64,000 bases of DNA from Gracilimonas mengyeensis (GTDB lineage Bacteria > Bacteroidota > Rhodothermia > Balneolales > Balneolaceae), in the NCBI RefSeq assembly GCF_900182705.1, contig NZ_FXTP01000013.1, positions 62,001 to 126,000 of the forward strand, read 5' to 3'. A program made the position numbers and the translations under genes. The notes under the pieces were generated by a model that had not been told where the DNA came from, made no database searches, and saw only the letters and a list, made by a program, of their open reading frames with translations. Below are positions 1 to 64,000 of the stretch, one piece after another (position 1 is the first letter of the stretch; each line of letters starts with the position of its first letter).

Positions 1-296
1 ACACTGATGAAATCAGGGAAGAACGTTTGGCGGAGATAAATCGCAAAAAACAACAAAAAGAACAACTGATTGCGCAGAAATTTGGCCCCGATGGAGAGTA
101 TTTTACTCGTCAACGTGAATTACTGGAGCCGATACAAAGACAAGTGTTTACGGCCGTAAGAGCCATAGCCCGCCGGCAAGACTTTGACTATATTTTCGAC
201 CGATCCGGGGATGTATATATGGTGTATGCCAACGAAGAGTTCAATTTAAATGAAGACATCATGCAGGAACTCGGTATTGATACTGAAGACAACTAA
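1..296 (+). CDS. OmpH/Skp-family periplasmic chaperone, 3' part
   Basis: The 5' end lies outside the window; the reading frame is open from base 3 and stops at 294-296. About 97 residues are visible: a Lys/Gln/Glu-rich helix followed by the small C-terminal alpha/beta part typical of OmpH proteins (FDYIFDRSGDVYMVYAN). Skp/OmpH proteins hold unfolded outer-membrane proteins in the periplasm. Two further OmpH-family genes follow in the same direction after 46 and 24 bases, so the three probably form one operon. Such sets usually sit downstream of bamA, which would lie left of the window (inference). Family call is firm; exact substrate is unknown. Confidence 0.8.
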   Translation, partial: TDEIREERLAEINRKKQQKEQLIAQKFGPDGEYFTRQRELLEPIQRQVFTAVRAIARRQDFDYIFDRSGDVYMVYANEEFNLNEDIMQELGIDTEDN

Positions 297-342
297 TTAA
301 AATCTAACCAATACAAATACGACGACAGCTAAATATAAGATT

Positions 343-861
343 ATGAAGAAACGAACTATTTTTGTCACTTTATTCCTGAGCCTATTTCTTTTGCAGGGAG
401 CCTTTGCCCAGGTTAAAATTGGCTACACCAATCCGGCCAGGGTATTAAGCCAGCTGCCTGAAGTTGAAGAGGTGGATCAACAGATTCAGCAATTAATTGA
501 GGAAAGGGATGCGGAACTGGCAGAAAAAGCCACCAATCTTCAACAGGTATTCTCTGATTATGAGGCCTCTATGAACTCAATGACTGAAGAGGAGCGTGGT
601 GTTCAGGAACAAGAGTTGATGCAGATGAATCAACAATTTGAGGAAGAACGTTCTAACATGATGAATGAAATCCGTCAGAGACGTCAGGAATTAATGGCTC
701 CCATCATAGAGCGCATGAATACTGCGATGGCTGAAGTGGCAGAAGAACAAGGGCTGGATCTGATCCTCAATGAAGGCACTTCCTACGGAGATGCCATCAT
801 ATTTTACGCTGGCAGCGAGCGCCTGAACGTTACCGAAGACATTATCGAAAAACTTAAATAA
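343..861 (+). CDS. OmpH/Skp-family periplasmic chaperone
   Basis: 172 residues. An N-terminal signal peptide ends near residue 23 (LFLLQGAFAQ). Then comes the conserved OmpH opening (VKIGYTNPARVLSQLPEV), a long charged coiled coil (about 45-125) and the C-terminal cap (LDLILNEG...IIFYA). The length matches the family (about 160-190). It should act as a trimeric periplasmic holdase that delivers outer-membrane proteins to the Bam machine. Middle gene of three OmpH-like genes read rightward. Confidence 0.9.
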   Translation: MKKRTIFVTLFLSLFLLQGAFAQVKIGYTNPARVLSQLPEVEEVDQQIQQLIEERDAELAEKATNLQQVFSDYEASMNSMTEEERGVQEQELMQMNQQFEEERSNMMNEIRQRRQELMAPIIERMNTAMAEVAEEQGLDLILNEGTSYGDAIIFYAGSERLNVTEDIIEKLK

Positions 862-885
862 TCATAGACATAACCAACTACTGAA

Positions 886-1440
886 ATGAAGAAATTAAGC
901 TTATTACTATTTTCTGCTTTATTTGCCTTTGCCGCCTTTGATATATCAAATGCGCAAACCACTGCAACAGCAGAAACACAAATTGGATACGTAAATCCCC
1001 AGGCTGTTTTAGCTAAAATGCCCGAGATGAGAGCTATTCAGCAACGCCTGCAAAATTTTGCAGAACGTAAGCAGGAGGAGTTACTCCAAAAAGAACAAAA
1101 CTTTCAAAATGAAGTAGCAGCATACGAACAAAAAGCTGGTGTTATTTCTGAAGAAGCGAATCAGCGTGAGCAACAGCGCCTGCAACAATTGCAACAAGAG
1201 CTGCAGACAGCCCAGCAAGAAGCTGAAGCTGCTTTACAGCAACGCAGAGAAGAATTATTAGGTCCTCTGTTTACTCAAATTGGAACAGCTATTGATTCTG
1301 TTGCCGAAGAAATGGGCCTTACCTATGTATTGAATACCACTACTTCTAACGGCGATCTGATCATCCTGTATGCCTCTCAGGAATACCAGGAAAAATATGA
1401 TATCACTGACCGTGTAATGTCAGAATTAGGAATCGAATAG
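886..1440 (+). CDS. OmpH/Skp-family periplasmic chaperone
   Basis: 184 residues with a signal peptide (cleavage likely after SNAQ, near residue 24), an OmpH opening (IGYVNPQAVLAKMPEM), a Gln/Glu-rich coiled coil (about 55-130) and the C-terminal cap (LTYVLNTTTSNGDLIILYA). It follows the previous OmpH gene by 24 bases and is closed by a strong hairpin terminator at 1474-1510. It is clearly paralogous to the gene at 343. The Gln-rich coil differs from that paralogue's Met/Glu-rich coil, so the two may have different clients or form mixed trimers (inference). Confidence 0.9.
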   Translation: MKKLSLLLFSALFAFAAFDISNAQTTATAETQIGYVNPQAVLAKMPEMRAIQQRLQNFAERKQEELLQKEQNFQNEVAAYEQKAGVISEEANQREQQRLQQLQQELQTAQQEAEAALQQRREELLGPLFTQIGTAIDSVAEEMGLTYVLNTTTSNGDLIILYASQEYQEKYDITDRVMSELGIE

Positions 1441-1473
1441 GAAAGATTATTCGAGAATAGATACTGTTTTCGC

Positions 1474-1510
1474 AAAGCCGCTTTGTCAAAAAGACTCAGC
1501 GGCTTTTTTT
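1474..1510 (+). terminator. Rho-independent terminator of the OmpH operon
   Basis: A 9-bp perfect stem (AAAGCCGCT with AGCGGCTTT) around a 15-base loop runs into a T tract ending at 1510. It starts 34 bases after the last OmpH stop codon. Confidence 0.85.
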
Positions 1511-1567
1511 ATGATCTCAGCCGAGGATTTAAACCCAGCATTTAAAATCTATTGCTAAAATCAGGGA

Positions 1568-1771
1568 GTCATTCAGAACGAAAGTGAAGAACCTAAGCAA
1601 GAGAATGATTACCAACCTACCATTGGCAAAAATGCTTGAGCCACTGGAATTATAGTTTAGGAAATTGGTTGAATAAGCTCCGCTACATGCAAGATCCTTA
1701 TACTGAGTTATTGGGGCTCAGGAAGACCGGGTGAAGGAGAGAATGATACTTTCATTGGAGGGTGGTTTATT
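1568..1771 (+). repeat. Intergenic repeat, long copy A
   Basis: Begins GTCATTCAGA and contains GAAGAACCTAAG, GCTTGAGCC, TATAGTTTAGG and AATTGGTT, in the same order and near-same spacing as the copy at 11764-11998. Both end in GGGTGGTTTATTT. A short copy of the left end lies at 40575. It fills the gap between the OmpH terminator and the vWA gene, and its right end runs into the vWA stop codon at 1767. GTCATTC...GAAGAATCT-type elements are common between genes in Bacteroidota relatives (general knowledge). Nothing else is seen in this gap. Confidence 0.7.
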
Positions 1772-2879
1772 TCACGTTTTTCTTACGATTACGGATGTAA
1801 TCTTCAAAGATATAATCTCCAAGGTTGTCAAGGGATGCAAAATAGGCTTTTCCCTTGTTGGCCTCTGTCATCTCTCTTACAAATTTCTGTAAGTAGGGGT
1901 CTTGGGCAATCATGAAGGTGGTGATAGTGATTTGGTCACGACGGCATTTTACTGCTTCGTCCAGTACTTTGTTTACGATTTTACGATCCAGTCCAAAGCT
2001 GTTTTTGTAGAGACGCCCGTTCTCAATCATGCATGATGGTTTTCCATCCGTTATCATGAAAATCTGCTTGTTGGCATATTTCTTCCGTTGCAGTATGTGG
2101 CGCGCGCGCTCAAGGCCTTGCATGGTATTGGTATGATAAGGGCCCACTTTAAGATAGGGCAGGTCGTCTACCGATATCTCCCACGCTTCATTCCCAAAAG
2201 CCACGATGTCGAGTGAATCCTTTGCATAATTATTCATGATAAGTTCAGACAGAGCCATAGCTACTTTTTTGGCAGGGGTGATACGGTCTTCACCATACAG
2301 AATCATGGAGTGGCTTAAATCAATCAGCAGTACCGTCGCCACAGATGTGTAGTGATCGGTTTCATACACCTCCAGGTCATCTTCCTGCAGATTGAAAGCA
2401 TCAATGGAACTGTGGTTGAGCATGTTAAGCATGGTGCCCACGCTGTCTATTTGGCCGATATCGTCGCCCGGATTCCATTTACGGCTTTCGGGTTGTCGTT
2501 CCAGCCCGCGACCGCTATGCGGTGTTTTATGAGATCCAACGCCGCCTTTTTCCAGGTTCTTAAAGATTTCTTCCAGTGATCGCTTACGGAGACTCCGTTC
2601 CGTTTTTCGGGTCATGCTCAGGTTGGCAGTTTGCTTATCCTGCTCTATGTAACCTCTCTCTTTCAGCTCATCGATAAAATCACCCAGAGAATAGCCATCA
2701 TCAAACTGGGCGGTGATATCGTACTCATCGTCAAGTTCGGTCAGCCATTTCAGGGCTTGTGAAACATCACCGCTTGAAATAGTTAACAATTGCTGAAATA
2801 AATCCCATAGGGTGTCGAACGGGTTTTTACCAGATTGTTTGGCAAATCGCTCGTCCCATTCAAAATATTTGAAATGCAT
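1767..2879 (-). CDS. vWA (von Willebrand factor A) domain protein
   Basis: 370 residues, soluble, no signal peptide. The C-terminal half is a vWA domain with an intact metal (MIDAS) site: D187, S189 and S191 in DLSHS, Thr250/252, and D278 in ITDG. The N-terminal half (1-175) is charged, probably helical, and not recognised in detail. Proteins of this type often work with a MoxR-type AAA+ ATPase as metal-dependent adaptors. No such ATPase is adjacent here, so the partner is unknown. It is read leftward and starts 110 bases from the divergent rnhB. Domain call is firm; biological role is open. Confidence 0.8.
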   Translation of the reverse strand: MHFKYFEWDERFAKQSGKNPFDTLWDLFQQLLTISSGDVSQALKWLTELDDEYDITAQFDDGYSLGDFIDELKERGYIEQDKQTANLSMTRKTERSLRKRSLEEIFKNLEKGGVGSHKTPHSGRGLERQPESRKWNPGDDIGQIDSVGTMLNMLNHSSIDAFNLQEDDLEVYETDHYTSVATVLLIDLSHSMILYGEDRITPAKKVAMALSELIMNNYAKDSLDIVAFGNEAWEISVDDLPYLKVGPYHTNTMQGLERARHILQRKKYANKQIFMITDGKPSCMIENGRLYKNSFGLDRKIVNKVLDEAVKCRRDQITITTFMIAQDPYLQKFVREMTEANKGKAYFASLDNLGDYIFEDYIRNRKKNVK

Positions 2880-2989
2880 TATACTCCTCTTTAGCTATGT
2901 AAATACTTCACAGGTCAAATCAGTTCCATTATCCTCAAAAAAGAATAGCTGCTTTGAATATATTTTACCCCTTCAACTAAAAGAGGATT

Positions 2990-3631
2990 ATGGCGAAAAA
3001 GCAAGAAACAGACCGCTTACATTTTGAACGGCAACTTTGGGAAGAACAGTACCAACGGGTGATGGGCTTAGATGAGGTCGGAAGAGGCTGTTTAGCTGGA
3101 CCAGTAGTTGCTGCCGGAGTGATTTTTGAACCTGGCACCAGCATACCCACATTACGGGACAGCAAAACCATAGAAGAAAAAGAGCGACTGGAGTTGGCAG
3201 AACTGATTAAAGAAAAAGCAGCTTACTGGACGGTTCAGGAGGGAAGCATTGAGGAAATTGATGAACTGAACATTTTGTGGGCCTCCATCAAGACCATGCA
3301 AAAATGTGTGGAAAAGGCAGATCCACAGCCCGATTATTTACTTGTGGATGGTAACCGTTTTACCAACTCACTGATTCCATATACATGCGTAATAAAAGGG
3401 GATGACCGGAGCATGACGATTGCCGCAGCTTCAATATTGGCCAAAGTGTACCGGGATGAATTGATGAGATCATTCCACCAGAAATATCCGCACTATGGCT
3501 GGGACACTAATGTGGGATACCCAACAAAGGCACATAAACAGGGGCTGGCAGAACACGGATATACCACTCTCCACCGGCAATCTTTTAAGCTGGGTACGGA
3601 TAAGAAGTACCAGGAGAATTCGGCCGAATAA
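2990..3631 (+). CDS. rnhB: Ribonuclease HII
   Basis: 213 residues, the usual length. RNase HII cuts the RNA strand of RNA-DNA hybrids and single ribonucleotides embedded in DNA. The signature MGLDEVGRGCLAGPVVAAGV supplies D28 and E29. Further conserved points are DSK at 57-59, LVDGN with D120, and ASILAKVYRD with D156, giving the D-E-D-D metal site. It ends 18 bases before the convergent rodA stop codon; no terminator is visible in that gap. Confidence 0.95.
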   Translation: MAKKQETDRLHFERQLWEEQYQRVMGLDEVGRGCLAGPVVAAGVIFEPGTSIPTLRDSKTIEEKERLELAELIKEKAAYWTVQEGSIEEIDELNILWASIKTMQKCVEKADPQPDYLLVDGNRFTNSLIPYTCVIKGDDRSMTIAAASILAKVYRDELMRSFHQKYPHYGWDTNVGYPTKAHKQGLAEHGYTTLHRQSFKLGTDKKYQENSAE

Positions 3632-3649
3632 AGTTAGTCAGCGTATGGG

Positions 3650-4900
3650 CTATCTGTAGATACTGAATTCCCGCTTGTAGAAATCCATATTAAGACAGAT
3701 GGCAAGCATTATGGTATTGGTTAAAAAAGCCGAGCCTCCGTAGCTCACAAAGGGAAGAGGAAGACCAATAACCGGAAGTAAAGCAGAAGCACTTCCTACA
3801 TTGATAAAAAAGTGCACAAAAAATACGGAAGTGATACTTACGGTAACCAGCTGAGCAAAAGGATGTTTATGACTTCCGGCAATATTCAGCAACCGGAAAA
3901 ATAGAAACAGGAAGGTAAGAACCAGTATAGAAGCGCCTATAAAACCAAATTCCTCTCCAATCACACAAAAAATAAAATCGGTCCATTGCTCGGGGAGAAA
4001 TTTAAGCTGAGTCTGCGTTCCTTCCATAAAACCTTTTCCGGTGAGTCCACCCGAACCAATGGCGGTCTTGGCCTGTATCACGTTCCAGCCAGCGCCTGTG
4101 GGATCAAAGGAGGGATTGGTGAAGGCCGAAATACGGGCAATCTGATGAGGTTTTAAAATTTGGGTTAAAGCAACTTGCACGCCCGCTATGGTGATGATAC
4201 CGGTGATAAACGAGGTAACAGTAAGCCACACTCTTTTTTGGATAAAGAAGATTACGGCAGTTAGTATGATGGCAGCTACAACCCCGTAGTACACATTGAT
4301 CAACCCCAGATAAGCGATGATGGCTGGTGATATCATAAAAATAGAAACACCATAAGGAAGACCAGACCAAAACAGCATCACTGGGATCAGGGTCAGAAAT
4401 ATGAGGGTTGTTCCCAAGTCGTTTTGAAGCAGAACCAGGGAGGCAGGGATCAAAATGATTATTACCGCAACGGTGGCGTACCGAATATTTTCTGCAGTGA
4501 TATTTCGGCGACTGGTGAGATAGTTTCCAGCGGCTAAAATAGTGGCAATCTTCATCAGCTCACTGGTTTGGAGGTTAAAAGGACCAAACCGAAGCCAGCT
4601 GCGGGCACCGTTAATCTCTGCACCAAACAGTAGGGTGATGATCATAAGCAAGATTCCGATCCCATACAGAAGATAAGAGAGATCAAGAAAGGTACGCGGT
4701 GACACAAACTGGAAGGCAATTAACACTCCAATGGAAATAACAATAAAGATGCCCTGCTTGTAAAAATTATCCTGAATGTATCCAGGCAGGTACTGAGAGA
4801 CCGGGCCAAGGGTGGCACTGTAGATGGCTACCAAGCCAAAGGTCATAAGGATTACCCAGGCAAAAACCACCGACCAGCTAAAATCTTGTACTTTACTCAT
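3650..4900 (-). CDS. rodA: RodA, SEDS peptidoglycan glycosyltransferase
   Basis: 416 residues with about ten membrane segments and the SEDS family end (LPFVSYGGSAFLTN). RodA polymerises lipid II into glycan strands for lateral wall growth and works as a pair with the class B transpeptidase PBP2, encoded immediately upstream. Conserved pieces visible include NGARSWLRFG, LQNDLGTTLIF and GEEFGFIGA. Last gene of the leftward mreB-mreC-mreD-PBP2-rodA operon; the gap to PBP2 is 8 bases. Confidence 0.95.
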   Translation of the reverse strand: MSKVQDFSWSVVFAWVILMTFGLVAIYSATLGPVSQYLPGYIQDNFYKQGIFIVISIGVLIAFQFVSPRTFLDLSYLLYGIGILLMIITLLFGAEINGARSWLRFGPFNLQTSELMKIATILAAGNYLTSRRNITAENIRYATVAVIIILIPASLVLLQNDLGTTLIFLTLIPVMLFWSGLPYGVSIFMISPAIIAYLGLINVYYGVVAAIILTAVIFFIQKRVWLTVTSFITGIITIAGVQVALTQILKPHQIARISAFTNPSFDPTGAGWNVIQAKTAIGSGGLTGKGFMEGTQTQLKFLPEQWTDFIFCVIGEEFGFIGASILVLTFLFLFFRLLNIAGSHKHPFAQLVTVSITSVFFVHFFINVGSASALLPVIGLPLPFVSYGGSAFLTNTIMLAICLNMDFYKREFSIYR

Positions 4901-4908
4901 AGTTCCGT

Positions 4909-6750
4909 TTACTCCGTCTCTTCATCATCGTCGTTACTTTCAGGGCGCGGCTCAAAATTCAGTACATAATCATACACACGCTGCCGCGAAATCTCTCCGG
5001 TCAGGTATTTTTCGATAACCAGGGCGGCAATAGGGGCGGCTGATATGGATGCAAATCCCGCGTTCTCTACAAAAGCCGTTACGACTATTTGAGGCTGATC
5101 AAGCGGGGCAAAAGCAGTGAACCAGCCGTGATCTCTTCCATGGGGATTCTGGGCGGTTCCGGTCTTGCCTGCAATTTCAATATCCGGATGGTTGGCATAA
5201 TAGCGACCACTTCCTTCCTGAACTACTCGTCGCATGCCTTTTTTGATGACTTCCAGGTTTTCATTTGTTACCCATTCGATTTTTTCCCGACGGGGATCAA
5301 TAGTGGTTAACTTGCCATCGGGTGAACGAAAAGCTCGCAATAAGTGTGGCCGAACCCGGTAACCGCCATTGGCAAAAGCACTGGTCATTTGCGCAATTTG
5401 AATAGGGGATACGGAAATCATGCCCTGACCTACGCCAAAGTTAATAACATCTCCAAGCCCCCATTTCCGTACACCCCAACGATTATTCATATAAGCACTG
5501 TCCGGGATAATTCCGGTAGATGCATTGGGCAGGTCAATCGAAGAGGCCGTGCCCAGTCCAAAATCCTTTACCAGTGCACTCCATTCATTTAACAAACTAC
5601 GGCTGCCAATCTTATCCATCAACGAAAAGAAATAGGTGTTACTGGAGTAGGCGATGGCTTTTTCCAGGTTATATTCACCCACCGGGGCAAGATCTTTATA
5701 AGCCCGGCCACGAACATACGCGCCACTGTTAAATATGGTGGTTTCCGGGGTGATGATGCCCAGCTCCATTCCCACTAAACCCATCAGGGGCTTAAAGGTA
5801 GAACCGGGAGGCTGTCGTGCGGAAATGGCACGGTTGTAGAGGGGGGTGGTGGAGTCGGTATTGATATCATACCAATAATCTTGGTCCAGCCGGCCCGCCA
5901 GTTTTGATAAGTCAAATTCTGGCGAACTTACCATCGCGAGGATAGCTCCCGTATGTGGGTTCATAGCCACCACGGCGCCCCGCTTGCCATCCATGAGTTT
6001 TTCCGCTAAAACCTGTAGCTCTACATCGAGCGTACTGATCAGATCATGTCCTTGTACAGGTTGCCGTCCGGCTTCCCGCTGTTCAAACTGACCCAATGCC
6101 TGCCCAAGTGCATTCACCCGCATGTATGAGAGTCCAAGCTCTCCCCGAAGGCTGTCCTCATAAATCATTTCGAGGCCGCTTTTCCCAATTTTATCTCCCA
6201 GGCGCAAATCTTGCGATCGTTCATATTCCTGCTGGTTGGCCTCACGCAGATATCCCAATACGTGGGAAGCCTGCATGTCGGTGGGGTAATGGCGCTTACT
6301 TTCAATTTGGTGGCCAATCCCCGGCATCTGCCAGATATTTTCCTGAACGGAAGAGAACGTGGGGAAATCAATTTCGGTAAAGAGTTTCGATGACCGGTAC
6401 CAGGAGTAATTCTGAGCTTGCTCAACCCGGGCACGTACCATTTGCTCTTCTACATCTAACAGGGAAGCCAGAAGGGGAATATTAGTAGTATCAAAAAGGG
6501 AAGGGGTGATGGTGATGGAATAGATAGGCTCATTATCAACAATCAACGTACCATTACGGTCGTAGATCAGTCCCCGGGCCGGATCAATATATTCTTGCCG
6601 CACGGAGTTTTCCTGTCCCAGTGCTGCATATACATCATACTCTACAATCTGCAAATAGAAAACACGGCCTAAAACAATCAGACATAGAGCTACCACAATA
6701 GCCTGTAAAGCTAAAATAGAAGTTCGGACTCTGTTTTGATTAAAAGGCAT
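4909..6750 (-). CDS. mrdA: Penicillin-binding protein 2 (class B transpeptidase)
   Basis: 613 residues. One N-terminal membrane anchor (about 12-33), then the dimerisation/pedestal domain (YIDPARGLIYDRNG) and a C-terminal transpeptidase. The three active-site motifs are present: STFK near residue 320, SSNT near 370 and KTGTAQ near 530. It cross-links new glycan strands during elongation as RodA's partner. It lies between mreD (17-base gap) and rodA (8-base gap). The acidic tail (SNDDDEETE) is unremarkable. Confidence 0.95.
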   Translation of the reverse strand: MPFNQNRVRTSILALQAIVVALCLIVLGRVFYLQIVEYDVYAALGQENSVRQEYIDPARGLIYDRNGTLIVDNEPIYSITITPSLFDTTNIPLLASLLDVEEQMVRARVEQAQNYSWYRSSKLFTEIDFPTFSSVQENIWQMPGIGHQIESKRHYPTDMQASHVLGYLREANQQEYERSQDLRLGDKIGKSGLEMIYEDSLRGELGLSYMRVNALGQALGQFEQREAGRQPVQGHDLISTLDVELQVLAEKLMDGKRGAVVAMNPHTGAILAMVSSPEFDLSKLAGRLDQDYWYDINTDSTTPLYNRAISARQPPGSTFKPLMGLVGMELGIITPETTIFNSGAYVRGRAYKDLAPVGEYNLEKAIAYSSNTYFFSLMDKIGSRSLLNEWSALVKDFGLGTASSIDLPNASTGIIPDSAYMNNRWGVRKWGLGDVINFGVGQGMISVSPIQIAQMTSAFANGGYRVRPHLLRAFRSPDGKLTTIDPRREKIEWVTNENLEVIKKGMRRVVQEGSGRYYANHPDIEIAGKTGTAQNPHGRDHGWFTAFAPLDQPQIVVTAFVENAGFASISAAPIAALVIEKYLTGEISRQRVYDYVLNFEPRPESNDDDEETE

Positions 6751-6767
6751 GGACGTGGTTTGGTTGG

Positions 6768-7238
6768 TTATTCACCTTTAAAAATAAACAGCATGCTACC
6801 GAGTGCTGCGGTATATAAACTGTTACCGACTACAAAAATTATAGGAGCAAAGCCGGTATTATAAGCTTGAATAAACGTTCCTAATCCTAAAAATATAATG
6901 TTGTGAATGAGACTTGCTGCACCGATGATTACAAATATTTGCCATAATAACATCCGGCTCTCTTTTTGGCGTGATATAAAATTGAAAATAAGGAAACACA
7001 TCAGCGTTTTTGAAAACATATTAAGTCCCCAGAAATCAAATAAAGCATCCTGCAACAAACCAAGTATTGCTGCAAACAGGAGCAATTTTATGCGTTCATA
7101 ACGCATAGCCAGCCAAAGCAGGTAAATAAGCAGGGGATCAGGAGTAGCGCCAAAAAGACTCAAATGCTGAAAGATCAGCACTTCAATCAGTATGAAGCAT
7201 ACACCTACTAAAAAATCCTTTAGAGTCTCAGCGCTCAT
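6768..7238 (-). CDS. mreD: MreD, rod shape-determining membrane protein
   Basis: 156 residues, almost entirely hydrophobic, with about five membrane segments. Sequence conservation in MreD is weak; the call rests on length, topology, motifs such as DPLLIYLLWLAMRYERIKLL and LLQDALFDFWGLN, and position directly after mreC. MreD is an integral part of the elongasome. Its start codon overlaps the mreC stop by 4 bases, which suggests translational coupling. Confidence 0.9.
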   Translation of the reverse strand: MSAETLKDFLVGVCFILIEVLIFQHLSLFGATPDPLLIYLLWLAMRYERIKLLLFAAILGLLQDALFDFWGLNMFSKTLMCFLIFNFISRQKESRMLLWQIFVIIGAASLIHNIIFLGLGTFIQAYNTGFAPIIFVVGNSLYTAALGSMLFIFKGE

Positions 7239-8077
7239 TCAAAAAATTGGTTGTATTGCTGTTGCAGTTTGATGACGCTTGAATCGGGCTGAAATTTGAC
7301 AACAAAACCCTGAGCGATATCTGAAAGAGATACGAAAGGTTCCAGAAAAATACGTTGAGTTTCACGACCGGGTTCTGGCTCGGTTCGGGTAACACGACCA
7401 ATAGGGATGCCTCCCGGGAATTGGTTGCTGTAGCCTGAGGTCTCAACCGTGAATCCGGAATCGACAGGTACTGTTTTAGGAACAAAGTCCATGACCAGCT
7501 CTCCATACTGATCACCGCTCCAGCTTACGATACCATTAGCCTGGTTCTCCTGAATGCGGGCACTAACACGAAACAACGAATTGTAGTAAGGCATTACTTG
7601 TGAATAGTTGGAACCGGTAAGTACCACTTTACCCACCAAACCGTCGGAGGTTACTAAAGGCATATTCTCTTTGATGGCATCGTTTGTGCCGGCGTCTATC
7701 GTCAAGGTATTATTAATTCCGGAGATCTCTTTTCCCACAATGAGTACCGGTTCCATGTCGAAATCGGATTCTTCTCTGAAATCCAACAACCGTCTCAATT
7801 CCCGGTTTTCCTGTTCGATAGCGCGCAACCGGCTTAATTCATCCTGTAATAAGATATTCTGCCGATGAAGGTAGGTATTGGTATTCAGCGCCTGTCGGTA
7901 AATTCGAATATTGGCAAGAGGTTCTTCCAGAAGGCTTAAAGCGGTTACTGAAACAGTTCTGAGACTGTCAATTCCGCCTTGATGCCGCCCTACCATAATG
8001 GCAAACGCCATGATCAGCAGTAGTGCAGTAACAATGTAATCTTTAGCATCGCCTAAATTGGAAGATCTAAATCGCAT
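7235..8077 (-). CDS. mreC: MreC, rod shape-determining protein
   Basis: 280 residues: one N-terminal membrane segment (about 14-30), a coiled coil (about 60-105) and the periplasmic double beta-barrel region with the family stretches NNTLTIDAGTNDAI, LVTSDGLVGKVV and GYSNQFPGGIPIGRV. MreC links cytoplasmic MreB filaments to PBP2 and RodA. Second gene of the operon, 14 bases after mreB and overlapping mreD by 4 bases. Confidence 0.95.
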   Translation of the reverse strand: MRFRSSNLGDAKDYIVTALLLIMAFAIMVGRHQGGIDSLRTVSVTALSLLEEPLANIRIYRQALNTNTYLHRQNILLQDELSRLRAIEQENRELRRLLDFREESDFDMEPVLIVGKEISGINNTLTIDAGTNDAIKENMPLVTSDGLVGKVVLTGSNYSQVMPYYNSLFRVSARIQENQANGIVSWSGDQYGELVMDFVPKTVPVDSGFTVETSGYSNQFPGGIPIGRVTRTEPEPGRETQRIFLEPFVSLSDIAQGFVVKFQPDSSVIKLQQQYNQFFE

Positions 8078-8091
8078 TCATTATCAGAATC

Positions 8092-9156
8092 TTAGGAAAT
8101 TACAGGTCGGTAGTATTCCAGGTTTTCAAGAATGGCACCTGTACCTCGCACAACCGCTGTAAGCGGATCTTCTGCGATATGTACCGGCAGGTCTGTAGTT
8201 TCCATGATCAACTTGTCCAGATTCTTCAGCAGAGCACCGCCACCGGTAAGCATAATTCCACGATCCAGAATATCAGCTGAAAGTTCGGGTGGAGTCTGCT
8301 CCAGTGATTTAGTAATGGATTCCACAATGGTGTTTACGGATTCTGCAATCGCTTCACGGGCATCTTTTGAGGTGATGTGGCGCGTGCGCGGTACACCATT
8401 CACCAGGTCACGGCCTTTGGTAATCATTTCCAGCTCCTCATCGAGGGGAGCTGCAGATCCTATCTCACATTTAATTTTCTCGGCGGTTCGTTCACCAATC
8501 AACAGGTTATGGTTTCTTCGGAAGTAATTGATAATATCATCGTTTAGTTCATCACCGCCCAACCGTACTGATTCGGCGTAAACTACACCTGAAAGGGCAA
8601 TGACAGCAATCTCTGTAGTACCACCGCCAATGTCTACAATCATGCTTCCAACGGGCTCGTGTACATCCAGCCCTATACCGATGGCAGCGGCCATGGGTTC
8701 GTCCACCAAATAAACTTCTTTGGCTCCGGCATGTTCAGCACTGTCACGAACAGCGCGTCGTTCAACTTCTGTGATCCCACTGGGTACACAGATTACCATT
8801 TGTCGGGTGGTGGAATACCACTTCATTTTAACTTTTTTGATCATCCCGCGAATCATTTGCTCTGCCACTTCAAAATCGGCAATTACGCCATCACGCAAGG
8901 GGCGTACCGTTCTTATTTTCTTGTGGGTCTTCTCGTGCATCAGGCGGGCTTCATGACCGGTGGCTACGGGTACATTTTGCTGATTAAGTGCAACGATAGA
9001 TGGTTCGTTCAAAACAATGCCTTCGCCCCGAGAATAAATGAGGGTGTTGGCCGTCCCCAGGTCCATGGCTATATCGGTATATAAAAAATCAAAAAATCCT
9101 TTTTGGGCTTGTTTTTTAGCTTTTTCTGAAGAGTTTGCTCCGCGGGGTTCTGACAT
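8092..9156 (-). CDS. mreB: MreB, actin-like cell-shape protein
   Basis: 354 residues. Actin-fold nucleotide-binding motifs are plain: phosphate-1 loop MDLGTANT (31-38), phosphate-2 loop VDIGGGTTEIAV, and the adenosine loop MLTGGGALL. MreB polymerises under the membrane and guides the RodA-PBP2 synthase. First gene of the leftward shape operon. The N-terminus carries about 20 extra Lys/Ala/Ser-rich residues ahead of the core (FFDFLYTDIAMDLG). Confidence 0.97.
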   Translation of the reverse strand: MSEPRGANSSEKAKKQAQKGFFDFLYTDIAMDLGTANTLIYSRGEGIVLNEPSIVALNQQNVPVATGHEARLMHEKTHKKIRTVRPLRDGVIADFEVAEQMIRGMIKKVKMKWYSTTRQMVICVPSGITEVERRAVRDSAEHAGAKEVYLVDEPMAAAIGIGLDVHEPVGSMIVDIGGGTTEIAVIALSGVVYAESVRLGGDELNDDIINYFRRNHNLLIGERTAEKIKCEIGSAAPLDEELEMITKGRDLVNGVPRTRHITSKDAREAIAESVNTIVESITKSLEQTPPELSADILDRGIMLTGGGALLKNLDKLIMETTDLPVHIAEDPLTAVVRGTGAILENLEYYRPVIS

Positions 9157-9315
9157 TTGCGCTTTTAAGATAGATTGAACTTAATAGGGTAAATAGATGA
9201 TACGGAAAATACAATATTGAGACTGTATTTGCGAATGGATAGTAGCTGTTTATTAAGAAAATTTTAGGTTTACCAAACTTATTTCTTAACAACGAAATAA
9301 ATACGGACAAATGGC

Positions 9316-9348
9316 AAAATAAAATGGGGATTGCGGCAAGCAATCCCC
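9316..9348 (-). terminator. Rho-independent terminator after purH
   Basis: A perfect 9-bp stem (GGGGATTGC with GCAATCCCC, arms 9326-9334 and 9340-9348) and 5-base loop. On the minus strand it is followed by ATTTTATTTT. It starts 29 bases beyond the purH stop codon and separates purH from mreB. Confidence 0.75.
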
Positions 9349-9376
9349 GGTAAAAAATGAAGAAATCAGGCCGGTT

Positions 9377-10951
9377 TTAGTGACGGAAATGTCGCTTCCC
9401 GGTAAAAATCATAGCCATATCATGTTCGTTAGCTTTTTCAATGACTTCTTCATCACGAATACTGCCGCCAGGTTGAATGACAGCTGTGGTGCCTGCTTTA
9501 GCGGCAGCTTCAACACCATCTGCAAAAGGGAAGAAAGCATCGGAAGCAATGGCCGAGCCTTTCAATTCCAGCCCTTCTTTATTTGCTTTGGCCACGGCTA
9601 TTTCAGAAGAATCTACCCGGCTGGTTTGGCCTGAGCCAATCCCGAGTGTACGGCCGTCTTTTGCATATACAATAGCATTCGACTTCACATGCCGTACTAC
9701 TTTCCATGCAAACAGGAGATCTTTCAGCTCTTGTTCCGTCGGTTCCCGCTTGGATACCACCTTGAATTGATCAGGGTTTGTTTCCCCAAGGTCTGCATCC
9801 TGTTGTAATAATCCTCCAAAAATAGAACGGAAAGAAGTTGCCTGACCTTCGGAAATGTTCTTCTTTAGCGTGATGAGTCGTCTATTTTTCTTTTGCTGAA
9901 GCAAGGCCAGGGCATCGTCGCTGTAAGAGGGGGCAATAATGATTTCGGTAAAGATCTCGTCGATGGTTTTGGCTGTTTCAACATCCAACTCCTGGTTTAC
10001 TACGATAATACCGCCAAAAGGAGAAACGCGGTCGGTACTAAATGCCTTTTCATAAGCTTCTTTAAGGTTTGCACCAACACCAACGCCGGTAGGAATAGTG
10101 TGCTTAATGATGGCGCAAGCTTGTTCGTTATCTCCAAAATCTGCGATGATATTGAGAGCTGCATCTACATCGAGGTAGTTGTTGTAACTGAGTTGCTTGC
10201 CATGAAAGCAGTCGATGTACGCACTTTGGTCACCATACACTGCAGCTTTTTGATGAGGATTCTCGCCATACCGCAATTCCTGTGAAACGGGCAGGGAGAT
10301 ATTAAACTGGGAGGCTGGCTCTTCTTCAATCAGCTCCGTGAAGTAATTTGAAATGGCTGTGTCATAATCGGCCGTATGGGCAAATGCAGCTTTGGCCAAG
10401 CTTCTGCGGGTATCAAAGGAAACAGCCATTTTCTCTTCCAGTTCTTCTACGAAAGACTCATATTGAGCCGGATCACTTAAAATAGAAACATGCGCAAAGT
10501 TCTTGGCTGCAGCGCGAATCATGGTTGGTCCGCCGATATCAATAAACTCTGTTGCCTCGGCGGGAGTGATTTCAGGATCGGCTACTTTATTTTTAAAGGG
10601 ATAGAGATTTACGACTACCAGTTCGATAGGCTTTATGTCAAGCTTTTCAATTTCGTCCACATCCGGTTGATGAGACGTGCGGGCTAGAATTCCGCCATGT
10701 ACTACAGGGTGCAATGTTTTTACGCGTCCGTCCAGACATTCTTCAAAGCCGGTTATTTCAGAAACGTCTTTGACGGGAATGCCTTCCGCTTTGATAACTT
10801 TTGCGGTACCTCCGGTAGAGATAATTTCAACACCGGCATTATGCAGTGCATTGGCCAATTCCGGTAAACCAGTTTTATCAGAGACGGATATGAGTGCACG
10901 ATTGATTTTGAGGGGAGTATCAGGGAGTGAGGTGAGTGGTTTGAGTGACAC
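9377..10951 (-). CDS. purH: Bifunctional AICAR formyltransferase / IMP cyclohydrolase
   Basis: 524 residues, the family's usual length. It carries out the last two steps of purine synthesis: formylation of AICAR, then ring closure to IMP. The N-terminal MGS-like cyclohydrolase domain (about 15-150) shows ALISVSDKTGL, ISTGGTAKVI and GRVKTLHP. The C-terminal formyltransferase domain shows LRYGENPHQKAA, IKHTIPTGVG, VSPFGGIIVVN and the ending GKRHFRH. It follows purN by 17 bases in the same direction, so the two late formyl-transfer genes form an operon. Confidence 0.97.
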   Translation of the reverse strand: MSLKPLTSLPDTPLKINRALISVSDKTGLPELANALHNAGVEIISTGGTAKVIKAEGIPVKDVSEITGFEECLDGRVKTLHPVVHGGILARTSHQPDVDEIEKLDIKPIELVVVNLYPFKNKVADPEITPAEATEFIDIGGPTMIRAAAKNFAHVSILSDPAQYESFVEELEEKMAVSFDTRRSLAKAAFAHTADYDTAISNYFTELIEEEPASQFNISLPVSQELRYGENPHQKAAVYGDQSAYIDCFHGKQLSYNNYLDVDAALNIIADFGDNEQACAIIKHTIPTGVGVGANLKEAYEKAFSTDRVSPFGGIIVVNQELDVETAKTIDEIFTEIIIAPSYSDDALALLQQKKNRRLITLKKNISEGQATSFRSIFGGLLQQDADLGETNPDQFKVVSKREPTEQELKDLLFAWKVVRHVKSNAIVYAKDGRTLGIGSGQTSRVDSSEIAVAKANKEGLELKGSAIASDAFFPFADGVEAAAKAGTTAVIQPGGSIRDEEVIEKANEHDMAMIFTGKRHFRH

Positions 10952-10968
10952 GTTGGTTAGTCTTTAAT

Positions 10969-11556
10969 TTAGAGGTTTTGAAGATGCTGCTGAATAACAG
11001 CGGGGTATAATTTGTGTTCTTCTTTTAAAATTCTATTGGCCAGCTCTTCCGGCGTATCATCTTTTTTTACCGGAACTTTGGCCTGAGCCAATACCGGGCC
11101 TTCATCAAATGCTTCGGTGACAATGTGTATAGTACAGCCTGATTCTTCTTCTCCAGCTTCAAGTACTGCCCGGTGTACATGTATTCCATAAAATCCTTTT
11201 CCTCCGTACTTAGGCAACAGGGCAGGGTGGATATTCAAAATCCGATTCGGGTAAGCCTGGATCATTTGCTTGGGGATCTTTTTAAGATAACCGGCAAGCA
11301 CCACGAGATCCGCATTCCATTTTTCGAGTTGTTTTATAAGGTGGGTGGCAAAATCCTGTTCTGAAGAAAAATCAGTAGGAGGTATTATTTTTACGGGGAT
11401 AGAATGCTTTTTGGCCCGTTCAATTGAGCCAATATCCTTTTTATTGGTGATAAGTCCGCTAATGCGGGCATTCAAATGACCGCTTTCGGCTGCATCAATA
11501 ATAGCTTGAAAGTTGGTGCCCGATCCGGAGGCAAAAACGACGATGTTCTTTTTCAA
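10969..11556 (-). CDS. purN: Phosphoribosylglycinamide formyltransferase (PurN)
   Basis: 195 residues if started at the TTG at 11554-11556 (M-KKNIVVFASGSGTNF), which gives the normal PurN length. The frame stays open to an ATG at 11760. Those 68 extra codons resemble no PurN and run through a double palindromic repeat (11691-11720), so I reject that start. Catalytic residues are present: Asn and His in NIHPALLP and Asp in DEGPVLAQ. The enzyme transfers formyl from 10-formyl-THF to GAR. It sits directly upstream of purH. The start codon is inferred; the function is firm. Confidence 0.92.
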   Translation of the reverse strand: MKKNIVVFASGSGTNFQAIIDAAESGHLNARISGLITNKKDIGSIERAKKHSIPVKIIPPTDFSSEQDFATHLIKQLEKWNADLVVLAGYLKKIPKQMIQAYPNRILNIHPALLPKYGGKGFYGIHVHRAVLEAGEEESGCTIHIVTEAFDEGPVLAQAKVPVKKDDTPEELANRILKEEHKLYPAVIQQHLQNL

Positions 11557-11690
11557 AAGAGAGTTGTTTTTAGCGATACCTGATAGGGCGAAGAAGATAA
11601 CAAATGTTTGGCTGGGATAAAGCGGTTTATTTGATAAATAAAGTAGTTTGTAAAATTGGGCTTTCGTTAACGGATTTATTGGTCCCAGCC

Positions 11691-11720
11691 CAGGGTTTAA
11701 AACCCTGCACTTTAAGTGCA
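11691..11720. repeat. Double perfect palindrome upstream of purN
   Basis: Two adjoining palindromes: CAGGGTTT-A-AAACCCTG (11691-11707) and TGCACTT-T-AAGTGCA (11706-11720). Related small palindromes (GGGACT-ttc-AGTCCC at 11940-11954 and CCCTG...CAGGG at 11963-11984) occur inside the repeat at 11764. They belong to the dispersed intergenic palindromes of this genome. They lie upstream of the chosen purN start and argue against a longer PurN. Confidence 0.7.
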
Positions 11721-11763
11721 GAACTTTAGTATTTCGAAAGAATCTAAACGCTGATTGCATGGG

Positions 11764-11998
11764 GTCATTCAGAAGCTACCGCTGAAGAACCTTAGCCAGA
11801 AAACATTTGCCAACCTGCCATCAGCAACAGCGCTTGAGCCGAAGGAAATATAGTTCAGGGAATTGGTTAAAGAAGCTGCTCCGCAAAATGCAAGGTCCAT
11901 CGGGGGGACCCTCTGGATGACTGGGAGGATGGAGAGACCGGGACTTTCAGTCCCTAACCAAACCCCTGAACTTTCAGTGCAGGGTGGTTTATTTATTG
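11764..11998 (+). repeat. Intergenic repeat, long copy B
   Basis: Diverged second copy of the element at 1568-1771: it begins GTCATTCAGA, then GAAGAACCTTAG, GCTTGAGCC, TATAGTTCAGG, AATTGGTT and ends GGGTGGTTTATTT. It carries an additional internal block with two small palindromes (11940-11984). The apparent protein on the minus strand here (11769-12065) is a by-product of the repeat. No gene is supported in 11557-12318. Confidence 0.7.
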
Positions 11999-12318
11999 GT
12001 TTCCAATATAAGATAAGGTCGGGACGTCCCGCTGGGACTTGGCTATTTGGTGTTTGTTTCACCATGGGTTAAAGCCGCGTGGCTATATTCGTACATCCCT
12101 ACGGGATTATTGGAAGATAAGAATCCTACTAAAAGATGAGTTTGTTTATTGAGGGGAGAGGATGGGAAAATATGCAACGTATAGTCCCGGCAGGGACGGC
12201 CGGTTGTAGCCCCGCAGTTTACTCCGGGTTCATGAACGGTTAGATATGTAAATCCAATAGGGATGACCCAGCGCCAACAAACGAAACCTCCACCGATACA
12301 ATGCTCCTCTAAACAAAC

Positions 12319-13407
12319 CTATCCCGGCGGACTTCCGCTTTGGCTTACATCCCGCCGGAAAACCTGGTAATTATTGAAGCTCCAGCTTAACTGGGTGATG
12401 GTAATTTTGATTACGGTTGCAATGGGGATGGCAATGAGCATCCCTAAAATCCCGGCTGTTTCTGCCCCCACTAAAATGATGAATAAAATGGCCACCGGGT
12501 GCATATCAGCCGATCTTGAGAAAAGCATAGGCTGAAATATCAGGTTATCCAGCAATTGCACAATCAGTATTGCAAGGATACAAGCAGCCACTAAAGAGAA
12601 ATTCCCGGTTTCAATTATGGATACGATAATGGATAGAATGTAGCCCAGCACGGGACCGAAGTAGGGGATGGTATTTGCCAAGCCAACTGCGATACCTACC
12701 GACATAGAGTTTTCAAGTCCGGCAATACTGAGGGTAGCCCAGGATGAAAGGGCCACGAGAAAACTTTGTAGCAATACGCTCCGGAAATACAAGCTTAATC
12801 GCTGCTCGATTTTATCGATTACGGTAAGAGTGGTTTCGAAGTATTTGTTGGGAACCATTTGCAAGAGATCGCGACGAATTTTGCTGCCATCTTTCAAAAA
12901 GAAGAAAGCTGCAAAGGGAACTACCAGAACGGCAGAAAAGATGCTGGTAAAGATACTTAGTGCATCACTCACTACCGCTGAAATCTGGTTGATATTAAAA
13001 AGTTCATTGAAAGCCAGGGTCACATTTTCTTCCAGGAATCCGTCAGGTATAAATTCAAACCGATTGGTAAGCTGATTCTCAATTCTGATAACAATCTCAC
13101 GGATATTCTCCAGACTTAGCTGCGCGGTAAGTTCTGCCATCTGTCCGGCAACAATGGGTATCACGCTGGTGGAAATAAAAACCAGGATGAGAATTACGGT
13201 GGCCAAGATAAGGGTGATCCCAAAAGTACGGTTAAGCCCTGCTGCTTCAAGTCGGTTTGCAAAAGGATCCAATACATAACTTAGAATCATGGCCAGTACC
13301 AGGAAAACCACCAGGTTCGAGTAGTTATACAGAATGAGCAGTGCCACAGAAATGGCTGCTAATCCGATGATAAAACGTACAACACGGTCCAGCGTAATAT
13401 TCTTCAT
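12319..13407 (-). CDS. AI-2E family (PerM/YdiK-type) membrane permease
   Basis: 362 residues with about eight membrane segments and the family layout: two N-terminal segments, a long amphipathic middle (about 75-160), then a C-terminal cluster with IAVGLANTIPYFGPVLGY and LLDNLIFQPMLFS. Members are named for a putative autoinducer-2 exporter, but most have no proven substrate and some act in ion or osmotic balance. The start codon overlaps the recX stop by 4 bases. Substrate not predictable. Confidence 0.85.
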   Translation of the reverse strand: MKNITLDRVVRFIIGLAAISVALLILYNYSNLVVFLVLAMILSYVLDPFANRLEAAGLNRTFGITLILATVILILVFISTSVIPIVAGQMAELTAQLSLENIREIVIRIENQLTNRFEFIPDGFLEENVTLAFNELFNINQISAVVSDALSIFTSIFSAVLVVPFAAFFFLKDGSKIRRDLLQMVPNKYFETTLTVIDKIEQRLSLYFRSVLLQSFLVALSSWATLSIAGLENSMSVGIAVGLANTIPYFGPVLGYILSIIVSIIETGNFSLVAACILAILIVQLLDNLIFQPMLFSRSADMHPVAILFIILVGAETAGILGMLIAIPIATVIKITITQLSWSFNNYQVFRRDVSQSGSPPG

Positions 13408-14099
13408 TCTTCGATGATTCCTAAAAGTTCATCCATGTATTTCATGATGTATTCCGAATCATACCCTTTTCGCATGAAATAGTCGAATAACTTTTTTTTA
13501 CGCTTTTCCGGTTCGGCACGCTGGTACTTTCGTTTCTTTTTTTGCACCAGTTCAATCATGCTTTCCCGAATGTCATCCTCATCAAAAACCTGTTGTAGTA
13601 CTTGTTCAGCTACCGGCTTAGATACACCTTTTTTAAACAGTTGCGTTCGAATTTTGTAGGGGCCCCAGTTATTGAATTCAAATTTGTCTGAAGCATATTT
13701 CACGGCAAACTTGCGGTCATCGATGTATTCCTTTTGTTCAAACTCATCCAAAAGGGTATCTATAAAATTTCCCTTATATCCCTTTTTGTATGCCTTGTCG
13801 CGCAACTCTTTACGGGAATGGTCTCGACGTGATAGTAGACGGAAAAAGTATTCCCTAGCAGCCCATTGCTCTTCGGCTTCAACGATTTCCCAAAACAAAG
13901 AAGGCGTTATTTCAACGCCTTTCTTTAAGCTCAGATTAGTAAGGGTAGATTCAGATATTCCAATCAGAAACTGGTTATCCACAAAAAGAGAAAACCTGTG
14001 ACTATTTTTCTTCTGAACCTGTATGTCAGAAACAGGGGCAGGGAGAAGCTGAACGGCCTCTTCCTGCTTTTCCTCTTTCGACTTTCGTTTAGTCTTCAC
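13404..14099 (-). CDS. recX: RecX, regulator of RecA
   Basis: 231 residues from a GTG at 14097-14099 that overlaps the recA stop codon. The frame is open further upstream to 14303, but that part lies inside recA in another frame and does not look like protein. Tandem three-helix RecX repeats are visible: [43 protein letters not shown]-like and [18 protein letters not shown] segments. RecX caps RecA filaments and limits recombinase activity. A charged Lys/Glu N-terminal tail precedes the core. The recA-recX overlap is the classical arrangement. Confidence 0.88.
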
Positions 14100-15156
14100 C
14101 TTTCTTGTCTTTTTCTTTGTCCTTTTTCTTGTCGTCGTCTTCCATATCCAGCTCTTCTTCCAGCTCACCGCGTAGCTTGGCCCGTACTTTCTCTTCAATC
14201 TTGTTGGTGAGCTCTTCATCCTCTTCGAGGAACTGCATAGCTGCATCTGATCCCTGTCCAATGGGCTCGCCACCGTAACGGAACCAGCTGCCTCGTTTCT
14301 CAATGATATCGTACTCTACGGCAAGATCCAGAATCTCAGAAAGCTTGGAGATTCCCTTTCCATACATAATGTTGAACTCGACCACCTTGAAAGGAGGGGC
14401 CACCTTGTTCTTGGCGATCTTCACTTTGGTTCGGTTACCAATCACCTCGTCGCCTTTTTTGATGGAACCAATGCGGCGGATGTCAATCCGGACGGAGGAA
14501 TAAAATTTGAGGGCACGTCCACCGGTAGTGGTTTCAGGATTCCCAAACATCACCCCGATTTTCTCACGAACCTGGTTAATAAAGATACAGGAGGTGCGGC
14601 TCTTGTTGATGATACCGGTAATCTTACGCATGGCTTGTGACATCAGACGGGCTTGGAGTCCCATGTGCGAATCTCCCATTTCACCTTCGAGCTCAGCACG
14701 TGGTACCAGGGCGGCAACGGAGTCAACCACTACTACATCCAGGGCACCGGAGCGAATCAGCGTTTCGGTGATTTCAAGCGCCTGTTCACCGTTATCAGGC
14801 TGTGAAACTAAAAGCTCTTCCACATTGATGCCCAGTGCTTTAGCGTATCTTGGGTCAAAGGCGTGCTCGGCATCGATGAAGGCTGCATAGCCTCCCTGCT
14901 TTTGTGCCTGGGCAATCACCTGAAGTGCCAGGGTGGTTTTACCACTGGCCTCAGGACCGTAGATTTCCGTTACCCGTCCCCGGGGAATGCCTTGTACGCC
15001 AAGAGCATAATCAACCATGATGGAACCGGTGGATATCACGTCAATATCCTGTACAGCTTCAGCCCCCAGCCGCATGATAGTGCCTTTGCCATGTTGTTTT
15101 TCAATTTGCCCGACGGCCATATCAAGGGCTTTTTGTCTGTCTTTTGAGTCTGCCAT
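14089..15156 (-). CDS. recA: RecA recombinase
   Basis: 355 residues. Walker A GPEASGKT (67-74), Walker B-like [22 protein letters not shown], the RecA signature [13 protein letters not shown] and DNA-binding loops ([28 protein letters not shown]) are all present. It forms the nucleoprotein filament for homologous recombination and the SOS response. The C-terminal tail is unusually rich in alternating Lys and Asp/Glu (about 325-355). A candidate -7 box lies at 15339-15346. Confidence 0.98.
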
Positions 15157-15852
15157 GAGTGTTCGTATTTTTTGGTTTGTATTCTAAATTTTTTTGGAAA
15201 AACCTGACCCACAGTATCTATAATGGACAGGGGCTGTAGATTCAACGCTTCCTCTAAAGAAGCTGTCATGTATTACAGAAAACAATAAATTCTTTCAGGT
15301 GAAGTATCTTTTACCCTGATGATGTTCATTAACATGCGCAAATATAAGGGCTGGGAGTGACACATGATGTCACCCTTTTTGGGACACACATAAATATATG
15401 TTCGATATATGTAATTGACAAATGCCATTTTTGGTGGTCAATCTATTTACTTCAAAGAGGTGAGTGTTATAAGTAAGAGCGATTGTAATTGAATTCCTTA
15501 CAAAAAAAGATGTTTTTAACTTTCAATAAATGCCGGTGTAGGTTCCCAGCGTAGGTTAATTTTTGCAAGTCGAGATTAATTCCCAGCCATTGAAGTTGAT
15601 AAAGTTCGATTGGTCTAAAGCCTGTAAATTTGAATCGAAATATTGTGATTTTTAAACTCTAAAGAGCATCGCAGTCTGAAGATCAGGTAAGTAAAGGTTA
15701 AAGTGTTTATTTACTTTATGCCAATAAGTTATCTGCTTTATATAATGGTAAATTTAGATGGGAAAATGACCAATTGTTTAAAATAATTTTCTGCGGCTTA
15801 TATGATCTAAAATGAAATAGCGATAATTTTATATTTCACAAATAGCTTTCCA
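15157..15852. other. Long AT-rich non-coding gap upstream of recA
   Basis: About 700 bases between the divergent recA and GNAT/ATP-grasp genes, with no convincing reading frame. It holds a hairpin (GTGACA-CATGA-TGTCAC, 15357-15373) flanked by GGG and CCCTTTTT, a candidate promoter box (15339-15346) for recA, and ATATAT-rich dyads near 15392-15411. No known RNA family is recognised. Confidence 0.5.
15339..15346 (-). promoter_or_regulatory. Candidate -7 promoter element for recA
   Basis: On the minus strand the octamer TATATTTG fits the Bacteroidota -7 consensus TAnnTTTG. It lies 183 bases before the recA start and shares the 10-mer CGCAAATATA (plus strand) with the one before the Na+/phosphate symporter. 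No TTG at the expected -33 spacing is seen, so the call is weak. Confidence 0.35.
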
Positions 15853-17823
15853 ATGGATGTAATGTTAAGACGGTCGGTTCCAGCCGATCTGGATTTTTTG
15901 GTAGAACTTGAGCGCAAAGCTTTCCCCTCATATCAACAAAGTAGCCGTCGGACGCTGGCGTTAAGCCTTCGAAGTAGCTTCCAGCAGGTGTGGGTAGCAG
16001 AGGCAAAAGTTGATGGCGACAGGAAGGCTGTGGGCAGTCTGGTGCTGTATCACTATAAACGAAGCATACGTATTTTCTCCGTGGTCGTAGATCCGGATTA
16101 TCAGGGCCAAGGTATTGGCATCTTGTTATTAAGAAAGGCTGAGGAAGCAGCCACTGAAAGAGGAGCCGAGCGTATTTCACTGGAAGTTAGCGCAAGCAAT
16201 GCCAAACTGGTAGAGTGGTACAAAAAGGAAGGATTTGAAGTCCAGGATCAGTTGAAAGATTATTACGACTGGGGCAAGGACGGATATCGAATGGTTAAAA
16301 AGCTTCTGACCGTAGATGTACGGGCTCGTAACCGCCTTGCCAATGTGATTGTAGTTGATACCCCTAAGGAGTGGGGGCTGGCTCTTGAGAACGTGGAGGT
16401 GATTTCGTCAGAAGATTACACCTCTAATAAAAACTCATATTCAGAAAGGGCGCTCCGGGTGTTTAACTTGTGTAATTCCTATCGATATCAGAGTATGGGC
16501 TATTACGTATCTTTACTGGCTTCGGCGAGAGAGCACCGGGCGATTCCAAGCGTGACCACCATTCGGGATTTTAAGGATATTGGAGTGATCCGTCTCATTG
16601 CGGATGAGATTGATGAAGTCATCCAAAAAAGCCTTCAAAAAATATCAGGGAATAAGTTTTCGCTGAATATTTACTTTTCAAAAACATTAGATCCTTCTTT
16701 TAAATCATTGGGGCATAGTTTGTACCAGATGTTTGAGGCTCCCCTCATTAAGGTGGATTTCGAGAAAAATGGAAAATGGGAGATCAGGAAAATCACCCCT
16801 TTAAGTTTGAATAAAGTAGAGTTAAAAGACCGGCAACTGATACAGGAGCTGGCCCGGGAATATTTCAAAACCAAACGTTTTCAGCGCCAAAAACTTAAGA
16901 ACTACCGCTATTACCTGGCGGTACTGGTAGACCCAAATGAGGAGAATCCACCCTCCGATAAAAAAGGGTTGAAACAATTTGAGGCGGCCGCAGAAAAGCT
17001 GGATATCTATACCGAGTATATTACCAAAAATGATCACAACCGCCTGGCAGAATTTGATGCGCTGTTTATCCGAGAGACCACCAATGTAAATAATCACACC
17101 TATCAAATAGCCCGTAAAGCCTACGCCGAAGGCTTGGCGGTCATCGACGATCCATGGTCAATCTTGAGATGTTCTAACAAAGTGTACCTGTATGAGCGGC
17201 TTAAAACAAATAACATCCCGACCCCTAAAACCCAGGTGTTTTATAAGGGAAATCTGAAATCATATGATCTGTATAACCTTAGTTACCCCATGATCTTAAA
17301 ACAGCCAGACAGTGCCTTCTCTCTGGGTGTTACAAAAGTGAAAAACAGCCATGAGATGAAGGAATCATTGCAGCGGTTATTTGGGGGATCAGATTTGGTG
17401 CTGGGCCAGGAATTCATGCCTTCCGATTATGACTGGCGTATAGGCGTGCTTGATAAAAAACCACTTTTTGCCTGCAAATATTTTATGGCTCCGGGACACT
17501 GGCAGATTTATAACTGGCAAGGTTCAAAAGAGATGCAAACCGGTGATGCACTCACACTGCCGATTGAGGAAGTTCCATCTAAAGTAATTCAAATAGCTTG
17601 CAAAGCAGCCGGTTTAATGGGGGATGGATTATATGGGGTAGATTTAAAAATGGTAGGTGATAAAGTATATGTGATCGAAGTAAATGATAATCCCAATGTT
17701 GATTTTGGTATTGAAGACAAAGTGCTTGGCAGCGAGTTATACCAGCGGATCGTTCAGTCACTGGTTAACCGGATAGAAATGAATCGTAATATTGAGCGTT
17801 TTGTGAGTGCAGAGCCGGATTAA
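15853..17823 (+). CDS. GNAT acetyltransferase fused to RLAN and RimK-like ATP-grasp ligase
   Basis: 656 residues, three parts. Residues 1-150 are a GNAT domain with the acetyl-CoA loop VVVDPDYQGQGIGILLL. About 160-350 matches the RLAN type found before RimK-like ATP-grasp enzymes. About 440-640 is the ATP-grasp core (ILKQPDSAFSLG near 482; metal residues in VIEVNDNPN near 612). Together they suggest ATP-dependent peptide or amide bond formation with N-acetylation of substrate or product, similar in logic to N-acetylglutaminylglutamine synthetase. The asparagine-synthase-like partner of that pathway is not adjacent. It is alone in its direction except for the small DUF1761 gene downstream. Domains firm, substrate unknown. 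Confidence 0.85.
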   Translation: MDVMLRRSVPADLDFLVELERKAFPSYQQSSRRTLALSLRSSFQQVWVAEAKVDGDRKAVGSLVLYHYKRSIRIFSVVVDPDYQGQGIGILLLRKAEEAATERGAERISLEVSASNAKLVEWYKKEGFEVQDQLKDYYDWGKDGYRMVKKLLTVDVRARNRLANVIVVDTPKEWGLALENVEVISSEDYTSNKNSYSERALRVFNLCNSYRYQSMGYYVSLLASAREHRAIPSVTTIRDFKDIGVIRLIADEIDEVIQKSLQKISGNKFSLNIYFSKTLDPSFKSLGHSLYQMFEAPLIKVDFEKNGKWEIRKITPLSLNKVELKDRQLIQELAREYFKTKRFQRQKLKNYRYYLAVLVDPNEENPPSDKKGLKQFEAAAEKLDIYTEYITKNDHNRLAEFDALFIRETTNVNNHTYQIARKAYAEGLAVIDDPWSILRCSNKVYLYERLKTNNIPTPKTQVFYKGNLKSYDLYNLSYPMILKQPDSAFSLGVTKVKNSHEMKESLQRLFGGSDLVLGQEFMPSDYDWRIGVLDKKPLFACKYFMAPGHWQIYNWQGSKEMQTGDALTLPIEEVPSKVIQIACKAAGLMGDGLYGVDLKMVGDKVYVIEVNDNPNVDFGIEDKVLGSELYQRIVQSLVNRIEMNRNIERFVSAEPD

Positions 17824-17965
17824 AATGTTTTTTAAAAATCGTGAAAATAATAAGGCAAACTACCGCCTGTTGTAGCTATTCAATTTATTTTGTTAATTCC
17901 CTGAAGCCCATCAATTAAGCTGAATAAGATGGGGAATAAATAATAACAATATGGGGGGAATAAAT

Positions 17966-18364
17966 ATGGAAGCAGTGACAATTAATTGGTTGGCTGTACT
18001 GGCGGCAACTTTGGTAGGTTTTGCTGTTGGCTTTGTTTGGTATGGATGGCTTTTCAAAAAAGCATGGATGAATGCAGTTGGAATAACTGAAGAGGAAGTA
18101 GCCAAGGGTAATATGGCCAAGATTTCAGGCCTTACGTTTCTGTTTCAGTTTATCATGGCTTATTGTTTGGCTATGTTTTTTGGCAATGAAGTACAGGCAG
18201 GTACCGGGGCTTTCTACGGTTTCCTGACTGGTTTCGGCTGGGTAGCAACTGCCTTGGGAGTGAACGCCTTGTATGAACAGAAATCCTGGAAATACATCGG
18301 CATAAATGGCGGCTTCTGGATCGTGGTTTTTACTTTGATGGGGCTCATCATCGGCGCCTGGTAG
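17966..18364 (+). CDS. DUF1761 family small membrane protein
   Basis: 132 residues from the ATG at 17966, which is preceded by a GGGGGGAA ribosome-binding sequence. An earlier in-frame ATG (17951) would place that sequence inside the gene. Four membrane segments are visible, and the family pattern is clear (INWLAVLAATLVGFAVGFVWYG; GAFYGFLTGFGWVATALGVN; YIGINGGFW). The function of DUF1761 is unknown. It converges on the histidine kinase at 18426. Confidence 0.85.
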   Translation: MEAVTINWLAVLAATLVGFAVGFVWYGWLFKKAWMNAVGITEEEVAKGNMAKISGLTFLFQFIMAYCLAMFFGNEVQAGTGAFYGFLTGFGWVATALGVNALYEQKSWKYIGINGGFWIVVFTLMGLIIGAW

Positions 18365-18425
18365 CTTAAGCGTTCAGGTACTCAGAGTAAGATTGGTTAA
18401 GTATACAGAGAAGTCAATGGTTGCT

Positions 18426-19568
18426 TTATAGCGGTATACTAAACGAGAAGGTTGAACCTTCACCGAGGGTGCTTTCAGCCCAAATTTTGCCCTTGTGTAA
18501 GGCTACAAACTCTTTACACAAAAGAAGCCCCAGTCCGGTGCCTTTCTCTCCTTTGGTGCCGGTATTTGAGTGTGCATGCTCTATTTGAAATAGCTGATTC
18601 AATCGGTTTCCTGAAATACCTATGCCGGTATCCTTTACTGAAATGACTAACGTATTTTCTTGCTCAGATACAGAGATGGTGACGGAGCCACCTTCCGGGG
18701 TGAATTTGATGGCGTTTGAAAGCAGGTTCCGCAACACCGTATGCACCATTTGCTGATCTGCTTGTATATACCTGGGAGCTTCCAGCGGAATATTCAGTGT
18801 GATGAATTTTTGATCGGCAGATTCCTGGAATAATTGAACCACAGCCTGAATCAGAGTGGTAATTTCAATCTCTTCGGCATCAATGCTAAACCGGCCGGAT
18901 TGCGCTTTGGCCCAGGTTAACAGGTGAGAAAGCAGATCATTAATACGAAGGGCGGACTCACGAATGGTACCCGCTAGTTCCGGTAAATCTTTAAGTTTTT
19001 CTTCCTCAACGTTTTGAACCAATAATTCACTTAAACCTATGATGATGGTAAAGGGATTTCGAAGGTCGTGCCCGATGATAGAGAAGAGTTTATCCTTTGC
19101 TGCATTCAGTTCACTAAGTCGTTGCTCGCTCTCCCGTAGCCGGTCCTCTGCAGCTTTCCGCTCAGATATGTCCCGGACGTTTAAGACAATGGCATTGATA
19201 TTGGGATTGTCCAGTTGGTTGTTACCATAGGCCTCCAGGTACACCCATCCGCCGTTCTTGTGCTTGTGGCGGTACTGAGCTCCCGCATTGATAACACCAT
19301 CAACTAATTTTTGAAGACCTTGTTTAGCTTGCTCACGATCATCGGGATGTATCATTTCATCGATAACGGAGATACCCATCAGTTCTTCAGGATGATAGCC
19401 TAATATGCGCTCTGAAGACTCACTCACATACCATTGGTTGCCCTCTTCATCAAGCAATACCAACAGATCAAATGAGTTTTTGATGAGCAGACCCAGTCGT
19501 TCATCCGGGAGCTGTTGTGGGTTTTTTGAAGCCGTAGAATTTTCAAAATGAGAGGACCTTACCATCAT
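18426..19568 (-). CDS. PAS-domain sensor histidine kinase (soluble)
   Basis: 380 residues without membrane segments. One PAS/PAC sensor (about 25-138; VYLEAYGNNQLD...VLNVRDISERK), a short coiled linker, HisKA dimerisation domain with phospho-acceptor H167 (IIGHDLRNPF), and an HATPase_c domain with N box (LLSNAIKFTPEGG), G1 (VKDTGIGI) and G2 (GTGLGLLLCKEF). It should sense a cytoplasmic signal and phosphorylate a response regulator, but none is adjacent, so it is an orphan kinase here. Two adjacent ATG codons can start it. Confidence 0.93.
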   Translation of the reverse strand: MMVRSSHFENSTASKNPQQLPDERLGLLIKNSFDLLVLLDEEGNQWYVSESSERILGYHPEELMGISVIDEMIHPDDREQAKQGLQKLVDGVINAGAQYRHKHKNGGWVYLEAYGNNQLDNPNINAIVLNVRDISERKAAEDRLRESEQRLSELNAAKDKLFSIIGHDLRNPFTIIIGLSELLVQNVEEEKLKDLPELAGTIRESALRINDLLSHLLTWAKAQSGRFSIDAEEIEITTLIQAVVQLFQESADQKFITLNIPLEAPRYIQADQQMVHTVLRNLLSNAIKFTPEGGSVTISVSEQENTLVISVKDTGIGISGNRLNQLFQIEHAHSNTGTKGEKGTGLGLLLCKEFVALHKGKIWAESTLGEGSTFSFSIPL

Positions 19569-19722
19569 TCCTCCTTAGTAGGTTGAGCAATTAACGGTTT
19601 TTTCCGTTTTGGCTCTAAATAGAAAAGCTTGGTTAAGAAAGGATGAAGAACAGGCATATTGCAACCTGGTCAGTTTGCATTCGGGCTGTTATTCTTTTTG
19701 AGGGAAGAAAGTGCGGGAGCAA

Positions 19723-21468
19723 TTATCCGCGTTCTTCAACCACTTTCTCGTAAGCGGCTTTCACCTTAACACCAGCCAGGGCTTCATTCACGTTGAAAAG
19801 GTGATCCCCGATTTTCTCAAGACGGTTCACATAATCAAGAAAAATAAAGCCTTCTTTGTTAGAGTAGGTGTTACTCTCAAGCTGCAGGTAGTGGAAATCC
19901 ATTAATTTATCACGGTAGCTGTTGATGGTTTTCTCGATTTCCTGAGCTTCATCCAGGTCAATAGTACCGTAATCTTTCTTCAGATTTTCACGAACCAGGC
20001 GGATATCTTCGTGAATCAGGTTCATCATCTCTTTGAGGCGAACCATTACCGGTTCCTTAAACTGTGTGCCTTCATTCTGCATTTGCTCAAAGGTTTTCGA
20101 CATCTGGTAATAAATGTCTCCCACACGTTCCAGGTCATTGATAATGCTGTGCATACCACGGATACGGCGGGTGGCCGTTTCTGACAGGTTAAAGCTGGAA
20201 ATTTTGGTGAGATATTCGGCCACTTCCAGTTCAATATTATCTGTAATCTCTTCCCGCTTTTTAATCTTCTTTAGGAATTTATCCTGTTTGTTTTGCTTCT
20301 TAAACAACAGGGCCTGCATGCTGAAATGCATTTTCTCAATAAGTTTAGCGAACAGCTCAATCTCTTTATGAGCCTGTGACATGGATAGCTCCGGCGAAGA
20401 CATCATCCCCGAAGAAATATACTGGAGGCGGTGGGTACTGTCTTCTCCTTTCTTTTCGGTTTGGTATTTTTCGATGAGTCGAACCACATGTGGTACAAAC
20501 CCAATCATCAACAGCACGTTAAGCACATTGAAGGTGGTGTGAAAAAGCGAGAGGGCAAGAGTGGCGTTGGCCCGGCCGAGCTCATCGCTGGTGTTAAAGA
20601 TAGAGCCGTGCTCCGGCGAAAAATATGACATGGTGGTATCAATACCCCACAAAAAGGGTTGCATCAGCACCAGCATCCATATCACCCCTAAAACGTTAAA
20701 CACGAAGTGAAATCTTGCAGCACGTTTGGCATACACATTTCCAACAATGGCGGCTATATTGGCGGTAACCGTAGTTCCGATGTTTTCTCCAAGTACCATG
20801 GCTGCCGCAATAGGGAAATCAATCCAGCCCTGGAACAACATTACTAAAGTGATAGCAGAAGCAGCCGAGGAAGACTGGGTGAGGAGGGTAAGCAAGGTTC
20901 CTATCACTACAAAAATCAATATGGAGAAGAATCCAAATTCCGTGAATTGATCCAGGAACATAAACATCTCGGGATTTTCCTGGATGTTTGGAACCCCGTT
21001 TTTGATGAATTCCAGTCCAATAAACAGGATACCAAAACCAATCATCGCCTCGGCCAGGTTGTTGAGCTTTTCCTTGCCCACAAACATGAAGGGGAAAAAG
21101 ATCCCGATAAACATGATGGCAACGGGCGTAATCTGCATCTTAAAGCCGAAAAGAGAAACCATCCAGGCTGTTACGGTGGTACCGATGTTGGCGCCCATAA
21201 TAACCCCAGTGGATTCAAGGAAGGTGATCAGCCCCGCATTTACAAAACTCACAACCATCACGGTGGTGGTAGAGGAGGATTGCGTGATGGTTGTGGCGGC
21301 AAATCCCGTAAAAATACCACGAAAACGGGTGGTAGTCATGCCTTTCAGGATAGAACGCAAGCGGCTTCCGGCTACCTTTTGAAGTCCGTCACTAAACACC
21401 TTCATTCCATAAATGAAAATGCCAAGTGCCCCAATAAGTTGCAGAAAGTCAAAAAAGCTATACGTCAT
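19723..21468 (-). CDS. Na+/phosphate cotransporter with PhoU-like tail
   Basis: 581 residues. The membrane part (1-330) carries the duplicated NptA/PNaS signature TQSSS (Q63 and Q198), each followed by Ala/Ser/Thr-rich segments, plus GANIGTTVTA and GENIGTTVTA. The C-terminal cytoplasmic part (about 350-560) is helical and PhoU-like. Such proteins take up phosphate with Na+, and the PhoU part probably modulates flux. Single gene, 154 bases upstream of the histidine kinase in the same direction. Confidence 0.92.
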   Translation of the reverse strand: MTYSFFDFLQLIGALGIFIYGMKVFSDGLQKVAGSRLRSILKGMTTTRFRGIFTGFAATTITQSSSTTTVMVVSFVNAGLITFLESTGVIMGANIGTTVTAWMVSLFGFKMQITPVAIMFIGIFFPFMFVGKEKLNNLAEAMIGFGILFIGLEFIKNGVPNIQENPEMFMFLDQFTEFGFFSILIFVVIGTLLTLLTQSSSAASAITLVMLFQGWIDFPIAAAMVLGENIGTTVTANIAAIVGNVYAKRAARFHFVFNVLGVIWMLVLMQPFLWGIDTTMSYFSPEHGSIFNTSDELGRANATLALSLFHTTFNVLNVLLMIGFVPHVVRLIEKYQTEKKGEDSTHRLQYISSGMMSSPELSMSQAHKEIELFAKLIEKMHFSMQALLFKKQNKQDKFLKKIKKREEITDNIELEVAEYLTKISSFNLSETATRRIRGMHSIINDLERVGDIYYQMSKTFEQMQNEGTQFKEPVMVRLKEMMNLIHEDIRLVRENLKKDYGTIDLDEAQEIEKTINSYRDKLMDFHYLQLESNTYSNKEGFIFLDYVNRLEKIGDHLFNVNEALAGVKVKAAYEKVVEERG

Positions 21469-21885
21469 GAGCTGATAATAATGTTGGTTAGTATCTAAAA
21501 GCTATGTAAATCCTTTAAAATAAAGCACGCAAATATAATGAGAAGCATGGTTCTAAATGATAAAATGGGGCAGGTTTAATAATTCCTTAACACAATGGTT
21601 GGAATAAAGTAATACCGGGATGGTAAACACTAATTCGAAATATTGTTTTTAAGACGAGAGAAGGAGCTTCTCTGACGAAAAATGGTTTTAAACAGATTCT
21701 CGACAAATTGATATGCGATGTATGATTTTCCAAGCCGTACCATCAATGTTGCCCAATCTTCAGCGGACTGAAATTTGTGTAGTGTTGAAAGTAAAAAGGT
21801 TTTGCATCACTCAATTTCTGCAGTACATTTTTAAAATCAACGCCAAGCCGCTATTTCTCCTTTCCAAAAATTCATTTTATACAAA
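21469..21885. other. Non-coding gap between divergent genes
   Basis: 417 bases between the Na+/phosphate symporter and the DUF6713-like gene. Apart from the candidate promoter box at 21530-21537, no gene, repeat or strong hairpin was noticed. Confidence 0.5.
21530..21537 (-). promoter_or_regulatory. Candidate -7 promoter element for the Na+/phosphate symporter
   Basis: TATATTTG on the minus strand, 62 bases before the start codon, matching TAnnTTTG and sharing CGCAAATATA with the recA candidate. No clear -33 TTG at 19 bases. Confidence 0.4.
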
Positions 21886-22270
21886 TTGACTGCATTAATT
21901 GATTTCACATTTTATATCGCCCTCTCGGGATTTATAGCTCATGAACTTGATGCTGTTCACAAAAAAGAATGGCGACTTTTATTTGTATTGCGAAATATGG
22001 AAGAGTATAAAGCTCGTTCTTTGTTTATTATTCTCCATGTACCACTTTTCAGTGTCTTATTCTGGTTAGTTACCCATCCGGATGCGAGCATTAAATTTTG
22101 GTCTGTAATCGGACTGGATGTTTTTTTGATCATTCATGCTGGTTTGCATTGGAGACTTTCCTCTCACCCCGATTACGATTTTAATACTTTTAAGTTCACG
22201 AATGTATATTTATGGAACTTCAATATTCGCAATACTCAATCTCTGCGTTGTTATATTTACCGCGAATTAA
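21886..22270 (+). pseudogene. DUF6713-like small membrane protein, apparently frameshifted
   Basis: From a TTG start, the first about 102 residues read well as a small four-helix membrane protein (FIAHELDAVHKKEWRLL; ILHVPLFSVLFWLV; FLIIHAGLHWRLSSHPDYDFN) resembling the DUF6713 family. After about 22195 the frame gives an unlikely hydrophilic/random tail. The +2 frame from 22196 continues as a good last membrane helix (IYGTSIFAILNLCVVIFT) and stops at 22268-22270. Removing one T near 22195 restores a protein of about 127 residues. So the gene either carries a one-base insertion or the sequence contains an error. Family assignment is by memory of the pattern; function unknown. Confidence 0.6.
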
Positions 22271-22411
22271 GCGGCCAATGTACGCATGCTATTACCACCG
22301 TTTGGCTTTTTAGCTTCTTGTTCCTTATTTATCATTCCAACATATTTGCTGCGTACCTTCTGCGCAATGCCATTATTTCTACTTCTATAACCAACAGTTT
22401 CAAATTCAACA

Positions 22412-23707
22412 ATGAAAAATTTAGATACCTCTTTGATGCATCCCCGCGACCAAATCACCTTGATCATCGACAAGATTTATCGGAGTGGTTTAACCACTAC
22501 TTCAGGGGGTAATGTTTCCATTATTGATGAGAATGGGGACATTTGGGTTACCCCATCTGCCATCGATAAAGGTTCGCTGCGGGCTTCTGATATTGTTCAG
22601 GTTAAAAAAGATGGGTCGATTGAAGGGCGTCATAAGCCATCTTCCGAGTATCCTTTTCATAAAGCGATTTATGATTGCCGTCCCGACATTAAAGCTATCA
22701 TTCATGCCCATCCGCCGGCTTTAGTTTCCTTCAGCACCGTGCGGCAGATCCCGAATACCAATATCATTCCGCAGGCCAAAAAAGTGTGTGGCGGAATAGG
22801 CTACGCACCCTACGAATTGCCCGGAAGTGAAGAGCTTGGCAGCAGAATCGCCGATGAATTTATCAAGGGATTTAATGCGGTAATCATGGAAAATCATGGC
22901 ACGGTAGTGGGAGGGACTGATTTAGGTGCTGCTTTCCAGCGATTTGAAACCCTGGAATTTTGTGGGAGGACTATCATCTATGGGAATACCATCGGCACTC
23001 CCAATTATTTAAAGGATGCGGAGATTGAAGAATTTGAACGCCAGATTCCACGATTGCTCCCGGAACTGGATCAGGTGGAACACCCATCGGATGAACGAGC
23101 TATCCGGCAGGAAATCAAAAAAATTGTGCACCGGGCTTGCAATCAGGGCTTGATGATCAGTTCGTACGGCACGGTTTCTGTGCGCTGGCGCGAGGATGAT
23201 TTTTTGATTACGCCCACCGAAGTGTCACGTTGGGATATACAAAATGAGGATATTGTGCAGATTAAAGACGGCAAACGCGAACCCGGCAAAATACCAAGCC
23301 GTGCAACTTGGCTGCACCAGGAAATTTATCGCCGCAATCCCGGAATCAACTCCATCATTCATTCCCAAACGCCGTATTTGATGGCCTACGGGGTAAGCCA
23401 CGAAAAGCTGGATGTACGCACGATTCCCGAAAGCTGGATTTTCCTTCAGGATTTGCCCAATGTGCCCTTTGGTTCGCACTTCACGGGTGAAGAAGAAATC
23501 TTAAATACGCTGTCAGAAAATACGCCGGCCGTTATCATTAACAACGATTCCGTGCTGGTTACCGGCGACAAATTACTGGGAACCTTTGACCGGCTTGAAG
23601 TGGCTGAATTCAGTGCCAAATCGCTGGTAATGGGAGCTTCATTAGGAAAATTGGTTCCAATTAATGAGGAACAGGTAAAAGCACTACGGGAGAAATTTTT
23701 GGCGTAG
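22412..23707 (+). CDS. Tandem class II aldolase/adducin-domain protein
   Basis: 431 residues made of two class II aldolase folds. Domain 1 (10-215) keeps the catalytic set: E79 in SSEYPFH, H98 and H100 in IIHAHPP, and H162 in ENHG. These bind Zn2+ and catalyse retro-aldol cleavage or epimerisation of sugar phosphates (fuculose/ribulose-phosphate type). Domain 2 (230-425) aligns along its length (GTVSVRW, LITPTEVSR, IIHSQTPYL, VTGDKLLGTFDRLEVAE). At the same positions it has A298, H317, Q319 and D379, so it lacks most of the metal site and is probably structural or regulatory. The upstream neighbour is the broken DUF6713-like gene; no sugar kinase is adjacent. The fold is firm, the substrate unknown. 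Confidence 0.88.
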   Translation: MKNLDTSLMHPRDQITLIIDKIYRSGLTTTSGGNVSIIDENGDIWVTPSAIDKGSLRASDIVQVKKDGSIEGRHKPSSEYPFHKAIYDCRPDIKAIIHAHPPALVSFSTVRQIPNTNIIPQAKKVCGGIGYAPYELPGSEELGSRIADEFIKGFNAVIMENHGTVVGGTDLGAAFQRFETLEFCGRTIIYGNTIGTPNYLKDAEIEEFERQIPRLLPELDQVEHPSDERAIRQEIKKIVHRACNQGLMISSYGTVSVRWREDDFLITPTEVSRWDIQNEDIVQIKDGKREPGKIPSRATWLHQEIYRRNPGINSIIHSQTPYLMAYGVSHEKLDVRTIPESWIFLQDLPNVPFGSHFTGEEEILNTLSENTPAVIINNDSVLVTGDKLLGTFDRLEVAEFSAKSLVMGASLGKLVPINEEQVKALREKFLA

Positions 23708-24074
23708 TTTTTTGATGGATTTTTTTGCATTGATCGTTCCAAAGTCTATGTAAGCGCATTTTGTATTTCAACTTGTTCTGCCTTTGTGGCTAAAAATGGG
23801 GCCGATAAGGTTTGAGCTCGTTCCGAACCTCCGGTTCAAAACAATTAAACTCTTACCCATGCCGGAAATCAACAACGAAGCTCATCACCCCGATAAATTG
23901 TATTGACCGGATATTCGATAGATCGAATGACCGGTATGCGATGAGCGATTGAATGATACTGTGGATTAGGAAATCTGATCAATATCATGTTAACAGCCAT
24001 ACCCCAACCATTGCTATACTTATGAAAATTCCTTGGCGTTGGTTACATTATTGTTGTCAACAAATCTGCATGCC
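23708..24074. other. Non-coding gap, left edge of accessory island
   Basis: 367 bases after the aldolase gene. It contains repeat copy c1 (23781-23956), related to copies at 24798 and 26408. No gene is supported. Confidence 0.5.
23781..23956 (+). repeat. Island-flanking repeat, copy c1
   Basis: Contains CCTTTGTGGCTAAAAATGG, then GATAAGG, ACCTCCGGTTCAAAACAA, AACGAAGCTCATC, GATAGATCGA and GCGATGAGCGATT. Copy c2 (24798-25013) shares its two ends; copy c3 (26408-26590) shares ACCTCCGATTCAAAACAA and AACGTAGCTCATC. The three copies bracket the VapBC pair and the GIY-YIG gene. Confidence 0.6.
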
Positions 24075-24254
24075 ATGATTACAAAAGAGAAAGTAAAAAA
24101 AGAAATAGATCAGCTCTCTGAAACAGAACTGGAAAAGGTATACTTGTATTTATCTTCTCTTAATAAGACTAAAAAAACAAAATTAAATATCCGGTCTTTA
24201 AAACTAAAGGGGAAGCTGGATAATCAAAATTTGAGATCTGTAGCCCATGAGTAG
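24075..24254 (+). CDS. VapB-like antitoxin
   Basis: 59 residues from the ATG at 24075 (MITKEKVKKEIDQL). A TTG further upstream adds only a poor leader. The helical N-terminus (EIDQLSETELEKVYLYLSSL) and C-terminal tail ending LKLKGKLDNQNLRSVAHE match small antitoxins encoded with PIN toxins; the tail would wrap the toxin's active site. The stop codon overlaps the toxin start by 8 bases, the usual tight coupling. Such antitoxins normally repress their own operon. Confidence 0.78.
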   Translation: MITKEKVKKEIDQLSETELEKVYLYLSSLNKTKKTKLNIRSLKLKGKLDNQNLRSVAHE

Positions 24255-24660
24255 GGGACTTATTGATACCAATATCTTTGTATATGGGATTGATGAGGAC
24301 TCAAAATACTTCGATCAAGCAAAGAAGATCTTAGATCAGACAGATAAACAGCTGGTAACTACCTCAAAGAACTTGATCGAATTTTTAGCAGTAGTTACAA
24401 AATCCTCAGGCTATAATCTAAATGCTGAATTGGCTTTGGAGATTATTGAGGAGATCATCCAAAGTGTAGAGGTTATCTATCCTACACCGGAATCAATGGC
24501 AATTTTGTTAGACTTGGTTCATCGCTATTCCCCATCCGGTCTTAAAATCCATGACTTTGAGATAATTAGCATTAGCTTGGCACACAGCATCTATGAAGTA
24601 GCCACTTTTAACACAAAGGATTTCAAATCGATACAGGAAATTTCTCTTTCTGAGATATAG
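24247..24660 (+). CDS. PIN-domain ribonuclease toxin (VapC-like)
   Basis: 137 residues, standard PIN-toxin size. Acidic metal-binding residues are visible: D7 in LIDTNIFVYG, Glu in KNLIEFLAVV, Asp in KIHDFEI, and the final TFNTKDF where Asp completes the site. VapC toxins cleave tRNA or rRNA when freed from the antitoxin encoded just upstream. The pair sits alone between two repeat copies, a typical accessory-region placement. Confidence 0.88.
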   Translation: MSRGLIDTNIFVYGIDEDSKYFDQAKKILDQTDKQLVTTSKNLIEFLAVVTKSSGYNLNAELALEIIEEIIQSVEVIYPTPESMAILLDLVHRYSPSGLKIHDFEIISISLAHSIYEVATFNTKDFKSIQEISLSEI

Positions 24661-24723
24661 CGGCTGATACAAAAACGTTTCAACATGTTTTGCCTTTTGT
24701 AATTGAATTATCCATTAAGTGTT

Positions 24724-24807
24724 GCCACCAGGACACCAAGTCACGAAGAATCACAAAGAAAAAGCACGGAGTCTTCGTGAACCTTTGTGCCCTGGTGCCT
24801 TTGTGGC
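24724..24807. repeat. Large imperfect palindrome, CACGAAG type
   Basis: The left arm GCCACCAGGACACCAAG...CACGAAG pairs with the right arm CTTCGTG...CCCTGGTG, with GTGGC repeated at the outer end. A related palindrome with the same CTTCGTG/GTGGC words lies at 46976-47053. This kind of dispersed palindrome is common between genes in several bacterial phyla. It could fold into a long hairpin in RNA. Confidence 0.65.
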
Positions 24808-25013
24808 TAAAAATGGAGCAGATAAGGTTGTCCCTGTCCTCATTACACACCTTCGTTCTCGTTACCAAGCTCTGCTTGGTAATGCATTCCGGGAAGCTCC
24901 AGCTTCCTGTTGTAAATAAGCTGTACAAGTACCATTTGTGTCGGAGATTAGCGACGGGACTTTCCGTATCGATAAATGGTATATTAGATAGATCGAGATA
25001 CCGATGAGCGATT
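24798..25013 (+). repeat. Island-flanking repeat, copy c2
   Basis: Starts CCTTTGTGGCTAAAAATGG with GATAAGGTT and ends with GATAAATGGTAT, GATAGATCGA and CCGATGAGCGATT. These are the two ends of copy c1, with a different middle that includes ACCAAGCTCTGCTTGGT, a perfect small palindrome. Confidence 0.55.
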
Positions 25014-25183
25014 TAGGGTTTCGTAATGAGCGCCCATATGTGATCCAAAATTTAACGGAATGAAATATTTGGTTTAATAATCACTTTTAAATAATCCTTA
25101 TTGAGGGTGACGGTTTTTGACAGAGATAGTATTTATTTTGGAACGTTATTAGTTCAACAGTCACTAATTATAAACAGGAAATA

Positions 25184-26386
25184 TTGGATTTTTTTGATAA
25201 CAAGAAAAATACGGTCATAGTAAATACCACTATCCATAAGAAGGCTAAATTAAGTAAGAAGGAGTTTTTATCACGGGTTCGAAACTTTGAAGGGTTAAGA
25301 ACTCGTACCGATTATATCTCATTATTTATAAGTGCAGAAGGAGAGAACCATCATTACTTGACAGATTTATGGCGATTAATTAATGAAGGTGATTTTAGAT
25401 TAGGAAATTTTTCTAATTATGTACTTTTCATAGTATCACTTGAAAATAATTTCTTTAATTGGTTCAAAAATGCTGAGATAGAATTAATTAGAAAGCAGAT
25501 CTGTAACTGGATTAGTGCCACTTGCCTTAATAATCCAGACTCAAAAGATGATATACTTAATTCTCTATATGAACCTTACGCCAAAGAAGTACAATACATA
25601 ATTGAAAACTTTTACTCTCCAGATTTCCGAGAGAAATATTCTTATAAGAGGTTTGATCCAAAGGAGAAATCCCCTTTCGAACAACGAAATTTAATTTTAG
25701 AGAGAAATTCTGAGTACAAGTCCGCTGCAATAAGTTATTTTAATAGTCCGCCACCTAAAGAGTTACCAAATCCATTTGAAAAAAACTTTTCTATTACTTC
25801 TTATCGGTATTTAGAATCTATTTTTCCTAAAATACCAGTTCGTGCAGCTTATATCAGAGATGATGACTGGATTGCGATTGTTGAAAGGGACATGGAAATA
25901 ATGAAAGAGTATTATGGTTTTGAAACAGGTAAGAGTCAATTTAGCTTAAAAGATTTAAAAAGAATGTTAAGCGATGGCGAAACTGATAATATGATGAGAT
26001 CTGAGTCTGAAAGAGCGCCTCTTAAAATTTGGAGAGATATGTTTCAGAATGATGAGAATAATCATAGTAATATTTTTGATCCAATAGGAGATGATCTCGA
26101 AGGAGGCTTTGTTTATTTACTAAAAGAAAAAGATACTAGCTTTTATAAAATAGGATATACTAATGTTGAATCTGGAGTTCCTTCAAGAAGATCTGGAAAT
26201 CAAACGGGTAATCCTCGCTCTTTAATCCTCAAAGGATATTTTCCTGTCAGTAGTAAGAAAACGGAGTCTAAACTTCATGAGTATTACAGTTCTGCGAGAA
26301 AAAAAGGTGAATGGTTTGAACTAACTAAACAAGAAGCAGGAAATATTCTAGATCAGGAATGGCGTATTGATAATCACTTTTTTTAA
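25184..26386 (+). CDS. Orphan GIY-YIG (T5orf172/MUG113-type) nuclease-domain protein with unknown N-terminus
   Basis: 400 residues from a TTG at 25184 preceded by AGGA at good spacing; no usable ATG lies upstream. Residues about 306-395 form a GIY-YIG-like domain of the T5orf172/MUG113 kind (FVYLLKEKD; YKIGYTN; SRRSGNQTGNP; SKLHEYY; GEWFEL). Residues 1-300 match nothing I recognise. They are helical and rich in Asn, Lys, Tyr and Phe, with no membrane segments. The gene is visibly more AT-rich than the core genes around it and is bracketed by repeat copies c2 and c3, which points to transfer. A role in defence against phage or plasmids is possible but not shown. Confidence 0.7.
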   Translation: MDFFDNKKNTVIVNTTIHKKAKLSKKEFLSRVRNFEGLRTRTDYISLFISAEGENHHYLTDLWRLINEGDFRLGNFSNYVLFIVSLENNFFNWFKNAEIELIRKQICNWISATCLNNPDSKDDILNSLYEPYAKEVQYIIENFYSPDFREKYSYKRFDPKEKSPFEQRNLILERNSEYKSAAISYFNSPPPKELPNPFEKNFSITSYRYLESIFPKIPVRAAYIRDDDWIAIVERDMEIMKEYYGFETGKSQFSLKDLKRMLSDGETDNMMRSESERAPLKIWRDMFQNDENNHSNIFDPIGDDLEGGFVYLLKEKDTSFYKIGYTNVESGVPSRRSGNQTGNPRSLILKGYFPVSSKKTESKLHEYYSSARKKGEWFELTKQEAGNILDQEWRIDNHFF

Positions 26387-26698
26387 TATTGTGGCTCTCC
26401 TAGTTACGAACCACAGTCCCGTAAACCTCCGATTCAAAACAATAGATAAATCAATAAAGCGGTAACAAGCCCTCTTCAACCTCTCAATAATCCGATAGCC
26501 GTATCTGAAGTAACCAACGTAGCTCATCCCACCCAAAAAACAGTATCTACCAGACCTGCGATTGATCGATTTGCGATATGCGACTTGTGATTTTTTATCT
26601 GGCTTACCCCTAAATCTACAGAACTGTGATTAGTATTTGATTCCTTCCCCTAAATACCGCATAATAAGCCGGAATAAAAATTAGGAGGTTACAACTAT
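26387..26698. other. Non-coding gap, right edge of accessory island
   Basis: 312 bases mostly filled by repeat copy c3 (26408-26590), followed by an AT-rich leader with GGAGG at 26684-26688 before the DUF4212 gene. No gene is supported. Confidence 0.5.
26408..26590 (+). repeat. Island-flanking repeat, copy c3
   Basis: Shares ACCTCCGATTCAAAACAA, AACGTAGCTCATC, GATTGATCGA and GCGATATGCGA with copy c1 in the same order. It is more diverged than c1 is from c2. Confidence 0.5.
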
Positions 26699-26956
26699 AT
26701 GTCGGAACGGGACTTAAAAGGTTATTGGAAACGGAATCTAAAATATCTGGGGATTTTGCTCTCCATCTGGTTTGTGGTTTCATATGTCTTCGGGATTTTA
26801 CTGGTCCCGGTGCTGAATGAAATCACCATGGGCGGGTTCAAACTCGGGTTTTGGTTTGCCCAACAGGGTTCCATTTATACATTCGTCATTCTCATCTTTG
26901 TGTACGTGTACCTGATGAACAAGCTGGACCGCGAATTTAACGTACAGGAGGACTGA
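26699..26956 (+). CDS. DUF4212 small subunit of a sodium:solute symporter
   Basis: 85 residues with two membrane segments (about 16-36 and 56-77) and the DUF4212 pattern (YWKRNLKYLGILLSIWFVVSY; GFWFAQQGSIYTFV). These proteins are always encoded just before a large SSS-type transporter and are thought to form a two-part symporter with it. The ATG is preceded by GGAGG. It ends 3 bases before the large subunit. Confidence 0.93.
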   Translation: MSERDLKGYWKRNLKYLGILLSIWFVVSYVFGILLVPVLNEITMGGFKLGFWFAQQGSIYTFVILIFVYVYLMNKLDREFNVQED

Positions 26957-26959
26957 TCC

Positions 26960-28726
26960 ATGGATGTACAAGTATGGACGTATATTTTAGTAGGCATAAC
27001 CTTTGCCATTTACATCGGCATCGCCATTTGGTCGAAGGCCGGCAATACCAGTGATTTTTATGTAGCGGGCTCGCATGTGAGTCCGCTTACCAACGGGATG
27101 GCCACAGCGGCGGATTGGATGTCGGCGGCTTCCTTTCTCTCCATGGCCGGACTCATTTCCTTTATGGGATACGACGGCGCGGTGTACCTGATGGGGTGGA
27201 CCGGCGGCTATGTGCTACTGGCACTTTTGCTGGCACCGTATCTTCGCAAATTTGGCAAATTCACCATTCCCGATTTCATCGGCGATCGCTACTACTCCAA
27301 CTTTGCGCGTACCATCGGTGTGGTTTGTGCGGTGATCGTTTCCTTCACCTACGTGGCCGGACAAATGCGCGGGGTGGGGCTGGTCTTTTCCAAGTTCCTG
27401 GAGGTAAATATTGATATCGGCGTACTGATTGGGATGGCCATTGTTTTCTTTTATGCCGTATTAGGCGGGATGAAAGGCATCACCTACACGCAGGTGGCGC
27501 AATACTGTGTGCTGATATTTGCTTTCATGGTGCCGGCTTTCTTCATCTCCTTTCAGCTTACAGGGAATCCGATTCCACAACTCGGCTTTGGTTCCACGCT
27601 GGCAGACGGCTCCGGTCAATACCTGCTTGAGAAACTGGATCAACTGCACACTGAGCTTGGTTTTGCGGCTTACACCAGCGGCACCAAAAGCATGCAGGAT
27701 GTCTTCTTCATCACGGCTGCACTGATGATTGGTACGGCCGGACTCCCGCACGTGATTGTGCGTTTTTTCACGGTGCCCAAAGTAAAAGACGCCCGTATTT
27801 CAGTCGGCTATGCCCTGATTTTTATCGCGATTCTTTACACCACCGCACCGGCTATTGCGGCCTTTGCCAAGTACAATATGATGGAAACGGTAAGCGAGGA
27901 AGAATACACCGAAATGCCCGAGTGGTTTGGCACCTGGGAAGAAACGGGCTTGCTTACCTGGGTAGATAAAGATGATAATGGCATCATCACCTATGCTCCG
28001 GGCGCGGCTATTGAAGGCTTGCCGGACATACAGCGAAATGAAGCCGGAGAAATTATCCGGGGTCCATTTGGGGAGGTGCAAGTCAACAACGCGCCTGCCG
28101 AAGGTCCCAATGAACTCTATGTGGATCGCGATATTATGGTGCTGGCCAATCCCGAAATTGCAAATCTGCCCGCTTGGGTTGCAGGCCTGGTAGCCGCCGG
28201 TGGACTTGCAGCCGCCCTTTCTACGGCCGCCGGTTTGTTATTGGTGATTTCCACGGCGGTTTCCCACGATCTTATCAAAAAACAGATCAAAACCGATATC
28301 AGCGATAAAGCCGAACTGATGTGGGCTCGTGTAGCCGCAGCCGGTGCCGTGTTGGTAGCCGGATATTTCGGTATCAATCCGCCGGGCTTTGTGGCGGAAG
28401 TGGTGGCTATTGCCTTTGGATTGGCGGCCGCTTCGTTTTTCCCGGCCATCATCCTTGGAATTTTCTATAAGAAGATGAACCGGGAGGGTGCCATCGCCGG
28501 AATGATTGCCGGACTGTTGTTTACCCTTGCCTATGTCATCTTCTTCAAGATTGCCTATCCGGAGTTCAACTCACCGGAATACTGGTGGTTTGGCATTTCA
28601 CCGGAAGGCATCGGTACGCTGGGTATGATCCTGAACCTGCTGGTTTCCTTTGCTGTTGGGATGATCTATCCCGAACCGCCCGAGGATGTGCAGGAGATGG
28701 TGGAAAGCATTCGTTATCCGCAGTAG
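26960..28726 (+). CDS. Sodium:solute symporter (SSS, VC_2705/ActP-like subfamily)
   Basis: 588 residues with about 13 membrane segments. SSS family marks include AADWMSAASFLSMAGLI, GGMKGITYTQVAQY, TAGLPHVIVRFFTVP and AALSTAAGLLLVIS. Subfamily members carry short organic acids such as acetate with Na+. A roughly 80-residue hydrophilic loop (about 310-395) sits between membrane segments, as is usual in this subfamily. The gene pairs with the DUF4212 gene 3 bases upstream. Confidence 0.92.
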   Translation: MDVQVWTYILVGITFAIYIGIAIWSKAGNTSDFYVAGSHVSPLTNGMATAADWMSAASFLSMAGLISFMGYDGAVYLMGWTGGYVLLALLLAPYLRKFGKFTIPDFIGDRYYSNFARTIGVVCAVIVSFTYVAGQMRGVGLVFSKFLEVNIDIGVLIGMAIVFFYAVLGGMKGITYTQVAQYCVLIFAFMVPAFFISFQLTGNPIPQLGFGSTLADGSGQYLLEKLDQLHTELGFAAYTSGTKSMQDVFFITAALMIGTAGLPHVIVRFFTVPKVKDARISVGYALIFIAILYTTAPAIAAFAKYNMMETVSEEEYTEMPEWFGTWEETGLLTWVDKDDNGIITYAPGAAIEGLPDIQRNEAGEIIRGPFGEVQVNNAPAEGPNELYVDRDIMVLANPEIANLPAWVAGLVAAGGLAAALSTAAGLLLVISTAVSHDLIKKQIKTDISDKAELMWARVAAAGAVLVAGYFGINPPGFVAEVVAIAFGLAAASFFPAIILGIFYKKMNREGAIAGMIAGLLFTLAYVIFFKIAYPEFNSPEYWWFGISPEGIGTLGMILNLLVSFAVGMIYPEPPEDVQEMVESIRYPQ

Positions 28727-29289
28727 AAAACAGCCCATCGGTCCGACGGCTTTCAGCCCGTCCGACCGATGGGTAGAATTCGAGCACGGAAGCCTTAGCT
28801 AACGATCGGACGACTCTTTTGCAGGATTACGGGCACGGGTAGGAAAGCCATTCGTCAGATCGTGTTCGGGATGGTTTTATCGCATCTTGGGTAGATGGCT
28901 CTAAGCCCGTCTGTACAAAAGAGTGACTTATCTAATCAAACCCAATACAGGAGTAATATTAGAGGGAATACGCCGGTTACTGTTATGAAATAAGAGGCAT
29001 GTCATGCTCTTGGTGTATTGAATTATCATTCATAATCCAAAAAATAAATCACGCGCAGGTTTATATTTTATAATATTTTGAACGTTATATTTAGTAGTAT
29101 TTTTTTCTAATAAAATGATTATTGAATAAATAATTCAAGTTAAATTTTACAATTTATAGTTCATTTTATAGATTTAGGGCGAGGTACAAAAGGGGGGTAA
29201 ATATCACAATATTATACCGGGGATTTATTCTTCCTTTCTATTTGACTGTAGACATCTCATTATAATATTTATCAATCGGGGAAAAGAAA
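28727..29289. other. Non-coding gap before the ATP-grasp operon
   Basis: 563 bases. The left part holds a long hairpin (28734-28773) and looser repeats of the same words (GGCTCTAAGCCCGTC near 28900). From about 29030 the sequence turns very AT-rich and probably carries the promoter of the rightward operon at 29290. No gene is supported. Confidence 0.5.
28734..28773. repeat. Long GC-rich hairpin after the symporter gene
   Basis: A 16-bp stem with one mismatch (CCCATCGGTCCGACGG paired with the arm ending at 28773) around a short loop, 7 bases past the symporter stop. There is no T tract, so it is either a processing/stability hairpin or a dispersed palindrome rather than a classic terminator. 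Confidence 0.6.
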
Positions 29290-29985
29290 ATGATAGAGAC
29301 GCATCCATTATTGACTGAAAAAGAAATATCCAGGATTAAGTCCATTGTGGACAACTTCGAAAATGATTGGGTAGAACGTTCGGATGGTTTCTATACTCTC
29401 GGCGCATCATCCTATCTGGACGCAGCCACAGAATCTTATGAGAAGTACCAGCAAAAAGCTGACGCTATCAACACAAAACTAAGAGAGCAGCTGGGGTTTT
29501 TATATAAAAAAGTGGAGAAAGATTTAGAGGATCATATGGGGCAGAAGGTAACCGTTACAAAAAAATTTGCCGTCCCGGGATTTCACATCTGGCTGGAAAA
29601 TGGCCTTCCCAGGATACCGGGTCCCACTTATCATTTTGATGTACAGCACTTATCTATTCCCTGGAATGGGAAAGAAACCACCATCGAAGAAACCAACAGG
29701 GATGAAATGTTTACCTTTACGCTGCCCATTGAATTGCCTAAAGCCGGCGGCGGATTGGATATTTGGGACATTGATCATTCTGAAATAGCGAATCAGGAAG
29801 TCGAAGACTTAATCCCTAGGCGCAAACGATATTTTTGCACCTATAAGTTGGGGAAGATGGTCATTCATTCGGGATTAAAACTACACCGGGTTGCGGTAAC
29901 CTCGCCTATTTATGAGGGAGACCGCAGGATAACACTTCAGGGGCATGGCCGCCTTATAGACGGCCAGTGGGTGCTATACTGGTAA
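29290..29985 (+). CDS. 2-oxoglutarate/Fe(II) oxygenase-like protein
   Basis: 231 residues, no signal peptide. The double-stranded beta-helix iron site is suggested by H115-F-D117 (YHFDVQH), a distal His (H193 or H199 in MVIHSGLKLH) and an Arg after it (R212/R213 in DRRITLQGHG) to hold 2-oxoglutarate. The N-terminal 90 residues are helical. Such enzymes hydroxylate amino-acid side chains or small molecules. It leads an apparent four-gene operon with a Lys/Glu repeat protein and two ATP-grasp-type proteins, so a peptide or protein side chain is a reasonable substrate (inference). A purine-rich GGGGAAAAG precedes the ATG. The fold call comes from motifs only. Confidence 0.65.
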   Translation: MIETHPLLTEKEISRIKSIVDNFENDWVERSDGFYTLGASSYLDAATESYEKYQQKADAINTKLREQLGFLYKKVEKDLEDHMGQKVTVTKKFAVPGFHIWLENGLPRIPGPTYHFDVQHLSIPWNGKETTIEETNRDEMFTFTLPIELPKAGGGLDIWDIDHSEIANQEVEDLIPRRKRYFCTYKLGKMVIHSGLKLHRVAVTSPIYEGDRRITLQGHGRLIDGQWVLYW

Positions 29986-30059
29986 TAAAAAACAAAGGGA
30001 TTTTTCGAAAAGCAGCATCTAATCATCGGTACAATCAAAAATAAAAAACTACGAGAACT

Positions 30060-30803
30060 ATGAATTACACAAAAAGAGAACTCAAAGATAAAAACGTTAA
30101 GGAATTACGCGATATAGCCAAAAAACTGGATCATGATGCCGTAACGGGGTACAGCGACATGAAAAAATCTGAACTCGTTGAGGCCATATTGAAGGCTCAG
30201 AAATCAGCAGCAGGAGATTTAGATATTAAACGACTCGAAGGCGTAATCCGGGAAGTAGTCCGGGCTGAACTGGACAGATATCTGGAAGACCGTTTGCGGG
30301 AGTTTATCCCAAAGTTTGTTAAGGAGAAGACTCCGGATAAGCTCTTTCAGCCTGAAGGCAAGAACTTCCCTGAAAAGAATGTGAAGGAGGAACGGGAAGG
30401 TAAAACCAAAGGGGAAAAAGAAGGTAAAGGCGAGAAAGAAAAAGCCGAGAAGGAAGGCAAGGCAGAAAAGGAGAAGGCCGAGAAAGAGGGCAAGAGTGAA
30501 AAAGAAAAAGCCGAAAAAGAGGGTAAAAGCGAAAAAGAGAAATCAGAGAAAGAAGGTAAGGGAGAGAAAGAGAAATCGGAGCATGAAGGTGGATTTCAGC
30601 CGGGCAATTTCTTTGATCCCAGCGATCTGAATAATAAAATTGGACGGGTACAGGCATCCCTTTCTGAGCAACAGGTGACCTTGCAGCGGCTTGAGCATTT
30701 TATAAAACAAAGTTTACGTCCCGATCTGAATAAAGGCGCCCTGAGAAATGAACCTGATTATGACGATAACGATGACGTGGATAAAGTGAGTGAAGGCCGG
30801 TAA
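30060..30803 (+). CDS. Lys/Glu repeat protein with Rho_N/SAP-like N-terminus (candidate modification substrate)
   Basis: 247 residues. Residues 5-47 resemble the Rho_N/SAP-type helical domain (KELRDIAKKLDHDAVTGYS..KKSELVEAIL). Residues 55-95 form an amphipathic helix. Residues 119-173 are five 11-residue repeats of the form EKEGKxEKEKx (x is A, S or G). The C-terminal 70 residues include a coiled helix (VQASLSEQQVTLQRLEHF) and an acidic end (DYDDNDDVD). No membrane segment or signal peptide. The gene sits 74 bases after the oxygenase gene and 5 bases before the degenerate ATP-grasp gene. The Lys/Glu array offers many paired side chains for an ATP-grasp ligase; that role is inference. Alternatively it is a charged single-helix scaffold or nucleic-acid binder. 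Confidence 0.75.
   Translation: MNYTKRELKDKNVKELRDIAKKLDHDAVTGYSDMKKSELVEAILKAQKSAAGDLDIKRLEGVIREVVRAELDRYLEDRLREFIPKFVKEKTPDKLFQPEGKNFPEKNVKEEREGKTKGEKEGKGEKEKAEKEGKAEKEKAEKEGKSEKEKAEKEGKSEKEKSEKEGKGEKEKSEHEGGFQPGNFFDPSDLNNKIGRVQASLSEQQVTLQRLEHFIKQSLRPDLNKGALRNEPDYDDNDDVDKVSEGR
30414..30578 (+). repeat. 33-bp in-frame tandem repeat, five units
   Basis: Encodes the five EKEGKxEKEKx units (residues 119-173) of the protein at 30060. Units match exactly at protein level except for the variable Ala/Ser/Gly positions, while codons differ (gag/gaa, aag/aaa). The array has therefore been held by selection or is not brand new. Confidence 0.85.
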
Positions 30804-30808
30804 GGTGT

Positions 30809-31522
30809 ATGATATCATCAAGCGAAAAAGAGCTGCTCATTCTTGCCGAAGATTCAGATCCAAGTGCAGAGTGGGCGGTTCATTATCTAAAAAAACTCGA
30901 TTTTTGCAGGGTTCGGTTGGTTACCCATGGCCAGCTGGCCTCTGCAAAAAATTGGGTTCACCGGGTGAATAAAAACTCTGCTACTTTCAATGGGGTGCTT
31001 TCTAACGGAACTCCTTTATTCAGAGATCAGACCACAGGAGGCATAAATCGTCTAAAACAAATTCCATTTAAATTGGAGCACCCTGTGGATGACCAGGATT
31101 ATGACTATGCCGTCCATGAAATGACCACTTTTTTTGTCAGTGCTTTGGAAGCTATGCCAGGGGCGTGGATCAATGCGGCAGGTCCACGCAGCATTGCGGG
31201 AAACTGGCGGTCTAAACAGGAGTGGCATATCCTGGCAGCAAGAGCGGGATTAAAGACTTACCGTTTATCTCTGGATGATTTATATCCACCGGAGAAAGAG
31301 AGTTCATTGATTGTGTATCAAGGGAAGACTTATGGAGGAGAGTATCCCCCTGAAGTTAAAGAACAGTGCATTCGTCTTGCAAACCTGACAGGCCATACTA
31401 TGTTGGGCATAAGCCTTGAGCCCACTATCGAGGGATGGTTTTTTAATGGTGCCGCGCCTATTCCGGATTTGGAAACAGGGGGAGTGCCCCTGCTTGCGGA
31501 TATTGCAAAAAACGTGTTATAA
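30809..31522 (+). CDS. Degenerate (pseudo) ATP-grasp protein, paralogue of the next gene
   Basis: 237 residues. It shows no complete known domain alone but aligns in three blocks with the ATP-grasp ligase encoded next. Block 1 is an N-terminal pre-ATP-grasp part (LLILAEDSDPSAEWAVHYL). Block 2 is AWINAAGPRSIAGNWRSKQEWHILAARAGLKT (119-150) against ALVVNPADGISTNYSKPYQLQKIQEAGFSIPD. Block 3 is PEVKEQCIRLANLTGHTMLGISLEPTIEGWFFNGA (181-215) against DEVEEKCVKLTKALGLVISGIDFKHHPDGAYYCLEVN. The middle carrying the ATP-binding Lys is missing, and the metal-binding E-x-N has become N-G-A. It is thus probably a non-catalytic partner or substrate binder. Gaps of 5 bases upstream and 12 downstream mark a tight operon. 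Confidence 0.65.
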   Translation: MISSSEKELLILAEDSDPSAEWAVHYLKKLDFCRVRLVTHGQLASAKNWVHRVNKNSATFNGVLSNGTPLFRDQTTGGINRLKQIPFKLEHPVDDQDYDYAVHEMTTFFVSALEAMPGAWINAAGPRSIAGNWRSKQEWHILAARAGLKTYRLSLDDLYPPEKESSLIVYQGKTYGGEYPPEVKEQCIRLANLTGHTMLGISLEPTIEGWFFNGAAPIPDLETGGVPLLADIAKNVL

Positions 31523-31534
31523 ACTGCCTAAACT

Positions 31535-32455
31535 ATGATTGTATTATTTGGGATTCCTTCACAGCCTTCACTGACCTATATTATTAGTGCATTTGAGAAA
31601 GAGAAAGTCACTCCGGTAGTTATAAATCAGAGAGAACTGCCTTATGCACGTCTGGAAGCTTCCGTATACGATGGGGTATTTTCAGGGGTACTCAAAACTC
31701 AAAGCCAGACAGTATCTTTAGATACAGCAAGATCGGTTTATTCCAGGTTTATGGATTACCGTTATTTGCCGGCGGTGGAAAATAAATCCAATGATCATCC
31801 TCTGGCGGTGCACACCCAGCAAATTCATTCACAACTTTCTGTTTGGCTGGCTACTACCCAGGCACTGGTAGTGAACCCGGCTGATGGCATATCCACAAAT
31901 TATTCAAAGCCTTATCAGTTACAGAAGATTCAGGAAGCCGGTTTTTCTATTCCGGATACTCTGGTGACTTCCGATCCCGAAGAGGTGCAGCGGTTTAAAG
32001 AAGGACAGGGAGAGGTCATTTTTAAGTCAATCAGCAGCATACGGTCTATTGTAAAGAAGCTGAAAGCAGAAGATATGGAGCGGTTGAAGCACATCCTGTG
32101 GTGTCCGGTACAGTTTCAGCAGTATATTCCCGGGGATAATATCCGCGTGCATGTGGTGGGAAATCAGTGTTTTGCTACCAGAATCACCACATCAGCTACG
32201 GTGGACTATCGCTATTCATCCAGTAATGATGATCCTGTTTTCTCTCCCATGAAACTGCCGGATGAAGTGGAAGAAAAGTGTGTAAAATTAACCAAAGCAC
32301 TTGGATTAGTTATTTCGGGCATTGATTTCAAACACCATCCGGATGGTGCGTACTATTGCCTGGAAGTAAATCCAACACCGGCATTTTCCTATTACGAGTC
32401 CCGCACCGATCAACCCATAAGCACAGCCATTGCTCAATTGTTGATGGAAGTTTGA
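31535..32455 (+). CDS. RimK-like ATP-grasp ligase
   Basis: 306 residues. N-terminal pre-ATP-grasp domain (1-115), then the ATP-grasp fold: K164 in VIFKSISS for ATP, hinge region FQQYIPGDNIRVHVVG (194-209), D264 in GIDFK, and the metal pair E277/N279 in LEVNP. Relatives join a carboxylate, activated as acyl phosphate, to an amine or hydroxyl. Members acting on peptides include RimK and the graspetide ligases. It is the last gene of the 29290-32455 operon and its only complete ligase. I cannot assign a substrate; the neighbouring Lys/Glu repeat protein is the obvious candidate. Downstream lies a small hairpin (32529-32548). Confidence 0.85.
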   Translation: MIVLFGIPSQPSLTYIISAFEKEKVTPVVINQRELPYARLEASVYDGVFSGVLKTQSQTVSLDTARSVYSRFMDYRYLPAVENKSNDHPLAVHTQQIHSQLSVWLATTQALVVNPADGISTNYSKPYQLQKIQEAGFSIPDTLVTSDPEEVQRFKEGQGEVIFKSISSIRSIVKKLKAEDMERLKHILWCPVQFQQYIPGDNIRVHVVGNQCFATRITTSATVDYRYSSSNDDPVFSPMKLPDEVEEKCVKLTKALGLVISGIDFKHHPDGAYYCLEVNPTPAFSYYESRTDQPISTAIAQLLMEV

Positions 32456-32528
32456 GGAGACATTTTTAAATTAGGTGAGTTCGAAATAATAATAGTTGTA
32501 GATCAGATAAATAAGAACTTAAAAAGTC

Positions 32529-32548
32529 ATCCCTGCGAAGGCAGGGAT
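32529..32548. repeat. ATCCCTGC-type dispersed palindrome
   Basis: ATCCCTGC-gaag-GCAGGGAT, preceded by GTC. The word GTCATCCCTGCGAAGGCAGG is a widespread intergenic palindrome in bacteria. It lies between the convergent ATP-grasp and trkH genes and may help end both transcripts, although no T tract follows. Confidence 0.6.
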
Positions 32549-32682
32549 CTAATAGTTGTAAGTCAGTCATCGCTTAGTTCAGAAAAAAGCTATTTGATTT
32601 GAGGTTTCCGCGACAATTTTTTCGGGATATGACTGATGGGAATTATCAGCAAAACCACTTCTTATATTGAACTCAGGTTCAA

Positions 32683-34197
32683 TTATTGTCGCCAGAAAGC
32701 AGGCGAGAAAATAATAAGTACGGTAAAGATCTCAAGGCGACCGACCATCATCAGTAAAATGAGCACCCATTTACCCAAAATCGGCAAACCGGCGAAATTG
32801 TCGGTCGGACCAAAATCACCCCAACCGGGACCAATATTACCAATAGCGGCAATGCTGGCGCCAATGGAGGAGAGGATATCATAGCCAAAAAGACTGATGA
32901 TGAAAGCCCCGGTGGCAAAGATGAAAATATACAGGATAAAGAAGCTTAGTACCGTGCGCTGTATGTTCTGGCTGATGGCCTGGTCGCCAATGCGTACAGG
33001 GAGAATGGCTTTGGGATGAACAATTTGCTTGATCTCCCGGACCGTGTTGCGAATCAGTATCATCCAGCGAATCATTTTGATACCGCCTCCGGTAGAACCC
33101 GCACAACCTCCGGTGAAAAACAGCAGGAATAAGAAAAAGGCTCCAATGGAATTCCATAACTCATAGTCATTCGTTCCAAAGCCCGTACTGGTGACGATAG
33201 AGACTACCTGGAAAGCGCCGTAACGAAGCGCATCAAGAATGGAGTAGTTGTTGATTATCCAAAGCGAAGATGATACAACTACAATCCCAATAAAGATTAC
33301 CAGCGAGTAGAAACGGAGTTCACGGTTGGCAAAAAACAGCCTACGATCTCCCCGGAATAACCGAAAGTGCAGCGCAAAGTTAACCCCCGCCAAAAACATA
33401 AAAACGGTTATCACCCAATCAATATAAGCCGAGTCAAAGGCTTCCACGCTGGCGTTTTTGGTGGAAAAACCGCCGGTAGCCATCGTGGCAAAGGCATGGT
33501 TAATGGCTTCAAACCAATCCATGGAGGGATGCACCCACAGTAAAAGAAACTCAATGAAAGTGAACGCCACATACACGCCCCAGAGTAACTTGGCCGTTTC
33601 CTGTACGCGTGGAGTAAGTTTGTCGGCGGTAGGACCGGGAGACTCGGCCTGGAATAGCTGCATACCACCAATGCCCAAAAGCGGCAAAATAGCTAGCGAA
33701 AGTACGATGATTCCCATTCCGCCCAGCCAGTGGGCCAATGAGCGCCAGAAAAGGAAACTTTTGGGAATATCTTCGATCTTGGGGTTTTCCCAACCGGTGC
33801 TGGTGGTTCCACCCAATACAGTGGATCCGGTGGTGGTGAGGCCGCTCATGGTTTCAAAAACGGCATCGGTGAAAGAGGGAAGTACACCGGAGATAATAAA
33901 AGGCAAAGCACCCACCAAGGAAAGAGACAGCCAGGTAAGGCTTACAATCAGAAAACCTTCGCGAATACGAATTTCCTGTTGGGGTTTGAACATGTACCAC
34001 ATCAACCCGCCAAAACCGAAGGCGATGCCGGCTGATATCACAAAAGAGTGCCAGGTATCGGAACCGTACACCAGGTCAATGATGGCAGGGGTAAGCAGGG
34101 CAAAGCCCATAAAGAAAATGAAAGCACCCAGAACGCCCAATACCACGGTAAAATGGATATTGGCTCTGGGAGTCGGATTGCTTGAGACTAATGCCAT
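32683..34197 (-). CDS. trkH: TrkH-family potassium uptake channel subunit
   Basis: 504 residues, about ten membrane segments. The four pore-loop repeats that bind K+ can be seen: TGLTTTGSTV, ATMATGGFSTK, VTSTGFGTND and AAIGNIGPG. With the cytoplasmic TrkA gating ring it imports K+. It is intact, unlike the KtrB-like gene further right. The start overlaps the trkA stop by one base (TAATG), so the two are translationally coupled. Confidence 0.95.
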   Translation of the reverse strand: MALVSSNPTPRANIHFTVVLGVLGAFIFFMGFALLTPAIIDLVYGSDTWHSFVISAGIAFGFGGLMWYMFKPQQEIRIREGFLIVSLTWLSLSLVGALPFIISGVLPSFTDAVFETMSGLTTTGSTVLGGTTSTGWENPKIEDIPKSFLFWRSLAHWLGGMGIIVLSLAILPLLGIGGMQLFQAESPGPTADKLTPRVQETAKLLWGVYVAFTFIEFLLLWVHPSMDWFEAINHAFATMATGGFSTKNASVEAFDSAYIDWVITVFMFLAGVNFALHFRLFRGDRRLFFANRELRFYSLVIFIGIVVVSSSLWIINNYSILDALRYGAFQVVSIVTSTGFGTNDYELWNSIGAFFLFLLFFTGGCAGSTGGGIKMIRWMILIRNTVREIKQIVHPKAILPVRIGDQAISQNIQRTVLSFFILYIFIFATGAFIISLFGYDILSSIGASIAAIGNIGPGWGDFGPTDNFAGLPILGKWVLILLMMVGRLEIFTVLIIFSPAFWRQ

Positions 34198-35549
34198 TAT
34201 TGGAAGAGCTTGGTTACTTTATCAATAGCAGTAGGAAGGCAAAAGATGATAACCCGGTCGTTATCGTCTACCTGGCTGGCACCGGTAACAATCTCAACCG
34301 AACCGTTACACAGAATACCACCGATAACGCATCCATCCGGTAGTCTTAGTTTTTTAATAGGTTTTTTGGTGATTTTAGAGCCGGGCGTGGCTTGCAGTTC
34401 AATCACTTCTGCTTTTATGCCGCGCAACTCAGTAACAGAGATAACTTTTCCACGACGTACATAGCGGTGGATTTCATTGGAGGCTGCTACTTTTTTATTG
34501 ATGACTGCATCCAGGCCAATGGTTTGTGCCAGCGGGATGAAATCAGGTTTTGAAACCAGCGCCACCGTTTTCTTCACCTCCAGATGCTTGGCCATCAGGC
34601 AGGAGATAATATTGGATTCTTCATCATCAGTAACTGCGATAAAGGCATCCATCTCGTTGATGCCTTCGGTAACCAACAGGTCGGGATCGGTGGGATTGCC
34701 GTTCAGCACCATCACTTCTTTAAGCTCGATGGCTAATTCTTCAGCCAACTCGTAATCCGGTTCAATAAGCTTTATAGACCAGTTCTTGGTTTGATCAGCA
34801 CAAAGTAGCCGGGCAATCATGGCCCCCATGTCGGAGCCGCCCGCAATCATTACACTGTGGAGTTCCGTTTCTTTTTTACCGGTGGTTTTAATCACCTGGG
34901 GAATATGCTCGGTCTTGGCCAGTATAAACACCTGGTCATATTTCTGCAGTTTAATAGAACCGTTGGGGATGATGGTTCGTCCGCGCCGGCCAATTGCTAC
35001 TACCCGAAACACAATATCAGGGAACCTATCGGCATATTCGTTTAATGAAACACCATTCAGGGGCGAGTTGGCTTCCAGACGGATGCCAATGAGCTGCATT
35101 TTCTTATCAGCTAGGTTGATAACATCGCTGGCGGAAGAACGTCGTAAGAGATGGGCAATTTCCTGGGCGGCACTTAATTCCGGGTGAATCATAACATCAA
35201 TGCCCAGGTCGGAAGGAGACAAAGGAGCTTCTTCTCCTGAAAATTCTTCACTGCGAACGCGGGCTATAACCATTTTAGCTCCCAGGCGTTTGCCAATCAT
35301 GCCCGACATCATATTCACTTCATCCACACTGGTAACGCAAATCAGAATATCTGCATCGCTGACTCCGGTATCAACCAGATCTTTAACAGAGGTAGCATTT
35401 CCTTCTTTGGTAAGCACGTCCAATGATTCGGTTACGCGGGATAAAGGTCCGCGTTCCCGATCCAGAACGGTAACATCATGTTTTTCAGCAGAGAGCACAC
35501 TTGCCAGGTCGTAACCTATTTCTCCGGCCCCAATAATAACTATCTTCAA
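34197..35549 (-). CDS. trkA: TrkA, NAD-binding regulator of K+ uptake
   Basis: 450 residues with two RCK units in tandem: N-terminal Rossmann MKIVIIGAGEIGYDLA, first RCK_C (about 140-220), second Rossmann MIAGGSDMGAMIA, second RCK_C at the end. This duplicated length is typical of TrkA. It binds NAD(H)/ATP and gates the TrkH channel encoded next. It is divergent from the ktrB-like gene, with 138 bases between them. Confidence 0.95.
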   Translation of the reverse strand: MKIVIIGAGEIGYDLASVLSAEKHDVTVLDRERGPLSRVTESLDVLTKEGNATSVKDLVDTGVSDADILICVTSVDEVNMMSGMIGKRLGAKMVIARVRSEEFSGEEAPLSPSDLGIDVMIHPELSAAQEIAHLLRRSSASDVINLADKKMQLIGIRLEANSPLNGVSLNEYADRFPDIVFRVVAIGRRGRTIIPNGSIKLQKYDQVFILAKTEHIPQVIKTTGKKETELHSVMIAGGSDMGAMIARLLCADQTKNWSIKLIEPDYELAEELAIELKEVMVLNGNPTDPDLLVTEGINEMDAFIAVTDDEESNIISCLMAKHLEVKKTVALVSKPDFIPLAQTIGLDAVINKKVAASNEIHRYVRRGKVISVTELRGIKAEVIELQATPGSKITKKPIKKLRLPDGCVIGGILCNGSVEIVTGASQVDDNDRVIIFCLPTAIDKVTKLFQ

Positions 35550-35674
35550 AAGAAGTCTTCGCTTAAGTTAGAAAACGTTCAATGTTACCATGATTTTGAC
35601 TGAAATAAAAGGAGATAAACCCTATTGATCTTCTTTCGGATCAATCAGTTTCTAAAAGAATGAGGATAAATCGA

Positions 35675-35682
35675 TATATTTG
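35675..35682 (+). promoter_or_regulatory. TATATTTG box just before the ktrB-like gene
   Basis: Matches TAnnTTTG but ends only 5 bases before the ATG at 35688, so it would give a leaderless or internal transcript start. No TTG at the right spacing. Possibly chance. Confidence 0.2.
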
Positions 35683-35687
35683 GCCTC

Positions 35688-37547
35688 ATGCAATTACCGA
35701 AGCACTGGAAACGACTTTTTATTGAACTGTTAGTTCAGTTTAAGCAACTAAAAAAACGATTCAGAAACTGGTTTCAGGACGTAGAAGTTGAACTCTACGA
35801 CCTGAATAAAGTAGCTGAGCCATATGTTCACTATTTCAATTTCCTGTTGGTGATTATGGCTATGGCCAGTATCATCGCTTCCGAAGGCTTTCAGTTGCCC
35901 GAACCTTACCTGAGTTGGAACTGGTACCTGGAGTTTGGCATTCTTTCAGGCTTCATACTTACCTATGTATTACGGCTCTTCCTTACCTCAAAACGCTGGT
36001 CGCTTATCCGCAGCCGTAAATTCGAGTCATTACTGGTGGTGCTTTTAGTACTATTCGGTTTCCTGATGTTGGTTGATCAGCATGATGTGGCGATATATCT
36101 GGAGGATTTGTTTGGGCTTTCGCGTTTTATGCCGGTATTGGTACTCCTCACCAAAATCTACCTGATCATACTGATTGTGATAAAAACAATCAGGGCGGCA
36201 CCTATTATTATTTCCCTTAAAAAGAAACCCACACAGCTGGTGGCCTACAGTTTTGTGTCGGTGATTATATTTGGAGCTTTGTTACTGATGACCCCCAGTT
36301 CCACGGTAGATGGTCAGGGATTGAACTGGATTGACGCCTTATTTACCTCAACCAGTGCCGTTTGTGTAACCGGTCTGATTGTCGTGGATACGGCCACACA
36401 TCTTACTTTTTTTGGACAAATGATTGTATTGATTCTCATTTAGATAGGGGGATTGGGCATTTTGACCATCGCCACACTCTTTGCTTTATATGTGAGTTCA
36501 GGATTGGGCGTCGGACAGATGAGCATGCTTAAAGAAACTATCGGGGAAACACGAACCAGTGAAACCTTTCGCACGATCAAGAAAATTGTGGGGATTACCT
36601 TGACGGTAGAAGCCATTGGCGTGTTGGGCTATTATTTAAGCTGGGGACATATGTTTGATGATAACGGCACCCGGCTTTTTTATTCGGTTTTTCATGCCGT
36701 ATCCGCTTTTTGTAATGCGGGTTTCTCGGTTTTTAGTAACAGTCTGGCCGATGAGGCAAACGTGCTGAACTACGGTGTCAACATCACCACCATGTTTTTA
36801 ATTGTGATTGGCGGACTTGGCTTTACCACTTTCTGGGAGCTCATAAAAGGGAATCCAGAGCGCAAGATTCGTACCTGGCAATTTTCGCTACACACCCGCA
36901 TTGTGCTCATTGCCACTGTGGTACTAATCGTGGGAGGGACCGTCGCCTTTCTGGCCTTGGAATGGGATGGCGTACTGGCCGGTTATGCTACTTCTGATAA
37001 AGTGCTCATTTCCATGTTCCAAAGCATCACCACGCGTACGGCAGGTTTTAACACAGTGGATATCGGCTCACTGGGCGTAAGCACGGTTTTGGTATTTTTA
37101 GGGTTGATGGTGATCGGAGCTTCGCCGGCTTCTACTGCAGGAGGGATGAAAACGACGACCGTGTCGGTGATGCTGATTGCCGTTTGGAGTACCATCACCG
37201 GAAAAAATAAAGTAGAATTTGCCAAGCGAACTATTGCAAAAGACACCGTATTGACAGCCATGTCCGTATTTGTGTTGGTAGCGGCCTGCTTGTTTATATT
37301 TACTTTTGCATTAACGCTTACGGAGAACTTGCCTTTCATGGATTTACTGTTTGAAGAGTTTTCAGCCTTTGCAACGGTGGGACTGTCAAGAGGCATCACC
37401 CCGGCACTTACGGATGCCGGTAAAGGCATTATCATTCTTTCGATGTTCATTGGCAGGGTGGGCATAGTAACCCTGGCCCTCGCTTTTGCCAAAAGCCGTA
37501 AATCCACGAAGTATACCTATCCAACAGAAAGTGTAATTGTAGCATAA
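35688..37547 (+). pseudogene. KtrB/TrkH-family K+ channel gene interrupted by an in-frame TAG
   Basis: Two open segments in the same frame (35688-36443 and 36444-37547) are parted by one TAG at 36441-36443. The context LILI-stop-IGGLGILT matches family members that read LIQIGGLG there, so a CAG (Gln) codon has probably become TAG. The whole would be about 619 residues: about 170 N-terminal residues with four extra membrane helices (common in this phylum), then the channel with pore loops TSTSAVCVTGL, SAFCNAGFSVF, TTRTAGFNT and AFATVGLSRG. Everything after the stop remains well conserved, so the mutation is recent, the stop is read through, or the base is an error. The matching regulator (ktrA) follows 11 bases later. 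Confidence 0.85.
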
Positions 37548-37558
37548 GAGGAATAAAT

Positions 37559-38272
37559 ATGGCAACTAACAATCAACAGTTTTGCGTCATCGGGCTTGGG
37601 GAGTTTGGCTTTTCCCTGGCTAAATCATTAGCAGAAAATGGCGCCTATGTACTGGCTATTGACAATGATTACGACCGGATTGAAGAAATAAAGAAGTACG
37701 TAGCCCAGGCCGTACAATTTGATGCCACCGATCCGGCTTTGTTGAAAGAGCACGGCGTTTGTGATGTAGATGTGGTGATTGTAGCTATTGGCGAAAGCTT
37801 TGAGCCGGTGGTGCTTATCACCATGGAGTTATTGAAACAAAAAGTAGGGCGGGTGATTTCCCGGGCATCCAGTGACACCCAGGAGACGATCCTGAACAAA
37901 ATTGGTATCAGCGAGGTCATTCACCCCGAAAAAGATGAAGGCATTCGCATGGCTACTGCTTTATTGAGCACCTCTATCACCGATTTCTTCCAGCTAAGTG
38001 ATGATGTTGGGATTTTCGAAATTGATGCTCCAAAAGGCATGGTAGGCTATTCCCTGAAAGAGTTGAAAATAAGGGAGCGCTACAATATGAGCCTGATTAC
38101 CATCAAAAGAAAAAGACAAAAAGAAGAAAGTAATGGCATATACCGGGATGAAGAGGACAGCTATTTCGAAGTAATGGGCGTACTGGATCCCCATACAATG
38201 ATCCGTAAAACCGACCGGTTGATCATAATGGGCAGTCAGGCATCGTTAGAAAAATTAATGGATACAAATTAA
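37559..38272 (+). CDS. KtrA/TrkA-type K+ channel regulator
   Basis: 237 residues, one RCK unit: Rossmann start FCVIGLGEFGFSLAKSLAENG with acidic NAD/ATP-binding end of beta-2 (LAIDND), and a C-terminal RCK_C part (EIDAPKGMVGYSLKELKIRERY). This is the single-RCK length of KtrA, which forms an octameric ring under KtrB. It is intact although its channel gene carries a stop codon. Confidence 0.92.
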   Translation: MATNNQQFCVIGLGEFGFSLAKSLAENGAYVLAIDNDYDRIEEIKKYVAQAVQFDATDPALLKEHGVCDVDVVIVAIGESFEPVVLITMELLKQKVGRVISRASSDTQETILNKIGISEVIHPEKDEGIRMATALLSTSITDFFQLSDDVGIFEIDAPKGMVGYSLKELKIRERYNMSLITIKRKRQKEESNGIYRDEEDSYFEVMGVLDPHTMIRKTDRLIIMGSQASLEKLMDTN

Positions 38273-38414
38273 AGGAAAATAACTTCCTGCGGCGATTTTT
38301 TGTTATCTATACCCTGTTAGCAATGCTACTTTGTTAATGATAGCTTAATACTGGGTTAACGGTTTGTTTAGCTTAAAAGGGCATTCTTTGAGCAACTTTT
38401 AGAATTGGAAATTT

Positions 38415-38672
38415 ATGCTGATAGGCAAAGATTTTAACGACCGCGCCAAAGAATTACTTTCCGTTTTGGCGGAAGTAAGCGAGGGGGATATAGAACGAAA
38501 GGTATCGGTGGAGGATTTAGTGAATGCAGCTGGTTTTGACCGTACCGAGATTAAAAATTTGCTGGGTTACCTGGAAAATAAAGAATACATCCGAGTGGCT
38601 ACTATCGGCGGGCCTTATCTCTATGGGCACATTCATATTACTGAACGGGGCGTGTATAAGTCTAAAACTTGA
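38415..38672 (+). CDS. Small winged-helix-like protein
   Basis: 85 residues. The pattern (SVEDLVNAAGFDRTEIKNLLGYLENKEYIRV followed by a Gly-rich wing and HIHITERGVYKSK) looks like a winged helix-turn-helix. It could be a small DNA-binding regulator. No neighbour shares its direction closely; it stands 142 bases after ktrA. I do not recognise a named family. Confidence 0.6.
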   Translation: MLIGKDFNDRAKELLSVLAEVSEGDIERKVSVEDLVNAAGFDRTEIKNLLGYLENKEYIRVATIGGPYLYGHIHITERGVYKSKT

Positions 38673-39345
38673 TTTCTGCATCATAGAAATAGAATAACTG
38701 TAGAAATATGTTTAGCTGTAATTTCTGTAGAGGTTAGGTAATTCAGTTAGTAAAACCCTGAAAGGGTTTAATACGAATAGCCCAGGGTAAAACCGCTTAA
38801 GCGTGAGCAACCTTGGGTAGCGTGTCAGCAATAAAGAACCCGAGGCTTGTAGGATGTTAAGTTATGAATGTTTGTCGAGGGGCTGGCAAACATGTGGCCT
38901 TTGGTGGGATTGGGTGCCAAAGCTTCGTTCACCGCCATCAACCTGTTAAGCTTTGGGGGCGAAGCTTGTTCTTCCTATATCCGAAACCCCGGGTTGCGCC
39001 TGTTTGCTCCCCGCAAGCGGGGCCCCTGAACAAGCTTACCCGGGGCTATTGATGTTGGACCCTTTCAGGGTCTTCATAATGACTAAAAGTCTGCAAATTA
39101 TCTAACATTCATAATTCCGCGGAGGGATGACCTTAAGAATTAATATCTACACGATTTATCTATTCCTGTCTCATGCTCACGTTATTTACTTGATAATTGA
39201 ACCTACGCTATGCAAAAAGGAGGTCGTATTATCACAACCTGTGCTTGTACTGTAGAACGCCTATCCCAATTTTGAAACAGTAATTCAGCGTAAAAATACC
39301 TACCTTTGCCACCGCAAAATGTCAGCATAATAAAACGTTTATATC
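38673..39345. other. Non-coding gap filled by an inverted-repeat element
   Basis: 673 bases. Most of it is the 38755-39071 element bounded by 36-base inverted arms. Ahead of the alanine dehydrogenase gene, TACCTTTG at 39301-39308 fits the TAnnTTTG promoter box, 38 bases before the start. No gene is supported. Confidence 0.5.
38755..39071. repeat. Inverted-repeat element with ACCCTGAAAGGGT ends
   Basis: Arms 38755-38790 and 39036-39071 pair at 30 of 36 positions. Each starts with the hairpin word ACCCTGAAAGGGT and ends AATAGCCC-GGGTAA. The interior (about 245 bases) has further inverted words (GCTTTGG, AAGCTT, CCCCGCAAGCGGGG) and no transposase. A related single arm is at 40714-40806. It is non-autonomous and looks like a pair of dispersed palindromes or a MITE-like element. 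Confidence 0.7.
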
Positions 39346-40461
39346 ATGATTATTGGAATTCCTAAAGAGATTAAAACCCACGAAAACCGGGTGGCGATTC
39401 AGCCGGGTGGTGTGGTTCAGTTAACGCGCAACGGTCACGATGTTTTTATTCAAAAATCAGCCGGTGTGGGAAGTGGTTTCAGCGACAAAGACTACGAGCA
39501 AGCAGGTGCTACCATATTAGACGATGTGGAAGATCTTTGGCAGCGCGCCGAAATGATAATGAAGGTGAAAGAACCCATCGCGGAAGAATATCCCCGTATG
39601 CGAGAAGGTCAGATTATCTTCACCTATTTCCACTTTGCCGCCGACGAAGCGCTTACCAAGGCTGTGATGGAATCAGGTTGTATCGCTATCGCTTACGAAA
39701 CAGTGGAGAAAGCAGATCGTTCTTTACCGCTTCTTATCCCGATGAGTGAAGTGGCCGGACGTATGGCTGCCCAGGAAGGGGCCGTATACCTTGAAAAACC
39801 CAAAGGGGGATTAGGTAAATTAATAGGCGGAATCCCCGGTGTGCAACCTGCCAATGTGCTGGTTTTAGGCGGAGGAGTAGTTGGTGTGAACGCCGCTAAA
39901 GTAGCCGCTGGCATGGGCGCCCGAACTACCATCATGGATATTAATATGCCTCGTCTCCGGTACCTGGATGATGTGATGGAGAAAAATGTGACCACCATGT
40001 TTTCATCGGAAGCCAATATCCGCAAGCTGCTTCCGGATGTTGATTTGATCATTGGCGCTGTGTTGAAACCGGGAGCCAAAGCCCCGCATCTCATTACCCG
40101 CGATATGTTGAAGGACATGAAGCCCGGTACGGTACTGGTTGATGTGGCTATTGATCAGGGCGGATGTTTTGAAACCTCCAAACCAACCACTCATAAAGAT
40201 CCGGTGTACCTGGTGGATGATGTGCTGCACTATTGTGTGGCCAACATGCCCGGAGCAGTTCCATTTACTTCTACCTTGGGACTCACGAATGTGACCTTGC
40301 CTTATGCGGTTGACATTGCCAATATGGGCTGGAAAAAAGCCATTCAGAAAGATCCGGAATTGTTGAAAGGTCTGAACATTGCCAATGGCACTATTGTATA
40401 CGAAGATGTAGCTAAGGCTTTTGATTTAGACTGGAAGCCGGTGGATGAAGTGATCAATTAA
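39346..40461 (+). CDS. ald: Alanine dehydrogenase
   Basis: 371 residues, the exact family size. It catalyses NAD-dependent L-alanine to pyruvate plus ammonia and back. N-terminal signature [21 protein letters not shown] (Arg and Lys bind the substrate), catalytic His in [14 protein letters not shown]-binding [22 protein letters not shown], and the conserved [14 protein letters not shown] and [11 protein letters not shown]. Single gene closed by a terminator at 40488-40521. Confidence 0.97.
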
Positions 40462-40487
40462 ATTGATACTTTATTACGATACATTTT

Positions 40488-40521
40488 AAAAGTGAAGTCC
40501 TTTTCGGGCTTCACTTTTTTT
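40488..40521 (+). terminator. Rho-independent terminator of ald
   Basis: AAAAGTGAAG-tcc paired with gggCTTCACTTTT around a TTTTC loop, followed by a T run. It begins 27 bases after the ald stop codon. Confidence 0.85.
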
Positions 40522-40574
40522 ATGCGATTCGATGTCTGATAACCTCTGGTATTCAGACAAATATGTCGAAGACC

Positions 40575-40621
40575 GTCATTCAGAGAGATAGCGAAGAACC
40601 TAGGCCAGAACATGCTTGTGC
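40575..40621 (+). repeat. Intergenic repeat, short copy of the 1568/11764 family
   Basis: GTCATTCAGA-GAGATAGC-GAAGAACCTAGGCCAGAA matches the left end of the two long copies; similarity fades after about 45 bases. Confidence 0.6.
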
Positions 40622-40713
40622 TGTGGTCAAGGTTGTAAAATGATGAGTCAATATATCAAAGATGAATCGCGGATTGTATGGATTTTGGGATTTCACGGAT
40701 ACTCTAATGACTG

Positions 40714-40806
40714 ACTCCATAGGAGTTAAACATGGGTAGCCCCGGGTAAGCCTGTTGGGAGGCTGATTTGAGGAAAGGCGTTTGCCAGGCGCAACCTGGG
40801 GTAAAT
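40714..40806 (+). repeat. Single arm of the AATAGCCC-type element
   Basis: The hairpin ACTCC-ATA-GGAGT is followed by TAAACATGGGTAGCCCCGGG, then GGCGCAACCTGGGG. This repeats the organisation of each arm of the 38755-39071 element (small hairpin, then the xTAGCCC-GGGTAA word, then a GCAACC-TGGG word). Confidence 0.6.
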
Positions 40807-41141
40807 AAACAACCAGCGAACAATTTTTGCCCAGTTATTTCCAAGGAGGATGATGGTGAATCAAAAATTGGGCAATATAGAAGGTAGTTTTTTTGTTGGA
40901 ACCATTTAAGCCGACGATGTGGGCTGATGATATCAGAGCTTTAACGCCTTCCTTGTTCATTTTGGCTTGACCCAAAACGAACCAAAAAATCAAGCGGGCG
41001 AGTTTTGTCCGGCGTTCGTAATGACTTGCTGTATAATTCCAATGGTCCTTCACTGTCAAGGGTAGTGCAAAATTTCGAGCCGGTATGGAATTATACCCCT
41101 GCGGGACGCGGCATCATCACTCACTCTATCCGGCCAAAATT

Positions 41142-42344
41142 CTAAGGCTGTAAAGACACTGTATTAAAATAAATCCGTGGCCTGAGGGAATCTTGCTCAG
41201 CTTCCGAACTATAAAAAGAAGCGTTTATGGCACCCAGGGGTTTGATTAAGATTCCTTTGGTAATGCCCGAAAGTAGCCGTTGCATTACAGGGCGGGAAAG
41301 AGAAACATGGGTTTTACCTCCTTGACGGTAAGTGACTTCCGTATCAAAAATCATCTGTTCGTTGAAGACGGCTTCATAGGGTTGACCTTCGGTAAGCTCT
41401 TCGTAGGTTACCGTATCATCTGTCCAGTTTTCCTTTCCTCCCAGGATTTCAATAATGCGTACTTTTCCGAATTCCATTCCCAGTTCTTCCCCATAAACCG
41501 CTTCGTAATTTCCGCCGTCAATTACCGAATACGTAGATAATTCCAGCATACCGGCGCTTTCTGCTTTTAAAGGATTTATGTCATCAAAATCCCAACGCAA
41601 AATTGCCCACTGGTCATCATCTACCGTCAAAACGGGTACTTTATACCTTGATTCCACTTGCCAGTTGCTAAAGTTGACTTCCGGAAAGGTGGTATTCACT
41701 ACTGCATCCTGTGATACCATCAACTTATGGGAAAAGCTCTCCAGTGGTGGAATAGGTGGATGGTACACCAAAGGCTCGCCTTTGTCCGGTTCGGCTTCAT
41801 TCACATTCACAATTGCTGCTTTATAATAATCCAGTTCTACTTTGTAAGTGCCATAACCCCAATCGGTTACGCCCAGTTGTACATTCAGGTCATCGCCAGG
41901 CATAGCATCTAAATCTTCCGTGGTCATACTTATCACATGCCAGCCGGTGGCATCCTGAATATCGTATTCCCGGAGCTGTTTGTGATAATCGGTGGTGCGC
42001 TGGGTATTGATCATAAAATTGAGCCGCCGGGGAGCATGGCTCACTTTCACTCGGGCTTCTACTCGTAGTTCGTACTCAGGTTGCTGCAGTTTCTCCATAT
42101 CCAGATACGAGGCCACATTTCGTTTAATGATAGCCCACCAGACGTTGTGACGGTCATCGCTTGCATCTACCATAATCAAGGCTGAGCTCTCACCCGGGGT
42201 GAAAGTGACGGTAGCCTCACCGTCGCCGGTGTAGTAATCCCAACCGTCTACATCCCCATCTTCAAAATGATCAACAAATTGTGCCTGTAAAGCCTGAGAA
42301 AGTGTTAGTATAAACAGCGGGAGCAGAAATAGAATTAAGCGCAT
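41142..42344 (-). CDS. Secreted beta-sandwich protein of the glycan cluster
   Basis: 400 residues with a signal peptide (cleaved near SQALQAQ, about residue 22). Residues 25-190 look like a carbohydrate-binding beta-sandwich (FVDHFEDGDVDGWDYYTGDG; WHVISMTTEDL; VQLGVTDWGYGTYKVELDYYKA). The second half is another beta-rich domain of about 180 residues ending FNTVSLQP. No catalytic motif is recognised. It is the last gene of the leftward glycan cluster, 12 bases after the DUF5060 enzyme, so it probably helps bind the same polysaccharide. Family not named with confidence. Confidence 0.7.
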   Translation of the reverse strand: MRLILFLLPLFILTLSQALQAQFVDHFEDGDVDGWDYYTGDGEATVTFTPGESSALIMVDASDDRHNVWWAIIKRNVASYLDMEKLQQPEYELRVEARVKVSHAPRRLNFMINTQRTTDYHKQLREYDIQDATGWHVISMTTEDLDAMPGDDLNVQLGVTDWGYGTYKVELDYYKAAIVNVNEAEPDKGEPLVYHPPIPPLESFSHKLMVSQDAVVNTTFPEVNFSNWQVESRYKVPVLTVDDDQWAILRWDFDDINPLKAESAGMLELSTYSVIDGGNYEAVYGEELGMEFGKVRIIEILGGKENWTDDTVTYEELTEGQPYEAVFNEQMIFDTEVTYRQGGKTHVSLSRPVMQRLLSGITKGILIKPLGAINASFYSSEAEQDSLRPRIYFNTVSLQP

Positions 42345-42356
42345 AGAGTCATGTAT

Positions 42357-44288
42357 TTAATCAATAAGTGTGATTTTAGCGGCCCAATCCCGGGATGATT
42401 TTTCTTCACCTCCGGGAAATTCCGGCAAACCCAGCTGACCATTATCATCAGCAATTAAGATAGCATCGTCATCAGAAAGCCATTCGCCAGTCATTGTATC
42501 AAACCATTTAAAGTGATATTTCTCGCCGGGCGTAAATTCTTGCAATGAGGGCAAAACCGAAGCATTTTCAAAATACAGGAAAGCCAGAGTCTTATCCGGG
42601 GTACGCATCATGTATGCCCAGCCATCGAGGCCGTCTGCCGGTGCATCCGGTGCTTTGTTTGGGGTGATGGCATCGCGGGCCAGTTCCAGCTGCTGGTAGG
42701 CATCGCCTTCCGAAAGCATGAACGTTTCCAGGTGGCGCATGTACATGGCCGATTCATATTTAAAAGCATCCCAGATATGCGGACGCGCTCCCTCCGGTTC
42801 GCCGGTCGTGGTGATATCATAGGCTGCCGTACCGTGTACATGGCCCGACAAGCCTCCTGAAAGAACCGAACCATACATTTGGGCACGGGCAAAGTAATTA
42901 TCCCGATCGGAATTGGCCGGGGGACGCTCTCCGCCGGGTTTGTTGATCTCATGATCCCAGCCGGTGTAATACGGCTCAAAATTGATGGCCGGATATTGAG
43001 GTTCCAGCTCGAAAATGGTTTTCAGCGAATGGTTAACCCGATGATCACGGGGTTTATTTCCCACACTGTGCATGGTAAGCCAGGGCACTTTCTCGCCATG
43101 ACCAAAAGCTCCATAAGTGGTGCTATCAATAAGTACGGTAACCGGCTGGTCGAATGGCATAGAACCATAAGTTTCCAGATGGTAAGTGAGAGCTTCGTTA
43201 AACTGCTCTGCGGTGAGGCTGAAATCATCTGGAATCCAGTCAAGATGTATAGTACTAAAGAGAAAGTTATAAGCCCCATAGCGGGAAATCAGGTATTGCA
43301 CATAGCGGGCAAAGCTTTCATTGAAGTCGAAGTAGGCATCCCAGGAAGGTCCCACATCCCGGCGCACGGTTTCCAGCAGGGGCACCATGCCTTGCTCGGA
43401 AAGGTAGGTCATTTTCTTGTCAAGGCTTTGAAAGTATTCCGGGGTGATGCGATTGAAATCCGATACATTTTCATGCTCCTCCGACATTTTGAAAGGAAGA
43501 TGTCCGTACTCATCGCGCATATTCTTTGCGGTGAGGGTTCCCCAGTAGCTGTCGCCCCCTGAGGCATCTACTCCGGGGCCGTCGGCTACATCATAGCCAA
43601 ATTTCTCCCATGCATTGCGCAGATAGATACCATTGGAGTCGGCATAGGTACTGGGATTTACATCCGATTCCCAGTTAGGAAAAGCCGCAATCATACTCAC
43701 TGAATTGAAGCCCTGTTTCTTACGGTATTGAACGGCATCTTCAAAACCCATTCCGGGCCCTGGTTCATAATCGGAGGGCGGCTCAGCATTGCGAAAAGGC
43801 AGCCGCCAGGTGGCACCGGCCAGCCAGGTATCACCTACCATAAAGAACGGAGTGCCATCGGCGTATTGCAGGGCATGTCCGTTGGGTGTGGAACGTATAA
43901 ATCCACGTCGCACGGGGTTGGCTTGTATCTCGGTTTCCGACCAAGCCTCGGCCTGAAACTGCCCGGAATGATTATTCAATCCTTCGTCTTCGGGTTGATT
44001 CGAACCGCTGGTCCACCGCCATTTTCCCGGATTAGTAGCAACTACCCGGTATTTGAAAGTATTCTCTCCATCCCAAAAACCATACACGCGTTTAAAGAAT
44101 TCGGGGCCTTCCAAATCTACCCAGGTTGTCACTTCGGTGTAAGGATTCTCATAATTGCCAGTTGCTTGCAGGGTGATTTCATGTACTTGCCAGGTTTTTA
44201 GTTCAGGAACGGGCTGTGCGAAAGCGCTCATCAACCCGAACAAAAAGAAGAACAGGATAAGAGAAGTAGAGGACAGGCGTGATTTCAT
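42357..44288 (-). CDS. Secreted DUF5060/DUF4038 (apiosidase-like) glycoside hydrolase
   Basis: 643 residues with a signal peptide ending near AFAQ (residue 25). Residues 30-130 are the DUF5060 beta-sandwich (WQVHEITLQATGNYENPY; KYRVVATNPGKWRW). Residues about 140-530 are the TIM-barrel part (FFMVGDTWLAGATWRLPF; RKKQGFNSVSMIAAFPNW; INFEPYYTGWDHEIN). C-terminal beta domain (about 545-640). Relatives release sugars such as apiose or uronic-acid-linked residues from plant or algal polysaccharides. The neighbours (beta-helix protein, beta-sandwich protein, cupin) support a polysaccharide-degradation role. Exact bond unknown. Confidence 0.85.
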   Translation of the reverse strand: MKSRLSSTSLILFFFLFGLMSAFAQPVPELKTWQVHEITLQATGNYENPYTEVTTWVDLEGPEFFKRVYGFWDGENTFKYRVVATNPGKWRWTSGSNQPEDEGLNNHSGQFQAEAWSETEIQANPVRRGFIRSTPNGHALQYADGTPFFMVGDTWLAGATWRLPFRNAEPPSDYEPGPGMGFEDAVQYRKKQGFNSVSMIAAFPNWESDVNPSTYADSNGIYLRNAWEKFGYDVADGPGVDASGGDSYWGTLTAKNMRDEYGHLPFKMSEEHENVSDFNRITPEYFQSLDKKMTYLSEQGMVPLLETVRRDVGPSWDAYFDFNESFARYVQYLISRYGAYNFLFSTIHLDWIPDDFSLTAEQFNEALTYHLETYGSMPFDQPVTVLIDSTTYGAFGHGEKVPWLTMHSVGNKPRDHRVNHSLKTIFELEPQYPAINFEPYYTGWDHEINKPGGERPPANSDRDNYFARAQMYGSVLSGGLSGHVHGTAAYDITTTGEPEGARPHIWDAFKYESAMYMRHLETFMLSEGDAYQQLELARDAITPNKAPDAPADGLDGWAYMMRTPDKTLAFLYFENASVLPSLQEFTPGEKYHFKWFDTMTGEWLSDDDAILIADDNGQLGLPEFPGGEEKSSRDWAAKITLID

Positions 44289-44383
44289 GAGTGGCTTTTT
44301 AAATGCGTTGGTTGGTCTGCATCAATCTATAAAAATTGACAAAAAAATGGAGCGTTGATTCATAATGAAGGCTAACTATGGGT

Positions 44384-44417
44384 AAAAGAAAAAGGCACGA
44401 GTGGAAGCCCGTGCCTT
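44384..44417 (-). terminator. Terminator after the beta-helix protein gene
   Basis: On the minus strand AAGGCACG pairs with CGTGCCTT around a 10-base loop and is followed by TTTCTTTT. It lies 26 bases past the stop codon at 44443. It separates this gene from the DUF5060 gene, which must then be transcribed from its own promoter or by readthrough. Confidence 0.75.
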
Positions 44418-44442
44418 AAAATATCCTGTATAGAAAGATACT

Positions 44443-46299
44443 TTAGTTGGTCTGTGGATAAGCGCCAATGTAGCCTTCCGAATCATTACGATTGATGACT
44501 TCCTGGATGTAGGAAGGGATGTCTCCGGCAGCAGACGCACCTTTAAATCCATCCAGAAGTTCAAAATTCTTCAGGTCGATGCTTTTAAAAAGAGGACCTT
44601 CGTAGTCGGTGAAGCTGAAGCTGTTTTCCGCAAAATCACTTATGGCCCGGTTAACAGCAGCAGTATTGGAAAATTCAGATACACACTGGCCGTTTATATT
44701 TTGGGCCATCCATGTAATCGGGCCTTCATTGTCATTTAGCTTAACGTATGCATTGTGGTCCAGCTCTGTTAAAGAGGGCGTCCCGAAGTCCTCGCACATA
44801 TCGGGAAGTTGCCAGATTTGTAGCAGTGGACGTTCGAAATCTTCATCGGCCACCAGCAGGTTATTGCTGAAGGCATGGTTCACGCGCTCTTTTACGCCGG
44901 GACCCGTACGAATGTGCCAGCCAAAGTGATCGGCATTTTCACCACGTCGGTCGCGTGCAATTACGGCCATGCTGTTTACAAACGTGTTGTTGTAAATTTT
45001 GGCATCCGATGAATTGAGGATAAGCATCCCGTGATCGTTATTCACAAATACGTTGCCAGCTACCCGAACGCCCAGCGAAATCTCAAAGAAAAAGGCATTG
45101 CGGCTGGGCCATACACTGCGGCCTGAAAATGCTTCGTCGGTATGACCTACGCCTTCCAGCCAGTTATTGGTAAATACGCCGTCTACGTTACCCACATCGT
45201 ACCAAATGCCATTCGAGTTGGGATGATCGATCACGAGATTGTCGTTTACAACCACGCGGTGCGACTGGTTGAAAATCTTAACAGCCGCCGGATAGTAGCC
45301 AGTGATGTTTTCAATATTGTTGCGGGTGAAAATATTCTTTTCAAGCAGTACATCATCTGATGCTAAAACATACAAACCTTCGGTACTGGTATCGCTGATT
45401 TTGCTGTGGCGCAGGGAAAATCCATCACCCAGTACAAAAACGCCCACGCGTCCGCCATAAGAGATAGAACAATGTTCTAATGTAGTTCCTACGACATCAT
45501 TGCCATGGTCGTCTTCATCCGAATCGCCTTCGGGGAAGTAGCCTTCCACATCAATTACATGAAAAGCATATTGAGTGAAATCGATGCCCCGGATGGTAGG
45601 TCCCTGACCGTCTGCTTGCTTGCCGTGTACTTCTCGTGGTGTAATGATCAACGCTTGGTCAAAAGCCGTAATCTCCACTTCTTTGTCAGTAGGATCGGTG
45701 GAGATGTACACCGTTTCATTTTCGTAATCGATATAAAAATTATCCTCGTTCAGTTCATTCAGCCAGCCGGCGGATTGCAAGAACCGTCCGTCCACAAAAA
45801 CCATGTCGTTATTGAATTTATGAAGCGGGGTTTGACGGCCGGCGCGTTCGGTTCTCCACCACGTATCGGGGCGGGAGGGAAAGAGGTCGGACCAATCGGT
45901 TTTCCACAAGCCGGGTTGGTCGCCATAACCGGGGCTTACCGTCTCCCAGTCATCAGCTACATATGTTCCTTTAAACACCGGTTTTTCATCCTGGTAGGGC
46001 TGCATGACTATTTTTTGATTGAGCTCAAGGTCGCCGGTCCGGTAGGTTCCGCCACGTAACACGATGGCATCTCCGGTAACCACTTTGCTGATAGCAGACT
46101 CGATAGTAGTGGGAGAATCCAGGGAAGCTCCTGCGGCATCGGCATTTCCATTGGGAGCCACATAATAGATGGTGCCGGAAACTTCCGGGAGTTCATAGTT
46201 TTGTTGGATGGGACCATAGGGACCACCGGATGGCTGAGCGGCCAGCAAGCCCATCAACAGAAAATTTAACAAGATGGCATGAAGAGTACTTGTATTCAT
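44443..46299 (-). CDS. Secreted right-handed parallel beta-helix protein (polysaccharide lyase-like)
   Basis: 618 residues with an N-terminal signal sequence (ILLNFLLMGLLAAQP). It opens with the classic YYVAPNGNADAAGASLDSP...IVLRGGTYR, as in DUF1565/pectate-lyase-type and PL6-type helices, followed by many beta-helix coils with Asn ladders (VVVNDNLVIDHPNSNGIW; VFTNNWLEGVGH; AKIYNNTFVNSM). Likely substrate is an acidic polysaccharide. Catalytic residues cannot be assigned by eye. It sits 91 bases downstream of the secreted cupin gene and upstream of the DUF5060 glycosidase. Confidence 0.82.
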   Translation of the reverse strand: MNTSTLHAILLNFLLMGLLAAQPSGGPYGPIQQNYELPEVSGTIYYVAPNGNADAAGASLDSPTTIESAISKVVTGDAIVLRGGTYRTGDLELNQKIVMQPYQDEKPVFKGTYVADDWETVSPGYGDQPGLWKTDWSDLFPSRPDTWWRTERAGRQTPLHKFNNDMVFVDGRFLQSAGWLNELNEDNFYIDYENETVYISTDPTDKEVEITAFDQALIITPREVHGKQADGQGPTIRGIDFTQYAFHVIDVEGYFPEGDSDEDDHGNDVVGTTLEHCSISYGGRVGVFVLGDGFSLRHSKISDTSTEGLYVLASDDVLLEKNIFTRNNIENITGYYPAAVKIFNQSHRVVVNDNLVIDHPNSNGIWYDVGNVDGVFTNNWLEGVGHTDEAFSGRSVWPSRNAFFFEISLGVRVAGNVFVNNDHGMLILNSSDAKIYNNTFVNSMAVIARDRRGENADHFGWHIRTGPGVKERVNHAFSNNLLVADEDFERPLLQIWQLPDMCEDFGTPSLTELDHNAYVKLNDNEGPITWMAQNINGQCVSEFSNTAAVNRAISDFAENSFSFTDYEGPLFKSIDLKNFELLDGFKGASAAGDIPSYIQEVINRNDSEGYIGAYPQTN

Positions 46300-46390
46300 A
46301 GAAAGATAGTGCGATTTATATGATTGATTGTGGGTGATATTAAAGGTTTCAGAAGTGAAAAACCAAAGCGGAATCTTCAGATAGACTGCT

Positions 46391-46819
46391 TTATTCTACG
46401 TCCAGGTATTTTTTGATGACGAGATACTTCAACTCGGTATCGCCCACATTACGGATACCATGCATGCTGTTGGGCGGACAGTAGAAACTGGCGTAAGGAC
46501 CAGCGGTAGTGGTTTCGCCATCCAGATAAAATTCGGCGGTTCCTTCCAGTACAAAAAAGAATTCATCTTCCTGATGAGAATGTGGTTCATGGGTGGCTTT
46601 GTGGGGTTCCACCACGCTCATTTTTAAGGTACGGCCATCCAGAAATTTCTTATCCACAAACCAAAACTGATAACCCACCTCGGTAGAATCAATTCCATCC
46701 ATATTAAACTTGCTGACTGTGTTTTCGATGGTGAATTCTTTAGGGGTGTTATCACTGGCAGATTGGGCTAAAAGAGGAAGGGCAAGTAAAGAGAAAAGAA
46801 GACTTAGGATATATTTCAT
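46391..46819 (-). CDS. Secreted cupin-domain protein
   Basis: 142 residues with a signal peptide (LLFSLLALPLLAQS). One cupin barrel with metal-binding pattern HEPHSHQEDEFFFVLEGTAEF and, later, PPNSMHGIRNVG, where the second His completes the site. Cupins in glycan clusters may be lyases or sugar isomerases. This one is small and probably periplasmic. First gene of the leftward glycan cluster. Confidence 0.82.
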   Translation of the reverse strand: MKYILSLLFSLLALPLLAQSASDNTPKEFTIENTVSKFNMDGIDSTEVGYQFWFVDKKFLDGRTLKMSVVEPHKATHEPHSHQEDEFFFVLEGTAEFYLDGETTTAGPYASFYCPPNSMHGIRNVGDTELKYLVIKKYLDVE

Positions 46820-47128
46820 TTGTACTCCAACTAATTAATGGTTGGATCTAAAATATAACAAAGGGGAGAAAAGGCCTAAGAATATAAGAAGGTGTACGCT
46901 ATGTAAGATATGTTGGTGCTGGCTTAAGACTCAAATGTTAACTTGGAATACAAACCATGTACCTCATTGAAAAGAGCCACAAAAACACTAAGTCGTAAAG
47001 TAACACTAAGCCTGATCATTTCGTGTGCCTTCGTGTGTTTGTGACTTCGTGGCACCTAACAGTTGAGATAATTGTAGCGAATAAAAAGCCCGATAAGAAA
47101 CTTTGAGTTCATCTTAATTCTGCCAATG
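46820..47128. other. Non-coding gap with palindrome
   Basis: 309 bases holding the CACGAAG-type palindrome (46976-47053); otherwise AT-rich with nothing recognised. Confidence 0.5.
46976..47053. repeat. Imperfect palindrome, CACGAAG type, second copy
   Basis: Left arm GCCACAAAAACACTAAGTC pairs loosely with the right arm ending GTGACTTCGTGGC. It shares TTCGTG and GTGGC words with the palindrome at 24724-24807. Confidence 0.55.
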
Positions 47129-47347
47129 TTATTTAAAAGAACCGGCAATAAAACAGCCAATGCCCATCGCAAAAAGCAGGATAGAAAGGGAAATTTCTAC
47201 TATAAAACTACTTATGGGAAGAATAGTGATGCCGGCCAGGTTTTGGAAAAGCAGTATCCCACCAAAAGAGATAAAGGTGGAACCAGCGATAGACCAATTT
47301 TTCTTGTTGGAATGATCAGTTTCAGAAGTCTCTGTATGAGTACTCAT
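47129..47347 (-). CDS. Small two-helix membrane protein
   Basis: 72 residues: a polar N-terminus (STHTETSETDHSNKKNW) and two hydrophobic helices (SIAGSTFISFGGILLF; FIVEISLSILLFAMGIGCFIAGS). It looks coding, with good membrane-helix composition and a start right after a purine-rich leader. No family is recognised. A frame on the other strand over the same bases gives a Lys-rich non-protein-like product. Confidence 0.5.
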   Translation of the reverse strand: MSTHTETSETDHSNKKNWSIAGSTFISFGGILLFQNLAGITILPISSFIVEISLSILLFAMGIGCFIAGSFK

Positions 47348-47412
47348 GTCGTTTAGAGTTTTCTAAAATTGGAATGATTATTCGAAAGGAATAAAGATAA
47401 AATTAGGACCTT

Positions 47413-48015
47413 TCAGGTGGTCTCGGAAATTCGGCTATACCGCGTTTTGATGGTTACCGTATGCCATCCGCTGGCCGTATACAATTCTTTTTGCATAGTG
47501 ACTTCAATCGTTAGTCGGTTGTTAGTAAGGGTAATAGATTCAGGAAAGGGATGTTTTTCCTGATCTTCAGATGCAGATTTGGGATTTAAAATGAACGCAT
47601 CCTGGGCTTGATTTACTTCAAACTGCAAGGTCACTACATTCATAATATAATTGATGTAGAAATCAGCCGATTTGGGCGAAGCTTCAACGGGAAAAACCTG
47701 CACCGAATAAGGCATGGCCAATACATGGCGGTAATCCGTTTCCGTTAGTGATTCTTCTTTTTTGAGGATGCGAACCGATAAGGTATAATTTTGAGAATTG
47801 GTGAGCTCATCCAGCATATTTGTTGATGAAACGCCATCGAAATTGGCATCAACAGGGCGTTCACTTTGAGAGCTAACAGGTTGCCAAATACCCTTTAGTT
47901 CACTGTAGATCTGTTCAAAATCACCTGAATCCTGTTGTGAGTTCTGGACATCACATCCACCCGATACCATTGCCCCGAAAACGAGCAAAAGCAGAATATT
48001 TTTATAAGTTTTCAT
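47413..48015 (-). CDS. Hypothetical lipoprotein
   Basis: 200 residues with a lipoprotein signal (LLLLVFGAMVSGGC; Cys near residue 21). The remainder is beta-rich and polar (QIYSELKGIWQPVSSQ; ELYTASGWHTVTIKTRY), somewhat like lipocalin-type 'x-GIW' openings. No named family recognised. It stands alone between a small membrane protein and the iron-uptake operon. Confidence 0.7.
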   Translation of the reverse strand: MKTYKNILLLLVFGAMVSGGCDVQNSQQDSGDFEQIYSELKGIWQPVSSQSERPVDANFDGVSSTNMLDELTNSQNYTLSVRILKKEESLTETDYRHVLAMPYSVQVFPVEASPKSADFYINYIMNVVTLQFEVNQAQDAFILNPKSASEDQEKHPFPESITLTNNRLTIEVTMQKELYTASGWHTVTIKTRYSRISETT

Positions 48016-48295
48016 ATGTCATATGTATATGTTAAAAAACACGTTTACCGGTTATCAATATTCCCCCGCCTACCGCAAGCGTCGCGCTTGTGGTTTGTTG
48101 GGATAAGACAACTCAGATAGAATATGCAAAATGGTACAAGCGAGATCCCGAACAATTCGGGACACCAGTCGGTTAGTAAAACGTTATAAGGATTTCCTTT
48201 TACATGTGTTCTTTTAAGCGGGAATCATGTTAGAATATTCTCAATTGACGCTTAATGTTAATTCATAATCTGTAGATACCCAAATAAAAGCCATA

Positions 48296-49423
48296 CTACC
48301 GCTTATTGTACCAAACAAAAAACCCGGTTACCGGAAGGCTGGCACAGACTAAACTCGCCAAAAAAGCAAGAATTTTGCCCGGTAAGCCCCAAACCATTCC
48401 GGTATGAATGTCATAGTAAAGGTGGTCAAGCTGATCGGCCAGGGTGGCCTGCGAAAAGCGTTCCACATCCAGTAATTCCAGGGTGTACTGGTCGTAATAG
48501 TATTCATCATGATGGTAGAACTTGCCCTGGTATTTAAAGGCTACCACTTCAATGGCGTCATCTGCTTCACTCACGCGGGGACTCATATAAATACGCTTTG
48601 GTTCCGGGTAATCTTGCAGCGTTTTGTAAAAGGCTCTGTCAATAGCAGGAATACTGTCAGAGGCGGCCAGATTTGCATTATCGGGGTTTGAATGGGGATG
48701 TGAATGTTCCTGTTTGGTTTCTCCGCCTGAAGCGAGATAGTAGAGTCCGTTATCAAACCATTGGAAGCTCCAAACGAGCCCGGTACAGGCAATGATGAAG
48801 GCCAGGACAGTAACATAAAAACCCGGCACGTTGTGGAGGTCGTAATTAAAGCGTTTAAATTTGGCTGACCATCGAATCTTGAAACTCCTTTCCCGGCCAC
48901 GTGCATTCCACTTGCGGGGCCACCAAAGGATCAGGCCGGTAAAAAGCAGTATCACAAAAATGAGCGTCCCGATTCCAACCACCGGCTTGCCGATCGACTC
49001 GGGTAACCACAGGTAGCGATGGCCCTGAATGATGAACTGAAAGAAATCGAAATCCCCATGGATAACGGATTCTTTTTTATGCAGGAATTCTCCGGTATAG
49101 GGATTCATAAAAGCAACCGCAAAATCTCGTACTCCATTTTCGGTGTAATAAAAGCCAACGGCAGCGGCTCCGGTTTCATCTTCATAGGTTAGCCCGGAGG
49201 GTGTTTTACCCGGCAAGTATGTTTTTGCAGTATCAACCAACACGCTTGGTGGTACAAAAGCCTGATCCTGTGGCTCTACAAACCGCCACGGCTCCATGGC
49301 ATTCATAATTTCAGCCTGGAACACGTAGATACATCCCGTGATACTTACAATAAAAACAATGATTCCGGACGCCAGTCCTAACCATAAATGCAACCAGCGA
49401 ACAATCGATTTCCACTTTTTCAT
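48296..49423 (-). CDS. PepSY-associated membrane protein (PiuB-like, putative ferric-siderophore reductase)
   Basis: 375 residues with four membrane helices and the PepSY-TM pattern: RWLHLWLGLASGIIVFIVSITGCIYVF at the start, GHRYLWLP, LHNVPGFY with haem-ligand-type His, and WGLPGKILAFLASL near the end. Such proteins are thought to reduce iron in imported siderophores at the inner membrane. Third gene of the leftward TonB receptor-DUF4374-PepSY operon (98 bases after DUF4374). Confidence 0.88.
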   Translation of the reverse strand: MKKWKSIVRWLHLWLGLASGIIVFIVSITGCIYVFQAEIMNAMEPWRFVEPQDQAFVPPSVLVDTAKTYLPGKTPSGLTYEDETGAAAVGFYYTENGVRDFAVAFMNPYTGEFLHKKESVIHGDFDFFQFIIQGHRYLWLPESIGKPVVGIGTLIFVILLFTGLILWWPRKWNARGRERSFKIRWSAKFKRFNYDLHNVPGFYVTVLAFIIACTGLVWSFQWFDNGLYYLASGGETKQEHSHPHSNPDNANLAASDSIPAIDRAFYKTLQDYPEPKRIYMSPRVSEADDAIEVVAFKYQGKFYHHDEYYYDQYTLELLDVERFSQATLADQLDHLYYDIHTGMVWGLPGKILAFLASLVCASLPVTGFFVWYNKR

Positions 49424-49520
49424 GTTGTGTAGCTAACAGATAGTTAAAGTAAAATCCGGTATCCCCGGAAAAGAGGGAAACCGGAATACAAATTAATTGC
49501 GAGTGTAGGTGAGGGAATTT

Positions 49521-50750
49521 TTAAAGCTGGAAGAAACCTGCGGTAAAGTTGGCTTCTACCACGGCGCCTTGTTCGGCTGTGTAATTGTTTGGGTTGATGC
49601 GGTACACAAAAGACTCTTCGTCTTCAGGTACAACCATATAGATATGTTCTCCATCATAAAGGCTGGTGGCTGCCAGTTTTCGGCCGGTTCCTGAATGCTC
49701 GGGTACATCATCAATATAATTGATGGTTTTTGCGGAAAGATCGATGATTGCAGGCTGCAGCGGACCGTCAGCCCAGGCGCTTTGCTCGGAACGGTCTAAC
49801 GTATTCATTTCTACGAATACTTTGTTGTCTTCGAGATACACCATGTGGGCAGTCGTTTTTCCACCGGTTACCTCGTTAAATTCGAAAATATAATCGTTGC
49901 TGAATTCCGTTTCGCCACTGTTGATGCGCAGGATAGCCGGGTCTTTAGTAAACTGGCTGTACCCGTTGGCCGGGTTAGAGTGGGAGAGAGCATACACGTT
50001 ACCATTTTCATCTTTGATAAGTCCGGACATCGTCCCGAAGCCGCCAATGGGGCCGGTTCGGTCATCTTTTATCACCTTAACAAACTCGAGTGAGGGATAT
50101 TCAAACACAGCAACACGGGCCGTATCTGTTAAATTTGTGGCAAAAGAATTAGGGTTGCTGGCGTAGTAGCTTATAAACAGGTGATTACCGGTTTGTACCA
50201 TCCCGGAATAGGCCACGGTAGAATCGGAGAGGTTAGAGGTGGTGGTGTAGGTGCTGCTTTCTGCCGTCAGAGATTCAGGGTTAATGCGATGCAATGCAAC
50301 CACATCCGAAGAGGAGGACATTTCTACGGCTACAATGTTACCGTCTTCAGCTTCGGTGATGTCCTGTAAGCTGTTATCAAAGGATGAGTTCCCGCCGGTT
50401 TCAACCAGTTCACCATCGTCATTTCTGCTTATAGCTACAATGTCAGTGAGTTCAAAACCACCGGTGGCGTACACCGTGCTGCCGATTTGATTGTAGGTAT
50501 AGTATCCCAGCTGCTCGATGCCCCGGCTTACTGCCGACAGGTTGCCGCTCATTACATCGTCAAAGCCCACGGTGTAATAGGCGAAGTTGCCATCCGCACC
50601 CTGGTAAGCCAACGAAAGTACGTAGTTTTCTTCGCCGGTTTGATCGTCACCCGAGGCGTCATTTGGACTTGAGCAGGACGAGAGTACTACCGAAAAGGTA
50701 GCGAATAGGGTTAATAATAGCAGGGACTTAAATGCTGAATAGATTTTCAT
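49521..50750 (-). CDS. DUF4374 lipoprotein of siderophore locus
   Basis: 409 residues, lipoprotein signal with Cys in VLSSCSS (about residue 26), then a beta-propeller-like body (YVLSLAYQGADGNFAYYTVGFDDV; YTYNQIGSTVYATGG). DUF4374 proteins are regularly encoded beside TonB-dependent siderophore receptors in Bacteroidota and are presumed surface or periplasmic binding partners. It lies 28 bases after the receptor gene. Confidence 0.88.
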   Translation of the reverse strand: MKIYSAFKSLLLLTLFATFSVVLSSCSSPNDASGDDQTGEENYVLSLAYQGADGNFAYYTVGFDDVMSGNLSAVSRGIEQLGYYTYNQIGSTVYATGGFELTDIVAISRNDDGELVETGGNSSFDNSLQDITEAEDGNIVAVEMSSSSDVVALHRINPESLTAESSTYTTTSNLSDSTVAYSGMVQTGNHLFISYYASNPNSFATNLTDTARVAVFEYPSLEFVKVIKDDRTGPIGGFGTMSGLIKDENGNVYALSHSNPANGYSQFTKDPAILRINSGETEFSNDYIFEFNEVTGGKTTAHMVYLEDNKVFVEMNTLDRSEQSAWADGPLQPAIIDLSAKTINYIDDVPEHSGTGRKLAATSLYDGEHIYMVVPEDEESFVYRINPNNYTAEQGAVVEANFTAGFFQL

Positions 50751-50778
50751 GATTCGGTTATTTGAGTAGTGAGGTTAT

Positions 50779-53205
50779 TTAAATATTATATCTGAGTTTA
50801 ATGCTGAACGAGCGTCCGGGCTTTTGCAGGTAGTACTGGTCGTACAGTTTGGAATTGAACAGATTGCGGCATTCTGCGGAGAGGTTGTAGGTTCCTCCAT
50901 CAAAGGAATAGCCCAGCTCAATATCGTGCGATACCTGACGCGGAATGATGTATCTGCTATTGCCGGCCCCAAGCTCTGTCCAGGTGAGAGAGTATCTCTC
51001 CACAAAATTCACAAAATAGTTGAGGTTCAAATCAGAGCGGTTTGCCAGAAAATCACTGAAAGTTAAACCAGCATTCATATTGCCAAACAGGTAAGGTCGG
51101 TTTGGCAGGCGGTATCCATAGTGATAATTGGTTTGCCAGCCGGTTCCCGTAAACGAATCGTTATACACTCTTTTAGCCTGGTCGGTGATATCCTGGTAAG
51201 TGAAATTACCACCGAGCTTGAACATATCTTTCCACTGGTATTGAAGACTTGCTTCCACGCCCATCACCCGGGTTTTGCTCAAATTCTCGTACCGGGTTTG
51301 CGGGCTTGATACAGTTACTACGGTATAAATGAGATCTTCGGCTTCGCGGTAGATCAAGCTTGCCCCCAACGCCAGCATATGCTGATTGTTGAAGTTCAAA
51401 CGATATTCGCTGCCCAGGTTGAGGTTGTGGCTTTTCTCGGGACCCAGATCGGGATTGGCTTGTACAAACAGTCCATCCCCAAAAATTTCTTCAGGAATAG
51501 GCATCCGGGCCGTTCTTTCGTATGATAGTTTTAGCTGTAGCTGAGGCACCAGGAAATAGGTTGAAGCCAGTCCGTAGCCAAAATTATGTTGTGAATTTTC
51601 AACAGCTTCGGTCCGGCGGGTTTCCAGGCCAAAATCTACTTCTTTGGATGTTTCAGCGCGGATGTGAAACCATTTACCAAACACAGTGGTGCTCCATTTG
51701 TTGGATATATCAAACTTGTAGGCCAACCCCAGCACCTGCTTGGTCTGTGATTTGGGGAATCTGTTGTCGACATTATTTGGATTTTCCTTATCGTGGGCCT
51801 TCCGGTGGAAGTAATTGAAGGAATAATTCAGCGCCAGGGAACTGCGGGTGTTTAGGGCATAGCCGGCATTTAACTGCGTATCAAACTGTTCTTCATCCAG
51901 GGTCGTGTTCGTCCGGTAAAATTCACCATCCGTGGATACGCTGCCGTCCGCCGTTCTTACGGTGGTTTTCTCTCCAAGCCAGTTGTAGCGTACGCCGCTG
52001 AGGGTATCAACGACTTGCGAGGTATTCAGGTTTAAGGCGCTGTACAGGCTGACATCAAGCCCTTCGGTAAACAGGTTCTTTTTGCTGTAACGCAGGGTAG
52101 GGGTTATGGATGAATTCTCGCGCATCACCCCCCCGTACACCGTGTTCATGGTAGCGCCGTGTTGAACTTGTTTATCGTTGGCAGTTAGAGAGAACCCCAA
52201 CAACAGGTTATCGGCATAGGGCTTATTTACCAAGCCGGTTTCCAGCTTTACGGCACCTGAGCGGTAGCGATCGTGGAAGCGGGGTACCCAGGCGGTATCT
52301 ACCACGGTGTTATTTTCCACAATGCGGGCCCAAACGTCATAATCGTTATCAGAGTAGTTGAGGAACAGGTTTCCTCTAAGCGTAAAGCCCGATTCAGGAT
52401 TCGTATAAGCGCCATTTAAGGAAGCGCGGTGGGTGTTAAACGAACCGACAGAATAGGAAATATCGGCATAATTGTGCAGGCGGTTGGTTACGATGTTTAC
52501 CGCGCCCCCCAATGCATCAGTGCCCAGCCAAACCGGAACCACCCCTTTGTACACGTCAATGCGCTCCACCATATTTACCGGAAGGTCCCCCAGCTGCATG
52601 GAGCCCGAATTGGCGATGGGAATGCCGTCTAAAAAGAATTTCACCTGATCTCCGGAAAAGCCGTTTAGCGAGAATTTATAATCGGAGCCCAAGCCGCCTT
52701 CTTGTTGAATGCGAACTCCGGGCACGCGGTTTAAAACGGATTTGGCATCGCTGGTGCTGTTGGCCAGGTTTTGTGCAGAAACCGAGGAAACCTGGTAGGC
52801 CTGTTCAATCACCCGTCGGGTAGCCGATTTAGCATTTACATAGATATCATCAATCAGGTAACTTTCCGGCTCTAATGTTATGTTGAATGCTTTTGGTGTT
52901 TCGGCTGATATTTTAATTTCCCTGAGATACGTTTTAAAACCAAGGGCGCTTACTTTGAGCTGGTAGGAGCCGGGGAGGATGCCGGAAATCCTGAAGTTCC
53001 CTTCAATATCGGTTATGGCTCCTTTGTCGGTATCTGTCAGCGTTACATGTACTCCGGGCAAGGTTTCTCCGGTGGGAGAGCCAACTTGTCCTTCTATAGA
53101 AACTCTCTCATTACTTTGAGCAGAAATTTGTTGGGTGAAGAACAAAAAAAATAGGGGCAGTAAAAAAGCCAATGACCATTGGCTGGGGCGTAACGTTAAG
53201 TTCAA
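50779..53205 (-). CDS. TonB-dependent outer-membrane (siderophore) receptor
   Basis: 808 residues. Signal peptide (to about residue 29, ISAQ), a carboxypeptidase-regulatory-like domain (about 35-112: GQVGSPTGETLPGVHVTLTDTDKG), plug (about 125-235: LNRVPGVRIQQEGGLGSD; GVVPVWLGTDALGGAVNIV) and a 22-strand-type barrel ending in Phe-rich strands (RSFSIKLRYNI). It imports a substrate, most likely ferric siderophore given the DUF4374 and PepSY genes behind it, using energy from TonB. A near-palindromic operator lies 29 bases upstream. Confidence 0.93.
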   Translation of the reverse strand: MNLTLRPSQWSLAFLLPLFFLFFTQQISAQSNERVSIEGQVGSPTGETLPGVHVTLTDTDKGAITDIEGNFRISGILPGSYQLKVSALGFKTYLREIKISAETPKAFNITLEPESYLIDDIYVNAKSATRRVIEQAYQVSSVSAQNLANSTSDAKSVLNRVPGVRIQQEGGLGSDYKFSLNGFSGDQVKFFLDGIPIANSGSMQLGDLPVNMVERIDVYKGVVPVWLGTDALGGAVNIVTNRLHNYADISYSVGSFNTHRASLNGAYTNPESGFTLRGNLFLNYSDNDYDVWARIVENNTVVDTAWVPRFHDRYRSGAVKLETGLVNKPYADNLLLGFSLTANDKQVQHGATMNTVYGGVMRENSSITPTLRYSKKNLFTEGLDVSLYSALNLNTSQVVDTLSGVRYNWLGEKTTVRTADGSVSTDGEFYRTNTTLDEEQFDTQLNAGYALNTRSSLALNYSFNYFHRKAHDKENPNNVDNRFPKSQTKQVLGLAYKFDISNKWSTTVFGKWFHIRAETSKEVDFGLETRRTEAVENSQHNFGYGLASTYFLVPQLQLKLSYERTARMPIPEEIFGDGLFVQANPDLGPEKSHNLNLGSEYRLNFNNQHMLALGASLIYREAEDLIYTVVTVSSPQTRYENLSKTRVMGVEASLQYQWKDMFKLGGNFTYQDITDQAKRVYNDSFTGTGWQTNYHYGYRLPNRPYLFGNMNAGLTFSDFLANRSDLNLNYFVNFVERYSLTWTELGAGNSRYIIPRQVSHDIELGYSFDGGTYNLSAECRNLFNSKLYDQYYLQKPGRSFSIKLRYNI

Positions 53206-53233
53206 TGCTCTACTTCTACAGAACTTTATATAC

Positions 53234-53254
53234 TATTTAAAATTAATCTAAATA
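53234..53254. promoter_or_regulatory. Putative Fur-type operator before the TonB receptor
   Basis: A 21-base imperfect palindrome with outer arms TATTTA and TAAATA and centre AATTAATC, 29 bases upstream of the receptor start. It resembles AT-rich Fur/PerR-family sites. Its position before an iron-uptake operon supports iron regulation; the call rests on symmetry and context only. Confidence 0.45.
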
Positions 53255-53495
53255 AGGATACGGATAATCTGATTGTTGAGCAACCTTCAATCAGGGTTAT
53301 TTTAATGAAGAGCAGATTAAAGAAATTTAGAAATGTACAATGGCAAAAAGTTGATGTGGAACTTGTACCATGTTTTACAACACATCTTTAAGGAAGAATA
53401 GGTGTAGTTGATTCTGCCAAATAAGAGCTTAAAACATCCCTTTAGTTATAGAGAGATGCAAAGTTATATCCGATAGCAGCAGGTGTTAAATGCAT

Positions 53496-53894
53496 CTATG
53501 CTTTATCCAAATGATACCTGAGCGCCATCCGTATGCAAATCATTAGTTCTTTTTGGGGTAGAGGTTGGTCAACAGGCAGCATAATTGCGCGCTTGCCATC
53601 AAAGTTTAGTTCATTACCAAAACGTGACCGGTACGAATCTAACAGGGAAGTATTGCAGCTTACATACATTCCAATAGAATCCGGGTTTTTGGCTTTCCAG
53701 TCTATGCGTATGGTGGTGCCGCTTTTGGTTTTTGAAGGGAGGTAAGCCGGCTCGCTCCATTTCAGGGTTTCCTCCAGATCTCCGACGCCTTCTGTACTTG
53801 CAGCCACTTCATAAATAAGCTCACGCAGCTGCTCCATCTTTGGTTTGATGTGATCGGGGTAGGAATCAAATTTTTGCTGGACGGAGGGAGACAT
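53496..53894 (-). CDS. DUF1801 family protein
   Basis: 132 residues, soluble. DUF1801 pattern: YPDHIKPKMEQLRELIYEVAAS, LKWSEPAYLPSKTKSGTTIRIDWK, and the closing LMICIRMALRYHLDK. This YdhG/DUF1801 fold is widespread with unknown biochemical role. It follows the erythromycin-esterase-family gene by 15 bases in the same direction. Confidence 0.88.
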   Translation of the reverse strand: MSPSVQQKFDSYPDHIKPKMEQLRELIYEVAASTEGVGDLEETLKWSEPAYLPSKTKSGTTIRIDWKAKNPDSIGMYVSCNTSLLDSYRSRFGNELNFDGKRAIMLPVDQPLPQKELMICIRMALRYHLDKA

Positions 53895-53909
53895 GAGATA
53901 TAATTTGAG

Positions 53910-55691
53910 TCAATTGTTCTTAGCCGGTTGGCCGAATGATCGCGAAGCAGTGGTCTTATCAAAGTAAATCAATACATCAAAATAATCGGCAAGGGATATA
54001 TTTTTGTAAGGATCATCTCTTGCTACGGAACCAATACTTTTCACAGGCTTTTCTTCTTCTAACCAGCTTCCCAAAGCATTTTCCTTAATCTGCCTAAGGT
54101 TCAATGCGAAGGCGGGTAGTTCCAAAGTTCTTAGCGCATATTCGACAGATCCCTTCTTTGGCGATGGGGCCGGATAGGAAGCTACTGGTTGACCGGGTCC
54201 CAGAACGGCTGAATAGTGTCCATCCCCGAATGAAAAGACTACAGGAACATAACTCTTGCCATACTTCTCAGACAGTTCTCCCCCAAACCAATAGGGAGAA
54301 CGTGCAATATGATCATTATGAGCCCAGAGCAATAATGGTGTATTTCTATCAATGCTTTTATTGAAATAGATCCAGTTTATATTTTCAGCCATGCTTTCAT
54401 CTCTTGTTTTACCACCGGGAGTAAATCTGCCCATCGCTTGCTCCACAATTCTCGCATATTGTATAGCCCATTCCACCGTTTCCGGATTAACGTATTGAAT
54501 ATATTTGATACGGTTTTCAGAAAGAGTTTTATATACGTCCTGAGTTAACTGGTGTATCTCAATGATATTTTCATCATCTATTCTATTAAGTTCGGAAGGA
54601 TTTGCGGGGAATTGATAATCCTGTTGCAGCGTATCAAATAAAACCGGATCAACCTGTTCCAAAAAGGTAAGAACACTGTCGGCTGCCCGCGATGGAAAGG
54701 CCATATCAAATCCATAAACCTCAATTTTACCTTTTCCGGAGGTGTTGTAATTTTTCATCCATTCCATAAAAGCAAGCATTTCTTCCGTATTCCAGACCCA
54801 GTAGCCAAGATCAGCCAGAGCTTCTTTTGCATCTCCTTTCCCTGTTAGAATATAGTTGTTGATTTCCCTTACTTCGGGCATGTTGGCTTCAATGGCAACC
54901 AATAACGTGTCGTGTTCTTGAGCGAACCATTTTACAAACCGGTGTTTCATCCTAAAAAACTCTCTGGTACCGTGGGTAGCTTCTCCCAAACCAATAATGC
55001 TTGCGTTTTGAAACAGTGGGGTTAAGTGATCTAAGTCTGAAAAATCATTTTCAGGTTCAACAGAATGAAGAGCTATCGCTTGATTGCTAAGAAAAGTGAG
55101 CTCAGCTGGATCTAAGCTCCAGAAAATTTGATTGCCCGGATCATATTTCTCACCTTCTGTAAATAACTCTATGTCATCAAACCAAACACTTCCTTTTCCA
55201 TTATGAAAGAGGTCCAGGTAGATCAATTGGGCCTGCTTATCAATGGAAACAGAAGCGGAATATTGCTGCCATCTATCAGTTTCAGGTAATCCCTTTTCAG
55301 GGCCTCTTGTGGATGAAAGAACTTCAGACTCATCGTCAAAGGCAATCAATCTAAAAAAAGCAGTGCCGTTTTGTATCTGATCACTACGCATCCAAAGTTT
55401 GACTTCCAGGTTTTTCCCAGCAGCAATATCCGCAGGGATACTTTGACGGCTTATTGCATAACCGGAATCATGGCCTGGCAAGGCTGTACTTTTAAGACTA
55501 TATTTTCCCGACTTAGCCACCAGAGAATCAAGAGAGAGTTCAAACCCATCCCAACGGGTAGACCAGCCTGTGGGTTGGTTCGGGTGTACTATGCCAGCTT
55601 TTTCGAAATTTAGATTTTGGATGTGTTGGCTATAAGCTAAATCAAAACCATCCAGCAATAGAGCAAGAATAAATATTAATAGTCTTTTCAT
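53910..55691 (-). CDS. Secreted erythromycin esterase-family hydrolase with N-terminal beta-sandwich
   Basis: 593 residues from the ATG at 55691, which has AGGGG just before it and opens a signal peptide (RLLIFILALLLDGFDLAYSQ). An ATG 25 codons upstream would spoil the signal. Residues 25-185 resemble a carbohydrate-binding-like sandwich (VWFDDIELF). About 220-590 is the erythromycin esterase domain, with GLGEATHGTREFF, VAIEANMPEVREIN and WAHNDHIAR carrying the conserved Glu and His residues. The family includes antibiotic esterases, but most chromosomal members act on unknown esters; resistance should not be assumed. Confidence 0.85.
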   Translation of the reverse strand: MKRLLIFILALLLDGFDLAYSQHIQNLNFEKAGIVHPNQPTGWSTRWDGFELSLDSLVAKSGKYSLKSTALPGHDSGYAISRQSIPADIAAGKNLEVKLWMRSDQIQNGTAFFRLIAFDDESEVLSSTRGPEKGLPETDRWQQYSASVSIDKQAQLIYLDLFHNGKGSVWFDDIELFTEGEKYDPGNQIFWSLDPAELTFLSNQAIALHSVEPENDFSDLDHLTPLFQNASIIGLGEATHGTREFFRMKHRFVKWFAQEHDTLLVAIEANMPEVREINNYILTGKGDAKEALADLGYWVWNTEEMLAFMEWMKNYNTSGKGKIEVYGFDMAFPSRAADSVLTFLEQVDPVLFDTLQQDYQFPANPSELNRIDDENIIEIHQLTQDVYKTLSENRIKYIQYVNPETVEWAIQYARIVEQAMGRFTPGGKTRDESMAENINWIYFNKSIDRNTPLLLWAHNDHIARSPYWFGGELSEKYGKSYVPVVFSFGDGHYSAVLGPGQPVASYPAPSPKKGSVEYALRTLELPAFALNLRQIKENALGSWLEEEKPVKSIGSVARDDPYKNISLADYFDVLIYFDKTTASRSFGQPAKNN

Positions 55692-55803
55692 TTGTACCCC
55701 TTTTAGTCGATCAAAATTACTGATGACTATCTCAAAAAAATTTGCACCAAAAATCAATTGAACCAATTTATACCATTTAGATTTTCAGGACAAGTCAACT
55801 CCT

Positions 55804-56259
55804 CTACAACTTCAAATACGAGCTCAGCAGTTCTCCCCATTCACCGATAAAAGCGGTGTAATCCTCAGTAGTAAAATCCTTAATAAACGCTTTTCCTTTT
55901 TCACTGAGAGCAATGTACTCATAGGTTACTTCTACTTTGGTATCCGATTCTGACAGTGAGGTGCAATGCACTTTTATGAAACCCACCTTTTCTTCTGGCT
56001 CTACTTTGTAGAACTCAACAAGATAATCCTCCGGTTGATAGTTTTTCACAATCCATATGGCTGATGTTGCCGCGTGGTCATGGTTCGTAGTCAGGAAGAC
56101 GTAATTTTCACGTAACTCCGTAGTGCCCATGATATTTTCATAATCCCAACCCGGCACCCATAGTTTTTCGCCCTCGGCACTAAACAGGGGAAAGAGTTTG
56201 TCGGCCGGGTATTTTATTCGAAAATCTGCTGTGTGAGCTATACGATTCATTAAAGTCAC
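55804..56259 (-). CDS. SRPBCC-family (START-like) protein
   Basis: 151 residues, soluble. The pattern fits polyketide-cyclase/START-like folds (ADFRIKYPADKLFPLFSAEGEKLWVPGW; DYLVEFYKVEPEEKVGFIKVHC; VEVTYEYIALSEKG). These bind a hydrophobic ligand in a deep cavity; ligand unknown. It stands alone, 112 bases upstream of the esterase-family gene. Confidence 0.78.
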   Translation of the reverse strand: MTLMNRIAHTADFRIKYPADKLFPLFSAEGEKLWVPGWDYENIMGTTELRENYVFLTTNHDHAATSAIWIVKNYQPEDYLVEFYKVEPEEKVGFIKVHCTSLSESDTKVEVTYEYIALSEKGKAFIKDFTTEDYTAFIGEWGELLSSYLKL

Positions 56260-56529
56260 CGATTATAAAAAGAGTATAGAATAATTTTTAAAAGAAATAC
56301 CGGAATTAATGGTATTAACACAAATAAAATCTCCATTTCCCGACCTCAACTAAATCCTTTCCTTGGCAAGAAGAGGACTTTTAGGGGGGCTTTTAATTTT
56401 ACTTTATGATTGAATGCTTTTCAGGGAGCTTTTCTCCTTGCTGAAGTAGTAGACAGAGGAGGTCAAAATCGTGGTGTCAAGGACAAAACTATTTACCTAA
56501 AGCAGGAACCTTGTATCTCTACAGGTTCC

Positions 56530-57147
56530 CTAAAAATTATAACTAACACCAACCCGGATAGATGATTCAATAATTTGCTGCTGGTATGAACCATCCTGGG
56601 AGAAAGTCAGAAGCGAATGGGTTTTGATATATGGATTTATGAATAAGCTACCTCCAAAGTCAAAATCATATTTGGCTCCAATTCCTGTTATCCCGCCGAA
56701 GCCCGTTTGATCATCTATGGAATTAGAACCACTAATATCTATATCAAACAAAAGTCCGGCATGGGCATATAAATACTTCAGGAAACTGGCCCGAAGCTGA
56801 ACCGGAATCTCTAACAATTGTACATGGGTAGTGTAAGAAGGGTAATCAATATTCGGATTAGGAGAAGGACGTTCCTTGAATTTGAAGTCTGAATACTCAA
56901 TACCTGTTTCCAGTTCCAGCCAATTGTTTAATGGAGAAATGTAGTTGATGCCTATAGAATAGAAAGATTGGCCAATAAAGCTTGATGCACCAACTATATC
57001 TTCAGAATAAATAATATCGGATTCTCCGATGGTGGAGATATGGAATCCGATTTTATGAGCTGGTGAATCTTGATATTGAGATTGTCCGTGGGCCGAAGAA
57101 AAGGCACACAGGATTAAAGTAATAGAGGCAAAAAATATATTTTTCAT
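56530..57147 (-). CDS. Outer-membrane beta-barrel protein (PorT/OmpW-like)
   Basis: 205 residues from the ATG at 57147, which starts a signal peptide (IFFASITLILCAFSSAHGQ). A longer frame to 57225 would overlap the M20 gene and lacks a signal start. The body alternates as an eight-stranded barrel (IGFHISTIGESDIIY; WLELETGIEYSDFKF; IGAKYDFDFGGSLFINPYIK) and ends SSIRVGVSYNF with the terminal Phe of outer-membrane proteins. Function unknown. It lies 55 bases after the amidohydrolase gene. Confidence 0.82.
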   Translation of the reverse strand: MKNIFFASITLILCAFSSAHGQSQYQDSPAHKIGFHISTIGESDIIYSEDIVGASSFIGQSFYSIGINYISPLNNWLELETGIEYSDFKFKERPSPNPNIDYPSYTTHVQLLEIPVQLRASFLKYLYAHAGLLFDIDISGSNSIDDQTGFGGITGIGAKYDFDFGGSLFINPYIKTHSLLTFSQDGSYQQQIIESSIRVGVSYNF

Positions 57148-57202
57148 TTTTCCCGGGTAAGATATCTTGACATTTTTATCTCTTACCCGGAAATCTATCA
57201 TT

Positions 57203-58540
57203 TTAATTATTAATTCGCTCAGCAATCATCGAGGAAAAATAGCTAACGCCTACTCTTATAGCTTCCTCATCCACTGCAAAATTTGGAGCATGGGGCATAG
57301 AGATGATTCCTTTCTCAAAATTTGATCCTCCTAACAGAAAATAGACTCCTGGTACTTTTTGCTGAAAGTATGCAAAATCATCACCACGGCCATCGGGAAT
57401 AGCGCCATAGAGAGGTAGTGCACTGGGCGCTTCGTAGATCTCTGAAATGGTTTGAATGGTCTGCTGGGCCAGTTGCTTATCATTATCGATATTGCCTCTG
57501 TCCGGTGAGTAAGTCAGTTGATTTGAAGCAAAGGAAAGATCAAGGAACAGGTTTGCATAAGGAGATTGCTTGATCTGACGTGTGATGCGCTGGGGGATGG
57601 ACTTCATGAGTTGCTGGTTGCTGGTGCTTAAAATAGCACGGATGGTTAATCGGCCCTCATTTTCTTCCACCCTAAATTGATCACTTACCGTGATGTAATC
57701 CTGAAAAATGGTGTTTGGGTTACCAATGCCAATTTGCGGGTCCATTAGGTTGCGGGTATCCCAAAACTTACTATCCTTTGCCACTGTCTGCAGGTTATAT
57801 ACGATGCGCTTTGAAAAAGCAATGATGGAATCACTTTGAGCATTTTCTTTAAAAGTGATATTGAGTTGTTTGTAATCGGCATACAGGTAGCCCGGTTTGG
57901 TGGCTACCAGTCCGGCAGGCATAGGAGAGATATGCACGGCATACATTTCATCAGGGGTGATAAGCTCAAAAACGCCATCTGAAATCATGGCTTTAGCGCC
58001 CTTGAAGTCCTCTTCTGAAGGTTGAAAAACAAAATAGACCGTTCCCTTAAGATCCTCTTTTTGCAAGCTCAGTACCGATGCCATCCCAAGGGCAATGGCG
58101 GTATGCACATCGTGCCCGCAAATATGACGTACGCCTTCATGCTTGGAAGCAAATTCCACATTTTCGGTGTGATGAGTAGGCAAGGCATCAATATCAGCCC
58201 GCCAGGCTATTCTCTTACCGGGTTTATCGCCGTTCAAAATGCCAACCACTCCATACCCGCCAATGTTAGTATGAACTTCCAAACCGAGTCCTTCCAGGTA
58301 TTCTTCAATCAAAGCGGAGGTCCGTTTTTCCTCTCCGCCAATTTCAGGGTACTGATGCAGGTCACGTCGTATCTTTACCAATTCCTCAAATAGTTCATCT
58401 GTATCTTGCTGAATGGTTTTATGCAGGGGAGAGGCATCCTCTTTCACCTGTGCCCAGCCGAACTGCCAAGATACCAGCAGAGCGCTAAAGCAAAGGATTC
58501 TAATGATTGCAGGAAGGGTAATTTTTGTCAGGTAATTCAT
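57203..58540 (-). CDS. Secreted M20-family amidohydrolase
   Basis: 445 residues with an N-terminal signal sequence (ILCFSALLVSWQFGWAQ). Peptidase M20D pattern: LVKIRRDLHQYPEIGGEEKRT, AWRADIDALP, and the metal site RHICGHDVHTAIALGMA, FQPSEEDFKGAKAMI, DGRGDDFAYF and SMPHAPNFAVDEEAI. Members hydrolyse N-acyl or amino-acid amides (hippurate, indoleacetyl-amino acids, peptides). The exported form here probably acts in the periplasm. Substrate not known. Confidence 0.92.
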   Translation of the reverse strand: MNYLTKITLPAIIRILCFSALLVSWQFGWAQVKEDASPLHKTIQQDTDELFEELVKIRRDLHQYPEIGGEEKRTSALIEEYLEGLGLEVHTNIGGYGVVGILNGDKPGKRIAWRADIDALPTHHTENVEFASKHEGVRHICGHDVHTAIALGMASVLSLQKEDLKGTVYFVFQPSEEDFKGAKAMISDGVFELITPDEMYAVHISPMPAGLVATKPGYLYADYKQLNITFKENAQSDSIIAFSKRIVYNLQTVAKDSKFWDTRNLMDPQIGIGNPNTIFQDYITVSDQFRVEENEGRLTIRAILSTSNQQLMKSIPQRITRQIKQSPYANLFLDLSFASNQLTYSPDRGNIDNDKQLAQQTIQTISEIYEAPSALPLYGAIPDGRGDDFAYFQQKVPGVYFLLGGSNFEKGIISMPHAPNFAVDEEAIRVGVSYFSSMIAERINN

Positions 58541-58630
58541 CTTATCGTAGTAAGTACATTTCTGTTGTTATTTATCCTGTTGCCAACTTAGGTGAAATGC
58601 ATTCCATCTCCTGTCACATATGTGACAAAA

Positions 58631-59221
58631 TCATCGTTGGGCTATTCTTTTCCGAATACGGCTCAGGGATTGCCGTTCAATTCCCAGAAAAGAAGACAAG
58701 TGCGTTAAGCTGATCCGGTTCATCAGATCCTCGTTTTCCTCAAGAAATTGCAAATATCTCTCTTCGGCCGTATTGAATAAAAAACCTTCCACGCGATCAC
58801 TTAAAATGGTTAATACTTTTTCGGCGATAAGCCGTCCCTGCATCTCGCTGTTTTTGAATTTTCTGTAGCTTTCCTGAATACTTTCGTACGACTGATTTAC
58901 CAGTATGCAAGGTTCCAGGCACTGTATGTAATACTTGGTGGGTTTTTGCCGGATGAAAGCCGGGTAGTCGGTCACGAATTCCCGCTCTTTGGTGAAGCCC
59001 GTTGTTATCTCACTGCCTTTCTCATTGATATAGAAGCGCCTTAACAGACCGGAACAGACAAAACTCATATGGGTTTGAACTCCGCCGCTTTCCAGATAAT
59101 AATCTCCTTTATCCATTTCCTGCAGGCTTAGCTTGGTACGAATAAACGCCAGTTCTTCCGGAGTTGAATGCTGAAACTGTTTTAGATAGGCTTGATAGTA
59201 GGCTTCCTGCTTATTCTTCAT
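58631..59221 (-). CDS. Crp/Fnr-family transcriptional regulator
   Basis: 196 residues from the ATG at 59221; 29 further codons are open upstream but do not look like this family. N-terminal cyclic-nucleotide-binding-like barrel (about 15-130: KGDYYLESGG; VCSGLLRRFYINEKG; QCLEPCILV) and C-terminal helix-turn-helix (RISLTHLSSFLGIERQSLSRIRKRI). No Cys cluster, so not an oxygen-sensing Fnr. It is divergent from nothing nearby and lies 90 bases upstream of the M20 gene, which it might control. Confidence 0.88.
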   Translation of the reverse strand: MKNKQEAYYQAYLKQFQHSTPEELAFIRTKLSLQEMDKGDYYLESGGVQTHMSFVCSGLLRRFYINEKGSEITTGFTKEREFVTDYPAFIRQKPTKYYIQCLEPCILVNQSYESIQESYRKFKNSEMQGRLIAEKVLTILSDRVEGFLFNTAEERYLQFLEENEDLMNRISLTHLSSFLGIERQSLSRIRKRIAQR

Positions 59222-59353
59222 CTTTATGGATCTATGCCCCGATACCATAAAGGACCGGAAATGTTTAATTACAAACGGCTTGGATTTTAAAAAAAGTAAG
59301 CTTGTCAACCAAGCAAAGTTTCAGTCCCGGGGACTTCATCCATAAATTAAAAA

Positions 59354-60073
59354 TTAGAGGTAGTATATATAATACGTTAAAATAATGGCTGACATGTTAT
59401 AAATGCCATGCGCAACTATGGATGCCGTTAGTCTTTTGGTGTACAGGAAAAGGGCCGTGTAAGCAATAGTTGGCACTAAGATATCGAACCAGCCTAATGC
59501 ATCAGACGGCAAATGCCCGGCAGCAAAAAAGACGATGGATAAAACAGCTGCCACCCAAACTCCGGTGTTAGGGTTCTCGAAAAGATCTTTCAGCACATTG
59601 ATGAAGTAGCCCCTATTGAAATTTTCTTCCGTAATCCCTCCGCCAATCACCCCTAAAGCAATAAAAGAGAAGAGACCTAAAAAGGAACCATCATACATGG
59701 AAACCATCTGAGTAATATCAGCACGTTCGGCACCTCCGGTATTTGGAATGATTACTCCGAATTGCAAAGCCGTCCAGCCCAAGCCGGTGATTATCCCCAA
59801 CAGACTGTCTGCCTGCCAGTGCTTCTTCGAAAGTCCGATATACAGGAAATCTTTATTTAAAATTTTGAGAGAATAATACAGCAGGATTCCAACAGTGGTG
59901 AGCTGAACCAGAGCAATGATTAATAGATTTATTCCTGTAAGGCCTCCGTTAATTTTCGTAATGCCAAAAAACAGATTGGGCAGTGCAAATAAGATAAATC
60001 CAGCTATTATTGTTGGTATAAAAACCAGAAGAGTTTTCTTCTTGCTAACGCCGTTTTTGCCTTTGTGTGTCAT
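59354..60073 (-). CDS. CPBP-family intramembrane glutamic protease
   Basis: 239 residues, about seven membrane helices. The Abi/CPBP motifs are seen: motif 1 EENFNRGYFI (EExxxR) and motif 2 FFAAGHLPSD with His. Family members process prenylated or other membrane proteins, and some act in bacteriocin self-immunity. No bacteriocin gene is seen here. It stands alone between the regulator and the M1 fusion. Confidence 0.9.
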   Translation of the reverse strand: MTHKGKNGVSKKKTLLVFIPTIIAGFILFALPNLFFGITKINGGLTGINLLIIALVQLTTVGILLYYSLKILNKDFLYIGLSKKHWQADSLLGIITGLGWTALQFGVIIPNTGGAERADITQMVSMYDGSFLGLFSFIALGVIGGGITEENFNRGYFINVLKDLFENPNTGVWVAAVLSIVFFAAGHLPSDALGWFDILVPTIAYTALFLYTKRLTASIVAHGIYNMSAIILTYYIYYL

Positions 60074-60185
60074 ATGTTGGAGGATTAAGTGAAGGATGGA
60101 AACAAGGCAACTACGGAAGAATAGCTTAAGTTGTTACTTAGTTTTATGCACTCGCTTCTATAAAAGTCAGGCGATCCATACATGC

Positions 60186-63100
60186 TCATTCTACCTTTAT
60201 TAAGTTATCCATCCTTACCAGGTCGGGTCGGGTTCCATAAGGATCAATGCTCACAAACTGTGGCAAGCTGTCAACTTTAAAGGATAGCTGCTGCTTGCCA
60301 TCTCGAATGGTTCTGGACTCCAATAAGATAATCTGCTCCCTGGAAGCCTCTGAAGGATGTTCGGTAAACAGTCCAATCGGTATTGGCTCCTGCATAGAAA
60401 CCGGTAATTCAACTCCGTTCACCGCTTCAAATTTTGCGGCATTAATGGTGATTTGTAACTTATAGCGGCCATCAGCAAGTTGCTCGTACTCCACATTATT
60501 CACCGAAAGATCGTAAGTAATGATTTTCTTAAACCAGTCATCAACCAGGGAATGATGCTTTTCAGGGGTTATCTTGTACAATTCATCCAGGAATTCCCGG
60601 GAAGTCACCGTGGCATCGGTTTCGTGTTGATGATGTGTTACCAACGTTTTTAATACTTGATTTAGGGACTTTTCGCCTATCAATTCTTTGAGGGCGAGCA
60701 TCACCATATAGCTTTTGCCATACAGCATGTAATGCTCGCCTTGCTCCAGGTACAGCGGTTGCTCCGGCGTTGAGGCGTAAGAGCGTCCGTTGAAATAGGT
60801 GTGATTGGCAGATTTACCCAGCTGGAATAATGAAGACATTCCGTAGTGTTTTTCCATCACCACGGCTTCGGTGTACTTGGCAAATCCTTCCACAAAAATA
60901 GCTCCTCCACTGATGCTTTGGGTACTCAGCATATGTCCCCACCACTGATGTGCCACTTCATGGATAGTCCGTTTTGTCACCAGGTTGAAGACCTCCGGTG
61001 CCCGTTCATCCACCAGGTAAAAATTATCTTCTACCATGCTGATGGTACCGGCGGCAGCATATCCCCCAAATCTCCAATACGAAGGAATTTCTACAACGCG
61101 CAGGTGATCGAGCCGATATTTTCCAAACTCCTGTTGTGCATAATCCAGGGTTTGCCTCATGCTTTCCATAGTGGTTTGATTATTGAATGTATGCTTGGCA
61201 TGGTAATAATGCTCTAAGTTGATGCCTTTGTAATTTTCATGCTCTATGGCATACTCAGCGGAGTGATAGGTGATAGCAGGGGCAACCGGTTTTTGGGCTT
61301 TATAGTGATAGTAATGGCGGCCGTTTTCAGTCCATTGCTCTTCAAGATGGCCGATTGAGATGCCGGTTTGGGAGTCAGGGACTGACAAGATGGTTTCAAA
61401 ATCAACCCGGCCAAAACCGGATTCCATCACATCAAAGTCAGCTGCCGAAGGTTGCTCAAAGGCACGTTTTGGGAGTCCTCGTTTTTCACGTTCGGTATTA
61501 TCGCTGATTTCCAGATCGTCGGTGTAGCCCAAATAGGGACTGAAATCGCGCATATGCACAAAGCTTCCGTTATCCACCAGGTCTCTTCCGGATTGCAGGC
61601 CTTTATGGCTACCATCCGCGGTAAACGCAAGCGTAACCGTATCACCAGGCAAAACCGGGCTCTCAAATCTAAACTCAAAAAGCCCAAGGTCGGAGTTCTG
61701 TGCAATTAGTTGGGCCTTTTCAAGCCTAAGATTGGTCATAGGTTTTTTTTGGATGATGAGCGCCCTGGAAACCACGGAGTCACTTTTATTTTTAAGTACA
61801 TAAGTGGCATCCACAGCATAGCTTCTTTCTTCGGGATAAAGTGCCACATCGGTTTTGATGGAAACGGGGTAAAGCCACGGTTCCTCGTCATAATGTTTAT
61901 ACTTTTTCTCATAGTCCGCCCACCGGTCCAGCCTTTCTTCAGAATACAGATACTCGGTTTCAATGTTGGTTTTGTAGAAGATCATCCCGGAGGTGCCAAG
62001 AAATCCCAATCCAAGTACTACAAGCACTGTTGTTTTCTTTACCGTCCAGCCTCTGAAAAGCTGTTTAAGATGAATGCCAAAGCTTTCCGTAATCCCTCTT
62101 CGCCAGACGTGTAATGCAAGCAGAGAAAGTATCAACCCTAAAAAGAGCCAGTGAGTGGATAAAAGGTAAAAACTGGATGCGCTGTTGCTTACGCCCGACA
62201 TATCAGAAAAAGTAACCGATGGCATTGCCCCAATTTGCAGCAATTGGTGTTCAATACCGAGTTTACCCGAGAGAGGCGTCCCAAATACCGCGACCACTAA
62301 TCCGGTGATTGCCATCCCCAGGTACTTACCGGACGACAGGGATTGTATGAACAATCCAAGCAAGAGATAGAAAACGAGCGGAATTCCCTGGAAGTAATAC
62401 AGGGAAAGATAGGTTCCCGGATCAATTCGGGGATAGTCCAACAGCATCTGGAAGGCTATGGCGATGATAATCTCCAGACTGATAAACAAAAAAGGGATAC
62501 ATAAAAGTACCGACACTTTGGACCAGAAGAAGGAGGCATTGGAAGAAGGAGTAGCATCTAAAATCAGATGAAATTGCTCACTGCGTTCTTTCCATGCCCA
62601 TTCGCCGCTGTAAAATACAATCAGCAACAACCCGAAGATAAAGATAGCGGTGTTATTCATTCCTGCTAAAAGGGAGGTGACCGGGTAGAGGCTTTCCGAA
62701 TAACTACCTCCACCCATAAGCGTTGTGTAAAACTCTGAGCTGATGATAAAAGCCACCAACACCATCATCGCCTGAAAGGGCAAACTTTTTAGCAGTTGCT
62801 TGAGGCCCATGTTAGTTTGTGAGAGAAATCCCTGCCAAAAAATTCTACCGGAATGTGTAGATGGAACTACGGGTTGATAGGCTGCATTGGGCGATACGTC
62901 TTTCCTCAGAGTTTCTTTATCTGAAAAAGATTTTTGGTTCCTTTGCTGTAAGGCTCGGAATGAAAATAATCGGTAGGCAATTCCGAGCATAACAAACGAC
63001 AGAGTGATCCAAAGCAGGCGATTAAGCAGGAAATTACCGGTGAGTGATACCAGTACTTCGTTTTTTTGAAGAGGCTTGAGGTACTGGCTTTGCTCCATAA

Positions 63101-63761
63101 AGGCTGAGATTCCAAAAGGATCACCCAGGGCCGCCAGCCTCATATTGTCCGTATGAGTGGGAGCTGAATCAGCCAGGATGGGGGAGTTGAAGAAAAAGGA
63201 ACACACGAAATAGAGCACATACACCATCACCGCGGAGGAATAAACCGCCATCCTGTTTTTGGTGAGCAATCCCACGGAAAAGATAAAGGCCGAACAGATC
63301 AGGACATTAGGAAATACGAATACCAGCCAGTTCCAGAAGTAGGGAAAGAGGCTGAATGTAGCCAGGCGTTCGGGGTCCAAATCGAAAAGAAGGTGCCCGG
63401 CCATCATCCCCAAAACCAACGGACTTACGGCCAGCAGGCTAAACAAAAATACGCCGCCAAAACGGCTGATAAAGAACTGATGCTTTTGAACGCCGGTGCT
63501 GAATACAATTTCCTCCATGTGGTGATCCCGGTCCCGCAAAATCCCGTTGATCACAAAAAACATGATGGCAAACACATCGCCCAGCGTAAAAATGGAGATG
63601 TAATAGCTGATCTGATAAGGGGCGTTAAAGTCGACCATATCAGGCGCAAAAGCCTGTCCGCCTACCTGCAAACCAGTCAGGAAAAACAGGATCATTGCGG
63701 CGGGTAAGGCCCAAAGTTTTCGCTGGTACTGGATTTCGAATTTGAGTAAGGCAGTAATCAT
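60186..63761 (-). CDS. ABC-2 permease fused to M1-family metallopeptidase
   Basis: 1191 residues. Residues 1-600 hold two sets of about six membrane helices of ABC-2 permease type with a repeated opening (LLKFEIQYQRKLWALP...). From about 630 follows an M1 aminopeptidase: beta domain, then zinc site RTIHEVAHQWWGH near residue 930 with downstream Glu in GFAKYTEAVV, and a C-terminal beta domain. The fusion is a known Bacteroidota type in which the exported peptidase domain is tied to an ABC transporter. The ATP-binding subunit is the next gene upstream, overlapping by 4 bases. Transported or cleaved substrate unknown. Confidence 0.92.
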   Translation of the reverse strand: MITALLKFEIQYQRKLWALPAAMILFFLTGLQVGGQAFAPDMVDFNAPYQISYYISIFTLGDVFAIMFFVINGILRDRDHHMEEIVFSTGVQKHQFFISRFGGVFLFSLLAVSPLVLGMMAGHLLFDLDPERLATFSLFPYFWNWLVFVFPNVLICSAFIFSVGLLTKNRMAVYSSAVMVYVLYFVCSFFFNSPILADSAPTHTDNMRLAALGDPFGISAFMEQSQYLKPLQKNEVLVSLTGNFLLNRLLWITLSFVMLGIAYRLFSFRALQQRNQKSFSDKETLRKDVSPNAAYQPVVPSTHSGRIFWQGFLSQTNMGLKQLLKSLPFQAMMVLVAFIISSEFYTTLMGGGSYSESLYPVTSLLAGMNNTAIFIFGLLLIVFYSGEWAWKERSEQFHLILDATPSSNASFFWSKVSVLLCIPFLFISLEIIIAIAFQMLLDYPRIDPGTYLSLYYFQGIPLVFYLLLGLFIQSLSSGKYLGMAITGLVVAVFGTPLSGKLGIEHQLLQIGAMPSVTFSDMSGVSNSASSFYLLSTHWLFLGLILSLLALHVWRRGITESFGIHLKQLFRGWTVKKTTVLVVLGLGFLGTSGMIFYKTNIETEYLYSEERLDRWADYEKKYKHYDEEPWLYPVSIKTDVALYPEERSYAVDATYVLKNKSDSVVSRALIIQKKPMTNLRLEKAQLIAQNSDLGLFEFRFESPVLPGDTVTLAFTADGSHKGLQSGRDLVDNGSFVHMRDFSPYLGYTDDLEISDNTEREKRGLPKRAFEQPSAADFDVMESGFGRVDFETILSVPDSQTGISIGHLEEQWTENGRHYYHYKAQKPVAPAITYHSAEYAIEHENYKGINLEHYYHAKHTFNNQTTMESMRQTLDYAQQEFGKYRLDHLRVVEIPSYWRFGGYAAAGTISMVEDNFYLVDERAPEVFNLVTKRTIHEVAHQWWGHMLSTQSISGGAIFVEGFAKYTEAVVMEKHYGMSSLFQLGKSANHTYFNGRSYASTPEQPLYLEQGEHYMLYGKSYMVMLALKELIGEKSLNQVLKTLVTHHQHETDATVTSREFLDELYKITPEKHHSLVDDWFKKIITYDLSVNNVEYEQLADGRYKLQITINAAKFEAVNGVELPVSMQEPIPIGLFTEHPSEASREQIILLESRTIRDGKQQLSFKVDSLPQFVSIDPYGTRPDLVRMDNLIKVE

Positions 63762-64000
63762 GATACCCCCATAGTTTGTGGTTCGGAAGTAGAGACCATG
63801 GAGAAATAGAAGTCTTCCAGGTTGGGAGTTACGGCTTCAAAATCGTTGCCTGGTGCGTGATCTGCTTTAATGTGGATTTGTGTGTTGCCCGCGGCAAGCC
63901 GGGTGGAAATGACCTGGTGATTTTCACGGTAATGATTCAATTCATCGGTGGATATAGTCTTCTTCCACACCTTACCATCCAGTGTTTTAACGAGATCGGA
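63758..64000 (-). CDS. ABC transporter ATP-binding protein, 3' part
   Basis: Only the C-terminal 80 residues are inside the window; the frame is open to the right edge at 64000. The ending (EAVTPNLEDFYFSMVS) is the common tail of ABC ATPases that pair with ABC-2 permeases. It overlaps the permease/M1 gene by 4 bases (ATGA), so the two form one transporter. The ATP-binding motifs lie outside the window. Confidence 0.75.
   Translation of the reverse strand, partial: SDLVKTLDGKVWKKTISTDELNHYRENHQVISTRLAAGNTQIHIKADHAPGNDFEAVTPNLEDFYFSMVSTSEPQTMGVS

Follow-up and report, generated by a model that had tools for sequence, protein, structure and literature searches.

A candidate handle-directed, graspetide-type protein cross-linking cassette in Gracilimonas mengyeensis and relatives from many phyla

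Organization of the locus

We analysed a 64,000-nucleotide stretch of Gracilimonas mengyeensis contig NZ_FXTP01000013.1 (the window), in which four open reading frames follow one another on the + strand with gaps of 74, 5 and 12 nt between successive genes, as a preliminary description of four tightly spaced rightward genes had reported. They encode a 2OG-Fe(II) oxygenase-like accessory protein (gene 1, 29290..29985, +, 231 aa), a candidate substrate (gene 2, 30060..30803, +, 247 aa), a truncated, catalytically dead ATP-grasp protein that would be the partner of the ligase (gene 3, 30809..31522, +, 237 aa) and an intact graspetide-type ATP-grasp ligase (gene 4, 31535..32455, +, 306 aa). No beta-lactamase gene was found between or beside them.

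Gene 4 had been described as a complete RimK-like ligase. The ATP-grasp residues of its subfamily are indeed complete, although it is closer to graspetide synthetases than to RimK: TIGR04187 scored 160.7 bits (under its curated NCBIfam cut-off of 350), MvdC 121.2 bits (cut-off 425) and MvdD 116 bits (cut-off 475), whereas RimK scored 70 bits. The nearest solved relative is PsnB (E 8e-29), whose DFR core-binding motif, characteristic of graspetide synthetases, aligns with DYRY in gene 4 (32204..32215, +). All 30 aligned ligases contain DYRY unchanged; the alignment leaves out L036, where a stop codon interrupts the ligase, and L055, which is short. Intact residues together with a DxR motif are the features of graspetide ligases of the MvdC/MvdD/TgmB kind.

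By sequence, gene 3 matched only the N-terminal part of TIGR04187, and weakly (E 0.011). Its AlphaFold2 model (pLDDT 90.9) has MdnB, MdnC and PsnB as top PDB matches, and the catalytic residues of the ligase are missing, in agreement with its earlier description as a degenerate ATP-grasp protein.

Gene 2 begins with a Rho_N/SAP-like domain (30078..30212, +; PF07498, E 1.8e-12, residues 7-51), followed by five EKEGKxEKEKx units of 11 residues each (30414..30578, +), which we propose as the cross-linking region. The five Lys/Glu (K/E) repeats, already reported, are borne out by a period-11 identity of 0.91, compared with 0.58 for the best of 2000 shuffles, and 13 of the 20 Lys in the units have Glu at +4. 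Codon differences between units comprise 51 synonymous and 14 non-synonymous changes, suggesting that the repeat was selected as protein, and we rejected an origin by fresh DNA slippage on these grounds. Overlooked previously was a further element, FIKQSLRPDLNKGALRNE (30699..30752, +; consensus F[IV]x4RP), which we term the handle and propose as a recognition sequence.

For gene 1, the sole Pfam match was to WelO5, weak and below the cut-off (E 8e-4), and a sequence search of the PDB gave no match. Its AlphaFold2 model (pLDDT 79.6, from 6 sequences) falls among 2OG-Fe(II) enzymes in Foldseek, with WelO5 on top (E 1e-9). All 6 aligned homologues share H115-F-D117, H199 and R213, which we infer to be the metal and 2OG ligands. 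The model and alignment thus predict a 2OG-Fe(II) oxygenase, with a double-stranded beta-helix fold, HxD...H and a 2OG-binding Arg.

Conservation of the cassette

Thirty loci from many phyla were picked by ligase patterns alone. A dead paralogue lies within about 1 kb upstream of the ligase in 28 of them (16 were not profile seeds; that of L033 is only a fragment), and a neighbouring protein bears the handle in 26, upstream in 24 and downstream in two. The ligase therefore does not occur mostly without the putative substrate. A dense K/E segment is present in 22 of these 26 proteins, so that a dense repeated-site candidate precursor adjoins the ligase at 22 of the 30 loci; four more have a sparse one. 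No handle protein was picked up by the regular expression at L033, L053 or L055, and L055 also lacks the paralogue. A further seven loci, taken from one family on the basis of the dead paralogue alone, all have tail, paralogue and ligase in that order, and in L096 the tail and the dead paralogue share one 910-aa frame.

Searching 205,091 aa of + frames with the handle pattern gave 31 matches, 28 of them in substrates (window and L022 included); one forms the end of an additional ATP-grasp protein and two are background. The F, I, R and P positions are invariant across 26 aligned tails. The conserved element is thus this handle and not an N-terminal leader of the Phhx(1,2)h type. Of the 26 loci that have it, 24 place it C-terminal to the K/E segment, while in L043 and L048 it is N-terminal to the segment; such mobility is more readily expected of a recognition element than of a modification site. 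Judged from sequence, a handle of this type is the conserved mark of the system. The Rho_N start of gene 2 had been taken to replace a leader, which does not hold: the N-terminal domains of relatives are unrelated, and the common handle is usually C-terminal. As a leader equivalent, the Rho_N domain was rejected, since it extends ribosomal protein L21 in the window's genome and is absent from the scanned substrates of relatives.

Apart from the K/E tail, the substrates have unrelated domains, namely peptidases, tyrosinase, Ig-like, TIG and Kelch, with Rho_N in the window. Peptidase domains (S8, M6, astacin-like and C13) occur in 7 of 18 scanned relatives' substrates and are absent at the window locus. 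Makarova et al. (2022; PMC8939145) propose that a peptide cut out by peptidases is the target. The K/E segment might then be a mere charged linker, and the true target either the conserved region of the handle or some protein or peptide that lacks a tail and is freed by peptidases. That several carried domains are peptidases, that the handle is the most conserved part and that four handle proteins have little K/E would all fit, but many substrates, the window's included, have no peptidase domain, proteins with no relation to one another repeatedly show K/E and KxxxD/E features, and in L043 and L048 the handle sits at the N-terminus instead. We regard a mere linker as very unlikely.

Five Mucilaginibacter/Verrucomicrobia substrates terminate exactly in GALSNE. 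RimK adds an amino acid (Glu) to ribosomal protein S6, and these endings, like the RimK-family Pfam and NCBIfam matches of gene 4, could point to a ligase that couples free amino acids, Glu or others, to substrate side chains or the C-terminus. We consider such a ligation improbable, given that gene 4 scores far higher as a graspetide synthetase, that its DYR motif matches that of PsnB, and that the C-terminal end varies among loci while the handle is kept.

The oxygenase behaves differently from the other three genes. No homologue was found beside any of the 30 ligase-found loci, and of 31 cassette genomes or records just 2 encode one anywhere; at L078 and L069 the oxygenase occurs without cassette genes nearby, and a search of plasmids led nowhere. 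The proposed four-gene set thus holds for substrate, paralogue and ligase, which recur together, and fails for the oxygenase as part of a conserved core. Its association with such ligases does stand, as in four cyanobacteria a gene 1 homologue is fused to a member of the window's ligase family. Precursors upstream of the fusion carry KEASD, KDASD and KEACD, and the protein beside the fusions has at best weak kinship to the dead paralogue (hhalign probability 22%). As far as gene content indicates, the conserved core is three genes, encoding the handle and K/E protein, the dead ATP-grasp paralogue and the ligase; their co-occurrence supports the earlier suggestion that ligase and inactive paralogue may act on the Lys/Glu repeat protein.

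In wider samples, the dead paralogue was found in 1 of 394 (the own genome), 1 of 384 and 1 of 201 (both the centre genomes) and 11 of 200, indicating that the system is rare and patchy. It had no match in plasmids and phages; for the ligase in viral contigs, one search was empty and another gave one weak locus, L056. The best plasmid match of the ligase (30%), in Megaera pPCS109, belongs to a distant cassette that also contains a second gene of ATP-grasp type, a pair of dioxygenase genes and an ORF of 41 aa bearing the handle. That second ATP-grasp protein does not match the dead-paralogue profile (E 9.8) and is 28% identical to that of L054. Separately, Pvc16_N was found in 10 of 26 genomes searched (the window's own included; 5 of the 30 locus genomes lay outside the search). 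We claim no general tie to contractile injection systems, only L028 having been seen with cassette and Pvc16_N on one contig.

Lys-to-acid spacing in the tails

Spacing was counted in 26 substrates, after dropping seven near-identical ones (L030, L036, L045, L044, L047, L049 and L052); L091, L095 and L048 were also left out of the +4 count. That count classed L028 among the sparse substrates by judgement, and the test was repeated with a density rule, by which the sparse ones are L031, L037, L038 and L041. Asp or Glu at +4 from Lys was observed 190 times against 89 expected, whereas the reverse order, acid to Lys at spacing 4, gave 108 against 89. Spacings of +1 and +5 are likewise enriched, partly as by-products of the KEx period, and in L031, L038 and L041 pooled, +5 exceeds +4. 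The K/E-poor L037 has 8 KxxxD/E against 1.4 expected, resembling KIVAD of corallotide.

These counts bear on whether the tails of separate molecules could be joined, yielding a polymer or coupling the domain that a tail carries to some other protein. Every K/E tail is dense in Lys and Glu, and a tag for attachment could well be expected to occur on unrelated domains. However, the spacing within the chain is ordered and asymmetric, the tailed protein is the only one of its kind in 14 of 14 genomes, and known precedents are intrachain, so that ligation between chains seems unlikely to us.

Proposed mechanism

Taken together, we favour, with a probability of roughly 0.65, a cassette of the graspetide kind that cross-links proteins as directed by a handle, with ligase and dead partner joining Lys to Glu/Asp in the substrate. 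The ligase, aided by the dead partner, would recognise the F[IV]x4RP handle, spend ATP to activate Glu/Asp side chains and then join nearby Lys side chains to them. The bond would most likely be a side-chain isopeptide from Lys(i) to Glu/Asp(i+4), with 18 Da lost per bond, and the product a chain of small side-chain rings within the K/E segment. In the window's genome, the gene 1 oxygenase would then probably hydroxylate the cross-linked lysines, by analogy with CorC in corallotide. Our guess at the purpose is a stiff, protease-resistant tail on a cytoplasmic or exported protein.

We give even odds to a broader, portable system, in which a short handle at either end brings a complex of ligase and paralogue to staple nearby KxxxE/D pairs on unrelated proteins, so that their tails become chains of side-chain rings, with hydroxylation optional. 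Peptidases encoded at the branch 8 loci of Makarova et al. would in that case be substrates and would not supply the peptides. The carried proteins would be peptidases, tyrosinase, Ig-like and eCIS-associated proteins, and the Rho_N protein in the window. If true, a handle able to steer Lys-Glu stapling of whichever tail it is joined to would be of use in protein engineering, and the occurrence of such tails on otherwise unrelated enzymes may explain a set of enzymes whose targets had escaped detection.

Comparison with known systems

Gene 4 shares the RimK-like ATP-grasp fold with RimK itself, but similarity is lower and the window system gives no hint of a free amino-acid substrate. With the plesiocin and microviridin synthetases PsnB, MdnB and MdnC it shares fold, ATP-grasp residues and the DxR core-binding motif; those enzymes modify short peptides that have their leader at the N-terminus, whereas the window system would modify whole proteins whose handle is mostly C-terminal, and it has an extra dead paralogue. 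According to the available part of one report, ThfB still works when its leader is relocated to the C-terminus (PMC13003496); the window system may hold a natural C-terminal graspetide recognition sequence, which that text presents as an engineering result.

On its described features, the family appears to be branch 8 of Makarova et al. (PMC8939145). As outlined there, branch 8 has a truncated inactive ATP-grasp, several peptidase families and a wide spread, and branches 7 and 8 are listed without detectable precursors. The first trait is present at 28 of the 30 loci, for the window protein by model, and diverse peptidases are found in relatives, not at the window locus. The excerpted account sees these peptidases as makers of peptides from elsewhere, whereas here they are parts of tailed candidate substrates. 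If the family is branch 8, the missing substrates would be folded proteins with a K/E-rich tail and handle, in plain sight.

The preliminary description recognised no described system; this no longer stands, as the truncated inactive ATP-grasp is noted for branch 8 (PMC8939145) and corallotide follows the same logic (2026; PMC13097080). In the sections of the latter report consulted, corallotide has five KxxxD isopeptides and a 2OG oxygenase and constitutes graspetide group 15 (CorA-D), which is given as confined to Corallococcus. The oxygenase, beta-lactamase, large precursor and ligase in Corallococcus that define this group are not the set found at the window. Corallotide resembles the window system in that its large precursor combines an N-terminal domain with five repeated sites; the two also share a TIGR04187-type ligase, a divergent 2OG-Fe(II) oxygenase and a partner protein, and the KxxxD spacing of corallotide is near the KxxxE/D of the window. 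It differs, on the same account, in that the partner CorD has a beta-lactamase fold where the window has a dead ATP-grasp paralogue, and CorC belongs to PF13640 where the window oxygenase is WelO5-like, a different subfamily; the window repeats are K/E-dense, unlike those of corallotide, for which these sections do not mention an F[IV]x4RP handle. Corallotide, as described there, is a close precedent for the window system, and what is apparently new in this analysis is the set of candidate substrates, the movable nature of the handle and the ligase-oxygenase fusions.

A complete ligase, its dead paralogue and a tailed repeat protein

All four genes of the preliminary description, with their order, spacing and five 11-residue repeats, were confirmed on the window DNA. 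Gene 4 (31535-32455, +), proposed as a complete ATP-grasp ligase, indeed encodes one, of the graspetide type; its closest relative in the PDB is PsnB, the plesiocin synthetase, and it falls short of the cut-offs curated for the named ligase families. The protein of gene 3 (30809-31522, +) was rightly called a degenerate ATP-grasp: it keeps the ligase fold, with MdnB, MdnC and PsnB as top Foldseek matches of its AlphaFold2 model (pLDDT 90.9), and lacks the conserved catalytic residues of graspetide-type ligases. Gene 1 (29290-29985, +) adopts a WelO5-like fold in which HxD, the distal His and Arg are retained. Gene 2 (30060-30803, +), the candidate substrate, holds Rho_N, the K/E repeats, in which Glu stands four residues after 13 of the 20 Lys, and a previously missed tail, FIKQSLRPDLNKGALRNE. 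Elsewhere in the same genome, ribosomal protein L21 bears a C-terminal Rho_N/SAP extension (L058:1495-1989, -).

Further along the window, a complete TrkH (32683-34197, -) precedes a second TrkH-like potassium transporter (35688-37547, +) in two successive ORFs, 35688-36440 matching the start of the TrkH model and 36453-37547 the remainder, which is either a split gene or a frameshift. A VapC-family PIN ribonuclease, of a type found in toxin-antitoxin pairs, lies at 24247-24660 (+).

The cassette in other phyla

Among 57 relatives searched, a strong match to the ligase came from the window's genome alone; a second genome had a 32% match and the rest mostly weak RimK-type matches. The dead paralogue was not found outside the window's genome among 394 genomes of its phylum. 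GC is 0.33 upstream of the cassette (29000-29499) versus about 0.5 in the preceding gene, and the cassette looks horizontally acquired.

An alignment of the window ligase with the Megaera pPCS109 ligase was scanned against one genome per species (about 85,000 species), a search blind to the other cassette genes. It returned 30 loci from Actinomycetota, Alpha-, Gamma- and Deltaproteobacteria, Bacteroidota, Cyanobacteria, Nitrospira, Acidobacteria, Verrucomicrobia and others, one being from a euryarchaeal MAG. A dead paralogue lies upstream of the ligase, on the same strand and within about 1 kb, in 28 of the 30 (13 were picked up by the window's protein in a simple blastp search, the others by profile). 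It was seen only as a C-terminal piece at L033; L054 has a weakly matching paralogue-like protein (E 0.0012) downstream of the ligase, and none was found near the L055 ligase. DYRY, SKPxQ, a second Lys, Asp, Glu and Asn are kept in all 30 aligned ligases (window, the L022 locus and 28 of the scan loci), the last three presumably being the ATP-grasp metal ligands.

The dead-paralogue profile was also searched against 200 genomes of the Fibrisoma/Spirosoma family. Four of the 11 matches were known before; the seven new loci, which are related to some sampled earlier, all show the order tail, paralogue, ligase, each with a K/E-dense segment. In Spirosoma luteum (L036, 5989-6960), a stop codon interrupts the ligase frame while tail and paralogue are intact, reflecting either a decayed gene or a sequencing error.

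Two cassettes lie close to further oxidative enzymes, P450-like and animal haem peroxidase-like proteins in one (L026:5220-8124, -) and a DyP-type peroxidase in the other (L050:1843-3453, +), which may be chance. The contig of the euryarchaeal cassette (L028) carries contractile-injection genes: Tail_P2_I and two eCIS_core proteins adjoin it, and Pvc16_N lies about 18 kb off.

A shared handle on diverse candidate substrates

In 24 of the 30 loci, the ORF immediately upstream of the dead paralogue has F[IV]x4RP in its tail; in L043 and L048 the handle protein is downstream of the ligase, with the motif near its N-terminus. All 26 aligned tails keep F, I, R and P unchanged. The expression was defined after viewing the tails, and as a control we scanned every plus-strand frame of 30 aa or longer in the vicinity of the 32 loci (205,091 aa). 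Of 31 matches, 26 were in these substrates; the window and L022 gave one each, another sits at the end of L054's second ATP-grasp protein, and two lie elsewhere. Long frames at other loci do give chance matches. A variant, FTEPAERT, is all that L053 shows, and no match was found near the L033 and L055 ligases. An ORF at L055:4396-4926, with three EKKKxELE units and no handle, lies near that locus's family ligase. Because its position changes between substrates, the handle is favoured as a recognition rather than a modification site. The tail profile found exactly one tailed protein in each of 14 genomes; recovery of the cassette's own protein is by construction, and the informative part is the lack of a second.

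What the substrates share is the handle and a K/E-rich segment preceding it. Pfam recognised a domain in 12 of 18 relatives' substrates scanned and none in six: subtilase (L029, L093), M6 peptidase (L094, L097), astacin-like (L049), C13 (L046, L051), tyrosinase (L039), TIG (L040), Ig-like (L028), DUF6519 (L032) and Kelch (L041). K+E reaches at least 40% over the best 40 residues in 20 of 24 upstream substrates; those of L043 and L048 are K/E-rich on inspection, and L031, L037, L038 and L041 are sparse.

Across 26 substrates, Lys is followed by Asp/Glu at +4 190 times versus 89 in shuffles (reverse order, 108 versus 89). Spacings of +1 (242 versus 91) and +5 (167 versus 89) are also enriched, and KK is almost missing (1 versus 73). 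Since K/E-rich segments have a KEx period, +4 is hard to tell from +1 there. The four sparse substrates are helpful here: together they gave 15 versus 4.1 at +4, a count reached by 0 of 2000 shuffles; this signal is driven by L037 (8 versus 1.4), and in the other three +5 beats +4.

The oxygenase and cyanobacterial fusions

Co-occurrence held for the handle protein, dead paralogue and ligase but not for the oxygenase, which was not seen beside the other 30 ligases. An oxygenase homologue occurs anywhere in only two of 31 cassette genomes or records, one being a ligase-oxygenase fusion in Amazonocrinis. The other 393 genomes of the window's phylum contain four weak homologues (best E 2.8e-9), and the loci of the three that were inspected lacked cassette parts.

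Among 292 cyanobacterial genomes, Amazonocrinis included, five have the oxygenase, fused in four to an ATP-grasp of the window's ligase family (ligase profile E about 1e-53). A 262-270 aa protein adjoins the fusion, and its relationship to the dead paralogue is doubtful. A conserved precursor, about 130-150 aa long, is encoded upstream at three of the four fusion loci; these precursors show an N-terminal stretch resembling, by eye, a signal peptide, a handle variant (FIQDTFRR or FIQDSFRR) ahead of the core, and KEASD, KDASD or KEACD. In the fifth cyanobacterium (L078) and an acidobacterial contig (L069), the stretch read held the oxygenase without ligase or paralogue. Fusion and small precursor (L068, L075-L077) look like a separate graspetide-like family.

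Possible mechanism and relation to known systems

The simplest view is that the dead paralogue would be a substrate-holding partner of the ligase. Two observations fit this role without proving it: tail and paralogue share a single 910-aa open frame, free of ambiguous bases, in L096, and the handle ends the second ATP-grasp protein of L054. ThfB is reported to work still with its leader moved to the C-terminus (PMC13003496).

Makarova et al. (PMC8939145) describe, for ATP-grasp branches 7 and 8, no predictable precursor and peptidases from several unrelated families; in branch 8 they also note a truncated inactive ATP-grasp. On that account the window's family matches branch 8 closely, and the dead paralogue is therefore not new. 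In a literature search of texts without supplements, neither peptidases as tailed substrates, nor the handle, nor the ligase-oxygenase fusion was found in print. Groups 34, 35 and 41 of PMC13097080, which have long or large precursors, might overlap with the window's family.

The closest worked-out case is corallotide, in which CorB forms Lys-Asp isopeptides in five KxxxD repeats, and CorC requires the cross-linked lysine, hydroxylates its delta carbon and activates CorB (PMC13097080). By analogy, genes 3 and 4 would introduce cross-links in the K/E segment, and gene 1 would hydroxylate it. Taken together, we conclude that the cassette is real, conserved and spread wide but thin; its enzyme is graspetide-like and its chemistry probably so, and it is unusual in its whole-protein substrate, its handle and its dead partner.
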